This document shows positions 1 to 47,920 of a DNA stretch of 47,920 nucleotides, in pieces. The number at the start of each line of letters is the position of its first letter. Position 1 is the stretch's first letter. This stretch comes from Bacteroidota bacterium (lineage in GTDB: Bacteria; Bacteroidota; Bacteroidia; Chitinophagales; Chitinophagaceae), in contig JABDAZ010000023.1 in the NCBI GenBank assembly GCA_013288945.1, positions 1 through 47,920 of the forward strand, written 5' to 3'. The notes under the pieces were generated by a model. It was not told the origin of the DNA. It saw nothing but the letters and a program-made list of their open reading frames with translations, and made no database searches. Position numbers and translations under genes: made by a program.

Positions 1-678
1 CTCCTCTCTCTATTTATAAATTTATTTTTTGTAGCTTTTTTTATTGGCAAAAGAATTTATTATGCGGAAAAGCCTGCAACTTTTGCTTTTGTTCAATCCA
101 ATTCTCAATTTGTTGAGCAAACCAATTATTATACAATTTATAAATCGACTGCAAACATTGTAATGCTGGGTAATTCGTTAACCTACCGAATGCATTGGGA
201 TGAATTATTGCAACGTAAAGATGTAATAAATCGCGGTGTGGGTGCCGATGTTACTGACGGTTTTAGCCAGAGGCTGAATTTTGTTTTTAATTGCAATCCG
301 AAAATTTGTTTTATTGAAGGAGGCATTAATGATATTGCATTCGGCATTCCGAATAATACAATAATGACTAATTTTCAGCATATTGTTGGTGAAATAAGAG
401 CGAAAGGAATTATTCCCGTATTAACAGCCGTATCATATGTTACTGATTTTTCAAACAATCAAAAACAGATTAATGATAGCGTAACGGCGTTAAATGCAAG
501 GTTGATTGATTTTGCCAGAATTCAAAATATTGAACTTATAAATCTCAATCCGATGATTTCGAAAAACAACCTTATGAAGCCTGAATATGCTGAGGTTGAT
601 GGGCTGCATTATAAAAGTTCCGTTTATCTAATTTGGGCTGATGAAATAAGAAAAGTATTATCTAAACACGGTATTTAA
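1..678 (+). CDS. SGNH/GDSL-type hydrolase, 5' end outside window
   Basis: The reading frame is open from the first base, so the gene begins before the window; 225 residues are visible and the internal Met at 163 is not the true start. The visible part opens with a hydrophobic stretch (LFINLFFVAFFIG) that looks like a membrane anchor or signal sequence, so the enzyme is probably secreted or envelope-bound. SGNH hallmarks are present: block I as MLGNSLT (GNSL in place of GDSL, nucleophile Ser), block III as GGINDIA (oxyanion Asn), and block V as DGLHY (catalytic Asp and His). The family hydrolyses ester bonds in lipids or acetylated sugars; the substrate cannot be told. No plus-strand gene follows for over 1 kb. 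Confidence 0.85.
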   Translation, partial: LLSLFINLFFVAFFIGKRIYYAEKPATFAFVQSNSQFVEQTNYYTIYKSTANIVMLGNSLTYRMHWDELLQRKDVINRGVGADVTDGFSQRLNFVFNCNPKICFIEGGINDIAFGIPNNTIMTNFQHIVGEIRAKGIIPVLTAVSYVTDFSNNQKQINDSVTALNARLIDFARIQNIELINLNPMISKNNLMKPEYAEVDGLHYKSSVYLIWADEIRKVLSKHGI

Positions 679-711
679 TAACGTTAATTATTTTTATAAA
701 TTTCTCTAAAT

Positions 712-781
712 AAAAAAACCCCGGAATGGACATTCCAGGGACGTGATTATTATTATTGTAAACTGCTACCACGCAGTTTAC
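712..781 (-). ncRNA. Putative small-RNA unit A (two hairpins)
   Basis: On the minus strand a perfect 8-bp stem (GTAAACTG/CAGTTTAC, 758-765 with 774-781) is followed by an AT-rich linker and a terminator-like hairpin at 719-740 (CCC-GGAAT against ATTCCGGGG) ending in a run of seven T. It is one of five similar units in this gene-free kilobase. Seen: the hairpins and T-run. Inferred: that it is a transcribed small RNA end rather than a lone terminator. The upstream extent and the start of transcription are unknown. Confidence 0.45.
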
Positions 782-886
782 GTTCGATGTACGCATTTAC
801 CTTTATTATAGTTTTTTAAAAGTCTGATTTTTTGATTGAAAATATTTTGCAAGAATCATAAATAAGAAAATAAACCGTCTATTAAT

Positions 887-947
887 AAAAAAACCCCGGA
901 ATAGAAATTCCGGGATTATTATTTCAGAAACCCGCGCTTATAACGGG
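887..947 (-). ncRNA. Putative small-RNA unit B (two hairpins)
   Basis: Minus strand: a short CCCG/CGGG stem (931-934 with 944-947), then GGTTT and an ATAATAAT-type linker, then the hairpin at 894-914 (CCCGGAAT/ATTCCGGGG) with a T-run of seven. Same order and nearly the same terminator sequence as unit A, 175 bp away. No conserved peptide frame joins the units, which argues for RNA. Confidence 0.45.
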
Positions 948-1080
948 CTACATTGCATATATTAAAAATTGCATGCCAATAATTAATCCTCATTATTAAT
1001 AATTTACGCCTGGCATTTTGAGGTATAAAAAATTTGTATTAATTTTTACGTGTTAATCATACAGTAAGTTTTGTTATAGA

Positions 1081-1103
1081 GCAGCCTGCGAAGGCTGCTT
1101 TTT
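1081..1103 (+). terminator. Plus-strand rho-independent terminator-like hairpin
   Basis: Perfect 6-bp stem GCAGCC/GGCTGC with a six-base loop, followed by TTTTT. It points the opposite way to the neighbouring minus-strand units, so some plus-strand transcript may end here, although no plus-strand gene precedes it since 678. Confidence 0.5.
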
Positions 1104-1112
1104 AATTTAAAA

Positions 1113-1175
1113 CCCCGAAATAGACATTCCGGGGTTTATCGTTTATTAGGACGTAAACCACTCCACGTAGTCTAC
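1113..1175 (-). ncRNA. Putative small-RNA unit C (two hairpins)
   Basis: Minus strand: an imperfect stem (GTAGAC against GTTTAC, 1153-1175), a linker, then a hairpin at 1113-1134 (CCCCGGAAT/ATTTCGGGG) followed by TTTT. The terminator loop sequence matches unit A, and T-tracts lie on both sides so it could work in either direction. Confidence 0.4.
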
Positions 1176-1239
1176 AATAATATTTACGGATTTGGTTTAT
1201 TAATAGTTTATAAAAACTTGTGAAGATGTTACAAAAATT

Positions 1240-1290
1240 CCCCGGAATAGAAATTCCAGGGCATGGTTTTTCAACAGCTTTTGCAAGCTG
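1240..1290 (-). ncRNA. Putative small-RNA unit D (two hairpins)
   Basis: Minus strand: a 6-bp stem with a 4-base loop (CAGCTT/AAGCTG, 1275-1290), a linker, then the hairpin at 1240-1261 (CCC-GGAAT/ATTCCGGGG) and an AATTTTT tail. Just upstream lies TTGCACGTTTATAATA, resembling TTGCGTATATAATA upstream of unit E, a possible shared promoter or conserved 5' element. Confidence 0.45.
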
Positions 1291-1370
1291 CTGGTATTAT
1301 AAACGTGCAAAAACTTGCATGAGTTAATTAAAAGCAATTATTTTTTTTATACAAACCTTCTTAGAAAAAC

Positions 1371-1435
1371 AAAAACCCCGTAGCCAAGCCCGGGGTTTTA
1401 ATATTACTATATGAAACGAAACCTGCGCCAACAGG
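1371..1435 (-). ncRNA. Putative small-RNA unit E (two hairpins)
   Basis: Minus strand: a CCTG/CAGG stem (1422-1435), GGTTTCG, an AT-rich linker, then CCCCG/CGGGG at 1376-1395 with a T-run. The second hairpin differs in its loop from units A-D but has the same place in the unit. A 24-codon plus-strand ORF (1411-1485) overlaps it but has no support as a gene. Confidence 0.4.
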
Positions 1436-1578
1436 CATCACTATTATATACGCAAGAAATAAGTGTTGAGTTATACGACGGCTAGTTTTTAATTTTTTGT
1501 TATTAATGCATTTGAAAATAATATTATATCAAATAACCCGTTAGAGAATTTATAAACCTACTTTAGATAATTTGTTAC

Positions 1579-1606
1579 GGCGGCTATTTCCATAGCTGCC
1601 TTTTTT
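1579..1606 (+). terminator. Plus-strand rho-independent terminator-like hairpin
   Basis: An 8-bp stem (GGCGGCTA/TAGCTGCC, one G-U pair) with a six-base loop and TTTTTT. No plus-strand gene is visible upstream, so either it ends an unrecognised small transcript or it is a leftover. Confidence 0.5.
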
Positions 1607-1649
1607 AGTTATAAAATCTCGAAGATCAATAGCGTGTATAAATAAAAAA

Positions 1650-1668
1650 CCGGATAAATTTTATCCGG
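1650..1668. terminator. Bidirectional terminator after the TPR gene
   Basis: Inverted repeat CCGGATAA/TTATCCGG flanked by an A-run on the left and a T-run on the right. It lies about 30 bp beyond the minus-strand stop at 1700 and probably ends the gyrA-TPR transcript. Confidence 0.7.
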
Positions 1669-1699
1669 TTTTTTAATAAGTATTATGCTCGAATTTTTA

Positions 1700-2989
1700 T
1701 TAATGATCTTTGTCTACATTATTAAATTTCAATGTGTAAGCATCTACTTTTTCTTTCACATTTTTTTGTTCGTAGATAGTTATTAATAAATCATAGGCAT
1801 CTTTCAATGTAGTCTTTGCATCCATTTTTAATTTGTTTCCTGGTGCGCCTAAAATTTTATCTACTTTTTCAAAATAAGGAATTGCTTCGTCAAATTTTTT
1901 GGCTGCAGCAACGCGAATGTCTGCACGTTTTTTTATGTCCTCAGGTTTTTGACCTTTAATATCTTTTGTTGTGGCTTTTAAATCCACTGCCTGGTTGTAC
2001 GTAATTTGTCCAAGCAATAAAGAAGCCTGCGCATAATCAGGATTTAATTCAAGAGATTTGTTTAATTTTTCTTTTGCTTTTGTTACAAGCTCGTCCGCAT
2101 TTGCCGGGCGTTTGCCAGAAGTTGTATCAATTGCATAATTATATAACTCCACACCATAGTTGTACCAAAACAAATTATTATTAGGAATCTCTTTGGTAAT
2201 TTCTTCATATTTCGCAAACAGCGAATCCTTGTTTCCTTTTTTACGAACCATTTCCAGTTCCGTATCCGGCCATAAAAGATCGTCAGGATAAACAGCTTTT
2301 CCAAGCGACAAATATTTTACCGCGTTTGCGTCATCTTTTTTCTGGTTATAATAATAATCAACCAACCACCTGTAAATATCGCTGATATCGGAACCGCCGA
2401 TTTTGCTCAATTTTTTTTCTGCCAATCTTCCGTAATACATAGCCGCTGTATCTTTTACATTTGCTTTTTCATAAGCAACGCCGGCGTATAAAATAGAAGT
2501 TGTATCAAAATTCATTGTCGTGTCCCTGCCCCATTTATTTTTGAAAATGATATCACTGTATTTTACAGAATATTTAAAATAATAAGCTGCGGAATCCCAC
2601 ACTTTTGCATTGTACGTACGAACGCCCTGGCTAAAAGAAGTTGCATACATATCGCCTGCAAACGTTTGAAGGCCATCATCTTTTAATGTTTTAAAAGATG
2701 GATCCATTTGCGCATATTTTTCAAATGAACTGTTTGCAATTGCTTCTGAACCCGGATATTTTGCACGCAGCTTTTCATCTGCATAAATACCTGAATAAAC
2801 TTTTGCTTTCAAAATCCAGCCTTCAGGTTTTGCCTGTGCTTTCGGATCGTTCATTAATTTATCTATTTCGGTTTTTGCAGTTTCCAGTTGTCCTGGTAAA
2901 AGAACAGCGGTTTTAACTTTTGCAAAATCCTGTGCCTGAGAAAACTGAAACATGGCAGCTAACATCGCTAATAAAAAAAGCTTCTTCAT
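1700..2989 (-). CDS. Secreted tetratricopeptide-repeat protein
   Basis: 429 residues. The N-terminus (MKKLFLLAMLAAMFQFSQA) is a typical signal peptide with cleavage before Gln20, so the protein is exported to the periplasm or outer membrane. The rest is alpha-helical with TPR-like periodicity, for example NNLFWYNYGVELYNYAID and KLNKSLELNPDYAQASLLLG, plus many Lys/Ala-rich helices. TPR proteins act as protein-interaction scaffolds; no catalytic motif is seen. It starts 14 bp after the gyrA stop on the same strand, so it is likely co-transcribed with gyrA. The gyrase link may be only positional. Precise role unknown. Confidence 0.85.
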   Translation of the reverse strand: MKKLFLLAMLAAMFQFSQAQDFAKVKTAVLLPGQLETAKTEIDKLMNDPKAQAKPEGWILKAKVYSGIYADEKLRAKYPGSEAIANSSFEKYAQMDPSFKTLKDDGLQTFAGDMYATSFSQGVRTYNAKVWDSAAYYFKYSVKYSDIIFKNKWGRDTTMNFDTTSILYAGVAYEKANVKDTAAMYYGRLAEKKLSKIGGSDISDIYRWLVDYYYNQKKDDANAVKYLSLGKAVYPDDLLWPDTELEMVRKKGNKDSLFAKYEEITKEIPNNNLFWYNYGVELYNYAIDTTSGKRPANADELVTKAKEKLNKSLELNPDYAQASLLLGQITYNQAVDLKATTKDIKGQKPEDIKKRADIRVAAAKKFDEAIPYFEKVDKILGAPGNKLKMDAKTTLKDAYDLLITIYEQKNVKEKVDAYTLKFNNVDKDH

Positions 2990-3003
2990 ACTTGAATATT
3001 TAA

Positions 3004-5613
3004 TTATTGATTTTCTGTGTTTGATTCTGTTGGTTTGTCTTCATCTGTTTCAGGATTTTCGGGATTAATAATTTCTTCAGGTAAAGGCGTTATTGGCTCT
3101 GCAACAATATCTGTAGCAACAACAACTTCATCATCTAATTTATCCAATTTAGTAATTGCTGCAATTTCATCACCATCATCTAAACGAATTAATTTTACAC
3201 CCTGTGTTGCCCTGCCCTGCGCGCTGATACTTACAACCGGCATACGAATCGTAACGCCGCTTTTACAGGTGATCATCAAATCTTCATTTTCAGTTACGTC
3301 AAGAATGCCGACCAATTTACCTGTTTTTTCTGTAACGCTGATTGTCTTTACACCTTTGCCGCCGCGGTTTGTGATGCGGTATTCATCCATATGTGTGCGT
3401 TTGCCATAACCTTTTTCACTCACCACCAATATCGTTCTTGTTTTGTCCTCTTTATTTACACACACCATGCCAATCACTTCGTCGGTTGCATCATCAACCT
3501 CAATTCCGCCAACACCAATTGCGCCGCGGCCTGTGGAACGCACTTTATGTTCTTCAAAACGAATTGCCCTTCCACTTTTTACTGCAAGCATAATTTCACA
3601 AACGCCGTCGGTTAATTTTGCTTCCAGCAACTGATCACTTTCAACAATTGTTATTGCATTAACACCATTTAGTCGCGGGCGACTGAAATCTTCCAAGGAA
3701 GTTTTCTTAATCGTCCCTTGTTTTGTACAAAGAACGATGTAATGGCTTTTTACAAATTCTTCGTCTTTAATATCTTTTACATCAATAATTGCACGCACTT
3801 TATCATCCGGCGGAATTTGAATTAAATTCTGAATCGCCCTGCCCTTTCCGGTTTTATCACCTTCCGGAATTTCATACACATTCAACCAAAAACATCTTCC
3901 TTTTTCTGTAAAAAATAACATCGTATGATGCGTTGATGCAACAAACAAATGTTCTATATAATCTTCATCACGTGTCTTCCCTCCCATTGCACCACGTCCG
4001 CCGCGGCGCTGTTGGCGGTATTCTCCTGCAGGAGTTCTTTTTATATAACCAAGATGAGAGATGGTAATAACAACATCTTCTTCTTTAATTAAATCTTTTA
4101 ATAAAACTTCATCATCCAGAAAAGTTATTTCGGTTTTGCGTGCATCGCCGAATTTATCTTTTACTTCATTTAATTCTTTTCTGATAACTTCAAAACGTTT
4201 TCCTTCGTCAGACAATAAATCTTTTAAGAAAGCGATCAGCGCTAATAAATCATCAAGCTCTTCTTTAATTTTATTTCTTTCCATTCCGGTTAAGCGTTGC
4301 AAACGCAGTTCCAGTATGGCTTTCGCCTGAATCTCATCTAAACCCCAACCTGCATTAATCAAACTTTCTTTCGCAACATCCGGCGTTGCAGAAGCGCGTA
4401 TTAATGAAATCACTTCATCCAGATGATCAAGCGCGATCATATAACCTTGCAAAATGTGCGCTTTCTTTTCTGCTTCTTTTAATTCATATTTTGTACGGCG
4501 TATAACAACCTCATGTCGAAACTCTACAAACTCGCTAATCATCTCGCGGATGTTCAATGTGCGCGGCCTACCTTTAACCAATGCAACATTATTAATACCG
4601 TATGATGTTTGTAGTTCTGTATGTTTATATAAAAGATTAATGATGAGGTTTGCTACACCATCACGTTTCAAATCAATAACAATTCTTGTCCCTTCTTTTT
4701 GGTTAGATTCATTATTAACATGTGCGATGCCATCAATTACTTTTTCATTTACCAATTGCCCAATACGATCACACAAAGCATCACGATTAACCTGGTATGG
4801 AACTTCTGTAATGATGATTTGTTCGCGGCCGCTTGGCTTTGCATCAATATGTAATTTTCCACGAAGCACCACTCTTCCTCTTCCTGTATACATGGCGGTT
4901 TTCACGCCTTCCATTCCATAAATAATTCCACCTGTCGGAAAATCCGGTGCCTTAATATGCTCCATTAATCCTTCAACAGTTATTTCGCGATCATCAATGT
5001 ATGCAATACATCCATTAATAACTTCTGTAAGATTATGCGGTAAAATATTTGTGGCCATACCAACAGCAATACCGCTGGAACCATTTATTAATAATTGCGG
5101 GATGCGGCTTGGCAACACGGTTGGTTCTTCCAGCTCATCATCAAAGTTTGGTTGAAAATCTACTGTATCTTTTTCAATATCTTCCAGCATATTTTCAGCA
5201 AGCTTGTTCAACCTTGCTTCTGTATAACGCATCGCTGCAGGCCCGTCACCATCCTGGCTCCCGTAGTTTCCCTGGCCATCAACCATTGTATAACGCATGC
5301 TCCATTCCTGCGCCATGCGCACCATTGTATCATAAATCGCCTTATCACCATGCGGATGATATTTACCCATCACATCACCAACAATACGGGCAGATTTTTT
5401 ATAAGGTTTATTACTGTTGTTGCCCAATTCATGCATTCCAAAAAGTACGCGGCGGTGAACCGGTTTTAATCCATCACGAACATCTGGCAATGCGCGGCCA
5501 ACAATTACTGACATAGAATAATCTATGTAAGCAGTTTTCATCTGCTCTTCAATATTGATGGGAATAATGCGGTTATTGTCTTGCGTTTCCGGTGGTATTG
5601 TATTCTCGTCCAT
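3004..5613 (-). CDS. gyrA: DNA gyrase subunit A
   Basis: 869 residues, full length. With GyrB it introduces negative supercoils using ATP. The breakage-reunion domain is recognised by [20 protein letters not shown], the QRDR stretch GKYHPHGD and the catalytic Tyr130 in [10 protein letters not shown]. The C-terminal beta-pinwheel carries the gyrase box QRRGGRG at about residues 535-541, which separates GyrA from ParC. The position equivalent to E. coli Ser83 is Lys91 ([10 protein letters not shown]), which is unusual. The C-terminal tail is acidic and Pro-rich ([20 protein letters not shown]). A TAnnTTTG element lies about 65 bp upstream. The TPR gene follows directly. Confidence 0.97.
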
Positions 5614-5676
5614 ATGATTTTTTACACTTGAAAGCCTTCGGATTTAATTTGAAAGAAGTGCTTTTTACAAGGACGG

Positions 5677-5684
5677 CAAATGTA
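5677..5684 (-). promoter_or_regulatory. Candidate gyrA promoter -7 element
   Basis: The minus strand reads TACATTTG, a full match to the Bacteroidetes sigma-A -7 consensus TAnnTTTG. It would place the start of transcription near 5670 and give a leader of about 55 nt. No clear -33 TTG is seen at the usual distance. Confidence 0.5.
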
Positions 5685-5830
5685 TCTGATTTCAGCCGTT
5701 TTTCCGCAGAAAAAATGATAAAATTTATACCGCTTTTATCCACGTTTGTGAATTAGTTTTTGGAACGAATTATTAATAAAAATTTATCGTCAACGCTCAA
5801 CTATAATTGGCGATAAATTCGAAATAATAT

Positions 5831-5855
5831 TCACCATTGACCATTGACCATTCAC
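5831..5855. repeat. Short tandem ATTGACC/ATTCACC motifs
   Basis: CACCATTGACCATTGACC followed by ATTCACC, just beyond the phosphoribosyltransferase stop. The same words recur at 6425-6440 and 6481-6511 around the same gene and inside bioA (34062-34077), so this is a dispersed low-complexity filler. Confidence 0.6.
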
Positions 5856-5856
5856 C

Positions 5857-6357
5857 TCAATCGCTCAGCCACGCTCCTTTCACCACATCGCCATCGGCCT
5901 CTACAAAAATATGTTCCTGCAAAGTTGTGGCAACAGATAAACCAACATAATCCGGTTCAACAGGAAATGCTTTGTGCGTTCTTTCAACCAAAACCAACGA
6001 CTGGATTTTTTTCGGGTGAAAATCAAGAAAAGGTTTTAATGCATACATTAATGTTTTGCCGCTATTGGAAACATCATCGATAATAATTATTACTTTATCA
6101 TCAAACGAAATCTGTTTATTAATAGAAACTTCTTTAGGAAATTTTTTATCCAAAGTGAGCGTAATTATTTCAGTGGATATAGTTGAAATTCCGTTTAATA
6201 ATTGTTGAATATTTCTTGCAATCACACTGCCACTTTCACGGATGCCTGCAAGAACAAGTTTCTGTTCATCTAAATTATTTTCAAGAATTTCATAAGCCAT
6301 CCGCTGCATTTTTTTTGCAGCAACTTTTTCTGTAAGAATATAATTTTTATCCATCAC
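5857..6357 (-). CDS. Phosphoribosyltransferase family protein (PyrR-like)
   Basis: 166 residues, the length of a type I phosphoribosyltransferase. The PRPP-binding loop is VIIIIDDVSNSGKTLMYAL (about residues 89-107): four hydrophobics, two Asp and the S-G-K-T end. An early GIRESGSVIA resembles the PyrR/HPRT 'R.G...A' segment. PyrR proteins bind uridine nucleotides and regulate pyrimidine genes or have uracil PRTase activity; no pyr genes are near and the loop differs from classical PyrR, so the substrate base is uncertain. Two consecutive Met codons offer starts at 6357 or 6354. It stands alone, flanked on both sides by short-motif repeats. Confidence 0.85.
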   Translation of the reverse strand: MMDKNYILTEKVAAKKMQRMAYEILENNLDEQKLVLAGIRESGSVIARNIQQLLNGISTISTEIITLTLDKKFPKEVSINKQISFDDKVIIIIDDVSNSGKTLMYALKPFLDFHPKKIQSLVLVERTHKAFPVEPDYVGLSVATTLQEHIFVEADGDVVKGAWLSD

Positions 6358-6360
6358 ACA

Positions 6361-6512
6361 AATTAATTAATAATGGATAATTATGAATTAATAATTGGTA
6401 AATAAAATTTGCGTCGTGAATAGTAAATGGTGAATGGTCAACGAATAATGAATACTGGTTAAAACAAAGAGATTAATAATTCTCATTCACCATTGACAAT
6501 TCACCATTCACG
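6361..6512. repeat. Low-complexity intergenic motif cluster
   Basis: The region between two divergent genes contains AATTAATTAATAATGG-type words, GTAAATGGTGAATGGTCAAC (6423-6442) and ATTCACCATTGACAATTCACC (from 6484). The last two are partial inverted copies of each other. No gene or clear promoter was seen in it. Confidence 0.5.
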
Positions 6513-6544
6513 TTGCTTAACTTAGCTTTATTAATAAAATTCCC

Positions 6545-7858
6545 ATGCAAATTTTTCAGCAGATTATATTCATTATTATTGCGGCGGTAGCAGTAATAAT
6601 TTTCAGTAAAAAAATAATGCAGATAAGAAGGAATATTTTTCTTGGTAAAAAAGAAGATTATAACAACAACCAATCACTTCGCTGGAAGAATGTGCTGCTG
6701 CTGGCTTTTGGGCAAAAGAAAATGTTTCGCAACCCGTTGGTTGCAATAATGCACTTTATTATTTATGCCGGTTTTATTATTATTAATATAGAAGTATTGG
6801 AAATTTTTATTGATGGAATAATCGGAACGCACCGTTTGTTTTCATCCGCACTTGGAAATTTATACGGTTATCTTATTAATGGTTTTGAATTTCTTGCAAT
6901 TGGCGTGCTTACAGTTTGTATAATTTTTTTATGCAGAAGAAATGTTATTAAACTCAAACGTTTTATCAGCCACGATTTAGATGGCTGGCCGCGCAGCGAC
7001 GCGAATTATATTTTGATTACAGAAATAATATTAATGACTTTATTTCTCACAATGAATGCAGCCGATACCATTTTGCAATCGCGCGGTTACGGGCATTATG
7101 CAAAACATCTTACAGGCAATTTTGCATTCTCGCAATTCATTCATCCATTATTAAATGATTTCAGCAATTCATCTTTATTAATGCTTGAACGCACTTGCTG
7201 GTGGTTGCATATTGTCGGCATTTTTGCATTCTTAAATTATCTGCCTTATTCAAAACATTTGCATATCATACTTGCATTTCCCAATGCATATTATGCGCGT
7301 TTATTGCCTGAAGGAAAAATGCATAACATGCCCGAAATACAAAATGAAGTATTATACGCAATGCAGCCGGAAGTCGCGCCCACAGAAGTTTCCACGCCGG
7401 GAAAGTTTGGTGCAAAAGATGTATTCGATTTAAGCTGGCGAAATTTATTAGATGCATATTCATGCACAGAATGTGGAAGATGCACTGCTGCTTGTCCGGC
7501 AAATATTACTGGTAAATTATTATCGCCAAGAAAAATAATGATGGACACGCGCGATCGGTTAACTGAAGTTGGTAATAATATTAATGAGAATAAATCTTTT
7601 AAAGATGATGGAAAAAATTTACTGAGTTACATAAGTGTGGAAGAATTGCGTGCATGCACAACATGCAATGCGTGTGTTGAAGAATGCCCTGTAAGTATAA
7701 GCCCACTGGAAATAATTTTAGAATTACGCCGCTCATTAGTAATGGAAGACAGCAACGCGCCGCAAGAATGGAACACCATGTTTGGAAACGTAGAAAATAA
7801 TTTCGCACCATGGAAATTCAGTCCGGATGATCGTGATAAATGGGTTGAGGAATTATAA
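6545..7858 (+). CDS. Membrane 4Fe-4S dicluster protein (heterodisulfide-reductase-like electron carrier)
   Basis: 437 residues. The N-terminal half (about 1-230) has five or six hydrophobic segments, e.g. IIFIIIAAVAVIIF and FLAIGVLTVCIIFL, with several His in or near membrane segments, as in NarI/HdrE-type heme-binding subunits. The C-terminal half carries two 4Fe-4S motifs: CTECGRCTAACP and CTTCNACVEECP. The family passes electrons between a quinone or heme module and a CCG-domain partner. That partner in Bacteroidetes is usually the next gene; here the likely partner is at 12362-13138 on the other strand, over 4 kb away. The gene convergently faces lysE. Confidence 0.88.
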   Translation: MQIFQQIIFIIIAAVAVIIFSKKIMQIRRNIFLGKKEDYNNNQSLRWKNVLLLAFGQKKMFRNPLVAIMHFIIYAGFIIINIEVLEIFIDGIIGTHRLFSSALGNLYGYLINGFEFLAIGVLTVCIIFLCRRNVIKLKRFISHDLDGWPRSDANYILITEIILMTLFLTMNAADTILQSRGYGHYAKHLTGNFAFSQFIHPLLNDFSNSSLLMLERTCWWLHIVGIFAFLNYLPYSKHLHIILAFPNAYYARLLPEGKMHNMPEIQNEVLYAMQPEVAPTEVSTPGKFGAKDVFDLSWRNLLDAYSCTECGRCTAACPANITGKLLSPRKIMMDTRDRLTEVGNNINENKSFKDDGKNLLSYISVEELRACTTCNACVEECPVSISPLEIILELRRSLVMEDSNAPQEWNTMFGNVENNFAPWKFSPDDRDKWVEEL

Positions 7859-7889
7859 ATCTTTTGATCATAAAAAATCATAAAAGATT
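7858..7889. terminator. Possible AT-rich convergent terminator
   Basis: AATCTTTT/AAAAGATT inverted repeat in the short gap between the convergent Fe-S and LysE genes. The stem is AT-only apart from one G-C pair and lacks a strong T-run, so this is weak. Confidence 0.3.
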
Positions 7890-7918
7890 CGCGTTCTATA
7901 TTATAAAAACAATCAAAA

Positions 7919-8575
7919 TTATTTTACCAATCCTTTATATAACATTCTATACATTTGCGCGAGCGCTGCAATTATAAAAATAATCCCCATTATTTTGTTT
8001 AATGTTTGTGTGCTTGTTTTCATTTTTGTAACAAGCCAGTTTCCACCATAAATATATACTGCAAGGCCAACAAGTGTTCCGAGCCCCGCTCCTGCTGTAA
8101 ATAAATTAAACTCTGCAAAATTTGCACGCAACAATTTAATGTCCAAAAAATAACTGCTCCATATAAACCAAAAAGGAATTTGCGCAGGGTTAAGTGTGCT
8201 CATACTTACACCAAGCCAAAAGCGGTTGAGTTTGTTATTTAATAACAATGTTTTTTTACCACCATTCTCTTTGCGCGCAGTTATAAAACTTATTATTCCC
8301 AACACCAAAAAAACAACAACAGTAAGCCAGCCAAGAATGGTAAAAAACAAATCATGTTGCATAATCCAATCAACGCCCGACAATACCAAACGCAGATAAA
8401 TCATTTCAATAATAGTAACGCCAATGCTGAATTTCCAGGCGTTATTAAAATTTTCCTGCACAGCAATTTGCGTGGAAGTAATGCTCATCGTTCCCAATGG
8501 CAACTGCCCCAAAAAACTTAATAACCAGCCAAGAAAAAAAATGAAAATAAAATGCATGAAAAAAAATATTCGCAA
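7919..8575 (-). CDS. LysE family translocator
   Basis: 218 residues with about six hydrophobic segments covering the whole protein. The N-terminal stretch GWLLSFLGQLPLGTMSITS resembles the conserved Pro-Gly region of LysE/RhtB exporters, and a mid-protein NPAQIPFWF matches the family's N-P motif. These inner-membrane carriers export amino acids or related small molecules by proton exchange; the substrate cannot be inferred. Start at 8575 or the Met at residue 7; both leave the signal-anchor intact. It is divergent from the small membrane protein at 8743. Confidence 0.85.
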   Translation of the reverse strand: MRIFFFMHFIFIFFLGWLLSFLGQLPLGTMSITSTQIAVQENFNNAWKFSIGVTIIEMIYLRLVLSGVDWIMQHDLFFTILGWLTVVVFLVLGIISFITARKENGGKKTLLLNNKLNRFWLGVSMSTLNPAQIPFWFIWSSYFLDIKLLRANFAEFNLFTAGAGLGTLVGLAVYIYGGNWLVTKMKTSTQTLNKIMGIIFIIAALAQMYRMLYKGLVK

Positions 8576-8742
8576 TAATAAGGAAAGAAAAATGAATTAT
8601 TGGTTTCTTATAATCGAATGGAAATGAATGAAATTAAACTTTTCAATATTGATCCAATATTAATGTGCATTAAATCGTAATCAAAGTGATTCTTCCGCAC
8701 TTAAAAAACTATTGTATAATTTTACAGTTCCAAACGGATTAT

Positions 8743-8931
8743 ATGAACCTGGAAACGGCTGCTAAAATTTTTAAATGGTGCCTTATCATTATCGGCATAT
8801 GTTATCTCATCTCCATTTCATTCGATTTAATGAGTAAAAAATCTACTTTTCAAAATGCTGCAGGATTGTTGCTGCTCGTGATGGTTATCATTGGCGCAAT
8901 ATTAATCAGCAAACAAAAAAAACAAAACTAA
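8743..8931 (+). CDS. Small two-helix membrane protein
   Basis: 62 residues from the ATG at 8743; the longer frame starting at 8686 adds an unlikely N-terminus. Two hydrophobic helices are clear: IFKWCLIIIGICYLISISF (about 8-26) and AAGLLLLVMVIIGAILIS (about 39-56), ending in KQKKQN. It stops one base before the ATG of the SPFH gene, so the two are almost certainly one transcription unit and may work together in the membrane. No family recognised. Confidence 0.7.
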   Translation: MNLETAAKIFKWCLIIIGICYLISISFDLMSKKSTFQNAAGLLLLVMVIIGAILISKQKKQN

Positions 8932-8932
8932 T

Positions 8933-9802
8933 ATGAAAAATTACATTGTTACCGGCTCTATTTTATTGTTGATTTTTATTATTCTAATCGCCGGTTGTCA
9001 TAAAATAAGCCCGACAGAAGTTGGTTTTAAAATCAATAGTTCTGGCGATTACAGAGGCATTGATAGTTTGCCTGTAATCACTGGTTATAACTTTGTGTTT
9101 CCTGGCTTCGCATACATTGTTACTATTCCTACAACGCAACAACATGTTGTTTGGAGTGAAGGTGCAAATGAAGGTTCAGAACCTGGACAGGAAATTACCG
9201 TGTCTTGTCTTGGTGGCGCAGGATTCAAGATGGACGTGGGTTTCAACTATCGCGTTGATCCATATAAAGCTTCAAAAATTTATCTTAAATACAGAACCGG
9301 CGATTTGAACAGGATAACAGAAACCTATTTGCGCAACGTTGTTAGAGGCGCCATGCAGGATTTAAGCGGCACAATGACTGTTGATTCTGTATTAAATAAT
9401 TTGCCTTATTATGAACATACTGTTGCATCAAATTTAACTGATCGGCTTTCGAAAGAAGGGTTTATCGTAGACAATTTCAACATTACCAAACAACCGATAC
9501 CGAGCGATGCAAATCTTGCGAATTCTATCAATGCAAAAATAAAAGCGAAGCAGGATGCGGAGACTTCTAAAATGCAATTGCAGCAATCAATTGCCGAAGC
9601 AAATAAATTAGTTGCTTCGGCAAGAGGCGACAGCGCTTCTAAAGTTATTAATGCACTTGCCGATGCAGAAGTTATTAAAGTAAAACAAGCTGCGCTTACC
9701 AATTCGCCACAATATATTGAGTTGATTAAAGCAGAAAAATGGGATGGAAAATTACCCGTTTATATGACGAATGGCGGAGGCTCGCTCTTTAATATAAAAT
9801 AA
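8933..9802 (+). CDS. SPFH/prohibitin-family lipoprotein
   Basis: 289 residues. The N-terminus has a hydrophobic stretch ending in a lipobox (LIAGCHK, Cys at about residue 22), so it is probably lipid-anchored. The SPFH/Band 7 domain follows (GFKMDVGFNYRVDP, then RNVVRGAMQDLSG), and the C-terminal third is a helical, Ala/Gln/Lys-rich coiled coil (KQDAETSKMQLQQSIAEANK) as in prohibitins and flotillins. Such proteins form large membrane-bound rings. The preceding 62-residue membrane protein overlaps its control region and is a probable partner. A lipobox on an SPFH protein is less common than a plain membrane helix. Confidence 0.88.
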   Translation: MKNYIVTGSILLLIFIILIAGCHKISPTEVGFKINSSGDYRGIDSLPVITGYNFVFPGFAYIVTIPTTQQHVVWSEGANEGSEPGQEITVSCLGGAGFKMDVGFNYRVDPYKASKIYLKYRTGDLNRITETYLRNVVRGAMQDLSGTMTVDSVLNNLPYYEHTVASNLTDRLSKEGFIVDNFNITKQPIPSDANLANSINAKIKAKQDAETSKMQLQQSIAEANKLVASARGDSASKVINALADAEVIKVKQAALTNSPQYIELIKAEKWDGKLPVYMTNGGGSLFNIK

Positions 9803-9826
9803 TTTTTTTTGATGAAAGCTTGCTGG

Positions 9827-10306
9827 CTAAGGCTTATCGCGGCCTATAAATCTTTCATTGCCCAATAAAAAATTAACTGCACGGGTTATATTTTTATCAA
9901 CAGATTTTTCTGTTTTAAGATTATTAATATACCGCGCAATTTCTTTTTTTCGTGAAGGTGGTAAACCGTCAAATACTTTCTTTGCTTCTTTATTTTTTAT
10001 TAATGCCTTTTTTAATTTCGGATGAATTGATGTTATTCGTTCTGTTGAGTCATGTGTTATAAAAATCGTGATTGTATCACCAACATCTTTTTTAGCAACT
10101 TTGCGCATCGGCCCATTTAAATACAAACGCCATTTGCCACTGTATTTCACGAGGTTTTGAATAAAGTTTTTATTATTAATAACCAGCGCAACAGGAATAT
10201 AACCTTTGTCTTTTCCTGCATCAGAAAATATTTTTTTTAAAATAATTGGCGGAACAAAAACATAAGGATTGATGCCGATAATAAATATTTTGGCAGAGAA
10301 TTGCAT
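9827..10306 (-). CDS. DUF1905 / YdeI-OmpD-associated domain protein
   Basis: 159 residues from the Met at 10306; the longer frame to 10345 would overlap the upstream gene's stop. The N-terminal half resembles DUF1905 (FVFVPP-like start, then GYIPVALVINN, GKWRLYLNGPMRK, KDVGDTITI), a small beta-barrel fold. The C-terminal half has the YdeI-type helical repeat LPPSRKKEIARYINNLKT. These proteins are linked by homology to bacteriocin-protection factors but their biochemistry is unknown. It lies 20 bp behind the ThuA gene on the same strand. Confidence 0.75.
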   Translation of the reverse strand: MQFSAKIFIIGINPYVFVPPIILKKIFSDAGKDKGYIPVALVINNKNFIQNLVKYSGKWRLYLNGPMRKVAKKDVGDTITIFITHDSTERITSIHPKLKKALIKNKEAKKVFDGLPPSRKKEIARYINNLKTEKSVDKNITRAVNFLLGNERFIGRDKP

Positions 10307-10326
10307 GATTAATAATCGTGTAAAAT

Positions 10327-11142
10327 TTATTTTTTTGCCGCCCAAAAAATTGCGTTGCGAAAAATAGTTGTGTACGCGTCATTATCAAATAAATCCGGAG
10401 AATGGCCCATGAAGATGTAAATATTTTTTGCCGCAACTTTTTCATTCGTCCAGATTACCGGATGATCTCCCATTTTAATTTTTGAATCAGGTGTGTAAGT
10501 CGATTCATCAACGGACGCAATGGTATGCACATTTGGCCGCGGGCTTTTATTATAAGTGTACCATTCTTCTTTTTTTATTATAAAAGATTTTGGTACATTT
10601 TTCATGCAAGGATTATTAATGTCTTCTACATTTACTTTTGCATCCACAAATGTGGCGATATAATTTTCATATCTTATTCCGCCCATAAAATTGCTGAACC
10701 AGTTCCACATTTGGTAACCATCAAATTCGCCAAGCAATGTTGCATGGTGAAAACCAATCCATCCGCCTTTTCCTTTTTCTATATATTTTTGAAAAGCCGC
10801 AGAAGCCGCGCCTGTCCACGCATACGGTGCATAATCTAATTGTATAAACAATTGATATTTTGCTAAATAATCATCATTAATACTGTCTGTTTTGATAATA
10901 TAATCAATGGAAAAATTGCTGTCGGCTGCTAATTTATCCAGCCAGATTTTTGCACGTTTGGAATATAAAATATGATGCCCGCCATTTTCATACAAAGCAA
11001 GCACGTGAAATTTTGGAGATGGTTTGTTAGTTTTTATTTTTTTATTAATAGCAGGCTGCTCCAATTGTTTTGTAATAATTTTATAGCTGCAAAAAACAAT
11101 AATAAAAATAGAAAGTGCAGTTAGTAAAATTGAATTTTTCAT
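10327..11142 (-). CDS. ThuA-like domain protein
   Basis: 271 residues starting at Met 11142 (MKNSILLTALSIFIIVFC), which gives a clean membrane anchor or signal sequence; the frame's earlier Met at 11223 overlaps a terminator. The mature part is a class I glutamine-amidotransferase-like ThuA fold: HVLALYENGGHH, YQLFIQLDYAPYAW, GGWIGFHHATLLGEF, and DHPVIWTNE near the end. ThuA proteins are tied to breakdown of oxidised (3-keto) disaccharides and to extracytoplasmic sugar metabolism in Bacteroidetes. The GMC, TIM-barrel and DUF1080 genes at 18-22 kb would fit the same pathway, though they are not adjacent. Confidence 0.85.
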   Translation of the reverse strand: MKNSILLTALSIFIIVFCSYKIITKQLEQPAINKKIKTNKPSPKFHVLALYENGGHHILYSKRAKIWLDKLAADSNFSIDYIIKTDSINDDYLAKYQLFIQLDYAPYAWTGAASAAFQKYIEKGKGGWIGFHHATLLGEFDGYQMWNWFSNFMGGIRYENYIATFVDAKVNVEDINNPCMKNVPKSFIIKKEEWYTYNKSPRPNVHTIASVDESTYTPDSKIKMGDHPVIWTNEKVAAKNIYIFMGHSPDLFDNDAYTTIFRNAIFWAAKK

Positions 11143-11209
11143 ACTTATAAAAGAAAAAATAACCTGGATATACTGATTAATAAATTGAATATAAAAGTTA
11201 TTGATAAAG

Positions 11210-11239
11210 AAAAAGAGTTTCAATTTTGAAACTCTTTTT
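11210..11239. terminator. Bidirectional terminator
   Basis: Perfect 7-bp stem GAGTTTC/GAAACTC with loop AATTTT, flanked by AAAAA and TTTTT. It sits between the Ala/Thr-rich protein and ThuA, both on the minus strand, so it should end the former's transcript. Confidence 0.75.
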
Positions 11240-11250
11240 CTTTATTGAAT

Positions 11251-11661
11251 TTAATTTGTCTTCTTGATATATTCTTTATTTCCGGCAGGCGTTAGCGTGT
11301 ATCTTCCACCTTTTGAACCTTCATAAATTGTTCTTCCTTTTGCATCTGTGCCAACGGCTTTGTCGGCAGTTTTATTAACGCCTTGCGTTACTGTTTTTGC
11401 TTTCGCAGTTGCAGGCGCAGTAGTAGTTGTCGTTGTTGCTGGAGGTGTTGCCGGCACTGGTTTTACAGTTGTTGTTGCTGGAGTTGTAGTAGTGGTTGTA
11501 GCTGCTGCAGCGGCTTGTGCTTTTGCGGCTTTCTTTTCTGCACGCGCAGCTTTTTTTGCAGCTTTTGCTGAATCGGATAAAGGCGCTTTTTGTGCATGCA
11601 CATTATTAATGCCCGCAAATAAAAGTGTGAGTGCTAACAATGATGATAGTAATTTTTTCAT
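11251..11661 (-). CDS. Secreted Ala/Thr/Pro-rich low-complexity protein
   Basis: 136 residues. Signal peptide MKKLLSSLLALTLLFAGINNVHA is followed by an Ala/Lys helix (SAKAAKKAARAEKKAAKAQ) and a long Thr/Pro/Ala linker (TTTTTTPATTTVKPVPATPP). The last 35 residues form a small domain, VGTDAKGRTIYEGSKGGRYTLTPAGNKEYIK, with the look of short Bacteroidetes surface proteins whose tail reads 'GRTIYEGPRGGRYY.N..G.K.Y'. No function known. It is cut off from ThuA by a terminator, so it is likely monocistronic. Confidence 0.75.
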   Translation of the reverse strand: MKKLLSSLLALTLLFAGINNVHAQKAPLSDSAKAAKKAARAEKKAAKAQAAAAATTTTTTPATTTVKPVPATPPATTTTTTAPATAKAKTVTQGVNKTADKAVGTDAKGRTIYEGSKGGRYTLTPAGNKEYIKKTN

Positions 11662-11735
11662 AAATTATTTTTTTGAACCGTTAAGATAAGTGAATTTATG
11701 AAATCAAAATACGTTGCATAAAAATTTTAAGGCAA

Positions 11736-12257
11736 CTATTTTTTCGACATTAATGGCTGATTTATTTTTTTAGAAAGCCAGCTATTTTTTACAGATATAA
11801 TCCAGTTTGTTTCCAACTCTTTTTTGGTAAGAACGATATTGTTGAAATACAAAGTTTCTTCATTAATAAAATTATTTTCAACCGCATAATTCAATTGCGA
11901 TAATGGAAGCAACTGAATTTTTTCTTTATTATAAAAAGCAAGTAATAATCTGTCGAATAAATTTACCTTAAACAATTGTTCAATCTGTTTTATTAACCGC
12001 ACCGAACCATCCGTGCTGCAACCGCTAACGCCAGACGAAGTTTCATCTGCCATCAATACAATAAACTGCCCGAAAAATAAATTGCCATAACCTTTTACTG
12101 GCGTTCCATGGCTTTGCCAGGTTGTAGCAAATTCATTAAGCATATTTTCAATTTGCAACGCTTCGCTTAAAGTAAATAAACGGTTGCTCTGGTAAATCCA
12201 CACGCGCGAATTATCTGCAAAATCTGTTGGAAGTAATTCTTTATAATTAAGGTTCAT
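11736..12257 (-). CDS. Conserved Bacteroidetes protein of unknown function
   Basis: 173 residues, no signal peptide or membrane helix, so cytoplasmic. It has a well conserved core: SRVWIYQSNR, a stretch ending WQSHGTPVKGYG, and FIVLMADETSSGVSGCSTDGS, which I recognise as a family common in Bacteroidetes and often misnamed 'ABC transporter ATPase' although it has no Walker motifs. The Cys in SGCSTD is invariant in my recollection and may be functional. It follows the CCG Fe-S gene on the same strand by about 100 bp; those two families often sit together in Bacteroidetes, so a redox link is plausible. Confidence 0.8.
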   Translation of the reverse strand: MNLNYKELLPTDFADNSRVWIYQSNRLFTLSEALQIENMLNEFATTWQSHGTPVKGYGNLFFGQFIVLMADETSSGVSGCSTDGSVRLIKQIEQLFKVNLFDRLLLAFYNKEKIQLLPLSQLNYAVENNFINEETLYFNNIVLTKKELETNWIISVKNSWLSKKINQPLMSKK

Positions 12258-12361
12258 GGAAATTAATAATTGAGAATTTATAATTAATAATGAGCGAAAA
12301 TGAATTGATTATTCTTTATTAATTGTTGAATATTTATTAATAAGTTTTACAAAGTTATCTA

Positions 12362-13138
12362 TTAAATAGAAGCCGCAATAATTTCCGCAATATCCATCAC
12401 TTTTACATCATCTTCTTTCTCTTTATTTTTTACGCCGTCAGTTAACATAGTATTGCAAAAAGGACAAGCTGATGCAATAATATTTGCGCCCGTTTCTATA
12501 GCTTCTGCACTTCGTTCAAAATTGATTCTTGTAGTTCCTTTTTCTTCTTCTTTAAACATTTGCGCGCCGCCTGCGCCACAGCACAAACCTTTGCTACGGC
12601 AACGTTTCATTTCAACCAATTCCACATCCAGCGCTTCTAAAACTTTTCTTGGCGCTTCGTAAATATTGTTTGCGCGGCCAAGATAGCAACTGTCGTGATA
12701 TGTAATTTTTTTTCCGGTAAAACTTCCGCCTTCTTTAATAATAATTTTTCCTTCATCAAGCAATTGTTGTAAAAAAACGGTGTGATGGATCACTTCATAA
12801 TTTCCACCAAGTTCAAAATATTCATTTTTTAAAATATTGAAACAATGCGGGCACGCAGTTACTATTTTTTTTATTGCATAATTATTCAGTGTTTGAATAT
12901 TTTGATAAGCCATCATTTGAAACATAAATTCATTTCCCGCGCGGCGAACCGGATCGCCAGTGCACATTTCTTCTTTGCCTAAAATGGCATAAGATATGTT
13001 GATTTTATTTAAAATAGTTGCAAATGCTTTTGTAATTTTTTGCGCACGCTGATCAAAACTTCCGGCACATCCAACCCAAAATAAAATTTCGGGCGTTTCA
13101 CCTTTTGCAATCATTTCTGCCATTGTGGGAACAACCAT
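12362..13138 (-). CDS. CCG-domain Fe-S oxidoreductase subunit (HdrB/GlpC-like)
   Basis: 258 residues with two cysteine-rich CCG-type domains. Domain one: FWVGCAGSFDQRA, then VTACPHCFNILKNEY. Domain two: YHDSCYLGRANNIYEAPR, CRSKGLCCGAGGAQMF and ASACPFCNTMLTDG. These bind the non-cubane or 4Fe-4S clusters at which heterodisulfide-type substrates are reduced. It lacks its own ferredoxin-type motifs, so it needs an electron-carrying partner, most likely the protein at 6545-7858, which has them. It is divergent from the Crp/Fnr gene across 116 bp. Confidence 0.9.
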   Translation of the reverse strand: MVVPTMAEMIAKGETPEILFWVGCAGSFDQRAQKITKAFATILNKINISYAILGKEEMCTGDPVRRAGNEFMFQMMAYQNIQTLNNYAIKKIVTACPHCFNILKNEYFELGGNYEVIHHTVFLQQLLDEGKIIIKEGGSFTGKKITYHDSCYLGRANNIYEAPRKVLEALDVELVEMKRCRSKGLCCGAGGAQMFKEEEKGTTRINFERSAEAIETGANIIASACPFCNTMLTDGVKNKEKEDDVKVMDIAEIIAASI

Positions 13139-13177
13139 AAACCGTAATTTTCAGTAAATCTAATTAAAACAAACAAA

Positions 13178-13185
13178 TAGTTTTG
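13178..13185 (+). promoter_or_regulatory. Candidate promoter for the Crp/Fnr gene
   Basis: TAGTTTTG matches TAnnTTTG and lies 70 bp before the ATG at 13255, in the 116-bp divergent gap. No good -33 element is visible. An autoregulatory Crp/Fnr site could also be in this gap, but I see no clear palindrome. Confidence 0.4.
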
Positions 13186-13254
13186 CGGTTCAATTTATCT
13201 TAAAATATTTCCCTCGTGAAATTGTAACTTTAAAAAAATAAAACCTGTGTAAAT

Positions 13255-13956
13255 ATGCCTGCTGATGATAAAATGATTTTGATACGCAACTATGATTTGT
13301 GGTGCAATTTGTCTGACGATGATTTTGAAGAACTGAATATTGAACATCATTTTATTGAAGCGCCAAAAGGTGAATATATTTATTTTGAAGCATACAATCA
13401 TAACCGTTTATATTTTATAAAAGAAGGCTACATTAAAATCGGTTATATTGATAATGATGGCAATGAAAAAGTAAAAGAAATTATACGTAAGGGCGAAATT
13501 TTCGGACAGTTTTCTTTAGAAAGAAATAACCTGCATGGAGAATTTGCGCAAGCATATAAAAACAATGTGAGCCTTTGCGCATTTACGATTGAAGATTTTG
13601 AAAAACTCCTGAAACGCAAGCCAGAACTGGCTTTGAAGTATAGCAAACAAGTCGGTTCAAAACTCCGCAACATAGAAAACCGCATAATGAATTTGCTGAA
13701 CAAAGATGTGAAAACGCGGCTCATTCATTTTCTCTGGCAATTGGTTGAACAGGAAATTGGCGAAAGCACAACGGAAGGTTTTTGCATTCCAAATTATTTA
13801 ACGCATGAAGATATTGCGAACTTAATCGGCTCGAGCAGGCAAACTGTTACCACGATGATTAATGAACTGGAGGAAGAAAAAGTTGTGTCTTACAACCGCA
13901 ACCAAATTTGCTTTCTTGATGTTAAAAAATTACAAAAGCGCATCAGTGTCACTTAA
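13255..13956 (+). CDS. Crp/Fnr-family transcriptional regulator
   Basis: 233 residues. The N-terminal 140 residues form a cyclic-nucleotide-binding-like beta-roll (APKGEYIYFEAYNHNRLYFIKEGYIKIGY, then GEIFGQFSLE). A long dimer helix (PELALKYSKQVGSKLRNIENRIMNLL) leads to a winged helix with recognition sequence LTHEDIANLIGSSRQTVTTMINELEEE. No Cys cluster as in true Fnr and no clear cAMP pocket (the Arg-Ser motif is missing), so the ligand is unknown. It is divergent from the CCG redox gene and precedes a run of small stress-type proteins that it might control. Confidence 0.9.
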   Translation: MPADDKMILIRNYDLWCNLSDDDFEELNIEHHFIEAPKGEYIYFEAYNHNRLYFIKEGYIKIGYIDNDGNEKVKEIIRKGEIFGQFSLERNNLHGEFAQAYKNNVSLCAFTIEDFEKLLKRKPELALKYSKQVGSKLRNIENRIMNLLNKDVKTRLIHFLWQLVEQEIGESTTEGFCIPNYLTHEDIANLIGSSRQTVTTMINELEEEKVVSYNRNQICFLDVKKLQKRISVT

Positions 13957-13983
13957 GCGACAAAGAGGCGCGAATCGTAAATC

Positions 13984-13991
13984 TACTTTTG
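13984..13991 (+). promoter_or_regulatory. Candidate promoter of the YHS gene
   Basis: TACTTTTG fits TAnnTTTG, 18 bp before the chosen ATG at 14009 and after the stop of the regulator gene. It supports the start at 14009 rather than the longer frame beginning inside the regulator. Confidence 0.5.
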
Positions 13992-14008
13992 TTGTACAAT
14001 TAATAAAT

Positions 14009-14452
14009 ATGAAAAAAGTATTTTTTACATGTACACTTTTAATGATAGCCGGTTTCGCATTTTCACAAAAAAATTTTAACCTTGATAATGGTGTGGCAAT
14101 TAAAGGATATGATCCTGTTGCTTACTTCGCACAAAACAAATCTGTAAAAGGCGACAAACAATTTTCAGTGGTTGATAATGGCGTTACTTATTATTTTTCT
14201 TCTGCAAATAATAAAGAAGAGTTTAAAAAGAACCCGGCAAAATATGCGCCGCAATATGGCGGCTGGTGCGCATACGCAATGGGAAAAGATGGAACAAAAG
14301 TGGAAGTTGATCCCGGAACATTTAAAATTATTAATGGAAAATTATTTCTTTTTTACAATCAGTTTTTTAATAACACTTTAAAAAGCTGGAACAAAGATGA
14401 AGAAAACCTGCACCGCAGTGCAGATGCAAACTGGCAAAAATTAAATCATTAA
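14009..14452 (+). CDS. Secreted YHS-domain protein
   Basis: 147 residues from the ATG at 14009, preceded by a promoter-like element. Signal peptide MKKVFFTCTLLMIAGFAFS with cleavage before Gln20. A YHS-like domain follows: VAIKGYDPVAYFAQNKSVKG, TYYFSSANNKEEFKKNPAKYAPQYGGWCAYAMGKD. The single Cys sits in YGGWCAYA. YHS domains are thought to bind metals; in Bacteroidetes this secreted version typically lies beside DoxX and YceI genes, as here. The DoxX gene starts 19 bp after its stop, so they are likely co-transcribed. Confidence 0.88.
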   Translation: MKKVFFTCTLLMIAGFAFSQKNFNLDNGVAIKGYDPVAYFAQNKSVKGDKQFSVVDNGVTYYFSSANNKEEFKKNPAKYAPQYGGWCAYAMGKDGTKVEVDPGTFKIINGKLFLFYNQFFNNTLKSWNKDEENLHRSADANWQKLNH

Positions 14453-14471
14453 TAAAAATAAAAAAGCCATC

Positions 14472-14873
14472 ATGAAATTGAGAAATATTTTTTTGTGGAT
14501 ACTTCGTTTGGTTGCCGCAGTAATATTATTGCAAACGTTGTACTTTAAATTTACTGCACATCCAGACTCTGTAAAATTGTTTACAGACCTCGGCATGGAA
14601 CCTTGGGGAAGAATCGGAACGGGCATTTTTGAACTTATTGCTTCTATATTAGTTTTATATCCGAAAACCACAGGATATGGCGCTGCATTGGGTTTGGGCT
14701 TAATGGCCGGAGCAATTTATTTTCATTTAACCAAATTAGGAATTGTGTATGAAGGCGATGCTGTATTGTTTATTTATGCAGTTACTGTTTTTATTTGCTG
14801 CGCAATTCTTGCATTTATTTATAGAAACGATTTGGTTAGATTAGTTGGTTTGCAAAAAAAACAAACCATATAA
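14472..14873 (+). CDS. DoxX-family membrane protein
   Basis: 133 residues with four hydrophobic helices (about 7-23, 49-64, 70-88, 98-117), the usual size and topology of DoxX/DoxD-like proteins. Recognisable features are LQTLYFKFTAHPDSVKLF near the N-terminus and GIFELIASILVLYPKT. The family is linked to thiosulfate or redox metabolism at the membrane but the molecular role is unsettled. It lies between the YHS and YceI genes on the same strand. Confidence 0.85.
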   Translation: MKLRNIFLWILRLVAAVILLQTLYFKFTAHPDSVKLFTDLGMEPWGRIGTGIFELIASILVLYPKTTGYGAALGLGLMAGAIYFHLTKLGIVYEGDAVLFIYAVTVFICCAILAFIYRNDLVRLVGLQKKQTI

Positions 14874-14910
14874 TTTTGGATTTTATTTGTTGAATGGTTA
14901 ATAAAAAAGC

Positions 14911-15441
14911 ATGAAGAAAATTTTTTTACTCTCTTTTATTTTTATAAGTAACACGCATTTATTTTCTCAAACTTATGTGCCTGTTAATGATGGTTCGAAA
15001 GTTGCTTTTAAAATAAAAAATCTCGGCTTTAATGTTGATGGATCTTTCAGCGGATTAAAAGGAACGATTAAATTTAATCCTGCTGATTTAAATGCGTCTT
15101 CTTTCGATATAACTATTGATGCAAATTCTGTTAATACCGACAACGATATGCGCGATAACCATTTGCGCGAAGGCACTTATTTTGATGTGAAAAACCATCC
15201 TGTAATTCATTTCGTATCTGAAAAAATAATGGCTTCAAAAACTGCATTTTTAATTGCAGGAAAACTGACAATTAAAAATACAACGAAAGATATTTCATTT
15301 CCATTTACAGCCAAAGATGCAAACGGCGGATTTGTTTTTGATGGTGAATTTAAAATAAACCGAAAAGATTTTGAAGTTGGCGGCGGAAGCACTTTGTCTG
15401 ATAATGTTACCGTGAATTTGCATGTGGTTTCAAAAAAATAA
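14911..15441 (+). CDS. YceI-family periplasmic lipid-binding-like protein
   Basis: 176 residues. Signal peptide MKKIFLLSFIFISNTHLFSQ, then a lipocalin-like beta-barrel characteristic of YceI: KVAFKIKNLGFNVDGSFSGL, the helix-rich signature DNDMRDNHLREGTYFDVKNHP, and a final strand SDNVTVNLHVVSKK. YceI proteins bind polyisoprenoids in their barrel. Together with the DoxX and YHS genes just upstream this makes a three-gene envelope cassette probably expressed together. Confidence 0.92.
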   Translation: MKKIFLLSFIFISNTHLFSQTYVPVNDGSKVAFKIKNLGFNVDGSFSGLKGTIKFNPADLNASSFDITIDANSVNTDNDMRDNHLREGTYFDVKNHPVIHFVSEKIMASKTAFLIAGKLTIKNTTKDISFPFTAKDANGGFVFDGEFKINRKDFEVGGGSTLSDNVTVNLHVVSKK

Positions 15442-15471
15442 TTATATTGTTTATCAGCCTAAAACTAAGTT

Positions 15472-15972
15472 ATGAAATTACAACACGCAGTTAATAATAC
15501 GTTCATTCAACTTGCTGCGGGTTTACAGCAATTAACGCCTGATGAATATATAAAACCTTGCAAAGCTTTATTCAGCAACACTATTGGCCAGCATGTGCGC
15601 CATATTATTGAATCCTATTTATGCCTTGAAAAAGGATATTATTCAGGATTAATAAATTATGAAAAACGCGAAAGAAGTTTATTAATAGAAACAGATAAAA
15701 CCGTTGCAGAAAATTTATTAATAGAAATAAAAAATAATTTAGATAAAGAGAATAAAGAGTTGAAACTGCAGGTTATCTATGACGACACCGCTGATGAGCC
15801 AATTATTATTTCAACAAATTATTTTCGCGAAGTAGCTTATAATATTGAACACACCATTCATCATATGGCATTAATACGTGTTGGCATTAATGAAACAACA
15901 AATATTTTATTGCCGGAAAATTTCGGCGTTGCTTCTTCAACAATTAAGTATCGCAAACAATGTGCACAGTAA
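15472..15972 (+). CDS. DinB-family protein
   Basis: 166 residues, four-helix bundle with the three metal-binding His expected of DinB/YfiT proteins: QHVRHIIE (about residue 43) and EHTIHHMALIR (about residue 125). Members include metal-dependent thiol transferases and many proteins of unknown activity. It overlaps the start of the NRDE gene by 13 bp, so translation of the two is probably coupled. Confidence 0.85.
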   Translation: MKLQHAVNNTFIQLAAGLQQLTPDEYIKPCKALFSNTIGQHVRHIIESYLCLEKGYYSGLINYEKRERSLLIETDKTVAENLLIEIKNNLDKENKELKLQVIYDDTADEPIIISTNYFREVAYNIEHTIHHMALIRVGINETTNILLPENFGVASSTIKYRKQCAQ

Positions 15973-16688
15973 CTTTTATTCCTGTTAATAATAAATTTTT
16001 TATTACGTCAAACCGCGATGAAAAATCATTGCGCAAGCAAGCTATTGCGCCTGCTTTATACAAAATGAAAACAGGAAATATTATTTTTCCGAAAGATGCA
16101 AATGCAGGCGGAACGTGGTTTGCAGCGCATGAAAATGGAAATGCAGTTATTTTTCTAAATGGTGCATTAAAAAAACACAATAGTATTCCGCTTTATAAAA
16201 AAAGCCGCGGATTAATTTTATTGGATTTAATTGACAGCGATAATCCATATCAAAAATTCCTGTCTGAAAATTTTATTAATATAGAACCATTTACTGCAAT
16301 TATATTTTGCGAACAACAATTATTTGAATGCAGATGGGATGGCAAAGGAAAGTTTTACAAACATCTTGAAGAAAATATTCCGCACATTTGGTCGTCTGTT
16401 ACTTTATATGATGATGCAGTTATTAATAAACGCGAAAGATGGTTTGCAGAATGGTTGCAAAAAAATCCTTTGCCAACGCAAGAAGATATTTTATCATTCC
16501 ATCAGTTTACCGGCGATGGAGATAAGAGAAATGATTTATTAATGAACCGCGATGGTGAAACATATACCGTAAGTATTACATCACTTGAAAGTGGCGCGGA
16601 TACTGGTGTTTTGAAATATCTTGATTTTAAAGATCAGCAAACGCACGAGATGCAATTCGAATTTTCAAAAGCAATTGCTTACAAGTAA
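15960..16688 (+). CDS. NRDE (TANGO2-like) protein
   Basis: 242 residues beginning MCTVTF; Cys2 would be the N-terminal nucleophile in the Ntn-hydrolase-like fold. The family motif NRDE appears intact in FFITSNRDEKS (residues 18-21), with GGTWFAAHENGN and LNGA following. TANGO2 homologues have been tied to heme trafficking and Golgi organisation in eukaryotes; the bacterial role is unknown. It overlaps the DinB gene at its start, and its stop shares bases with the next ATG (TAATG), so three genes appear translationally coupled. Confidence 0.88.
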   Translation: MCTVTFIPVNNKFFITSNRDEKSLRKQAIAPALYKMKTGNIIFPKDANAGGTWFAAHENGNAVIFLNGALKKHNSIPLYKKSRGLILLDLIDSDNPYQKFLSENFINIEPFTAIIFCEQQLFECRWDGKGKFYKHLEENIPHIWSSVTLYDDAVINKRERWFAEWLQKNPLPTQEDILSFHQFTGDGDKRNDLLMNRDGETYTVSITSLESGADTGVLKYLDFKDQQTHEMQFEFSKAIAYK

Positions 16689-17752
16689 TGAACTGGTTTC
16701 AACGGCAATTGTACAAGCCTTTTTTTATCCGTTTATTTCATTGGGAATACTGGAGTTTTAATACAGTTTATATTCCGATTTATATTTTTTGGGTTGCATT
16801 ATGCATCCGCGCACGATCATTTTTCTTTTTTGAAGCGTCTAATCCAACTATAAAAAATGGTGGTTTTTTAACGGAATCAAAGAAAGATATTTTTCCATTA
16901 ATACCTGCTTCGCTACAACCTGCAACTGTATTTTTTTCTATTCCTTCCAACGCTGATATTGTTATTAGTGAATTGCATAAAAATGGATTGTCATTTCCAT
17001 TAATCGGCAAGCCTGATGTTGGTAGCCGTGGACGTGGCGTAAAAGTTTTGACAAATAAAAATGACGTAAGGCTTTATGTAAAAAATGCTTTTGTCGATTT
17101 TCATATTCAAGAATTTGTTGCGTATAAAAATGAAATTGGAATTTTTTATTATCGTTTTCCAAATGAAGAAAATGGAAAAATTTCCGGCATTGTTCGCAAA
17201 GAATTTTTAAAAGTAAAAGGCGATGGAATAAAAACTATAAGCCAATTATTAATGGAAAACAAACGCGCGATTTTACAAAAAGATGTTTTAGAAAAATTAT
17301 ATGGAAATGATTTGAATGAAGTATTAATAAACGGCGAAGAAAAAATTTTAGTTCCTTATGGAAACCATTCGCGAGGCGCGATGTTTATTGATGATTCGCA
17401 TTTGATTGATGAAACGCTTACAAAAACTATTGATGAAATATGCAAACAAATTCCTGGATTTTATTTTGGAAGATTTGATATTCGTTTTGACAACTGGGAA
17501 GATTTAAAACATGAAAAAAAATTTTCTATTATTGAAATGAATGGCGCTGGATCTGAACCTACACATATTTATGATCCAAAACATTCCATCTTTTATGCTT
17601 GGAAAGAAATCATTCGCCATTGGTTTATTTTAAATAAAATCAGCAGGCAAAATCATAAAAAAGGATATAAATATTTAAGCGTTTCCGAAGGAATAAAAAT
17701 GTTTCAGGATGATAAAATGTTTTCGCAAAAATTGGCAGCGATGAAAGAATAG
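16688..17752 (+). CDS. ATP-grasp family ligase-like protein
   Basis: 354 residues. Start overlaps the previous stop by one base. An N-terminal hydrophobic stretch (YIPIYIFWVALCIRARSFFFF) suggests membrane association. The ATP-grasp core then shows FPLIGKPDVGSRGRGVKVL (ATP-binding Lys and Gly-rich loop), FHIQEFV, and the Mg-binding end FGRFDIRFDNW plus IIEMNGAGSEP (Glu, Asn). The fold resembles D-Ala-D-Ala ligase and forms an amide or peptide bond from a carboxylate; substrate unknown. The coupled DinB-NRDE-ATP-grasp order suggests one pathway. Confidence 0.85.
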   Translation: MNWFQRQLYKPFFIRLFHWEYWSFNTVYIPIYIFWVALCIRARSFFFFEASNPTIKNGGFLTESKKDIFPLIPASLQPATVFFSIPSNADIVISELHKNGLSFPLIGKPDVGSRGRGVKVLTNKNDVRLYVKNAFVDFHIQEFVAYKNEIGIFYYRFPNEENGKISGIVRKEFLKVKGDGIKTISQLLMENKRAILQKDVLEKLYGNDLNEVLINGEEKILVPYGNHSRGAMFIDDSHLIDETLTKTIDEICKQIPGFYFGRFDIRFDNWEDLKHEKKFSIIEMNGAGSEPTHIYDPKHSIFYAWKEIIRHWFILNKISRQNHKKGYKYLSVSEGIKMFQDDKMFSQKLAAMKE

Positions 17753-17758
17753 AATTTG

Positions 17759-17784
17759 TAAATTTGACAAAATCTTTTTTATGG
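17759..17784 (+). promoter_or_regulatory. Antitoxin promoter and leader, shared with the gene at 25325
   Basis: TAAATTTG (17759-17766) fits TAnnTTTG and is followed by a very short leader to the ATG at 17781. From the element through the ATG the sequence matches the same stretch before the orphan antitoxin (minus strand 25347-25323) at 22 of 25 positions with no gaps. Confidence 0.65.
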
Positions 17785-18026
17785 AAAAAACTGATTTAAA
17801 AAAAGAATTAATAACTTTTATTGAAGAAACAAATGATGAAGAATTGCTTTCATTATTAAAAGAGGATTTTCTTTTTTATGGAAAAATTAAAGACAAAGAT
17901 ATTACTGACGGCTTAAGTAACGAGCAATTAAAAGAACTGAAAATTTTGTCGGAAGAAGATGAAATGAAAGATACAATGACACTCGATGAATACAAAAAAG
18001 CCACTGCTCAATGGCGTATAAAATAG
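17781..18026 (+). CDS. Antitoxin of a RelE/ParE-type module
   Basis: 81 residues, acidic and Lys/Glu-rich, no membrane segment. N-terminal helix LKKELITFIEETNDEELLSLLKEDF and a C-terminal TLDEYKKATAQWRIK of the sort that wraps a RelE-fold toxin. No obvious DNA-binding domain, so autoregulation through the usual antitoxin N-terminus is not evident. It overlaps the toxin gene by 16 bp. A paralogue without toxin lies at 25062-25325. Confidence 0.8.
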   Translation: MEKTDLKKELITFIEETNDEELLSLLKEDFLFYGKIKDKDITDGLSNEQLKELKILSEEDEMKDTMTLDEYKKATAQWRIK

Positions 18027-18307
18027 TCATTAAAAAACGCTTCACTAATAAAGTAAAAAAAGTTCTAAGTCATCTTGAAACAGAATGGTCTCATAAAGTT
18101 GCAGATGAATTTCTAAATAAAATTGATCGCCGCATCGAACTACTTTCTGCTCAGACTTACATTGGTGCCACTTCTTCTAAAGTAAAAGAAGTACGAGGTT
18201 TACTGATTACACGTCACAATAGAATTTATTATAAAATTAAAAATGATCAAGTAATCATACTTAACATGTATGATACAAGAATGCAACCTGATAAAAATCC
18301 TTATTAA
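18011..18307 (+). CDS. RelE/ParE-family toxin
   Basis: 98 residues, basic. The fold is suggested by the N-terminal strand YKIVIKKRFTNKVKKVL, helices with FLNKIDRRIELLS, and the C-terminal strands KEVRGLLITRHNRIYYKIKNDQVIILNMYDTRM, a ParE/RelE pattern ending in 'YDTR..P.K'. Such toxins cleave mRNA on the ribosome or poison gyrase; which applies is not readable here. It ends exactly where the convergent GMC gene ends, with no gap. Confidence 0.85.
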   Translation: MAYKIVIKKRFTNKVKKVLSHLETEWSHKVADEFLNKIDRRIELLSAQTYIGATSSKVKEVRGLLITRHNRIYYKIKNDQVIILNMYDTRMQPDKNPY

Positions 18308-20008
18308 TCAAATATTCATCTTCTTCATTTCCTTCACTGCATAATCGCAGGCGCGCGCTGTGAGCGCCATGTATGTGAGCGAAGGATTAACGCATGAGCC
18401 CGACACCATGCATGATCCGTCTGTTATAAAAACATTTTTCACTTCATGCATTTGGTTGAAACTGTTGAGCACACTGGTTTTCGCGTTTCTTCCCATTCGT
18501 GCGGTTCCCATTTCATGATTGGCATTGCCGGGAAAAGAAATTTTATTGCTGATATTAATATTTTTAAATCCTGCTGCGTCAAGCATTTCTTTGGCAACAA
18601 TTCCCATGTCTTCATGCATCGCTTTTTCATTGTCTTTAAATTCACAATCAATCGTGAGTATAGATCTGTTCCACTTGTCTTTTTTATTATTGTTTAATGT
18701 AATCCGGTTGTCTTCATACGGAAGGCATTCTCCAAAAGAATACATATTAATTTGCCAACCTGCAGGTTCGCTCAATGCATCTTTTAATGCAGCGCCAATT
18801 TCTGCATCGCCTCCATTGCGCGTTCGCGAAGCGCTTAATCCAAAATTATAACCTCGCAAAAATTGCGCATCTTTTTTATTTACATTTCTGAAACGCGGCA
18901 CGTACAAAGGCGTTGGCCTTCGGCCATAATAATAACTGTCTTCAAACCCATCAATCGTTGCAGTTGCGGAAAGCCCTTTGTGATGATCCATTAAATTTCT
19001 TCCAACCTGATCGCTTCCATTTCCCAAACCATTTGGAAAACGGTTGGATGTGGAGTTTAATAAAATAAAAGTTGTTGCGACAGTTGACGCATTAATAAAA
19101 ATAATTTTTGCATAAAACTCAACCGTTTGATTGGTTTGCATATCTAAAATTTCTACGCCAATTGCTTTTTGTTTTTGCTCATCATACAAAACTTTATTAA
19201 CGAGCGAGTGTGGCCGCACCGTTAAATTATTGGTTGCATAAGCCGCGGGCATCGTACTTGCATTTGTGCTGAAATACGCGCCAAACGGGCATCCGCGGTG
19301 ACATAAATCCCGCGCCTGACATTGTCCCCTGCCCTGCACTGGTTTTGTAAGATTAGCAGTTCTGCCTATTATCACTTTGCGATCATTATATTTACTTTCA
19401 ATTTTTTCTTTAAAATATTTTTCAACTGCATTCATCGGAAATGCCGGTTGAAAATTTCCATCAGGCAAATGTTTGATGCCATCTTTGTTAGCACTCACGC
19501 CAATAAAACTTTCTGCATAATCATACCACGGCGCAATATCTTTATAACGGATTGGCCAATCAATCGCAATGGCATCTCTCAAATTTGCTTCAAAATCCAA
19601 ATCGCTCCAGCGGTAGCATGCGCGCGACCATAACAAAGATCTTCCGCCAACAATATCACCACGAATCCAATCGAAACGTTTTGTTTCGTCGTAAATATTT
19701 TCGTGATCATTAATGTAAAAATGTTTGTTGTCTTCGCGAAAACTCCAATGGCGGCTTTGCACAAACTGTTTCTTTTTGTCATCTTCACTCAAATGCAAAT
19801 GATGCGGAAATTCCCACGGATCTTTTGTTGCAGTCGGATAATTCGGATGCGTAATATTTGCGCCGCGCTCAAGCATTAATACCTTCAAACCTTTTTCGCA
19901 AAGTTCCTTCGCGGCCCACCCACCGCTGATTCCAGAGCCAACAACAATTGCATCATATGTATTTTGCGCCTTCGCTTTATTATTAATATTCAGAGTATCG
20001 CCCGGCAT
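18308..20008 (-). CDS. GMC-family oxidoreductase
   Basis: 566 residues. FAD-binding GSGISGG at residues 24-30 (YDAIVVGSGISGGWAAKELCEKG) and ERGAN mark the dinucleotide fold; GDIVGGRSLLWSRACYRW is the second GMC signature. C-terminal catalytic elements are FPGNANHEMGTARMG (His) and VNPSLTYMALTARA (Asn). A CQARDLCHRGCPFGAYFS segment, cysteine-rich, resembles the gluconate/glucoside dehydrogenase subgroup. Such enzymes oxidise sugars, including at C3. The downstream TIM-barrel and DUF1080 genes are those expected to process a 3-keto sugar. No dehydrogenase subunit 3 or cytochrome gene is next to it. Confidence 0.9.
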   Translation of the reverse strand: MPGDTLNINNKAKAQNTYDAIVVGSGISGGWAAKELCEKGLKVLMLERGANITHPNYPTATKDPWEFPHHLHLSEDDKKKQFVQSRHWSFREDNKHFYINDHENIYDETKRFDWIRGDIVGGRSLLWSRACYRWSDLDFEANLRDAIAIDWPIRYKDIAPWYDYAESFIGVSANKDGIKHLPDGNFQPAFPMNAVEKYFKEKIESKYNDRKVIIGRTANLTKPVQGRGQCQARDLCHRGCPFGAYFSTNASTMPAAYATNNLTVRPHSLVNKVLYDEQKQKAIGVEILDMQTNQTVEFYAKIIFINASTVATTFILLNSTSNRFPNGLGNGSDQVGRNLMDHHKGLSATATIDGFEDSYYYGRRPTPLYVPRFRNVNKKDAQFLRGYNFGLSASRTRNGGDAEIGAALKDALSEPAGWQINMYSFGECLPYEDNRITLNNNKKDKWNRSILTIDCEFKDNEKAMHEDMGIVAKEMLDAAGFKNINISNKISFPGNANHEMGTARMGRNAKTSVLNSFNQMHEVKNVFITDGSCMVSGSCVNPSLTYMALTARACDYAVKEMKKMNI

Positions 20009-20039
20009 TATTATTAATAAATTTTATTGTTTTTAAATT

Positions 20040-20230
20040 TTAAAATCATTGAACATAGAAGAAATAGAAAATAGAAGCTAGAAAATAGAATACAAAAATT
20101 CAAACCAAAGTCTATCAACTGTTAGCTGTCATCTGTCAACTTTTTTATGTACTTAGCATTTGAATCTCCATCAGCTTCATTGGCGTCGCACACTTGTACA
20201 TATGTTCATTATTCAGCGGCGATAATATTT
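20040..20230. other. Intergenic region with low-complexity words and one dispersed repeat
   Basis: AAATAGAA-type words (20057-20095), GTTAGCTGTCATCTGTCAAC (20121-20140) and then dispersed repeat copy 1. The CTGTCATC/TGACAG words recur, inverted, at 36366-36392. No gene seen. Confidence 0.55.
20147..20201 (-). repeat. Dispersed repeat copy 1
   Basis: Minus strand begins TGTACAAGTGTGCGACGCC and ends GCTAAGTACAT, with short terminal inverted repeats TGTAC/GTACA. It shares the core AAGTGTGCGACGC with copies at 23095 and 35165 and a near match at 47678. On the plus strand after 20201 the match to copy 4 continues through TTCAGCG to about 20221. Confidence 0.8.
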
Positions 20231-21144
20231 TATTTAAAATGTTCTTTCATCGTTTTTGAATAATCAGCAATTGCCAACTCTGGCGCAGCAATTTCCGGGT
20301 GCCATAATTTTTCCCATTCAAAACTATAATAACCTTTGTAATTATCTTTTGCCAACGCATCAACCGCTTCAAAAATCGGCACATCGCCTTGTCCTAAAAA
20401 AACATAATTAATTTTTCCATCAACAATTTTTGCATCCTTAATATGCGTGTGACGAATATATTTTTTTAAACGTTCATACAAAATAACCGGCGGCTCTTTT
20501 GTAATTGTCCAAACGTTTGTAACGTCCCAAATCATTCCCACGTGCGGGTGTTCGGCTGCTGCCATCACTTTTTCAAGATCATCTGTGTGCACCAAATCTC
20601 CATGCGATTCTATTAATACGCTTACGCCACTGTTGTTTGCATGTTCACCCAATTCCAATAATCCTTTAGCAATTAAATCCATCGTTGCTTCTTTTTCCTG
20701 TTCCTTCGGAAACAAATTTGGAAACACACGCACGTAAGGGCATTTAATTTCATGCGCCAGATCTATAAAACGTTTTCCTTCATCTAAATTTTTTTTGCGT
20801 TCAGTTGCATCCGCAAAATGCAACGTGCACGAAGAACCAAGATCAACAAAATGCAAACCATTTTCTTTCATCAGTTTTAAAGTTGCCTGCGTATTTTGTT
20901 TATTAATAAACTCATTGCATTGAGTAAGATCCATTTGTTTTAATATGCCACGCAATTCCAAACCAGTATAATTATTCTTTACAGCAAAATCAACAATTTG
21001 CGGAAACGTCCATTCCGGGCAACCCAAAGTTGAAAAAGATAAAAGTGGTTTATAACTTTTTGTATTAAAAGCAGAACCCGCAAACGCAGCCGCAGCAAGT
21101 ATTGCAGAAGATTGCAAAAATTCCCTTCTTGAAGATTGTTTCAT
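20230..21144 (-). CDS. Sugar phosphate isomerase/epimerase-like TIM-barrel protein (Tat-exported)
   Basis: 304 residues from the Met at 21144, 7 bp after the upstream stop; the earlier Met of the frame lies inside the DUF1080 gene. The N-terminus SRREFLQSSAILAAAAFAGSAF is a clear Tat signal with twin Arg. The barrel is of the xylose-isomerase-like AP-endonuclease-2 type: TLGCPEWTF, YTGLELRG, PYVRVFPNLF, VLIESHGDL, GMIWDVTN, HTHIKDAKIVDGKINYVFLGQGDV, with metal-ligand Glu/His/Asp in those strands. It sits in one operon with DUF1080 and near the GMC enzyme, so a role in 3-keto-sugar processing in the periplasm is likely. Confidence 0.88.
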   Translation of the reverse strand: MKQSSRREFLQSSAILAAAAFAGSAFNTKSYKPLLSFSTLGCPEWTFPQIVDFAVKNNYTGLELRGILKQMDLTQCNEFINKQNTQATLKLMKENGLHFVDLGSSCTLHFADATERKKNLDEGKRFIDLAHEIKCPYVRVFPNLFPKEQEKEATMDLIAKGLLELGEHANNSGVSVLIESHGDLVHTDDLEKVMAAAEHPHVGMIWDVTNVWTITKEPPVILYERLKKYIRHTHIKDAKIVDGKINYVFLGQGDVPIFEAVDALAKDNYKGYYSFEWEKLWHPEIAAPELAIADYSKTMKEHFK

Positions 21145-21151
21145 GCAAATA

Positions 21152-22126
21152 TTATTTAGCAGGCGTAATAATAATATTGCGGAATTCAATCGGGCCATGA
21201 TCGCCTTGTAAATATATTGGCCCTGGTTCGCCTTCTTTGCTATTAATAGCGCCACCAGTTATGCCGGGAATCAGTTGGTTGCATATAACAACTTTGCCAT
21301 TTACTTCAACCGTAACAAGCCTGCCATACAAAGTGATGTCATAGGTTTGCCACTCACCTGCATCTTTCGCTGCCATTTCATTTGGCGTTAAAAAACCATA
21401 CACGCCGCCGAGCAAATGGCTGTTTGGTTCCATGCCTTTATCATCTTCAATCTGCACTTCATATCGTCCACGCAAATACACGCCGCTGTTGCTTTCTTTC
21501 GGATAACGAAATTCAATATGCAATTTAAAATCGGTAAAAGTCTTATCACTTATAATGTTTGATCCGGAATGCGGGCTTGTCATTACGCCATTCACAACAA
21601 TCCATTGATTGGTTGTGCCGCTCGGGTGCCATCCGCTCATATCCACGCCAGTAAAGAGTTTCATCGGTTCGCCCCAAACCGGTTCGCCTTGTCTTTTTAA
21701 TAATGGAGCGCGCATGCCCGACCAATTACTAACTTTTCCATCGGTTGAAGTTATAGTTCCTGTTAAGCTATCGCCTTGTAAAGTTCCTTCAACTACAATA
21801 TCATTTCCTTCTTTTTCCCATTGCGGCGGAATAGAAAAATGAAATTTATTATCCGCAAAAAAAACATGTGAAATTGCACGCGCACTTCCGCCGGCTGCAA
21901 CAAAACGGCCAACCAAAGTTTTGTTGCCAGATAATTCTACTTCTAACCAAGATGGATAATCTTTTGATGGATAATGAACGGTTAAATCCCATCTGCCAAT
22001 AATCGGCGCTTTGCCTTCATCATTAATAAAAGGATTTGCTTTTGATGAAAACGAAAAGATAGAAAACACCAAAGACATTAATAAAAGAGAAAAAATTTTA
22101 CGGGAGATTATACTTGTTTTTTTCAT
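21152..22126 (-). CDS. DUF1080 (3-keto-disaccharide hydrolase-like) protein
   Basis: 324 residues with a signal sequence (KIFSLLLMSLVFSIFSFSSKA). An N-terminal beta domain (GRWDLTVHYPSKDYPSWLEVEL, residues about 40-130) comes before the DUF1080 domain (about 150-324), recognised by EPMKLFTGVDMSGWHP, FKLHIEFRYPKESNSGVYLRGRYEVQIEDD, and GPIYLQGDHGPIEFRNIII. DUF1080 proteins are concanavalin-like folds; characterised members hydrolyse 3-keto-glycosides. The Tat-exported TIM barrel follows 7 bp downstream, which fits co-transcription. Confidence 0.9.
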   Translation of the reverse strand: MKKTSIISRKIFSLLLMSLVFSIFSFSSKANPFINDEGKAPIIGRWDLTVHYPSKDYPSWLEVELSGNKTLVGRFVAAGGSARAISHVFFADNKFHFSIPPQWEKEGNDIVVEGTLQGDSLTGTITSTDGKVSNWSGMRAPLLKRQGEPVWGEPMKLFTGVDMSGWHPSGTTNQWIVVNGVMTSPHSGSNIISDKTFTDFKLHIEFRYPKESNSGVYLRGRYEVQIEDDKGMEPNSHLLGGVYGFLTPNEMAAKDAGEWQTYDITLYGRLVTVEVNGKVVICNQLIPGITGGAINSKEGEPGPIYLQGDHGPIEFRNIIITPAK

Positions 22127-22266
22127 GCAGCAATTTTTATTTGATATTGAAATTCAATTTACCAATAAAAAATTAAATGCACTGACAGATTATAAAACAA
22201 TTGATGAAAGGAAAATGAACGATAAAAAAGTAATGTATTAATAAAAATAAAAGATGAAGTTTAATT

Positions 22267-22878
22267 CTATTTATTAAGCAATTGCATTTTCTTTTTTAAT
22301 GCAGAAAAAGTTTCCAGCGGGCCTTTTGAAGAAAATAAATCAAGCAACCACGCAGGCACAGACCCGCCAGGATCGAGCTCCAGCGTATATTCTACGTGAA
22401 TCATTTTATCCGGAAGTGTGGTAACATTCCATGTGCCAACAGAATATGGAACACGGATGATGCCGTCTTTAACAGGTTTATATCCTTTGATAGTTGAGGC
22501 AATTAATTTAAATGAATGCGCTGTTTTATTTTCAGTAAGTACGCAGTGTGCATATAAATCGCGGTTGGATGATGGCCACGGAACTGATGTTTCAGAATAA
22601 TAAATAAAATCTGTGGGGCTTGTTTTCTTTACAATCTCGCAAGTTTTTGTTGCATAAGCCCATTCAGTATATTTTGGAACGTCCAATAAAATATCTGCGA
22701 ACTGGTTAATGTTTCCCGGCAAATCTGCGATCACTTTTATATCATCAAACTTGGAAACTTTAGAATCGCGGTGAAAAACTTTTATACCATCGTCTTCTTT
22801 TTTTAATGTCCATTCTGTTTGTGAAAAAAGTGGAAATATTTTTATTAATAAAAGTATGGTGACAATAAGTGGTTTCAT
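22267..22878 (-). CDS. START-domain protein
   Basis: 203 residues. Signal peptide MKPLIVTILLLIKIFPLFSQ, then a lipid-binding START/SRPBCC fold: EWTLKKEDDGIKVFHRDSKVSKFDDIKVIADLPGN, EWAYATKTCEIVKKTSP, SETSVPWPSSNRDLYAHC, VEYTLELDPGGSVPAWLLDLF. The family binds hydrophobic ligands; the ligand here is unknown. Separated from DUF1080 by 140 bp, so not clearly in the same operon. Confidence 0.88.
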   Translation of the reverse strand: MKPLIVTILLLIKIFPLFSQTEWTLKKEDDGIKVFHRDSKVSKFDDIKVIADLPGNINQFADILLDVPKYTEWAYATKTCEIVKKTSPTDFIYYSETSVPWPSSNRDLYAHCVLTENKTAHSFKLIASTIKGYKPVKDGIIRVPYSVGTWNVTTLPDKMIHVEYTLELDPGGSVPAWLLDLFSSKGPLETFSALKKKMQLLNK

Positions 22879-23094
22879 TTGGGTTTGTGTTCTTTATCTG
22901 CGTGGTAAATTATGCAAAGGTTTTTTATTAATAAGATATTAATGATTAACGATTTTGCAATTGCGTTTTTAGAGAGGACGGATGAGAACAGCAAATAATT
23001 TAAGTATAATATTTTTATTTCGATTCAATTAAAAAAAGATTAAAGAGCACTTTTGCTTTTATTATTTGCGGCAATAGTTCAATAGCATATCAAC

Positions 23095-23149
23095 TGTACA
23101 AGTGTGCGACGCAACAAATGCTTAATTGAAAAGCAAATGCTAAGTACAT
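23095..23149 (+). repeat. Dispersed repeat copy 2
   Basis: Starts TGTACAAGTGTGCGACGCAA and ends TGCTAAGTACAT, opposite in orientation to copy 1. It contains a small internal stem TGCTT/AAGCA. It lies 17 bp beyond the hutU stop. Copies 1 and 2 bracket the TIM-barrel, DUF1080 and START genes. Confidence 0.8.
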
Positions 23150-23165
23150 TATTTTTTATATAGAA

Positions 23166-24848
23166 TTAAGGATTTAATTTTTTATTAAGATCCAAATCAA
23201 ATTCGACGGCTGTTTCTTTTGCAAGATCATAACCGGCATCTGCATGTCGAATTACACCTGTGCCAGGATCGTTGCGCAGCACGCGTTTCAGACGTTGTTC
23301 TGCATCGTCAGTTCCATCGGCAACGATAACCATGCCGGCATGAATGCTGTAACCCATTCCCACGCCGCCGCCGTGATGAAGGCTTACCCAACTTGCGCCG
23401 CCCGCAGTATTAACGAGTGCATTTAATATCGGCCAATCGGCAACGGCATCGCTGCCATCAAGCATAGATTCTGTCTCGCGGTTTGGCGAAGCAACGGAAC
23501 CCGTATCGAGATGATCGCGGCCAATAACGATTGGCGCTTTCACTTTTTTTGTACGGACGAGTTCATTAAAAGCAAGCCCCGCTTTTTCGCGTTCGCCTTG
23601 TCCGAGCCAGCAAATGCGCGCGGGCAAACCCTGGAAAGATATTTTTTCTTTGGCCAACTTTAACCAACGTTGCAGCGATTGGTTTTCGGGAAACATATTT
23701 GCAATGAGTTCATCAGTAACAGCAATATCATTTGGATCGCCACTTAATGCAGCCCAGCGAAAAGGGCCTTTGCCTTCACAAAATAACGGGCGGATATATG
23801 CTGGAACGAAACCCGGAAAATCGAAAGCATTTTTCAATCCGCGTTCGTGTGCGCGTGCGCGTAAATTATTTCCATAATCAAAAGTTATGGCCCCGAGCGT
23901 TTGTAATTGCAGCATTAATTCAACATGCAATTTCATACTATCATAAGCCCGTTCTATATAATCAGCAGGATTTTGCGTGCGCAAAATATTCGCCTGTTCA
24001 TTCGTTAATGTGTGCGGAACATAACCGATTAATGGATCGTGTGCTGAAGTTTGATCCGTTAATGTATCAGGAATAATTTTTCGTTCAATCAATTTTTGCA
24101 ACAATGAAATCGCATTGCATAAAACGCCAATACTTTTACTTGCACCTTGCTTTTTATATTCTAACGCTTTATCAATGGCTTCATCTATATTAATAAATTT
24201 TTCATCAAGATATTTTGTTTCGATTCTTTTATTAATGCGCCACTCTTCTACTTCAGCAATTAATGCAACGCCACCATTCATTGTAATTGCTAAAGGTTGT
24301 GCACCGCCCATGCCTCCGAGGCCGGCAGTTACATTTAAAGTATTTTTTAGCGAACCACCAAAATGCTTGTTGGCTGCGGCTGAATACGTTTCATAAGTTC
24401 CCTGCACAATTCCCTGTGAGCCGATGTAAATCCAACTTCCCGCAGTCATTTGGCCATACATCATTAAGCCTTTTTTTTCGAGCTCGTCAAAATGTTTCCA
24501 GTTGGCCCAGTTGGGAACGAGTTGCGAATTGCTTATTAATACACGCGGCGCATCTTTATGTGTTTTTAAAATGCCGACAGGTTTACCACTTTGTATTAAT
24601 AATGTTTCATCGTTTTCTAAAATTTTTAATGCTTTAATAATGTTATCAAGTGCTTCAAAATTGCGTGCTGCTTTTCCGCGGCCGCCATATACAATCAAAT
24701 CATCAGGGCGTTCTGCAACATCAGGATTTAAATTATTAAGCAACATTCTTAATGCAGCTTCCTGGATCCATCCTTTGCAATTTAAAGTTGTGCCCGTTGG
24801 TGTTTTATATTTTACAGCATCGTAACGAAGAAATATTGTTGAAGACAT
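23166..24848 (-). CDS. hutU: Urocanate hydratase
   Basis: 560 residues, normal length. It adds water to urocanate to give imidazolone propionate, the second step of histidine breakdown, with tightly bound NAD. Diagnostic runs include [25 protein letters not shown] near the N-terminus, the NAD-binding [52 protein letters not shown] (with the conserved Cys) and [20 protein letters not shown]-like C-terminal sequence. hutH lies downstream of the intervening antitoxin-like gene on the same map, minus strand. hutI and hutG/F are not in the window. Confidence 0.97.
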
Positions 24849-24897
24849 GCGATAATTTTGGTAATACTTTTTAAGAAATTATGTTGGGATTATAATT

Positions 24898-25061
24898 TGG
24901 ATATCGAGGTATTAATTGCAGACATTAATAAATTGTTTCCTGTAAGAATATTAATGCTTTATTCTTTAAACCTTGTTTCTTGGCTCTTAATAAACTTGTT
25001 ATTTCGACATTGTTTTTTAGACATTAATACTTTGTATCTTGAACCTTGTCTCTTGCCTGCT
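24898..25061. repeat. Low-complexity intergenic stretch with CCTTGTTTCTTG words
   Basis: Contains CCTTGTTTCTTGG (24971-24983), ACCTTGTCTCTTG and several ATTAATAC/ATTAATGC words at spaced intervals. Reverse complements of these words are found inside bioA (33965-33977) and at 36425-36485. No coding potential recognised. Confidence 0.6.
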
Positions 25062-25325
25062 TTATTTACTTCCCCATTTTTCACTCATCTTTTTAAATTC
25101 TTCGAGAGAAATTGGTTCGCCGCGATCGGCTTCTTTTAGTGCGGCATCAATGCCTGTTATTTCTTCTTCAGCATTGTCATTTTCATCATCTTCATTTAAT
25201 TCTTTAGAATGATTTTCAATAACAGACGGAAGAATATCATCGTTGAGAACAGTAAGCAATTCTTCATCCTCAATACTGTCGATCAATGTATGTAGCGCTT
25301 TTTTTAGTTCTTCTTTCGATTGCAT
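25062..25325 (-). CDS. Orphan antitoxin-like protein
   Basis: 87 residues from the Met at 25325; the frame's earlier Met (25358) lies upstream of the promoter-like element, so 25325 is preferred. Very acidic (NEDDENDNAEEE). N-terminus LKKALHTLIDSIEDEELLTVL and C-terminus ISLEEFKKMSEKWGSK resemble the antitoxin at 17781 (LKKELITFIEETNDEELLSLL and TLDEYKKATAQW). No toxin gene follows: the 3' side is low-complexity sequence and then hutU. It is placed between hutH and hutU. Possibly a toxin-less remnant or an antitoxin acting on a toxin elsewhere. Confidence 0.7.
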   Translation of the reverse strand: MQSKEELKKALHTLIDSIEDEELLTVLNDDILPSVIENHSKELNEDDENDNAEEEITGIDAALKEADRGEPISLEEFKKMSEKWGSK

Positions 25326-25347
25326 AAAATAGCTTTTGCCAAATTTA
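25323..25347 (-). promoter_or_regulatory. Promoter and leader of the orphan antitoxin
   Basis: Minus strand TAAATTTG (25347-25340) then a leader of the same length as that before the antitoxin at 17781, ending in the ATG. Only three of 25 positions differ, so the two genes probably share promoter strength and translational control. Confidence 0.65.
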
Positions 25348-25391
25348 ACTATAAACAACGATTTATTAATAATAAGAATATACAGATACCC

Positions 25392-26948
25392 TTAAAAGCC
25401 ATTGAAATTTTTGTTAAGGATAATATCTTTTGAAAGTGCAAATTCATTTACATTATCAACAAAAGAAAAATCTTTAATGATGTTTGTAATGCTATTAATG
25501 TCTTCGGAAAAAATGCGATCCTCTTCTGCAAAGCCAACAAAGCTGCGTACATAAGTATGCGCAAACTCAAGTATGGCGCTGCTTTTGAGCGGGCGGCGAA
25601 ATTCAATTGCCTGGCAAGCGCTTAATAATTCTATAGCAAGAATGTATTCGAGATTATCCAAAACGCGGTTCACTTTTCTGCCACTAATACTTCCCATACT
25701 TACATGATCTTCCTGTCCGAGTGAAGTGGGAATACTATCTGCACTTGCAGGAAAACACAATGTTTTATTTTCTGTAACCAACGCTGCCGTTGTGTATTGT
25801 GGAATCATAAAACCGCTGTTCAAACCAACATTGCTCATTAATAACATCGGCAAACCCCACTTGCCTTCTAATAATAAATAGCAACGCCGATCAGAAATAT
25901 TTCCAATTTCTGCGGCAGCGAAACATGCATAATCCAATGGCAATGCCAAAGGTTGTCCATGAAAATTTCCACCACTTATTGTATCGTGTTCATTAAAAAT
26001 AATCGGGTTATCAGTTACTGCGTTCAATTCAATTTCTGTCAATTCTTTTAAATGCAACCACGCATTTCTGCTGGCGCCATGCACTTGCGGCATGCAACGT
26101 AGTGAATATGGATCCTGCACGCGGCCGCAATCAATATGGCTTTGCATAATATCGCTATCATGCAATAATAAACGCAAACGTTGCGCAACCAATTTACTTC
26201 CTTCATACGGACGAAGATTGTGCAAACGTTCATCAAACGGCGCTTTCGTTCCTGTTAATGATTCGAGGCTCATCGCACCAATAATATCTGCAGCTTCCAA
26301 ACAATTGTGCATGCGTTGCACGGCTTTTACAGCAAACGATAAAATAAATTGTGTACCGTTTATTAATGCCAATCCTTCTTTCGGCCCAAGTTGTATGGAT
26401 GATAAATTGAATTGGTTTAAAATTTCGTGCGCTTTATATTTTGCGCCTTTATAAAATACTTCGCCCAATCCTATTAATGGTAAAAATAAATGTGCCAGCG
26501 GCGCTAAATCTCCTGATGCACCAACCGATCCTTTTTCAGGAACAACAGGAATTACATCATTTTCTATATGCCACAAAATTCTTTCTAATGTTTCTAATTG
26601 AACGCCGGAATATCCTTGCGCCAATGCATGCACTTTTGTTATCAGCATCAGTTTTGCAACTTCAATCGGAATCGGATCGCCAACGCCAACGCTATGGCTT
26701 TGCAATATTTTATGTTGAAGGATTTGTGTATCAGTTTCAGAAATTTTTGTATTCGCAAGAATACCAAACCCAGTGTTGACGCCATATACAGTTGTATTTG
26801 TAGAAACAATAGCATGAACGTGTTGCTGGCTTTTTTTTATTTTATTAATAGCTTCATCAGAAATAATTCCTTTCATTTTTCCATTGGCAAGTGCAATGGA
26901 TTTTTTAATTGTTAACTGATCAATTCCGTAATTAAATGTATTGTTCAT
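25392..26948 (-). CDS. hutH: Histidine ammonia-lyase
   Basis: 518 residues from Met 26948; this start follows a TAnnTTTG element and gives the usual family length, whereas the longer frame adds 23 untypical residues. It deaminates histidine to urocanate. The MIO cofactor triad Ala-Ser-Gly is at residues 144-146 (GSVGASGDLAPLAH). Other marks are YGVNTGFG, NGTQFILSF, QDPYSLRCMPQVHG and GGNFHGQPLALPLDY. It is upstream of the antitoxin-like gene and hutU, minus strand, so the two Hut genes may still be co-transcribed across the insertion. Confidence 0.97.
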   Translation of the reverse strand: MNNTFNYGIDQLTIKKSIALANGKMKGIISDEAINKIKKSQQHVHAIVSTNTTVYGVNTGFGILANTKISETDTQILQHKILQSHSVGVGDPIPIEVAKLMLITKVHALAQGYSGVQLETLERILWHIENDVIPVVPEKGSVGASGDLAPLAHLFLPLIGLGEVFYKGAKYKAHEILNQFNLSSIQLGPKEGLALINGTQFILSFAVKAVQRMHNCLEAADIIGAMSLESLTGTKAPFDERLHNLRPYEGSKLVAQRLRLLLHDSDIMQSHIDCGRVQDPYSLRCMPQVHGASRNAWLHLKELTEIELNAVTDNPIIFNEHDTISGGNFHGQPLALPLDYACFAAAEIGNISDRRCYLLLEGKWGLPMLLMSNVGLNSGFMIPQYTTAALVTENKTLCFPASADSIPTSLGQEDHVSMGSISGRKVNRVLDNLEYILAIELLSACQAIEFRRPLKSSAILEFAHTYVRSFVGFAEEDRIFSEDINSITNIIKDFSFVDNVNEFALSKDIILNKNFNGF

Positions 26949-26965
26949 TAAAAATAATTCAATAC

Positions 26966-26973
26966 CAAATGTA
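26966..26973 (-). promoter_or_regulatory. Candidate hutH promoter
   Basis: Minus strand TACATTTG matches TAnnTTTG, 18 bp before the chosen hutH ATG. It implies a very short leader and supports that start. No clear -33 motif. Confidence 0.5.
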
Positions 26974-27055
26974 ATGTGATAAAATGAAAGTGTGGAATAA
27001 CGAAAAAACGTTGCCATCGTTTTTAAACAACAGCAACGCTTTTATTTTATTAATA

Positions 27056-28384
27056 TTAAATGTATTGATTAATAATATTCTCCAGCCATTCCTGTTTGCC
27101 ACTGGTTTGTTTTGGTTCACCATTTGCGATTGCGAATGCTCTTAAATCTTCAAGTGATAATTTCCCTGCTTCAAAATCTTTTCCTTGTCCACTGTCAAAT
27201 GATGCATAACGATCTGCGCGGAATTTTTTATAAGGAGATTTTTGTAAAATATTATCAGCAATAATAAACGCACGTGCAAACGCATCCATGCCGCCAATAT
27301 GCGCTAAAAATATATCTTCTAAATCAGTTGAATTCCTTCTTGTTTTTGCATCAAAATTTACACCACCGCCTGCAAGGCCGCCTGCTTCTAAAATTATTAA
27401 TACAGATTCAATCAGTTCATTTAAATTAATTGGAAACTGATCGGTGTCCCATCCATTTTGCGAATCGCCGCGGTTCGCATCAATGCTTCCCAACATTCCT
27501 GCATCGGCCGCAACTTGCAGCTCGTGCTGAAACGTGTGCCCGGCAAGGGTTGCATGGTTTACTTCAATATTAATTTTAAAATCTTTGTCCAATCCATAAT
27601 GGCGGAGAAAACCAACAACCGTTGCTGAATCATAATCATACTGATGTTTTGTTGGCTCGCAAGGTTTTGGTTCAATAAAAAAAGTTCCTTTAAAACCTTG
27701 CCTTCTTGCATAATCTTTTGCTGTATTTAAAAACGCAGCAAGATGATCGAGTTCACGTTTCATATTTGTATTCAGCAATGTCATATAACCTTCTCTTCCA
27801 CCCCAGAAAACATAATTTTCTCCACTCAATTCAATCGTTGCATCAATAGAATTTTTCACTTGTGTACCTGCGTAAGCAAGCGCGGCAAAATCAGGATTTG
27901 TTGACGCGCCATTCATATATCTTGGATTGGAAAAAACATTTGCAGTGCCCCATAATAAACGTACGCCACTCTCCGACTGTTTTTGTTTTGCATATTCAAC
28001 AATGGCTTGCATGCGGCTTTCATATTCATTAATATCTTTTCCTTCATCAATCAAATCAACATCGTGAAAACAATAATAAGGCGCGCCGAGTTTTGTAATA
28101 AACTCAAAAGCCGCGTCCATCTTATCTTTCGCGCGTTGCACTGCATCTGCGTTTTGGTTCCATGCAAAATCTTTTGTGCCCGGGCCAAACGGATCGCCAC
28201 CAGTGTTGCAGAACGTATGCCAGTAACAAACCGCAAAGCGCACATGATCTTTTAATTTTTTTCCTGCAACAATTTTATTTTCATCATACCATTTAAATGC
28301 AAGCGGATTGTCTGATTGCGGGCCTTCAAATTTTATTTCTTTAATGCCTTTAAAATATTCTTTGTCGCCAATTGTTAATGCCAT
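27056..28384 (-). CDS. xylA: Xylose isomerase
   Basis: 442 residues. It converts D-xylose to D-xylulose in the cytoplasm using two divalent metals. Class II features: [12 protein letters not shown] near residue 65, active-site His in [13 protein letters not shown], the metal-binding [37 protein letters not shown] with ligand Glu and Lys, [33 protein letters not shown] and [15 protein letters not shown]. It starts 10 bp after the xylB stop and is co-transcribed with it. Confidence 0.98.
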
Positions 28385-28394
28385 AAATTATTTT

Positions 28395-29882
28395 TTATGA
28401 TTTGTTTGTTGATAAATTTAATTTCCATTTTTGATAAGCATCTGTAGTTTGCTGCTGATCATTTTTTTGCGGTTCAATTCTTTTTATAATATCCATACCT
28501 GTAAAACTTTCTGCAAAACCAGTAAACCATTTTGCGCCAACGCCTGCAGCCCGCGCTGCGCCTGCAGCTCCATCAGTATTATACAATTCAATCGTGCAGC
28601 CAGAAGTGTTTGCAAATGTTGTTGCAAATACTTCACTTAAAAACATATTTGCATAACCTGCGCGTATCGTTTTTAATTCCATGCCCATCTCCTGCATAAT
28701 TTCCATTCCGTAATTTAATGCAAACACAATTCCTTCCTGCGCTGACCTTGCAATGTGAGATCGATCATGGCGGTTAAATTGTAAACCATTCAATCCTGCG
28801 CCAACATCTTTATTCATTAATATTCTTTCTGCACCATTTCCAAAAGGATAAAATTGTAAACCGTCAGAACCGATTGGTGCTTTTGCTGCTTCATTATTAA
28901 TTTCATTATAAGATAAATCCGTTAATAAATTTTTGCGCAGCCAACTGTTTAAACTTCCTGTTCCATTAATGCATAATAAAATTCCATAGCGCGGATTATC
29001 GTACGTATGGTTTACATGAACAAATGGATTAACGCGCGATTGCGCATCGTAAGAAACTTTATCCGTAACTCCATACACAACGCCTGAAGTGCCCGCCGTT
29101 GCTGCAATTTCGCCAGGTTGCAAAACATTTAAAGAATAAGAATTGTTTGGTTGATCGCCTGCGCGATAAGTAACAGGAATTCCTTTTATTAATCCAAGCA
29201 ATTGCGCGGCTTCATTATTTAATCTTCCCTGTTCGCCAAAAGTTGGAACAGTTGACGCTAATAAATTTTTATCTATTTCATAAAAATTTAGAAGATCATC
29301 GGCGATATTATTTTTTTGATAATCCCAAAAAATTCCTTCCGATAATCCGGAAATTGTTGTTACCGATTCGCCGGTTAATTTCATGGCAATATAATCGCCG
29401 GGCAAAAATGCCTTGTATATTTTTTCATAAATGTGCGGCTCATTTTCTTTCACCCATTTTAATTTTGATGCAGTAAAATTTCCGGGCGAATTTAAATAAT
29501 GGCTCAAGCAAAATTCTTCACCTAATTTTTCAAATGCATTGTTGCCAATATTAACAGCGCGGCTATCGCACCAGATAATTGAAGAGCGAAGCGACTGCAA
29601 ATTTCTATCAACACAAACCAATCCATGCATTTGATAAGAAATGCCGATTGCAATTATTTCATCGCTTTTATAATTGACTTGTTGTTTGATTTTTTGTGTA
29701 GCGATTAATAATTCATTCCACCATTGTTCCGGGTTTTGTTCTGCAAAACCAACTTGCGGAGAATGAATTTGCATTTCAGCAGACGGCGAAAATGCACTGG
29801 CAACAAGCGTTCCCGAATTTGCATCAAGCAATGCAGCTTTTATTGAAGACGAACCGATATCATAACCAAGCAAATATTTCAC
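28395..29882 (-). CDS. xylB: Xylulokinase
   Basis: 495 residues, FGGY carbohydrate kinase family. It phosphorylates xylulose to xylulose 5-phosphate for the pentose phosphate pathway. N-terminal ATPase fold YLLGYDIGSSSIKAALLD, substrate region GISYQMHGLVCVDRNL and SIIWCDSRA, then the second domain with AATAGTSGVVYGV and the C-terminal GGY-equivalent IRAGYANMFLSEVFA. Its position directly upstream of xylA favours xylulose over other FGGY substrates. No xylose transporter or regulator is adjacent. Confidence 0.95.
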   Translation of the reverse strand: MKYLLGYDIGSSSIKAALLDANSGTLVASAFSPSAEMQIHSPQVGFAEQNPEQWWNELLIATQKIKQQVNYKSDEIIAIGISYQMHGLVCVDRNLQSLRSSIIWCDSRAVNIGNNAFEKLGEEFCLSHYLNSPGNFTASKLKWVKENEPHIYEKIYKAFLPGDYIAMKLTGESVTTISGLSEGIFWDYQKNNIADDLLNFYEIDKNLLASTVPTFGEQGRLNNEAAQLLGLIKGIPVTYRAGDQPNNSYSLNVLQPGEIAATAGTSGVVYGVTDKVSYDAQSRVNPFVHVNHTYDNPRYGILLCINGTGSLNSWLRKNLLTDLSYNEINNEAAKAPIGSDGLQFYPFGNGAERILMNKDVGAGLNGLQFNRHDRSHIARSAQEGIVFALNYGMEIMQEMGMELKTIRAGYANMFLSEVFATTFANTSGCTIELYNTDGAAGAARAAGVGAKWFTGFAESFTGMDIIKRIEPQKNDQQQTTDAYQKWKLNLSTNKS

Positions 29883-30001
29883 AGCTTTTTTTTGGAGCAG
29901 TAAGGTAAAGAAAAAATTTGCTGATTAACGAAGAAATAAGTTTGAAAAAAAGTATTACTTAAAGATAATATTGAATACAGTTTTTTATGTGTGATGTTGT
30001 A

Positions 30002-30420
30002 TTAATCTTTTTTTACGAGAACGATTTTTGTTCTGTCTGCTTTATAAATCACATCATAAAATTCCACGAGATCATTATAGTCTTTTGCCGGAAACCTGCC
30101 GCTGTATTGTTTCATATTGCGATAATATAAAATTTTATCCGGCATTATTCAACAGAATTAATGTTGTGAAACTCATTATTCAATTTAATGCCAAATTTTC
30201 TTTCATCATTTGCTTTTAATTTTCATCAAAACGGATATCTTGGTTAATAAATATTCTGCGGCCGATAAAACGTTGGAATCAAATTGTATTTAAAAAGACA
30301 GATCAACAACAGCAACTTTTCCAAACTTAATGTTTAATTTGTCCTGTGTAGAAAGAGCTTCGTTCAGTGTACAGATGCACGTTATAAATATTTTTTTCAA
30401 ATAGTCAATGCATGTTATAA
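30002..30420 (-). pseudogene. Decayed C-terminus of a DUF3857/transglutaminase-like protein
   Basis: The 545-bp gap between xylB and queG has no intact gene, but the minus strand keeps recognisable pieces. From 30145 to 30002 an open 47-codon run reads MPDKILYYRNMKQYSGRFPA, KDYNDLVEFYDVIYKADRTK and IVLVKKD, with the look of the usual end of periplasmic DUF3857-type proteins ('dY..l..fy..i..aDr..ivL.k'). Further upstream in shifted frames are KLNIKFGKVAVVDLSF (then a stop) and FDSNVLSAAEYLLTKISV. Several frameshifts and stops separate them. Family assignment rests on pattern memory. Confidence 0.55.
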
Positions 30421-30427
30421 ATTATAG

Positions 30428-31357
30428 ATGAATAACGCACAACGTACATATTTTATTAAACAACTTGCTTCGCAAACTGGTTTTAATTATTGTGGCATTG
30501 CGCGTGCAAGCAAATTGGATGAAGATGCGCGCAGGTTAGAACAGTGGTTGGATAAGGGTTTGCAAGGATCAATGAAGTATATGGAAAATTATTTTGACTT
30601 GCGTGTGGATCCAACCAAGTTAATGCCGGGTGCAAAATCTGTCATCACTTTATTATTAAATTATTTTCCTGCTGAACAACAACATAACAACGATTTAAAA
30701 ATTTCCAAATATGCTTATGGAAAAGATTATCATGAAGTGATTAAAGAAAAATTAAACTTCATGTTACAATCAATAAAAGAAAATATTGGTGAAGTAAACG
30801 GGCGCGGATTTGTTGACAGCGCGCCTGTTTTAGAAAGAAGCTGGGCCGTGAAAAGTGGTTTGGGCTGGGTTGGAAAAAATGGAAACCTTATTAATAAAAT
30901 GAACGGCTCCTATTTTTTTATAGCAACATTAATAATCGATTTAGACTTGGATTATGATGATCCTTTTGTAAAAGATTTTTGCGGCACCTGTACAAAATGC
31001 ATTGATGCATGCCCGACAAATGCGATAATGGAAGATAAAGTTATTAATGGCAGCAAATGCATTTCGTACTTTACAATTGAATTGAAAGAAATGCTTATTC
31101 CCGAAGAGATGAAAGGGAAATTTGACAACTGGATGTTTGGTTGCGATACCTGCCAGGATGTATGCCCGTGGAACCGATTTGCAAAACCAACAAATGAAAT
31201 TGCCTTCACTCCTATTCCTGAAATCTTAAATTTTACAACAAACAACTGGGAAGAAATAACAACGGAAAGTTTTAAAAAAATATTTCAAAACTCTCCGTTG
31301 AAAAGGGCAAAGTTGAATGGTATAAAACGTAACCTGAAGTTTATTAATAATGTCTAA
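30428..31357 (+). CDS. queG: Epoxyqueuosine reductase
   Basis: 309 residues, near the short form of QueG without the HEAT-repeat extension. It reduces epoxyqueuosine in tRNA to queuosine using cobalamin and two 4Fe-4S clusters. Evidence: [24 protein letters not shown] at the N-terminus, [49 protein letters not shown] (catalytic and cobalamin-binding region), then the paired motifs [16 protein letters not shown] and [11 protein letters not shown]. Monocistronic by layout, with the remnant gene upstream on the other strand. Confidence 0.96.
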
Positions 31358-31419
31358 AACTTCCAACCAGCAAGGGTTTCAGGCAATTCAATATTAATAA
31401 TAGAACGAAATTTTATAAG

Positions 31420-32883
31420 TTATTTTTTTCCAAACGTTGTTGAAATTTTTATTCCTGTAAAAAATAAATGCTGATAATTTCCTGTGTTTTTATTTTGCAA
31501 ATTGGTAAAACTGTATTGCAATTGCGGGCCGATGTGTAAAATATTTCCGTTAAAAGGAAAACCAATAGTAAGCGCTGTTGCAGCGCTGGCCTGTGTTTTA
31601 TTAAACAGGTTATTATTTTTATAATAAATTCCTGTTGCATTATCAAATTGCAATGCGTTGGTATTAATAAGATGTAATCCTGTAATCCCTGCTTCCCAGT
31701 TTATTGGTAAATTTTTATTTTTATTCAATTGAAAATTTATTAATAAAGGAATTTCAATCGTGTGATAATGGTTTGTATAGGTATTTGCATTTCCATTTGC
31801 ATAATAACCATTTACCGACGTTGCGTTTGCATTTGGTACATAAACAAACGATGAACTGTCTAAATATTTTCCTGTTTTAATTGTTGTGGAATAATAATGA
31901 TAATTAATTCCCACAGAAAGCGAAACACGTTTTGAAAGATTTTTTTGCATAAAAAAACCTGCATTAAAAGAAAAGCCATTGTGAATAGCTGAAGCTGAAT
32001 TGCCTGTAACCGGGGTTGTATTATTTAATGCAGGATACGCTACCAGCGCGGATTTGAACAAACTGCTATTAATACCAGAGAAGCCTGCACCGGCTGTTAT
32101 ACCAAATTTTATTAATGAATTTTGTTTTGTTTTTTTATCTTTTTTAGCAACAGCTTTATTAATAGAAGAATCTTTTGTTATAACTTTTTCATTTGCAGCA
32201 ATTGCATTTTTATTTTTTATAGAATCAATTTTCTCAATTTTATCTTTTACAGAATCAGTTGAATTATTGGATTGATTTATTGATGTTTCTTTTTTATTTA
32301 CCGACTCTATATTATCATTTAAAACATCATTATTTTTTTCATTTTTATTCGATGAAATTTTACTTGCGCTTGTTTTATTTTTATTAATAATAATTTCACG
32401 ATTGTTATTTTTTTCTTTATTAATGTTTGAAGAAAAATTTAATTCTTTATTCTTTTTACTTTCAATCTTGTTTATGGTTTTTGTTCGAATTTTATTTTTT
32501 TTATTGATAGTTACTAAAGAATGATTAATAGCATTTACATTTTTATTAATTTTTAATTTGTTTGAGTATTCAGTAGAATCAATGCTTTCAGAAGATTTAT
32601 TTATAGCAGTTACTGCAACTTCTTTCTTATTTTGTGTTGTTGAAAAAGTTGCTCTTTTATTAGCATCGATTGTTGCAATTGATTTATTATTATGATTTGC
32701 CGAAGTATAATAAACAATTCCGGCAACAGACAAGCCGAGAAAAAAGAATAGCCAGAACAACGGCCTGCGTTTTCTTTCTTTATTAATTTCTGCATCAATA
32801 TTTTTCCACACAGTTTCTGAAGGAGTAAACTTCAACTCCTCCATTTTCTGTTGCACTTGTTTTTCAAAATCAGGATCTGCCAT
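31420..32883 (-). CDS. Sigma-factor-linked membrane protein with periplasmic linker and C-terminal outer-membrane beta-barrel
   Basis: 487 residues in three parts. Residues 1-40 are cytoplasmic (MADPDFEKQVQQKMEELKF, then ETVWKNIDAEIN), like the start of Bacteroidetes anti-sigma partners. A single helix follows (PLFWLFFFLGLSVAGIVYYT). Residues about 65-260 are a low-complexity Asn/Lys/Ser/Ile linker. The last 220 residues (FGITAGAGFSGINSSLF, then FNAGFFMQKNLSKRVSLSVGINYHY, ending QYSFTNLQNK and GIKISTTFGKK) form a porin-like barrel with a terminal aromatic-rich strand pattern. It overlaps the sigma gene by 14 bp, so the two are translationally coupled. Confidence 0.78.
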   Translation of the reverse strand: MADPDFEKQVQQKMEELKFTPSETVWKNIDAEINKERKRRPLFWLFFFLGLSVAGIVYYTSANHNNKSIATIDANKRATFSTTQNKKEVAVTAINKSSESIDSTEYSNKLKINKNVNAINHSLVTINKKNKIRTKTINKIESKKNKELNFSSNINKEKNNNREIIINKNKTSASKISSNKNEKNNDVLNDNIESVNKKETSINQSNNSTDSVKDKIEKIDSIKNKNAIAANEKVITKDSSINKAVAKKDKKTKQNSLIKFGITAGAGFSGINSSLFKSALVAYPALNNTTPVTGNSASAIHNGFSFNAGFFMQKNLSKRVSLSVGINYHYYSTTIKTGKYLDSSSFVYVPNANATSVNGYYANGNANTYTNHYHTIEIPLLINFQLNKNKNLPINWEAGITGLHLINTNALQFDNATGIYYKNNNLFNKTQASAATALTIGFPFNGNILHIGPQLQYSFTNLQNKNTGNYQHLFFTGIKISTTFGKK

Positions 32884-33430
32884 ACAATTCTGTTTTTGTA
32901 TCTGAAGAATTTTTTTTCATCCAGCTTATTAATAATGTTCTTGCGCGCGCATATTGCGAGCGTGATGTTCCTTCATTAATGCCTAAAATTTTACCGATTT
33001 CAACATGCGTATAACCTTCAACCGCGTGTAAATTAAAAATGGTTTGATAACCCGGCGGCAATTGCCGGATGAGTTCTGCAATATCTTTTGCCTGCAGCAA
33101 CACAATCGGATTATCCGTAGAAACCGGGTGCAGGCTTGTATCTGTAAACGATAATTCTGATTGGTAACGGCTATTGCTTTTCAAAAAATTTATTGCAGTG
33201 TTTACCATAATCCTGCGAATCCATGCGCCGAGTTCGCCTTCAAACTTAAACTGGTGCAGGTTTTTAAACACTTTTATAAAGCTTTCCTGCAACACATCTT
33301 CCGCATCTGCAATAGACTTTGTATAGCGGTAACACACGCCCAGCATGGTTTCTGCGTATTGCGCATACAACTTTTTTTGCGCAGCCTGCTTTCCTTTTAA
33401 ACAATCTTTTATTAATTCGTGATCGCCCAT
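32870..33430 (-). CDS. ECF RNA polymerase sigma factor
   Basis: 186 residues. Region 2 is LYAQYAETMLGVCYRYTKSIADAEDVLQESFIKVFKNL (core binding and -10 recognition); region 4 is LPPGYQTIFNLHAVEGYTHVEIGKILGINEGTSRSQYARARTLL with a helix-turn-helix. It recruits RNA polymerase to specific promoters. The coupled downstream gene encodes a membrane protein with an anti-sigma-like cytoplasmic tail, the probable regulator. The targets are unknown. Confidence 0.94.
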   Translation of the reverse strand: MGDHELIKDCLKGKQAAQKKLYAQYAETMLGVCYRYTKSIADAEDVLQESFIKVFKNLHQFKFEGELGAWIRRIMVNTAINFLKSNSRYQSELSFTDTSLHPVSTDNPIVLLQAKDIAELIRQLPPGYQTIFNLHAVEGYTHVEIGKILGINEGTSRSQYARARTLLISWMKKNSSDTKTELYGRS

Positions 33431-33565
33431 GCAATGTGGTTACAGTATGTTGACAATGTTACAAAACGAATCGTTGCATCAACAATTTTTATTGGAGAAT
33501 GGCAAGCCATAACTTCGCTTCAACTTATTTTTATAAGTCGAGAATATTTTTTTTAAAAATTTATA

Positions 33566-34957
33566 ATGGCAAAATCGTTAACCGAACGCGACAAAGAAGT
33601 TATCTGGCATCCTTATACACAGCATAAAAATATGGTTGCGCCAATTGCTGTTGTTAATGGCAGTGGTGCTTTGCTTTTTGATGAACATGGCAAAAGTTAT
33701 ATTGATGCAATTAGCAGTTGGTGGGTAAATATTCATGGCCATGCACATCCGTATATTGCGGAAAAAATTTATGAACAGGCAAAAAATTTAGAGCATGTAA
33801 TTTTTACAGGCTTTACGCATGAGCCAGCAGTGCGGCTTGCAGAGCGGTTAATAAAAATTTTACCCGGAAATTTTTCAAAAATATTTTATTCCGATAATGG
33901 TTCAACTGCGGTTGAAGTTGCTATTAAGATGGTTATACAATTTTTTGAAAATAAGAATCAGGAACCAAGAAACAAGGAACAAGATTTAAAAAATAAGGCA
34001 CAAGAAACAAAAGACAATATCCAATATCCAATATCTAATATCAAAGATGAATCATCATTCATCATTCACCATTCACCAAAAAAAATTCTCGCATTTAAAA
34101 ACTCTTATCACGGCGATACATTTGGCGCGATGAGTGTGAGTGAGCGAAGTGTTTTTACAAAACCTTTTACTGATTATTTGTTTGAAGTAATTTTTATTGA
34201 TACGCCAACTTTAGAAAATATTAATAAACTGAAATTAACTGTAAAGCGACATGCAAACGACATTGCCTGTTTTATTTATGAACCACTTTTGCAAGGCGCT
34301 GGCGGAATGTTAATGTATGATGCAACTTTGCTTGATGATTTATTAATGGTTGTAAAAGAAAATAATATTTTATGCATCGCTGATGAAGTGCTTACTGGTT
34401 TTGGAAGAACGGGAAAATTGTTTGCCGGAGAATATTTAAAAAACAAAGCCGATATCATTTGCCTGAGTAAAGGATTAACCGGAGGCTCAATGGCGATGGG
34501 CGTTACAGCGGCTACGCAAAATATTTTCGACGCATTTGTAAGTGATGATAAAACGAAAACATTTTTTCACGGGCATTCCTTTACTGCAAACCCGATTGCG
34601 TGTGCAGCTTCGGTGGCAAGTTTGGATTTGATTGAAAAAGAAGAATGCAAAAAAAATATTGCAAGAATAGAATTGATGCACAAAAATTTTATTAATAAAC
34701 TCCAAACTTCAAAGCTCAACTATAAAATTAAAAATCTAAGGCAAATTGGAACTATCGTGGCGTTTGAAATTAATAATGGAAAGGATGAATACCTTAATAA
34801 TATCAGCGCATTAATAACTAAAAAAAGTTTGGAAAAAGGAATTTATCTGCGGCCGCTTGGAAATACAATTTATATTATGCCGCCTTATTGTATTACGGAT
34901 GATGAATTGAATTTTGTGTATGATTTTTTGTTGCAGCTTGATTTAATTGATAATTGA
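33566..34957 (+). CDS. bioA: Adenosylmethionine-8-amino-7-oxononanoate aminotransferase, with in-frame insertion
   Basis: 463 residues. It transfers an amino group from SAM to KAPA in biotin synthesis, with PLP. Family features: VIWHPYTQHKNM, AISSWWVNIHGHAHPYI, FYSDNGSTAVEVAIKM, NSYHGDTFGAMSVS, CIADEVLTGFGRTGKLFA, and the PLP Lys in ICLSKGLTGG. Between FFEN and KKILAF residues about 130-171 (33953-34078) form an extra polar stretch (NQEPRNKEQDLKNKAQETKD onward) that the family lacks; removing it gives about 421 residues, close to normal length. It lies between a conserved helix and a strand and is coded by words found in intergenic DNA. The stop is inside the heptamer repeat at 34944. No other bio gene is near. 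Confidence 0.93.
   Translation: MAKSLTERDKEVIWHPYTQHKNMVAPIAVVNGSGALLFDEHGKSYIDAISSWWVNIHGHAHPYIAEKIYEQAKNLEHVIFTGFTHEPAVRLAERLIKILPGNFSKIFYSDNGSTAVEVAIKMVIQFFENKNQEPRNKEQDLKNKAQETKDNIQYPISNIKDESSFIIHHSPKKILAFKNSYHGDTFGAMSVSERSVFTKPFTDYLFEVIFIDTPTLENINKLKLTVKRHANDIACFIYEPLLQGAGGMLMYDATLLDDLLMVVKENNILCIADEVLTGFGRTGKLFAGEYLKNKADIICLSKGLTGGSMAMGVTAATQNIFDAFVSDDKTKTFFHGHSFTANPIACAASVASLDLIEKEECKKNIARIELMHKNFINKLQTSKLNYKIKNLRQIGTIVAFEINNGKDEYLNNISALITKKSLEKGIYLRPLGNTIYIMPPYCITDDELNFVYDFLLQLDLIDN
33953..34078 (+). repeat. Low-complexity in-frame insertion inside bioA
   Basis: 126 bp, 42 codons. It comprises CCAAGAAACAAGGAACAAG (33965-33983), CAATATCCAATATC repeats (34016-34042) and ATCATTCATCATTCACC with ATTCACC (34052-34077). 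The same words, or their reverse complements, fill intergenic areas at 6481-6511, 24971-24983 and 36425-36485. Confidence 0.7.
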
Positions 34958-35040
34958 TAATTGATAATTGATAATTGATAATTGATAATTGATAATTGAT
35001 AATTGATAATTGATAATTGATAATTGATAATTGATAATTG
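34944..35040 (+). repeat. Tandem heptamer repeat (TAATTGA)n
   Basis: About 13.9 perfect copies of TAATTGA covering 97 bp, including the last codons and stop of bioA. Each unit brings TAA or TGA into all three plus frames. A minus-strand ORF over it (NYQLSII repeats) is a by-product. A perfect array of this length is a likely site of copy-number variation. Confidence 0.95.
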
Positions 35041-35164
35041 GAACGACTCTGAAAAACCTTGAAGGTTTATAGGCGGCGGACTTTATTTGTTTATAAAATA
35101 ATCTCAATAATATTTTTAATCTAGCAAAATCACAGTTCAGATAAATGTCGAATAAAGAACTAAA

Positions 35165-35218
35165 TGTACAAGTGTGCGACGCCAATGAAGTTTAATTGAA
35201 TACTAATGCTTAGTACAT
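35165..35218 (+). repeat. Dispersed repeat copy 3
   Basis: TGTACAAGTGTGCGACGCCA through ATGCTTAGTACAT. Beyond its left end the reverse complement continues TTCTTTATTC, matching the flank of copy 4 (TTTCTTTATTCAGCG). It lies in the convergent gap between bioA and the DUF2911 gene. Confidence 0.8.
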
Positions 35219-35230
35219 AAAAATAAAAAT

Positions 35231-35258
35231 GGCTTTCACTGTATTAATGATGAAAGCC
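35231..35258. terminator. Bidirectional terminator of the DUF2911 gene
   Basis: Perfect 8-bp stem GGCTTTCA/TGAAAGCC with a 12-base loop, T-rich on both outer sides. It is 23 bp past the minus-strand stop at 35282 and also faces bioA. Confidence 0.7.
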
Positions 35259-35281
35259 ATTTTTTATTTATTAATAATTTT

Positions 35282-35776
35282 TTAGAAACTTACAGGAATA
35301 GAAACCTGCGTTTTGTCCCACTCAATAATCATATTTGAACCAGCAAAACGGATTGTGAGTTGATCAACAACTGTATCCAAATTTTTTACAGGAACTGTTA
35401 CGCTTAATACATCTTTCGCTTTATGATCTGCATATTGTGTTCCCCAAAAATGCGGGTCGCCATTGATGATGATTGTCCATTCTGTAGCAGTTGGTTTTAC
35501 AAACAAAGTATATGAACCTGCTTTAATAGATTTGCCACCAAACATTCCGTCTTTTGCAAAAGTAATTTCAGTTGCTTCATCTGCACCGCAACGCCATACT
35601 TCACCGAACTTTTCCAAACCACCGAAAATATCCCTGCCTTTTTTATAAGGGCGTCCGTAAGTCACTTTAATATTTTTTGTAGTAACTGTATCGTGCGGGC
35701 TTGCTTTATGATCTGGCTGTGCAAAAGATGCGATGCTGATTAAAAAAGCAACCGATAACAACATTAAATTTTTCAT
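35282..35776 (-). CDS. Secreted DUF2911 protein
   Basis: 164 residues. Signal peptide MKNLMLLSVAFLISIASFA, cleavage before Gln20. DUF2911 pattern: ITYGRP-like VTYGRPYKKGRDIFGGLEKFGEVWRCGADEATEITF, then KAGSYTLFVKPTATEWTIIINGDPHFWGTQY. The family is abundant in Bacteroidetes, is periplasmic or outer-surface, and has no known activity. Monocistronic by context with its own terminator. Confidence 0.9.
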   Translation of the reverse strand: MKNLMLLSVAFLISIASFAQPDHKASPHDTVTTKNIKVTYGRPYKKGRDIFGGLEKFGEVWRCGADEATEITFAKDGMFGGKSIKAGSYTLFVKPTATEWTIIINGDPHFWGTQYADHKAKDVLSVTVPVKNLDTVVDQLTIRFAGSNMIIEWDKTQVSIPVSF

Positions 35777-35817
35777 ACGTTAATTTTTGTTTTTGTTTAT
35801 TAATAAAAATGAAATAA

Positions 35818-36333
35818 CTATTTTGAATTTTCTGAAATGTCTTTCAGTTTGTTTAATGATACTTCCATAACTGTGCCGATTTCGCGTTCGTATAAAAGGC
35901 TGCTGAATTTTTCCCAAGGATACCAGCGAAAATAAAAATCAAAATAAAATTGTACGGTGATGGTTCCGGGGCGCAACTCAAATAAATTATATCCGCCTGT
36001 AAAATGTTTGCCGTTTTTTTGGTTCCAGGAAGTTATTATTGAATCAGCACTGCTTTTACCTATAATAATTTTTAATTGATCAGATGCGATGAAAGCCGCG
36101 CTGCCAAAGGATGGCGTTGAAATTGTTTTATTCGTTAATGGTGCATTAATAATAAAATCGTTCCACAAATTCCATTTTTTAAAATCATTAATGTTATTAA
36201 AAACAGTGTCTTTATTTCCCATAATATCAACCGCGCGAGACATGCGCAAATGCGAAGGAAAAAGCAAAGAAATTGCTGTCATTACCAAAAACAAAATAAC
36301 TACACTAAGAAAAAATAATTTTATAAAACGCAT
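35818..36333 (-). CDS. SRPBCC-fold protein with N-terminal membrane anchor
   Basis: 171 residues. N-terminal helix FIKLFFLSVVILFLVMTAISLLF anchors it. The remainder resembles polyketide-cyclase/START-like (SRPBCC) proteins: MSRAVDIMGNKDTVFNNINDFKKWNLWNDFI, then SIITSWNQKNGKHFTGGYNLFELRPGTITVQFYFDFYF, RWYPWEKFSSLLYEREIG. Ligand unknown. It precedes the DUF2911 gene by about 40 bp on the same strand, so the two may be co-transcribed. Confidence 0.8.
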   Translation of the reverse strand: MRFIKLFFLSVVILFLVMTAISLLFPSHLRMSRAVDIMGNKDTVFNNINDFKKWNLWNDFIINAPLTNKTISTPSFGSAAFIASDQLKIIIGKSSADSIITSWNQKNGKHFTGGYNLFELRPGTITVQFYFDFYFRWYPWEKFSSLLYEREIGTVMEVSLNKLKDISENSK

Positions 36334-36360
36334 TGGTAGTTTATGGTTGATTGTTCATTT

Positions 36361-36485
36361 TTGAAAGTTGACAGATGACAGTTGAAGGATGACAGAATTT
36401 TATTTTTAGTTTTTATTATTAATGCTTGTTCCTTGTCTGTTGTTTTTTGAACATTATTTTTTGGATACTATAACCTTGTTTCTTG
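36361..36485. repeat. Low-complexity intergenic stretch
   Basis: GTTGACAGATGACAGTTGAA (36366-36385), CTTGTTCCTTGT (36425-36436) and CCTTGTTTCTTG (36474-36485). The last two occur inverted inside bioA at 33965-33983. It lies between the ABC permease and SRPBCC genes; no gene seen. Confidence 0.6.
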
Positions 36486-36492
36486 AATTACA

Positions 36493-37611
36493 TTATTCCC
36501 ATTTAAAAACTTTAATGGCGACTGCATAAGCAAAAATTCCCCATAAAAAAAGTATACCGATTTGTTTGCCACAATCTGTTAAGTGCGCGCCCTCAAAAGC
36601 GATTTTGCGCATCGCATCATTTAAATGCGTTAATGGCAGCACGCGGCAAATTGGTTGCAACCATGTAGGAAAAACATCTATCGTAAAGAAAGTTCCTGAT
36701 AATAAAAATTGTGGCAATGTAATTAAATTGGCCAATGGTGGAATAGAACTTTCGTTTTTTGCAAGCCCACTTATTATAAAACCAAAACCCATAAAAACCA
36801 TCAGGCCAATAAAACTTAAAACAAGTAATTCAAAAAAAGTTAGCGCGCCATGAACCAATGTAAAACCAAACACAAAATGGCCGATTAATAAAATAGTAAC
36901 CGATGTTATTAATTGAAATAAAACGCGGCTTAATGCCTCGCCAAGCACAATATATTTTCTGCTGATTGGTGTTGCGAAAAAACGTTTTAATACCAATGTT
37001 TGCCGGAGATTAAAAAATAAAAATGCCACGCCAAAAACGCCGGCGCTTAATAAAGAAAATCCCAATTGGCCGGGCAAAATAAAATCGATTGTTTTGTATT
37101 CACGCACTTCTTTAATATCGCTGGAACTCATTGCTATTGCGGCATACGTCGGTTGCTTGCCTAATTTTGCATTGCTTACTTTATTAATAATATTATCAGA
37201 CAAAGAAAGAAATTGCGGAAATTTATCAGCGCTTGCAGTTGTACTTCTGAATTTTAAAAAGAAAGCAGGCAAAGCGCCTGGCGCAGGATTTTTTACAATC
37301 TTTACAACGCCTGTAAGTCTTCCTTTTACCAAATCATTTTCCAAATCTTTATCAGAAGCATATTTTACAACCTGCACATTTTTACTTGTTGTTAACGAAT
37401 CGTATAATGCGTTGGCTGAATCGTTGCCATTATCAAACGCAATTTTATAAACCGGGCCGCTATTGTCGCCGCCAATAAAACCAAAAACCAAAATGAATAT
37501 TAATGGAAATGCAAAACTAAAAACAACTGCACTTGGGCTGCGAAAAATCGCTTTGAAACTGCCTTTTGTAATGGCAAGCATCGCCCTGATTTGATTATAT
37601 TGACTCGGCAT
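36493..37611 (-). CDS. ABC-2 type transporter permease
   Basis: 372 residues. One N-terminal membrane helix (SAVVFSFAFPLIFILVFGFI), a large extracytoplasmic domain of about 130 residues, then five hydrophobic helices with the typical FLSGTFFTIDVFPTWLQPICRVLPLTHLNDAMR segment of drug and polysaccharide ABC-2 permeases. RQTLVLKRFFATPISR matches the coupling region. Such permeases need an ATPase; no Walker A/B protein occurs within at least 15 kb on either side, so the ATPase must be coded elsewhere. The gene is divergent from folK. Confidence 0.88.
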   Translation of the reverse strand: MPSQYNQIRAMLAITKGSFKAIFRSPSAVVFSFAFPLIFILVFGFIGGDNSGPVYKIAFDNGNDSANALYDSLTTSKNVQVVKYASDKDLENDLVKGRLTGVVKIVKNPAPGALPAFFLKFRSTTASADKFPQFLSLSDNIINKVSNAKLGKQPTYAAIAMSSSDIKEVREYKTIDFILPGQLGFSLLSAGVFGVAFLFFNLRQTLVLKRFFATPISRKYIVLGEALSRVLFQLITSVTILLIGHFVFGFTLVHGALTFFELLVLSFIGLMVFMGFGFIISGLAKNESSIPPLANLITLPQFLLSGTFFTIDVFPTWLQPICRVLPLTHLNDAMRKIAFEGAHLTDCGKQIGILFLWGIFAYAVAIKVFKWE

Positions 37612-37720
37612 ATTTATAAAAAGTTTTTTATTGATTAGTTGATGGCAGGCAAATCTATTTGTTTCTTAAAGTTTTACAAAACAAACTATTTTTAAACCTG
37701 TAACGCACTTAATTTTTTAC

Positions 37721-38200
37721 ATGAACAAAGCATATTTGCTGACAGGTGGCAATGAAAGAAACAAGTTTAAATATTTGCAAAAAGCAAAAACAAGTATTAT
37801 TAATGAATGTGGCGAAATCCTTTCGCAGTCTGCATTGTATGAAACTGAAGCTTGGGGAAAAACGGATCAGCCATCTTTTTTAAACCAGGTTTTATTAATA
37901 GAAACTGTGATGAATGCAAGCACATTAATGCAGGTTTTGTTGCGTATCGAAAATGAAATGGGAAGAAAAAGAACAGAAAAAAACGGGCCACGAACAATTG
38001 ATATTGATATACTTTTTTTTAATTCCGCAATTATTAATGAAACCGATTTAATCATTCCGCACCCGCAAATACAAAACAGAAAATTTGTTTTAGAACCAAT
38101 GAATGAACTCGCGCCGGATTTTTTGCATCCTGTTTTAAATAAAACAATCCATGATTTATTGATGATGTGCGAAGACAAATTAGATGTGAAGAAATTGTGA
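37721..38200 (+). CDS. folK: 2-amino-4-hydroxy-6-hydroxymethyldihydropteridine pyrophosphokinase
   Basis: 159 residues, the family's usual size. It moves pyrophosphate from ATP to the pterin in folate synthesis. Signature elements: AYLLTGGNERNKFKYLQKA at the start, SALYETEAWGKTDQPSFLNQVL, LRIENEMGRKRTEKNGPRTIDIDILFF (with the conserved R..NGPR.iDiDil), PHPQIQNRKFVLEPMNELAP. Its substrate-binding residues appear intact. It is alone; the next intact plus-strand gene is the deoxynucleoside kinase. Confidence 0.97.
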   Translation: MNKAYLLTGGNERNKFKYLQKAKTSIINECGEILSQSALYETEAWGKTDQPSFLNQVLLIETVMNASTLMQVLLRIENEMGRKRTEKNGPRTIDIDILFFNSAIINETDLIIPHPQIQNRKFVLEPMNELAPDFLHPVLNKTIHDLLMMCEDKLDVKKL

Positions 38201-38243
38201 GTCTAAATTCTTCAAATTCATTTTTCTTTGCCAGTGTAATCAT

Positions 38244-38283
38244 ACCACGGAGAACCTCAGAGTTAAAAATTGAGAACCACAGG
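38244..38283. repeat. Left inverted repeat of the GxxExxY element
   Basis: CCACGGAGAACCTCAGAG followed by TTAAAAATTGAGAACCACAG. Its reverse complement corresponds to 38666-38701 with several mismatches and one small gap. Such 'CCACAGAG' words recur near GxxExxY genes in other genomes (from memory). Confidence 0.55.
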
Positions 38284-38284
38284 T

Positions 38285-38662
38285 ATGGATATTAATATAA
38301 TTACAGGAAAAATTATTGGTTGTGCAATTGAAGTTCATAAACACCTTGGCCCGGGTTTGCTGGAATCGAGTTATGAAGCGTGTTTATATTAAGAATTACT
38401 GAACTCAGGTTTGAATATAAAACGACAAGTTGGGTTACCATTAATTTATAAAGAAATAAATCTTGAACAAGGTTATCGTTTGGATTTGTTGATTAATAAT
38501 TGTGTGATAGTTGAAATTAAAAATGTTGAAGCTATTAATGATGTTCATATTGCACAAATTCTGACTTATTTGAAATTATCGAAATCCAAAATTGGTTTAA
38601 TTATAAATTTTAATGTCTTGAAGTTAACAGATGGAATAAAAAGGCTGATTGCAAGAAATTAA
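38285..38662 (+). pseudogene. GxxExxY (PDDEXK_3-type) protein, broken by one stop codon
   Basis: 126 codons including the terminal stop, but with an in-frame TAA at 38390-38392 (codon 36), so only [20 protein letters not shown] and [15 protein letters not shown] precede the stop. The rest (ELLNSGLNIKRQVGLPLIYK onward) remains open to 38662. The motif [10 protein letters not shown], a Lys-Gly-rich centre, and RLDLLI with VEIK (Asp, then Glu-x-Lys) match the PD-(D/E)XK nuclease-like GxxExxY family; the catalytic residues lie downstream of the stop. One base change would restore Tyr or another residue. Flanked by inverted repeats. It could be a sequencing error or programmed recoding, but decay is simplest. 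Confidence 0.75.
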
Positions 38663-38665
38663 ATG

Positions 38666-38701
38666 CTCTGCGGTTCTCATTACCTCTGTGGATTTCTGTG
38701 G
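38666..38701. repeat. Right inverted repeat of the GxxExxY element
   Basis: CTCTGCGGTTCTCATTACC followed by TCTGTGGATTTCTGTGG, a partial inverted copy of 38244-38283. It lies at the 5' end of the deoxynucleoside kinase gene and covers a GTG codon at 38698 that might be mistaken for its start. Confidence 0.55.
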
Positions 38702-38712
38702 CCACAAAAAAC

Positions 38713-39345
38713 ATGAACTATCATTACATATCTATAGAAGGAAATATTGGCGCGGGCAAAACTACACTCGCGCATTTGCTGGCAAAACATTTTAATGCAC
38801 GGTTAATATTGGAGCAATTTGCAGACAATCCTTTTCTTTCAAAATTTTATGAAAACCCCGCGCAGTATGCGTTTCCGCTGGAATTATTTTTTATGGCAGA
38901 ACGTTATAAACAATTGAAAGAACTCGTTCACACAAAAGATATGTTTCAAAGTATTACAGTTTCTGATTATCTTTTTACCAAATGTTTGTTGTTTGCAAAA
39001 GTAAATTTGCCCGAAGAAGAATTTCATCTTTATCAAAAGTTGTTTGACATTATTAATCAGCAATTAATTCAACCAGATATCATTATTTATTTACACGCGC
39101 CAGTTTATAAACTGCAGCAAAATATAAAAAAAAGAAACCGATCATACGAGCAATCAATTGCCGATGAATATTTATTTAATATACAACAAACGTACACGAA
39201 CTACATTAAGCAACGCAATATAAAAACCATTTTTGTGGATGCAGAAAATGCAGATTTTCTCGGCAATAAAAGCCATTTTAATATTATTATCGACGCATTG
39301 AATAAAGAGTACAACTTCGGCCAGCACTACTTTTCACTGCCATAA
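38713..39345 (+). CDS. Deoxynucleoside kinase
   Basis: 210 residues from the ATG at 38713. The GTG at 38698 lies in the inverted repeat and is less likely. P-loop in YISIEGNIGAGKTTLAHLLAK, the DRY-like stretch SVSDYLFTK-type (ITVSDYLFTKCLLFAK), and lid IKKRNRSYEQSIADEYL place it with dGK/dAK/TK2-type kinases. It salvages deoxynucleosides by phosphorylation; the exact base is not clear (Bacteroidetes members often annotated as deoxyguanosine/deoxyadenosine kinase). 10 bp before the MFS gene. Confidence 0.92.
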   Translation: MNYHYISIEGNIGAGKTTLAHLLAKHFNARLILEQFADNPFLSKFYENPAQYAFPLELFFMAERYKQLKELVHTKDMFQSITVSDYLFTKCLLFAKVNLPEEEFHLYQKLFDIINQQLIQPDIIIYLHAPVYKLQQNIKKRNRSYEQSIADEYLFNIQQTYTNYIKQRNIKTIFVDAENADFLGNKSHFNIIIDALNKEYNFGQHYFSLP

Positions 39346-39355
39346 ATTTTTTTGA

Positions 39356-40603
39356 ATGATTGAAGAACAGGTAAAACAAGATCCATACGCAGCAATACGA
39401 ATTTCAGAATTCCGCAACCTGGTAATCGGAAGATTTATTTTTATCATGGCACTGCGCATGATGAGCACATTGGTTGGCTGGTGGATTTATAATTTAACCA
39501 ATGCACCAATTGCAATTGGTATTGTTGGCTTATCAGAATTTATTCCCGCATTTGCTTTTGCATTATACGCAGGGCACGTTATTGATATAAGTGAGAAAAG
39601 AAAATTATTAATAACAGGTGTTGCATTGTATTTTGTTGCTGCATTAATTTTACTTTTTCTCGCAACAAATTTTACATCACAACATTTACACAATCATGTA
39701 ATTGCCATTTGCATTTATGCGGTGATTTTTTGTACAGGAATTGTAAGATCCTTTGCCGGCCCAACTTTCAACGTGATACTTGCGCAAATAGTTCCCAAAA
39801 AAACATTGCAAAATGCAACGACATGGAACCAGGGCGCATGGTTATCTGCTTCTGTAAGCGGCCATGCAATCGGTGGTTTTTTAATTGCAGGTTTAGGAAA
39901 TGCAGGCACATTAATAGTTGTAAGCTCACTTGTTTTAATTGCATTTATTATTTTATTTCAATTGAAACCAAAGCCTGCATTAAATGAACGCGGCGAAAAG
40001 AAAACATGGGACAGTGTGAAAGAAGGATTGAATTTTGTTTTTAAAACAAAAGAATTACTCGGTGCCATTTCGCTCGATTTATTTGCTGTATTATTTGGCG
40101 GCGCAGTAGCCATGGTTCCTGTATTTGCACGCGATATTTTAAAAATCGGCCCGGAAGGTTTTGGCTTTTTAAATGGCGCTTCCGATATCGGATCAATATG
40201 TATTGTTATCGTGTTAACTTTTTTCCCGGTACGCAAACAACAGGGAAAAAAATTACTTTTTGCCGTTGCAGGTTTTGGTACATGCATTATAATTTTTGCA
40301 TTATCTAAATTATTCTGGATATCATTTGCCGCATTAATGATCAGCGGAATGCTTGATGGGATAAGCGTTGTAACGCGCGGCACAATTATGCAATTAAAAA
40401 CGCCAGACAATATGCGCGGCCGCGTAATGAGTGTAAATTCTATGTTTATTAATTCAAGTAACGAACTCGGGCAATTTGAAAGTGGCGTTGCTGCGCGATT
40501 ATTGGGCGTTGTTCCGTCAGTTGTTTTTGGCGGATGTATGACTTTGCTCGTTGTAGTTACAACATGGTTTAAAGCGCCAAGTTTGCGAAAGATGGAATAT
40601 TAA
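39356..40603 (+). CDS. MFS transporter (EntS/MFS_3-like)
   Basis: 415 residues with about 11-12 membrane helices. N-terminal RISEFRNLVIGRFIFIMALRM and GLSEFIPAFAFALYAGHVIDISEKRKLL (loop 2-3 motif) identify the MFS_3 group; a second-half cue is TRGTIMQLKTPDNMRGRVMSVNSMF. Relatives export siderophores or drugs. The substrate is not inferable. Starts 10 bp after the kinase gene and likely shares its promoter. Confidence 0.9.
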   Translation: MIEEQVKQDPYAAIRISEFRNLVIGRFIFIMALRMMSTLVGWWIYNLTNAPIAIGIVGLSEFIPAFAFALYAGHVIDISEKRKLLITGVALYFVAALILLFLATNFTSQHLHNHVIAICIYAVIFCTGIVRSFAGPTFNVILAQIVPKKTLQNATTWNQGAWLSASVSGHAIGGFLIAGLGNAGTLIVVSSLVLIAFIILFQLKPKPALNERGEKKTWDSVKEGLNFVFKTKELLGAISLDLFAVLFGGAVAMVPVFARDILKIGPEGFGFLNGASDIGSICIVIVLTFFPVRKQQGKKLLFAVAGFGTCIIIFALSKLFWISFAALMISGMLDGISVVTRGTIMQLKTPDNMRGRVMSVNSMFINSSNELGQFESGVAARLLGVVPSVVFGGCMTLLVVVTTWFKAPSLRKMEY

Positions 40604-40670
40604 AAACAATAAACGATGATCGTTGATTGAAAAATAATTTTGTTTATAATAATTTGTCAACGATCAACAT
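40604..40670. repeat. Short intergenic stretch with inverted ACGATCAA words
   Basis: AACGATGATCGTTGATTG (40613-40630) and GTCAACGATCAACATTCAAC (40657-40676) form an inverted pair (CGTTGA/TCAACG) that could act as a weak terminator for the convergent MFS and AsmA-like genes. AT-rich loop; no T-run of note. Confidence 0.35.
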
Positions 40671-43600
40671 TCAACGCGATCCACTCTCGACAAACTTCTT
40701 CATCGCGCGTTTGTATTCTTTTCTGTAAATTATTTTGCTAACTGGCGCAACGCTGCCGGCAGCGCCTTGTACAACCATTTTTAAAAAATAACTGATGGAA
40801 GATTTTTCTCTTAACCGCACAAAATGAAAATCCGCGCGGCGCTTAGTATTGTTATTTCTTACTGCAACCGCATTTGCAAAAAAGTTAACGAGTTTCGTTC
40901 CAAATTTCTTCTTTTGTAAATTACCCGAATCGAGCCTTGCAGCTTTTAATCCGTGATAATATAAATGCATATTTCCATGAGAAAAATAATCATTACCAAC
41001 AGCTGATAAATTCATCGTGTCAAGCGTTCCAGCCTTTGCCTGCATAGAAGTTAGCGGAACCAAAAAAGGATTAAGTAATTTCAAATCTCCCGGGCCAAGT
41101 TGAATATTTAAATTGAGGCCCGTTAAAGAATCTGCATATGATTCATTTAATTGAAGATGTAATTTCATCGTATCCAAAAATTTTGCAGACACATTTATGC
41201 GCAAACTATCTTCATAATTTATTTTTGATTGAACATTAAAAATATTTCCATTAATGTTTGTAAAATAAACTTTGCCAACCTGCCGCGTATCTTCATTCAA
41301 TTCTGTGTAATCAACTTTCATATTATTAAGGTTGATTTTTTTTATTGACAACGGAATTGGCAACTTTAGCAAAGCCTTAGCTGGCAAAGGTTGCAGCGTT
41401 TCTAAACCAGCCTTAATTAATTTGTCGCTGTATACATTTAATAATGCATCATCAATATTTATAGCAGAAATATTAATGATTTTATTTTCCATTTCAATTC
41501 CATTAAATATAATTTTTGCAGAAGAAGCCTGCATAAAATCTTCCCGAGAAATCAAATTTTTTATAAACTCTTCACGGCTTTTTCCCGGATCAATTTCAAA
41601 AGAATTAATAACAATTTGTTTTTTGGTTTGATTGAAATCAAAATTGTTTACCAGCAAATTTGTGTGGTTATTTTTCCAGGTTAATAAATCAAATCCAATA
41701 CTTGCCTTCGATTTATTGATCAACCATGTCAATGGTTCTTTTAAATCTTTATTATTAAAAATTGCATTTTGCGCAATGAGTTTATTAATAACTATTGATT
41801 GATTTTTCCCGGCTTTTAAATTTTCATATTGTACGTTGTTTGTAGCAATTTTAGCAAGGTCAAAATTCCAATCTTTGTTTGCCTGGTACACAAATGATGT
41901 GAGCCTGATACTATTGCTGCCATTGGATTTTAAGGAAATACTGTCAGTGTTTTTTATTAAAATATTTTCAGCATTTAATAAGATGTTTCTTGCAAATAAA
42001 TCATTTTCATTTTGTGTTAATATGCTTTGAATGTTTAATGATAATTTTTTTGAACCCGCAACTATTTTTTCATTTTTATTTATTAAACCAAATTCAACAG
42101 AAGCATTATTAACATCAACATAATTGAAATTTAATTTTGGCAAATGAACTTGGTTTTCTGATTCATTATCTTGTTTTATTTGTTTTTGGAAGGCAAAAAA
42201 TATTTCCGGTTGATGTACTATTATTGAATCAACTGTAATTGTATTCTGTGCAATTGTTTCATTAATAAAAGGAATAAATGTGAACGATGGAACATGAACA
42301 GAAATGCTGTCATTATTATTTTTATGCTGAAAAGAAATAGTTTGTAAAAATGATTTTTGTTGATCATTTATAATAAAATCATTGCAGGATATTTTACTTT
42401 CACCCAAAATTATTTTTGCGTTATTTCCAGCCACCAGCAAGCTTTCCAGGCGAATCGGTTTATTGGTTTCTTTAATAAATGTATTTGCTGAAACTGTTTT
42501 CAAATACAGTGACGCGGTTATATTTTTATTCTCAAAAAAGAAAGTTGTATTATTTCCTGAAATATTATTTAATAAAAATGCAGGCATTTTTGTATCTGCA
42601 ATCAATGGTTTTTCTGCGCTGTTTTTTTGTTCATTAATATGAATAATTCCTTCGTTCCAATGAATGTTGTTTACTTCAAGATCGTTATTATCAAATGAAA
42701 AATCTTTCAGCGAAACACCATTCAACCCAACATTAATATTACTGTTATCTGCATTAAAATCGATTTTATTTAATACAAGATTTTTTTCTTTATTATTAAA
42801 ATTTGACTTGCTTATAAATATTGATCCCGATAAATTATTTGCAGTTGCTGTGTCAAAAGACAATTGCTTAACAGAATTTACAAGTTGGTTTATTGTTCGC
42901 GCTTTTGTAAGTTCATCGGCATTAATAACAAGGTTTAATTTTTGCAATTTCAGGTTTAGCGTATTGCTTTGTTTAAAAGAAAAATTTCCATTTATAATTT
43001 TTAATTGCTTCAAATCTATTATGCTATCCATTACTGACAACGTTTGATAAATTGATTTTTTATTATCATTTTTTGCTGAATCAAAACCATTAATAAAATT
43101 ATTTTTTTCGATGTTTAAAACAGGATTATACAACACAGCAGCCTCTGCCTTAAAATGATTATCAAGAATAAACGAAAACCAATCCATCCCTGTGATTTCA
43201 AAACGCGGAACGTTGTAATCGCGCAGCAGCACGGCTTTCGTCTTCTTAACTGTTGCTGCTGTAAAATGATACAATACAATTTTGCTATTAATAAATTGCA
43301 AACTGTCAAAGCCAAAGCGGTAAATGCTATCTGGCGTATAACCAATATAATTTCGTGCAGTGTAACTAAATCCATCAATATCAAGCACAGTTCCTGATGT
43401 ATCATTTATGCGAATGCCGGCAACACTTACATTATCATTTTTTGTTTGAAAAGAAGTCATCTTTTTTCCCTGAAACAAATGCATTAATGCATCACCATGT
43501 TGCAAAACAACGTGGCTGATATTAATCGCAATCGGCAGTTGCTTCAATGCGCTGTCGAGTGGCGTTTTCTTTTTATTATTGATGGCAGATTTATTTTCAT

Positions 43601-44525
43601 TAATATAAATCTCCAAATCGCCTTTTGGATTTTGTAAAAAAACAGAATCTGCTTTTACCAATTGATTTTGATACAGCGCATTAAAATCGAGCCCGGTAAT
43701 ATTTAATAATGGCGCAGATGCAATCAAACTATTTTTTTGTTCACCAGAAGGCAAAATATTTATTGCAGGATTTATAATGCGGATCAATTTTTCCTTCGAG
43801 TCAATTAATAATTCTTTAAAAGAAATATTGCTTTTATTATCCGGCAATAAAATGTTTTGGTTATTTATGCGCAACAAAATCCTTTCAGAAAAAATGAATG
43901 TTGAATTGTTTTTAATGCCTGAAGTATCTACATTAAATTTATCAACCGATAAAAAAATATGAGTGAGCCGAAATGGCGCCCGGCCTGCGTTTCCAGCGTC
44001 AGTAATCAATACTTTTCCTTCATTTATTTCAAAGCGTTGCAGGTTAAAAACATTGAGCGATTGCGTAATTGCTTTGTACACGTTTCCCAATTCTTCGGCA
44101 AGCAATAATTTTTTGTTTGTTGTGTCTTTTTTTTGTTCGCCATTTCTTACAACTATAATATCCGGGTTATTAAAAACAACGGAATCTATTATTAACTGTT
44201 TATGAAAAATTAAATCCCATCGCGATCTTATATTTAAATGAAAATCTTTTGCAGTAAAACGATAAGATGTTTGTTGAGAAGAAGAATCTGTATTAACGAT
44301 GACCAAATCTTTTATATCGATTATATTATTGAAGTAATCAATGCGGAATTTTTTTATAGTTGTTTTTAATTTTCCGTCAGAAGCCCACGAAATTAGATCT
44401 TCAATTGTTTTTTCTGAATGATGAATGAACCAGAAATGAAAACATAAAACCAATACAATGATGAAGGCAATAATATGCCAGGTAAAACGAAACAATAATT
44501 TTACAAAACGCAGAAAAAATTGCAT
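40671..44525 (-). CDS. Giant AsmA-like / DUF748-type inner-membrane-anchored protein
   Basis: 1284 residues. One N-terminal helix (FTWHIIAFIIVLVLCFHFWF, about 14-33) with the rest in the periplasm. The body is repetitive beta-strand sequence with SVVFNNPDIIVVRNGEQ, VVLQHGDALMHLFQGK, TVDSIIVHQPEIFFAFQKQ (the AsmA-type 'I....i.v..p.i...r.' pattern recurring every 100-150 residues), and a C-terminal part typical of AsmA/DUF748: LNIQLGPGDLKLLNPFLVPLTSMQAKAGTLDT. AsmA-family proteins are thought to form long lipid-carrying grooves between membranes. It ends with a basic tail. Function inferred by family only. Confidence 0.85.
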   Translation of the reverse strand: MQFFLRFVKLLFRFTWHIIAFIIVLVLCFHFWFIHHSEKTIEDLISWASDGKLKTTIKKFRIDYFNNIIDIKDLVIVNTDSSSQQTSYRFTAKDFHLNIRSRWDLIFHKQLIIDSVVFNNPDIIVVRNGEQKKDTTNKKLLLAEELGNVYKAITQSLNVFNLQRFEINEGKVLITDAGNAGRAPFRLTHIFLSVDKFNVDTSGIKNNSTFIFSERILLRINNQNILLPDNKSNISFKELLIDSKEKLIRIINPAINILPSGEQKNSLIASAPLLNITGLDFNALYQNQLVKADSVFLQNPKGDLEIYINENKSAINNKKKTPLDSALKQLPIAINISHVVLQHGDALMHLFQGKKMTSFQTKNDNVSVAGIRINDTSGTVLDIDGFSYTARNYIGYTPDSIYRFGFDSLQFINSKIVLYHFTAATVKKTKAVLLRDYNVPRFEITGMDWFSFILDNHFKAEAAVLYNPVLNIEKNNFINGFDSAKNDNKKSIYQTLSVMDSIIDLKQLKIINGNFSFKQSNTLNLKLQKLNLVINADELTKARTINQLVNSVKQLSFDTATANNLSGSIFISKSNFNNKEKNLVLNKIDFNADNSNINVGLNGVSLKDFSFDNNDLEVNNIHWNEGIIHINEQKNSAEKPLIADTKMPAFLLNNISGNNTTFFFENKNITASLYLKTVSANTFIKETNKPIRLESLLVAGNNAKIILGESKISCNDFIINDQQKSFLQTISFQHKNNNDSISVHVPSFTFIPFINETIAQNTITVDSIIVHQPEIFFAFQKQIKQDNESENQVHLPKLNFNYVDVNNASVEFGLINKNEKIVAGSKKLSLNIQSILTQNENDLFARNILLNAENILIKNTDSISLKSNGSNSIRLTSFVYQANKDWNFDLAKIATNNVQYENLKAGKNQSIVINKLIAQNAIFNNKDLKEPLTWLINKSKASIGFDLLTWKNNHTNLLVNNFDFNQTKKQIVINSFEIDPGKSREEFIKNLISREDFMQASSAKIIFNGIEMENKIINISAINIDDALLNVYSDKLIKAGLETLQPLPAKALLKLPIPLSIKKINLNNMKVDYTELNEDTRQVGKVYFTNINGNIFNVQSKINYEDSLRINVSAKFLDTMKLHLQLNESYADSLTGLNLNIQLGPGDLKLLNPFLVPLTSMQAKAGTLDTMNLSAVGNDYFSHGNMHLYYHGLKAARLDSGNLQKKKFGTKLVNFFANAVAVRNNNTKRRADFHFVRLREKSSISYFLKMVVQGAAGSVAPVSKIIYRKEYKRAMKKFVESGSR

Positions 44526-44661
44526 GCAAAAATTTGATTGTATTCAAAAATCAGCTTTTTTATTCAGCCGTTAAAGTATTCTTTGATTATAGAAAGTTAA
44601 TATCAGTTCATGAAGTTTTTTACTACAGGATTTGTAACTTACAACAACAAAAAAATCATTT

Positions 44662-45558
44662 ATGCAAAGAAGAATTTTTATACGAAACGCCTCATTAACG
44701 CTTGGCGCATTGTCGTTGTTCAATCAAAAAATGTTTGCAAATTTCTTACAACAAGATCCTTATAAAATGAAAATGCTGCGCAACAATGTTGGCATTTTTA
44801 CAGAGAAAGGCGGAACGATTGCATACTATTTATCGAAAGATGGAATTGTTGTTGTTGATGCAGAATTTCCGGAGCAATCACAGCATTTAATTGATACGTT
44901 GAAAAAGCAAAGTACAGCGCCATTTTCAATGCTTATTAATACACATCATCATGCAGATCATACTTCGGGAAATATTTCTTTTAAAGGAATTGTAAAAGAT
45001 GTTGCAGCGCACAGCAATTCATTAATCAACCAGCAAAAAGTGGCTGTTGCACAAAAAACAGAAGACAAACAATTGTATCCAAATAAAACTTTTACAAATA
45101 CAGAAATGTATAAAGTTGGTGATGAATCAATCAAAACTTATTACTATGGCGCGGCGCATACAAATGGCGATGCCATTATTCATTTTCAAAATGCAAACAT
45201 TGCGCACATGGGCGATTTGGTTTTTAACCGACGCTGGGCTTTTGTTGATCGCAGTGCTGGCGCTTCAGTAAAAAGCTGGATTAATGTGTTGGATAAAACG
45301 CTGAATACTTTTGATAATAACACACTTTTTGTTTTCGGCCATGCATTTGATCCGGAAAAAGTAACAGGAAATAAAGAAGATTTAAAAGCAATGCAGAATT
45401 ACTTAACTAAAATGGTAGACTTTGTTGGACAAGAAATAAAAGCAGGCAAAACAAAAGACGAAGTGATAAAAGAAAAATCAATTCCCGGTGTAAGTGAGTG
45501 GCAGGGAGACGGCATTGAGCGCGGATTACAGGCGACTTATGAAGAATTGACGAGTTAG
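44662..45558 (+). CDS. Tat-exported metallo-beta-lactamase-fold hydrolase
   Basis: 298 residues. N-terminus RRIFIRNASLTLGALSLF is a Tat-like signal. The MBL core has VVVDAEFPEQSQHLIDTL, the zinc motif INTHHHADHTSGN (H-x-H-x-D-H), GAAHTNGDAIIHF and HMGDLVFNRRWAFVD, FGHAFD at the last metal site. Members include glyoxalase-like, lactonase and beta-lactamase enzymes; the substrate is not obvious. No neighbour on the same strand except the DUF1648 gene, 43 bp on. Confidence 0.9.
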   Translation: MQRRIFIRNASLTLGALSLFNQKMFANFLQQDPYKMKMLRNNVGIFTEKGGTIAYYLSKDGIVVVDAEFPEQSQHLIDTLKKQSTAPFSMLINTHHHADHTSGNISFKGIVKDVAAHSNSLINQQKVAVAQKTEDKQLYPNKTFTNTEMYKVGDESIKTYYYGAAHTNGDAIIHFQNANIAHMGDLVFNRRWAFVDRSAGASVKSWINVLDKTLNTFDNNTLFVFGHAFDPEKVTGNKEDLKAMQNYLTKMVDFVGQEIKAGKTKDEVIKEKSIPGVSEWQGDGIERGLQATYEELTS

Positions 45559-45601
45559 AAAAAATCGATTATTAATAATTTAAAACACCAAATTATTTTT
45601 T

Positions 45602-46099
45602 GTGGAACCAAGGCCAAAAATAAAACTGCAACTTTCTGCATTTGATAAAATGATGGAAGTTGCAGGCTTATTAATGCTTTTAGGTTTATGGGTTTTTGCT
45701 TTGTTTGCTTATTTCAATTTGCCGGACATTATTCCAACTCATTTTAATGTTTCCGGAAAAGTGGATAAATATGGCAGCAAAACAACCGTAATTATCCTGG
45801 CCATTTTTTGTACAATTTTATTTATTGGATTAAGTATTCTAAATAAATTTCCAAACATTTTTAATTACGCCATAAAAATTACCAGTGTAAATGCTGCAGC
45901 GCAATACACGCTTGCAACGCGTATGTTGCGGATTTTAAAATTATCACTCACCATTGTTTTTACAATTGTTCTTTATTTTATTTATTCAACATCGCTTGGA
46001 AAAATGAAAGGCATTGCAGTTTGGTTTTTGCCTTTTGTGTTTTGCATTTTATTAATTCCAACAATTTATTTTATTGTAAAATCTTTTAAGGCAAAATGA
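45602..46099 (+). CDS. DUF1648 membrane protein
   Basis: 165 residues from a GTG at 45602 (MEPRPKIKLQLSAFDKMMEV); an ATG at 45650 would remove residues that look normal, so GTG is preferred. Four hydrophobic helices. DUF1648 motif FNLPDIIPTHFNVSGKVDKYGSKTTVI (Pro-x-x-Ile-Pro-x-His) is clear, as in SdpI-type immunity proteins and related membrane sensors. Follows the MBL gene by 43 bp, so co-transcription is possible. Role unknown. Confidence 0.82.
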   Translation: MEPRPKIKLQLSAFDKMMEVAGLLMLLGLWVFALFAYFNLPDIIPTHFNVSGKVDKYGSKTTVIILAIFCTILFIGLSILNKFPNIFNYAIKITSVNAAAQYTLATRMLRILKLSLTIVFTIVLYFIYSTSLGKMKGIAVWFLPFVFCILLIPTIYFIVKSFKAK

Positions 46100-46148
46100 T
46101 TATTAATAAAAAAGTAAAAAATATTGTGTCTATTTTAATAATAAAAAT

Positions 46149-46634
46149 TTACACACCGGCCTTCACCAATTTTTCCAAAACAAAATAAACAATCGGGCAA
46201 AAAGAAGAATTTTTTAAAGTGAGCAACGGCCTTTTTAAAAGTACATCTTCATCTGTGTAAGGAAAACGCTGGCAGTCTGTTGGGCGCACATCATAAATTC
46301 CGCAGGCATTATCATCGCCTAAAAACGGGCATGGCAGCGATTTTGCAACATAATCACCTTCTGTATCAACAACCAAATATTTATCCCGAAAATCGCCTTC
46401 TTTCATTTGCATGTGTTTTGAAATGCGCTTAATATCCGGCGGTTTAAAACGCGGGGAATAATGTTTGCAACAGTTTGCACACTTCATGCAATCTATTTTT
46501 TCAAATGCTTCTTCATTTAAATCGGGCAATTGTTTAAGCACTTTATTTTTATTTGCGCGGTGCAAATAACCTTTAAAAATTTTTTGGTGCTCAAGGGATT
46601 TTTCTTCCCATTTATCTAATAATGGATCTGTCAT
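46149..46634 (-). CDS. YkgJ-family cysteine-cluster protein
   Basis: 161 residues from Met 46634; an earlier Met at 46652 adds six residues and is nearer the divergent start. Zinc- or iron-binding cluster motif DCMKCANCCKHYSPRFKPPD (C-x-x-C-x-x-C-C), then LPCPFLGDDNACGIYDVRPTDCQRFPYT, characteristic of YkgJ/CxxCxxCC proteins. Cytoplasmic. These are suspected metal-binding or Fe-S proteins without a firm function. Divergent from the sterol desaturase gene across about 45 bp. Confidence 0.9.
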   Translation of the reverse strand: MTDPLLDKWEEKSLEHQKIFKGYLHRANKNKVLKQLPDLNEEAFEKIDCMKCANCCKHYSPRFKPPDIKRISKHMQMKEGDFRDKYLVVDTEGDYVAKSLPCPFLGDDNACGIYDVRPTDCQRFPYTDEDVLLKRPLLTLKNSSFCPIVYFVLEKLVKAGV

Positions 46635-46678
46635 TAACGAATGAATAAGCAACGAAGATATGATGTCTCAGCCAGACG

Positions 46679-47623
46679 ATGTACTTTTGCTGCGTGAATG
46701 CACTGCGCGAACAATTGCTGATATTAATAAGCACGCCGATTTATATTTTTATAATCGGTGCAGAGATTTTATTGAGCAATTATCATCATCGCAAATTATA
46801 TACATTAAAAGATACGATAACAAATGTGTATTTAATGCTGCTCAACAGCGTAATTGATTTGTTGTTTCGCGCTGTGTATGTTGTGGTTCTATCCTACTTT
46901 TACAGCCATCATTTTTTAACGATTACCAATGTATTTTCTTATTGGTTTATATTAATACTTGCAGAAGATTTTTTGTATTACTGGCTCCATCGTTTTGATC
47001 ATGAAATACGTTTTTTTTGGGCCGTGCATGTAACGCATCATTCGTCTGAACACATGAATTTTACAGTTGGTTTCCGCTCTTCTGTTTTTCAACCTTTATA
47101 TCGTTTTATCTATTTTATTCCATTGGCGTTTTGTGGTTTTAAAGCGCTTGATATTGTGTTCATTTATTCTGCCACGCAAATTTGGGGAATCTTTGTACAC
47201 ACGGAACTCATTAATAAAATGGGTTGGTTGGAATATATTTTTGTAACGCCATCTCATCACCGTGTTCATCATGCATCCAACCCGAAATATTTGGATAAAA
47301 ACATGGGCATGTTTTTAATAATCTGGGATCAATTATTTGGAACGTTTCAACCAGAATTGCCAGATGAAGAATATCAGCCAAAAAAATACGGGCTAACAAA
47401 ACCAATAGAAAAAGAAACGCCTGTTAATATTATTTTTCACGAGTGGAAAAATATTATTAATGATGTTTTAAGAAAAGATATTTCTGCAAAAGAAAAATGG
47501 AATTATATTTTCGGCCCGCCCGGTTACAGCCACGATGGATCAAGATTAACGAGCCAACAAATGCGCGAACAGGAAGATGAAATTGTTGTTGAGAAAAACA
47601 CGGTTATTAAGTATGAAGTATAA
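46679..47623 (+). CDS. Sterol desaturase / fatty acid hydroxylase family protein
   Basis: 314 residues with four or more hydrophobic segments. The di-iron His boxes are LHRFDHEIR (H-x3-H), HVTHHSSEHMN (H-x2-HH) and PSHHRVHHASN (H-x2-HH). A final cytoplasmic tail carries many charged residues. The family hydroxylates or desaturates lipids in the membrane; bacterial members act on fatty acids, carotenoids or hopanoid-like lipids. The start at 46679 is the first ATG after an in-frame stop at 46661. Monocistronic by layout; dispersed repeat copy 4 lies 55 bp downstream. Confidence 0.9.
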   Translation: MYFCCVNALREQLLILISTPIYIFIIGAEILLSNYHHRKLYTLKDTITNVYLMLLNSVIDLLFRAVYVVVLSYFYSHHFLTITNVFSYWFILILAEDFLYYWLHRFDHEIRFFWAVHVTHHSSEHMNFTVGFRSSVFQPLYRFIYFIPLAFCGFKALDIVFIYSATQIWGIFVHTELINKMGWLEYIFVTPSHHRVHHASNPKYLDKNMGMFLIIWDQLFGTFQPELPDEEYQPKKYGLTKPIEKETPVNIIFHEWKNIINDVLRKDISAKEKWNYIFGPPGYSHDGSRLTSQQMREQEDEIVVEKNTVIKYEV

Positions 47624-47677
47624 GTTATAAAAAATGAATTTTTTTTATTAATACCAAAAATGATTAATAAAATTTTT

Positions 47678-47729
47678 TACCAAACATTAGTTCAATTTTC
47701 AACTTCATTGGCGTCGCACTCTTGTACAT
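47678..47729 (-). repeat. Dispersed repeat copy 4
   Basis: Minus strand reads TGTACAAGAGTGCGACGCCA and continues to ACTAATGTTTGGTA, matching copy 3 (ACTAATGCTTAGTA) most closely but with two changes in the terminal GTAC. On the plus strand after it, TTTCTTTATTCAGCG follows the flank of copy 1 (TTCATTATTCAGCG). Confidence 0.75.
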
Positions 47730-47920
47730 CATTTCTTTATTCAGCGATTTTTTTATCCGCATTCTCCGCCATAAATCACGGAGCTAGTCAATTTTATTAT
47801 TAATAAATATTCTTCTACTTATCTAATCAACTTCACACTTCTTATTTCCTATTTCAAATCACTCTGCCTGCGCCAACAAAATGTTGTGCATAATATCCAT
47901 CATCCAAACTACTAATCATT
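47730..47920. other. Gene-free end of window
   Basis: AT-rich sequence without a recognisable gene or repeat beyond the end of copy 4. A word CATAAATCACGGAGC (47770-47784) resembles the 'CACGGAG' words flanking the GxxExxY remnant. A neighbouring gene may begin outside the window. Confidence 0.4.

Follow-up and report, generated by a model that had tools for sequence, protein, structure and literature searches.

Five short units, each consisting of a hairpin (hairpin 1), an AT-rich linker and an intrinsic terminator, follow one another on the minus strand of the window, the 47,920-nucleotide stretch of Chitinophagaceae DNA analysed here, and are read, with rather less than even confidence, as five small non-coding RNA genes that form a tandem family specific to this lineage. 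Unit A occupies positions 712-781 (hairpin 1 781-758, linker 757-741, terminator stem 740-719, T-run 718-712), unit B 887-951 (hairpin 1 951-927, linker 926-916, terminator stem 915-894, T-run 893-887) and unit C 1109-1175 (hairpin 1 1175-1153, linker 1152-1135, terminator stem 1134-1113, T-run 1112-1109). They are followed by unit D at 1233-1293, with a hairpin 1 unlike those of the other units in sequence (1293-1272), a linker at 1271-1262, a terminator stem at 1261-1240 and an AATTTTT tail at 1239-1233, and by unit E at 1371-1439 (hairpin 1 1439-1418, linker 1417-1396, terminator stem 1395-1376, T-run 1375-1371), in which the terminator stem is a different one. An initial annotation of this DNA had described five minus-strand units spaced 127-219 bp apart in a gene-free kilobase and sharing no peptide frame, all of which is borne out: the spacings from A to E are 175, 219, 127 and 136, the gap at 679-1699 holds no open reading frame of at least 60 aa (the longest has 45 aa), and no frame is shared among the unit reading frames of at least 20 aa; tRNA genes were not found either. 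In other respects that description was confirmed only in part, and four corrections had to be made to it.

The window belongs to an assembly of 3.03 Mb in 116 contigs that is 72.9% complete, with a G+C content of 35% in a 448-kb sample of the same genome. A GDSL-type hydrolase gene (1-678, plus strand) is the array's convergent neighbour on one side. On the other lies a gene (1700-2989, minus strand) whose 429-aa product matches nothing in Pfam and is termed TPR-like here on our own reading, and gyrA, encoding DNA gyrase (3004-5613, minus strand), adjoins it, so that both of these genes share the strand of the units. A bidirectional terminator at 1643-1675, 3' of the TPR-like gene, forms the upstream border of the array and is not one of the units. 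Plus-strand terminators are found within the gap as well, at 1081-1098 and 1579-1600.

Hairpin 1 is an unusual feature of the units. When the 50 nt upstream of the terminator were scored in the five units and at 93 control terminators of the same genome, a set in which bidirectional terminators count once per strand and which also takes in the remaining terminators of the gap, the units A to E reached hairpin scores of 22, 17, 20, 21 and 20 compared with 12.3 (sd 3.1) for the controls, and folding energies of -13.5, -8.7, -12.1, -13.2 and -9.3 kcal/mol compared with -3.3 (sd 2.6). The units thus rank 2, 3, 4, 6 and 11 of 98 by score, and eight of the 93 controls equal or exceed the lowest unit score of 17, one of these folding at -11.5 kcal/mol. 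In stems of nine positions, 9, 8, 9, 9 and 8 are paired in A to E, which amounts to 43 of 45, and upon exchange of the 3' arms between units no permutation but the true arm pairing reaches this value, out of 120 with all five units or 24 when D is omitted; the pairs of the minus-strand RNA that depart from Watson-Crick geometry are G-U (seven in hairpin 1, four in the four like terminators) or T-T (two) and never A-C, and since the arms were picked as the best hairpin, with G-U allowed and A-C barred, both the permutation and the G-U counts lean towards success.

The hairpins form two similar pairs, A with C and B with E, each pair differing at 4 of 18 stem bases, while hairpin 1 of D departs from all four at 13-15 of its 18 stem bases and is not alignable with them. 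All pairs are kept through the four changes between A and C, an outcome expected by chance in 0.7% of cases for random substitutions and in 13% if only transitions are allowed; the shared ancestry of the units reduces the number of independent covariation events. RNAalifold recovers hairpin 1 from the five-unit alignment, and 5 of the 18 pairs in the two hairpins show double changes that preserve pairing; at +1.48 its covariation term is unfavourable, in part owing to the shift of D and E in the alignment. The initial annotation considered the variable hairpin 1 a conceivable target-recognition part; its loops read GTGGTA, TATAAGC, GTGGA, GCAA and TGGC from A to E, and only those of A and C are alike. 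The annotated picture of a first hairpin that keeps its place while changing its sequence is supported by the covarying arms, with the correction that A/C and B/E are similar pairs and that D was not shown to be homologous in this hairpin.

The terminators tie the units together most closely, the stem being the best-conserved part of the unit in comparisons between units (mean z 9.1). The terminators of A-D are close copies of each other (CCCNGGAAT, a four-base loop and ATTYCGGGG), and the stem of E is CCCCGGGCTTGGCTACGGGG, so that the near-invariant terminator noted earlier holds for four of the five units; T-runs are present on the minus strand in all five. In the incomplete 3.03-Mb assembly the stem pattern GGAATNTCNATTCCGGG has four sites at 0-1 mismatches, all of them in the array; with up to three mismatches it has 84 matches compared with 10 for the pattern read backwards, so that loosely similar words are not rare. 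Nine terminator-like sites were counted at 600-3100 on both strands, where shuffled sequences average 1.8 (sd 1.4), and no region other than that of the array has three terminators of one strand within 1.5 kb in the 448 kb of the genome examined. Folding of whole units, terminators included, gives z-scores of -4.7, -3.9, -4.1, -5.5 and -2.3 for A to E. As separate observations, terminator stems with the pattern GGCGGCTAT-loop-ATAGCTGCC stand at four separate sites of the genome (window 1579-1600, plus strand, and C96:33-63, C1:4286-4313 and C4:5778-5804 on other contigs), and one locus of a relative (L122, G029:C531) carries identical terminators CCCGGGATTTCTATCCCGGG at 791-810 and 2851-2870, about 2 kb apart.

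Such an accumulation of terminators may also be explained by a strong terminator with an accessory hairpin that was repeated as a stop signal, with gyrA and the TPR-like gene on one side and the convergent hydrolase gene on the other, separating read-through from both sides, an explanation that we consider doubtful and yet the strongest rival. It accounts for the strand of the units and their position opposite the hydrolase gene, for the plus-strand terminators that share the gap and for the stems being better conserved than any other part; moreover, ordinary genes of relatives end in similar stems, CCCCGG-type stems being frequent there. However, the TPR-like gene already possesses a strong terminator of its own at 1643-1675, hairpin 1 covaries although a stop role would not need it, and no array was seen downstream of the TPR-like gene at those 24 of 29 genus loci that had the full 1.5 kb to inspect; the best model score there was 28.1 bits and belonged to a single terminator. 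At one of the genus genomes (G026, L012 2805-4305) the TPR-like gene is followed by a long stretch with small reading frames only and a few terminator-like hairpins.

What keeps the repeated stop signal a strong rival is that the promoters are not recognisable. Upstream of genes in the own genome (264 regions) TAnnTTTG is enriched (64 occurrences compared with 26 for the reversed motif and 33 on the other strand), and TTTG-19-TAnnTTTG occurs 6 times compared with 0 (reversed) and 2 (other strand). On the minus strand of 680-1700 no site reaches 8 of 10 matches to the strict consensus, with an average of 3.4 (sd 2.1) in shuffles, and the plus strand has five such sites compared with 3.4 in shuffles. 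A profile trained on the genome is rough and separates weakly (medians of 7.6 upstream and 6.7 downstream of genes), has drifted off a clean TA at the -7 box and leaves promoters of other sigma factors outside its reach. With this rough profile the only good match among the five units is a promoter-like one at 1308-1339 (minus strand) upstream of D, whose score of 11.8 corresponds to the 95th percentile of gene upstream regions, while A, B, C and E, by the same weakly separating profile, reach no more than the 19th percentile, with scores of 3.5, 3.0, 5.0 and 3.6. The proposal that the array is a small-RNA family and not a set of stray terminators is favoured by the repetition of a local family and the covariation of the hairpin 1 arms, whereas the lack of a recognisable Bacteroidota promoter for four of the five units and of a second array in the genomes searched speaks against independent small RNA genes. 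Within the array, the plus strand shows a 9 of 10 match to the Bacteroidota promoter (TTTG-19-TAATTTTT) followed by the terminator at 1081-1098, and the region 1017-1103 might as a whole give rise to a short plus-strand RNA, as judged from its sequence.

Outside the two hairpins the units have little in common. The linker had been credited with recurring words, which calls for a correction: the alignment of linkers between units stays at chance level (mean z 0.5), and TAATAA precedes 23 of the 93 ordinary terminators too; AATAATAAT precedes units A and B as well as 1 of the 93 controls. The unit cores are more alike than most spacers, and the spacers are mostly at chance, with the exception of upstream similarity in A-C (z 3.8 and 4.0), B-C (2.7), A-E (3.4) and D-E (4.2) and of downstream similarity in C-E (z 2.5). 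The upstream likeness of D and E pointed out previously is accordingly real (z 4.2), but the TATAAT within it is not enriched 5' of genes in the own genome (31 compared with 44 reversed).

If the array is a family of small RNA genes, each unit would be transcribed separately into an RNA of about 60-75 nt that starts with a hairpin, continues as a short single-stranded linker rich in A and U and ends in an intrinsic terminator. Local duplication would have produced the units, A together with C and B together with E, with terminators in common, and selection would maintain the fold while the hairpin sequences drift. Most likely the sibling RNAs would act in trans, pairing with their targets via the loop or the linker, and an RRM-type RNA-binding protein may be their partner.

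The array could instead be DNA of the REP or MITE kind, a palindromic repeat that has no RNA role, spread in tandem by slippage or conversion and kept or decaying neutrally, which we regard as unlikely and yet as a serious rival. It would fit with an array found at one place in one species among the genomes searched, with the palindrome that A-D share best, and with hairpin 1 of unit A, a perfect palindrome that folds on both strands. Hairpin 1 segments fold on the minus strand at -13.6, -12.4, -14.2, -16.7 and -12.6 in A to E, with modest z-scores of -1.6, -0.5, -2.5, -2.7 and -1.2, and on the plus strand at -14.8, -7.4, -8.3, -14.8 and -7.6 (z -3.0, 0.1, 0.0, -1.4 and -1.8). The minus strand is preferred clearly in B and C, somewhat in D, and in E by energy and not by z, while A prefers the plus strand by both. 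The folding of B and C on one strand, together with departures from pairing that are G-U and not A-C, points to RNA and thus away from a mere DNA repeat; furthermore, the T-runs lie on one side only, and no copy occurs elsewhere in the 72.9% complete assembly, unlike in REP or MITE families.

Relatives were searched at the level of DNA and with a covariance model. Among 58 genomes, the DNA search found matches in two, the own genome and one other with a single terminator match (G012). The covariance model was derived from an alignment of A, B, C and E, in which part of the 5' arm of E is still shifted; other alignments of the units were left out since B, D or E was shifted or missing there, and D, absent from the model, later scored 27.1 bits. 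A second array was seen neither in the 32 other genomes of the genus nor in samples of 396 genomes of the order and 395 of the phylum, in model searches that, when spanning more than 40 genomes, used stricter filters by which weak matches can be lost. Matches were obtained in 31 of 33 genus genomes including the own at E <=1 (13 places inspected), in 5 of 396 order genomes at E <=5e-4 and in 3 of 395 phylum genomes at E <=1e-4, the latter two besides the own genome and inspected in full. Every one of the 21 inspected places is single and never tandem, and most look like gene-end terminators and match mainly in the terminator half, which comes close to the conservation of terminators alone that the initial annotation had named as evidence against a family, with no orthologous array to compare.

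An upstream stem accompanies the terminator at four of the inspected places. In the first (G117, 39.1 bits) the model fits the two hairpins without any non-standard pair, and the match is at chance level over the sample, since an E-value of 1.2e-4 for one genome becomes about 0.05 over 396 genomes. In G235 the model fits the upstream stem with broken pairs, and in G722 this stem is A/T-rich. The remaining one (G026 C19, L119 678-770, minus strand, 29.7 bits) lies 3' of a thioredoxin-like gene; its inner hairpin precedes the terminator and has the end GCAGGTTTC in common with unit E; the thioredoxin-like gene itself was matched in 30 of 33 genus genomes and not in the own 72.9% complete assembly (E 1e-30). 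Given this example of a hairpin-then-terminator gene end, and TAATAA-like words before ordinary terminators too, the units might be relics of earlier 3' ends: a small gene since lost, or a gene end, would have been duplicated in tandem, and the duplicates would have decayed while their terminators persisted. This is nevertheless quite improbable, as the units retain no residual shared reading frame and decay would not give compensated stems.

Regarding known families, Rfam gave no match at the gathering score, and of 65 matches at E <=10 on 650-1700 those inspected were far below the family cut-offs. Integron attC sites and CRISPR-like arrays were considered at the level of their known motifs and set aside. 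Tandem multicopy small RNA genes are already known as a kind, and the units are likewise tandem, non-coding and structurally alike, D in layout only; the array resembles LhrC1-5 and NsiR1 in layout, being a member of neither by Rfam. The LhrC copies lie close together. The five-copy LhrC1-5 family of Listeria monocytogenes, to which the array is similar in layout, acts via UCCC loop motifs and depends on LisRK (PMC4132741), whereas the loops of hairpin 1 and of the terminators here are without UCCC; the Rfam family (RF00616) was not matched at gathering, and its score of 19.5 against 110 bits fell on the plus strand. In Nostoc sp. PCC 7120 the small RNA NsiR1, about 60 nt long, has 12 copies in tandem, some of them divergent (PMC9045159), and shares the layout of tandem short RNAs. 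By contrast, its copies have individual DIF1-type promoters (PMC9045159), which four of the five units lack in any recognisable form, and with the Rfam model (RF02399) B and A score 21.2 and 19.5 bits against a cut-off of 39. A phage or plasmid origin yielded no match, one pattern searched in viral contigs giving zero hits.

An A-R-N sequence constitutes the Hfq-binding motif. Hfq (PF17209) was found in none of the 33 genus genomes, 18 of which are near-complete, and the control was recovered from 5 of 14; Hfq-dependent small RNAs, and with them Hfq binding via AAUAAU repeats, were accordingly set aside for the array. Four RRM_1 matches are present in the own genome, and as Hfq was not found in the genus an RRM protein becomes a candidate partner, in analogy to the FopS (GibS) family of Bacteroides thetaiotaomicron, a multicopy small-RNA family bound by the RNA-binding protein RbpB (PMC11697453). 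FopS differs in that its 5' part, which carries the R1 seed, is single-stranded and followed by one terminator hairpin, and in having canonical promoters (PMC11697453), whereas here all five units, with 5' ends as predicted, fold a hairpin 5' of the linker and stand in a tandem array. Among the Rfam matches listed for the array there was no FopS entry.

A bolder version of the small-RNA reading would see in the array a species-specific nursery of recent origin, with five locally duplicating siblings in an organism without detectable Hfq whose first hairpins diversify under fold-keeping selection, each reading a different target and transcribed from a promoter of an unrecognised type; so specific a scenario is improbable. 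If the units are transcribed, they would make up a small-RNA family that diversifies in tandem, in a Bacteroidota lineage that has been little studied and in which Hfq was not detected, and the divergence of sibling RNAs could be followed there within a short stretch of DNA; otherwise the array would be a local curiosity of intergenic DNA.

The genome carries a further repeated element, a 10-bp palindrome TTATTAATAA with a core like YATTAATR, which is present in 1,084 copies compared with 94 for its letters read backwards. In 57 relatives it has 0-63 copies, 47 of these genomes lying below their own control, 2 equal to it and 8 above. Highly iterated palindromes are known from cyanobacteria as HIP1, of which this element is reminiscent. 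In a sample made up of the window and 20 loci its density is 1.17 per kb between genes compared with 0.25 per kb within them.
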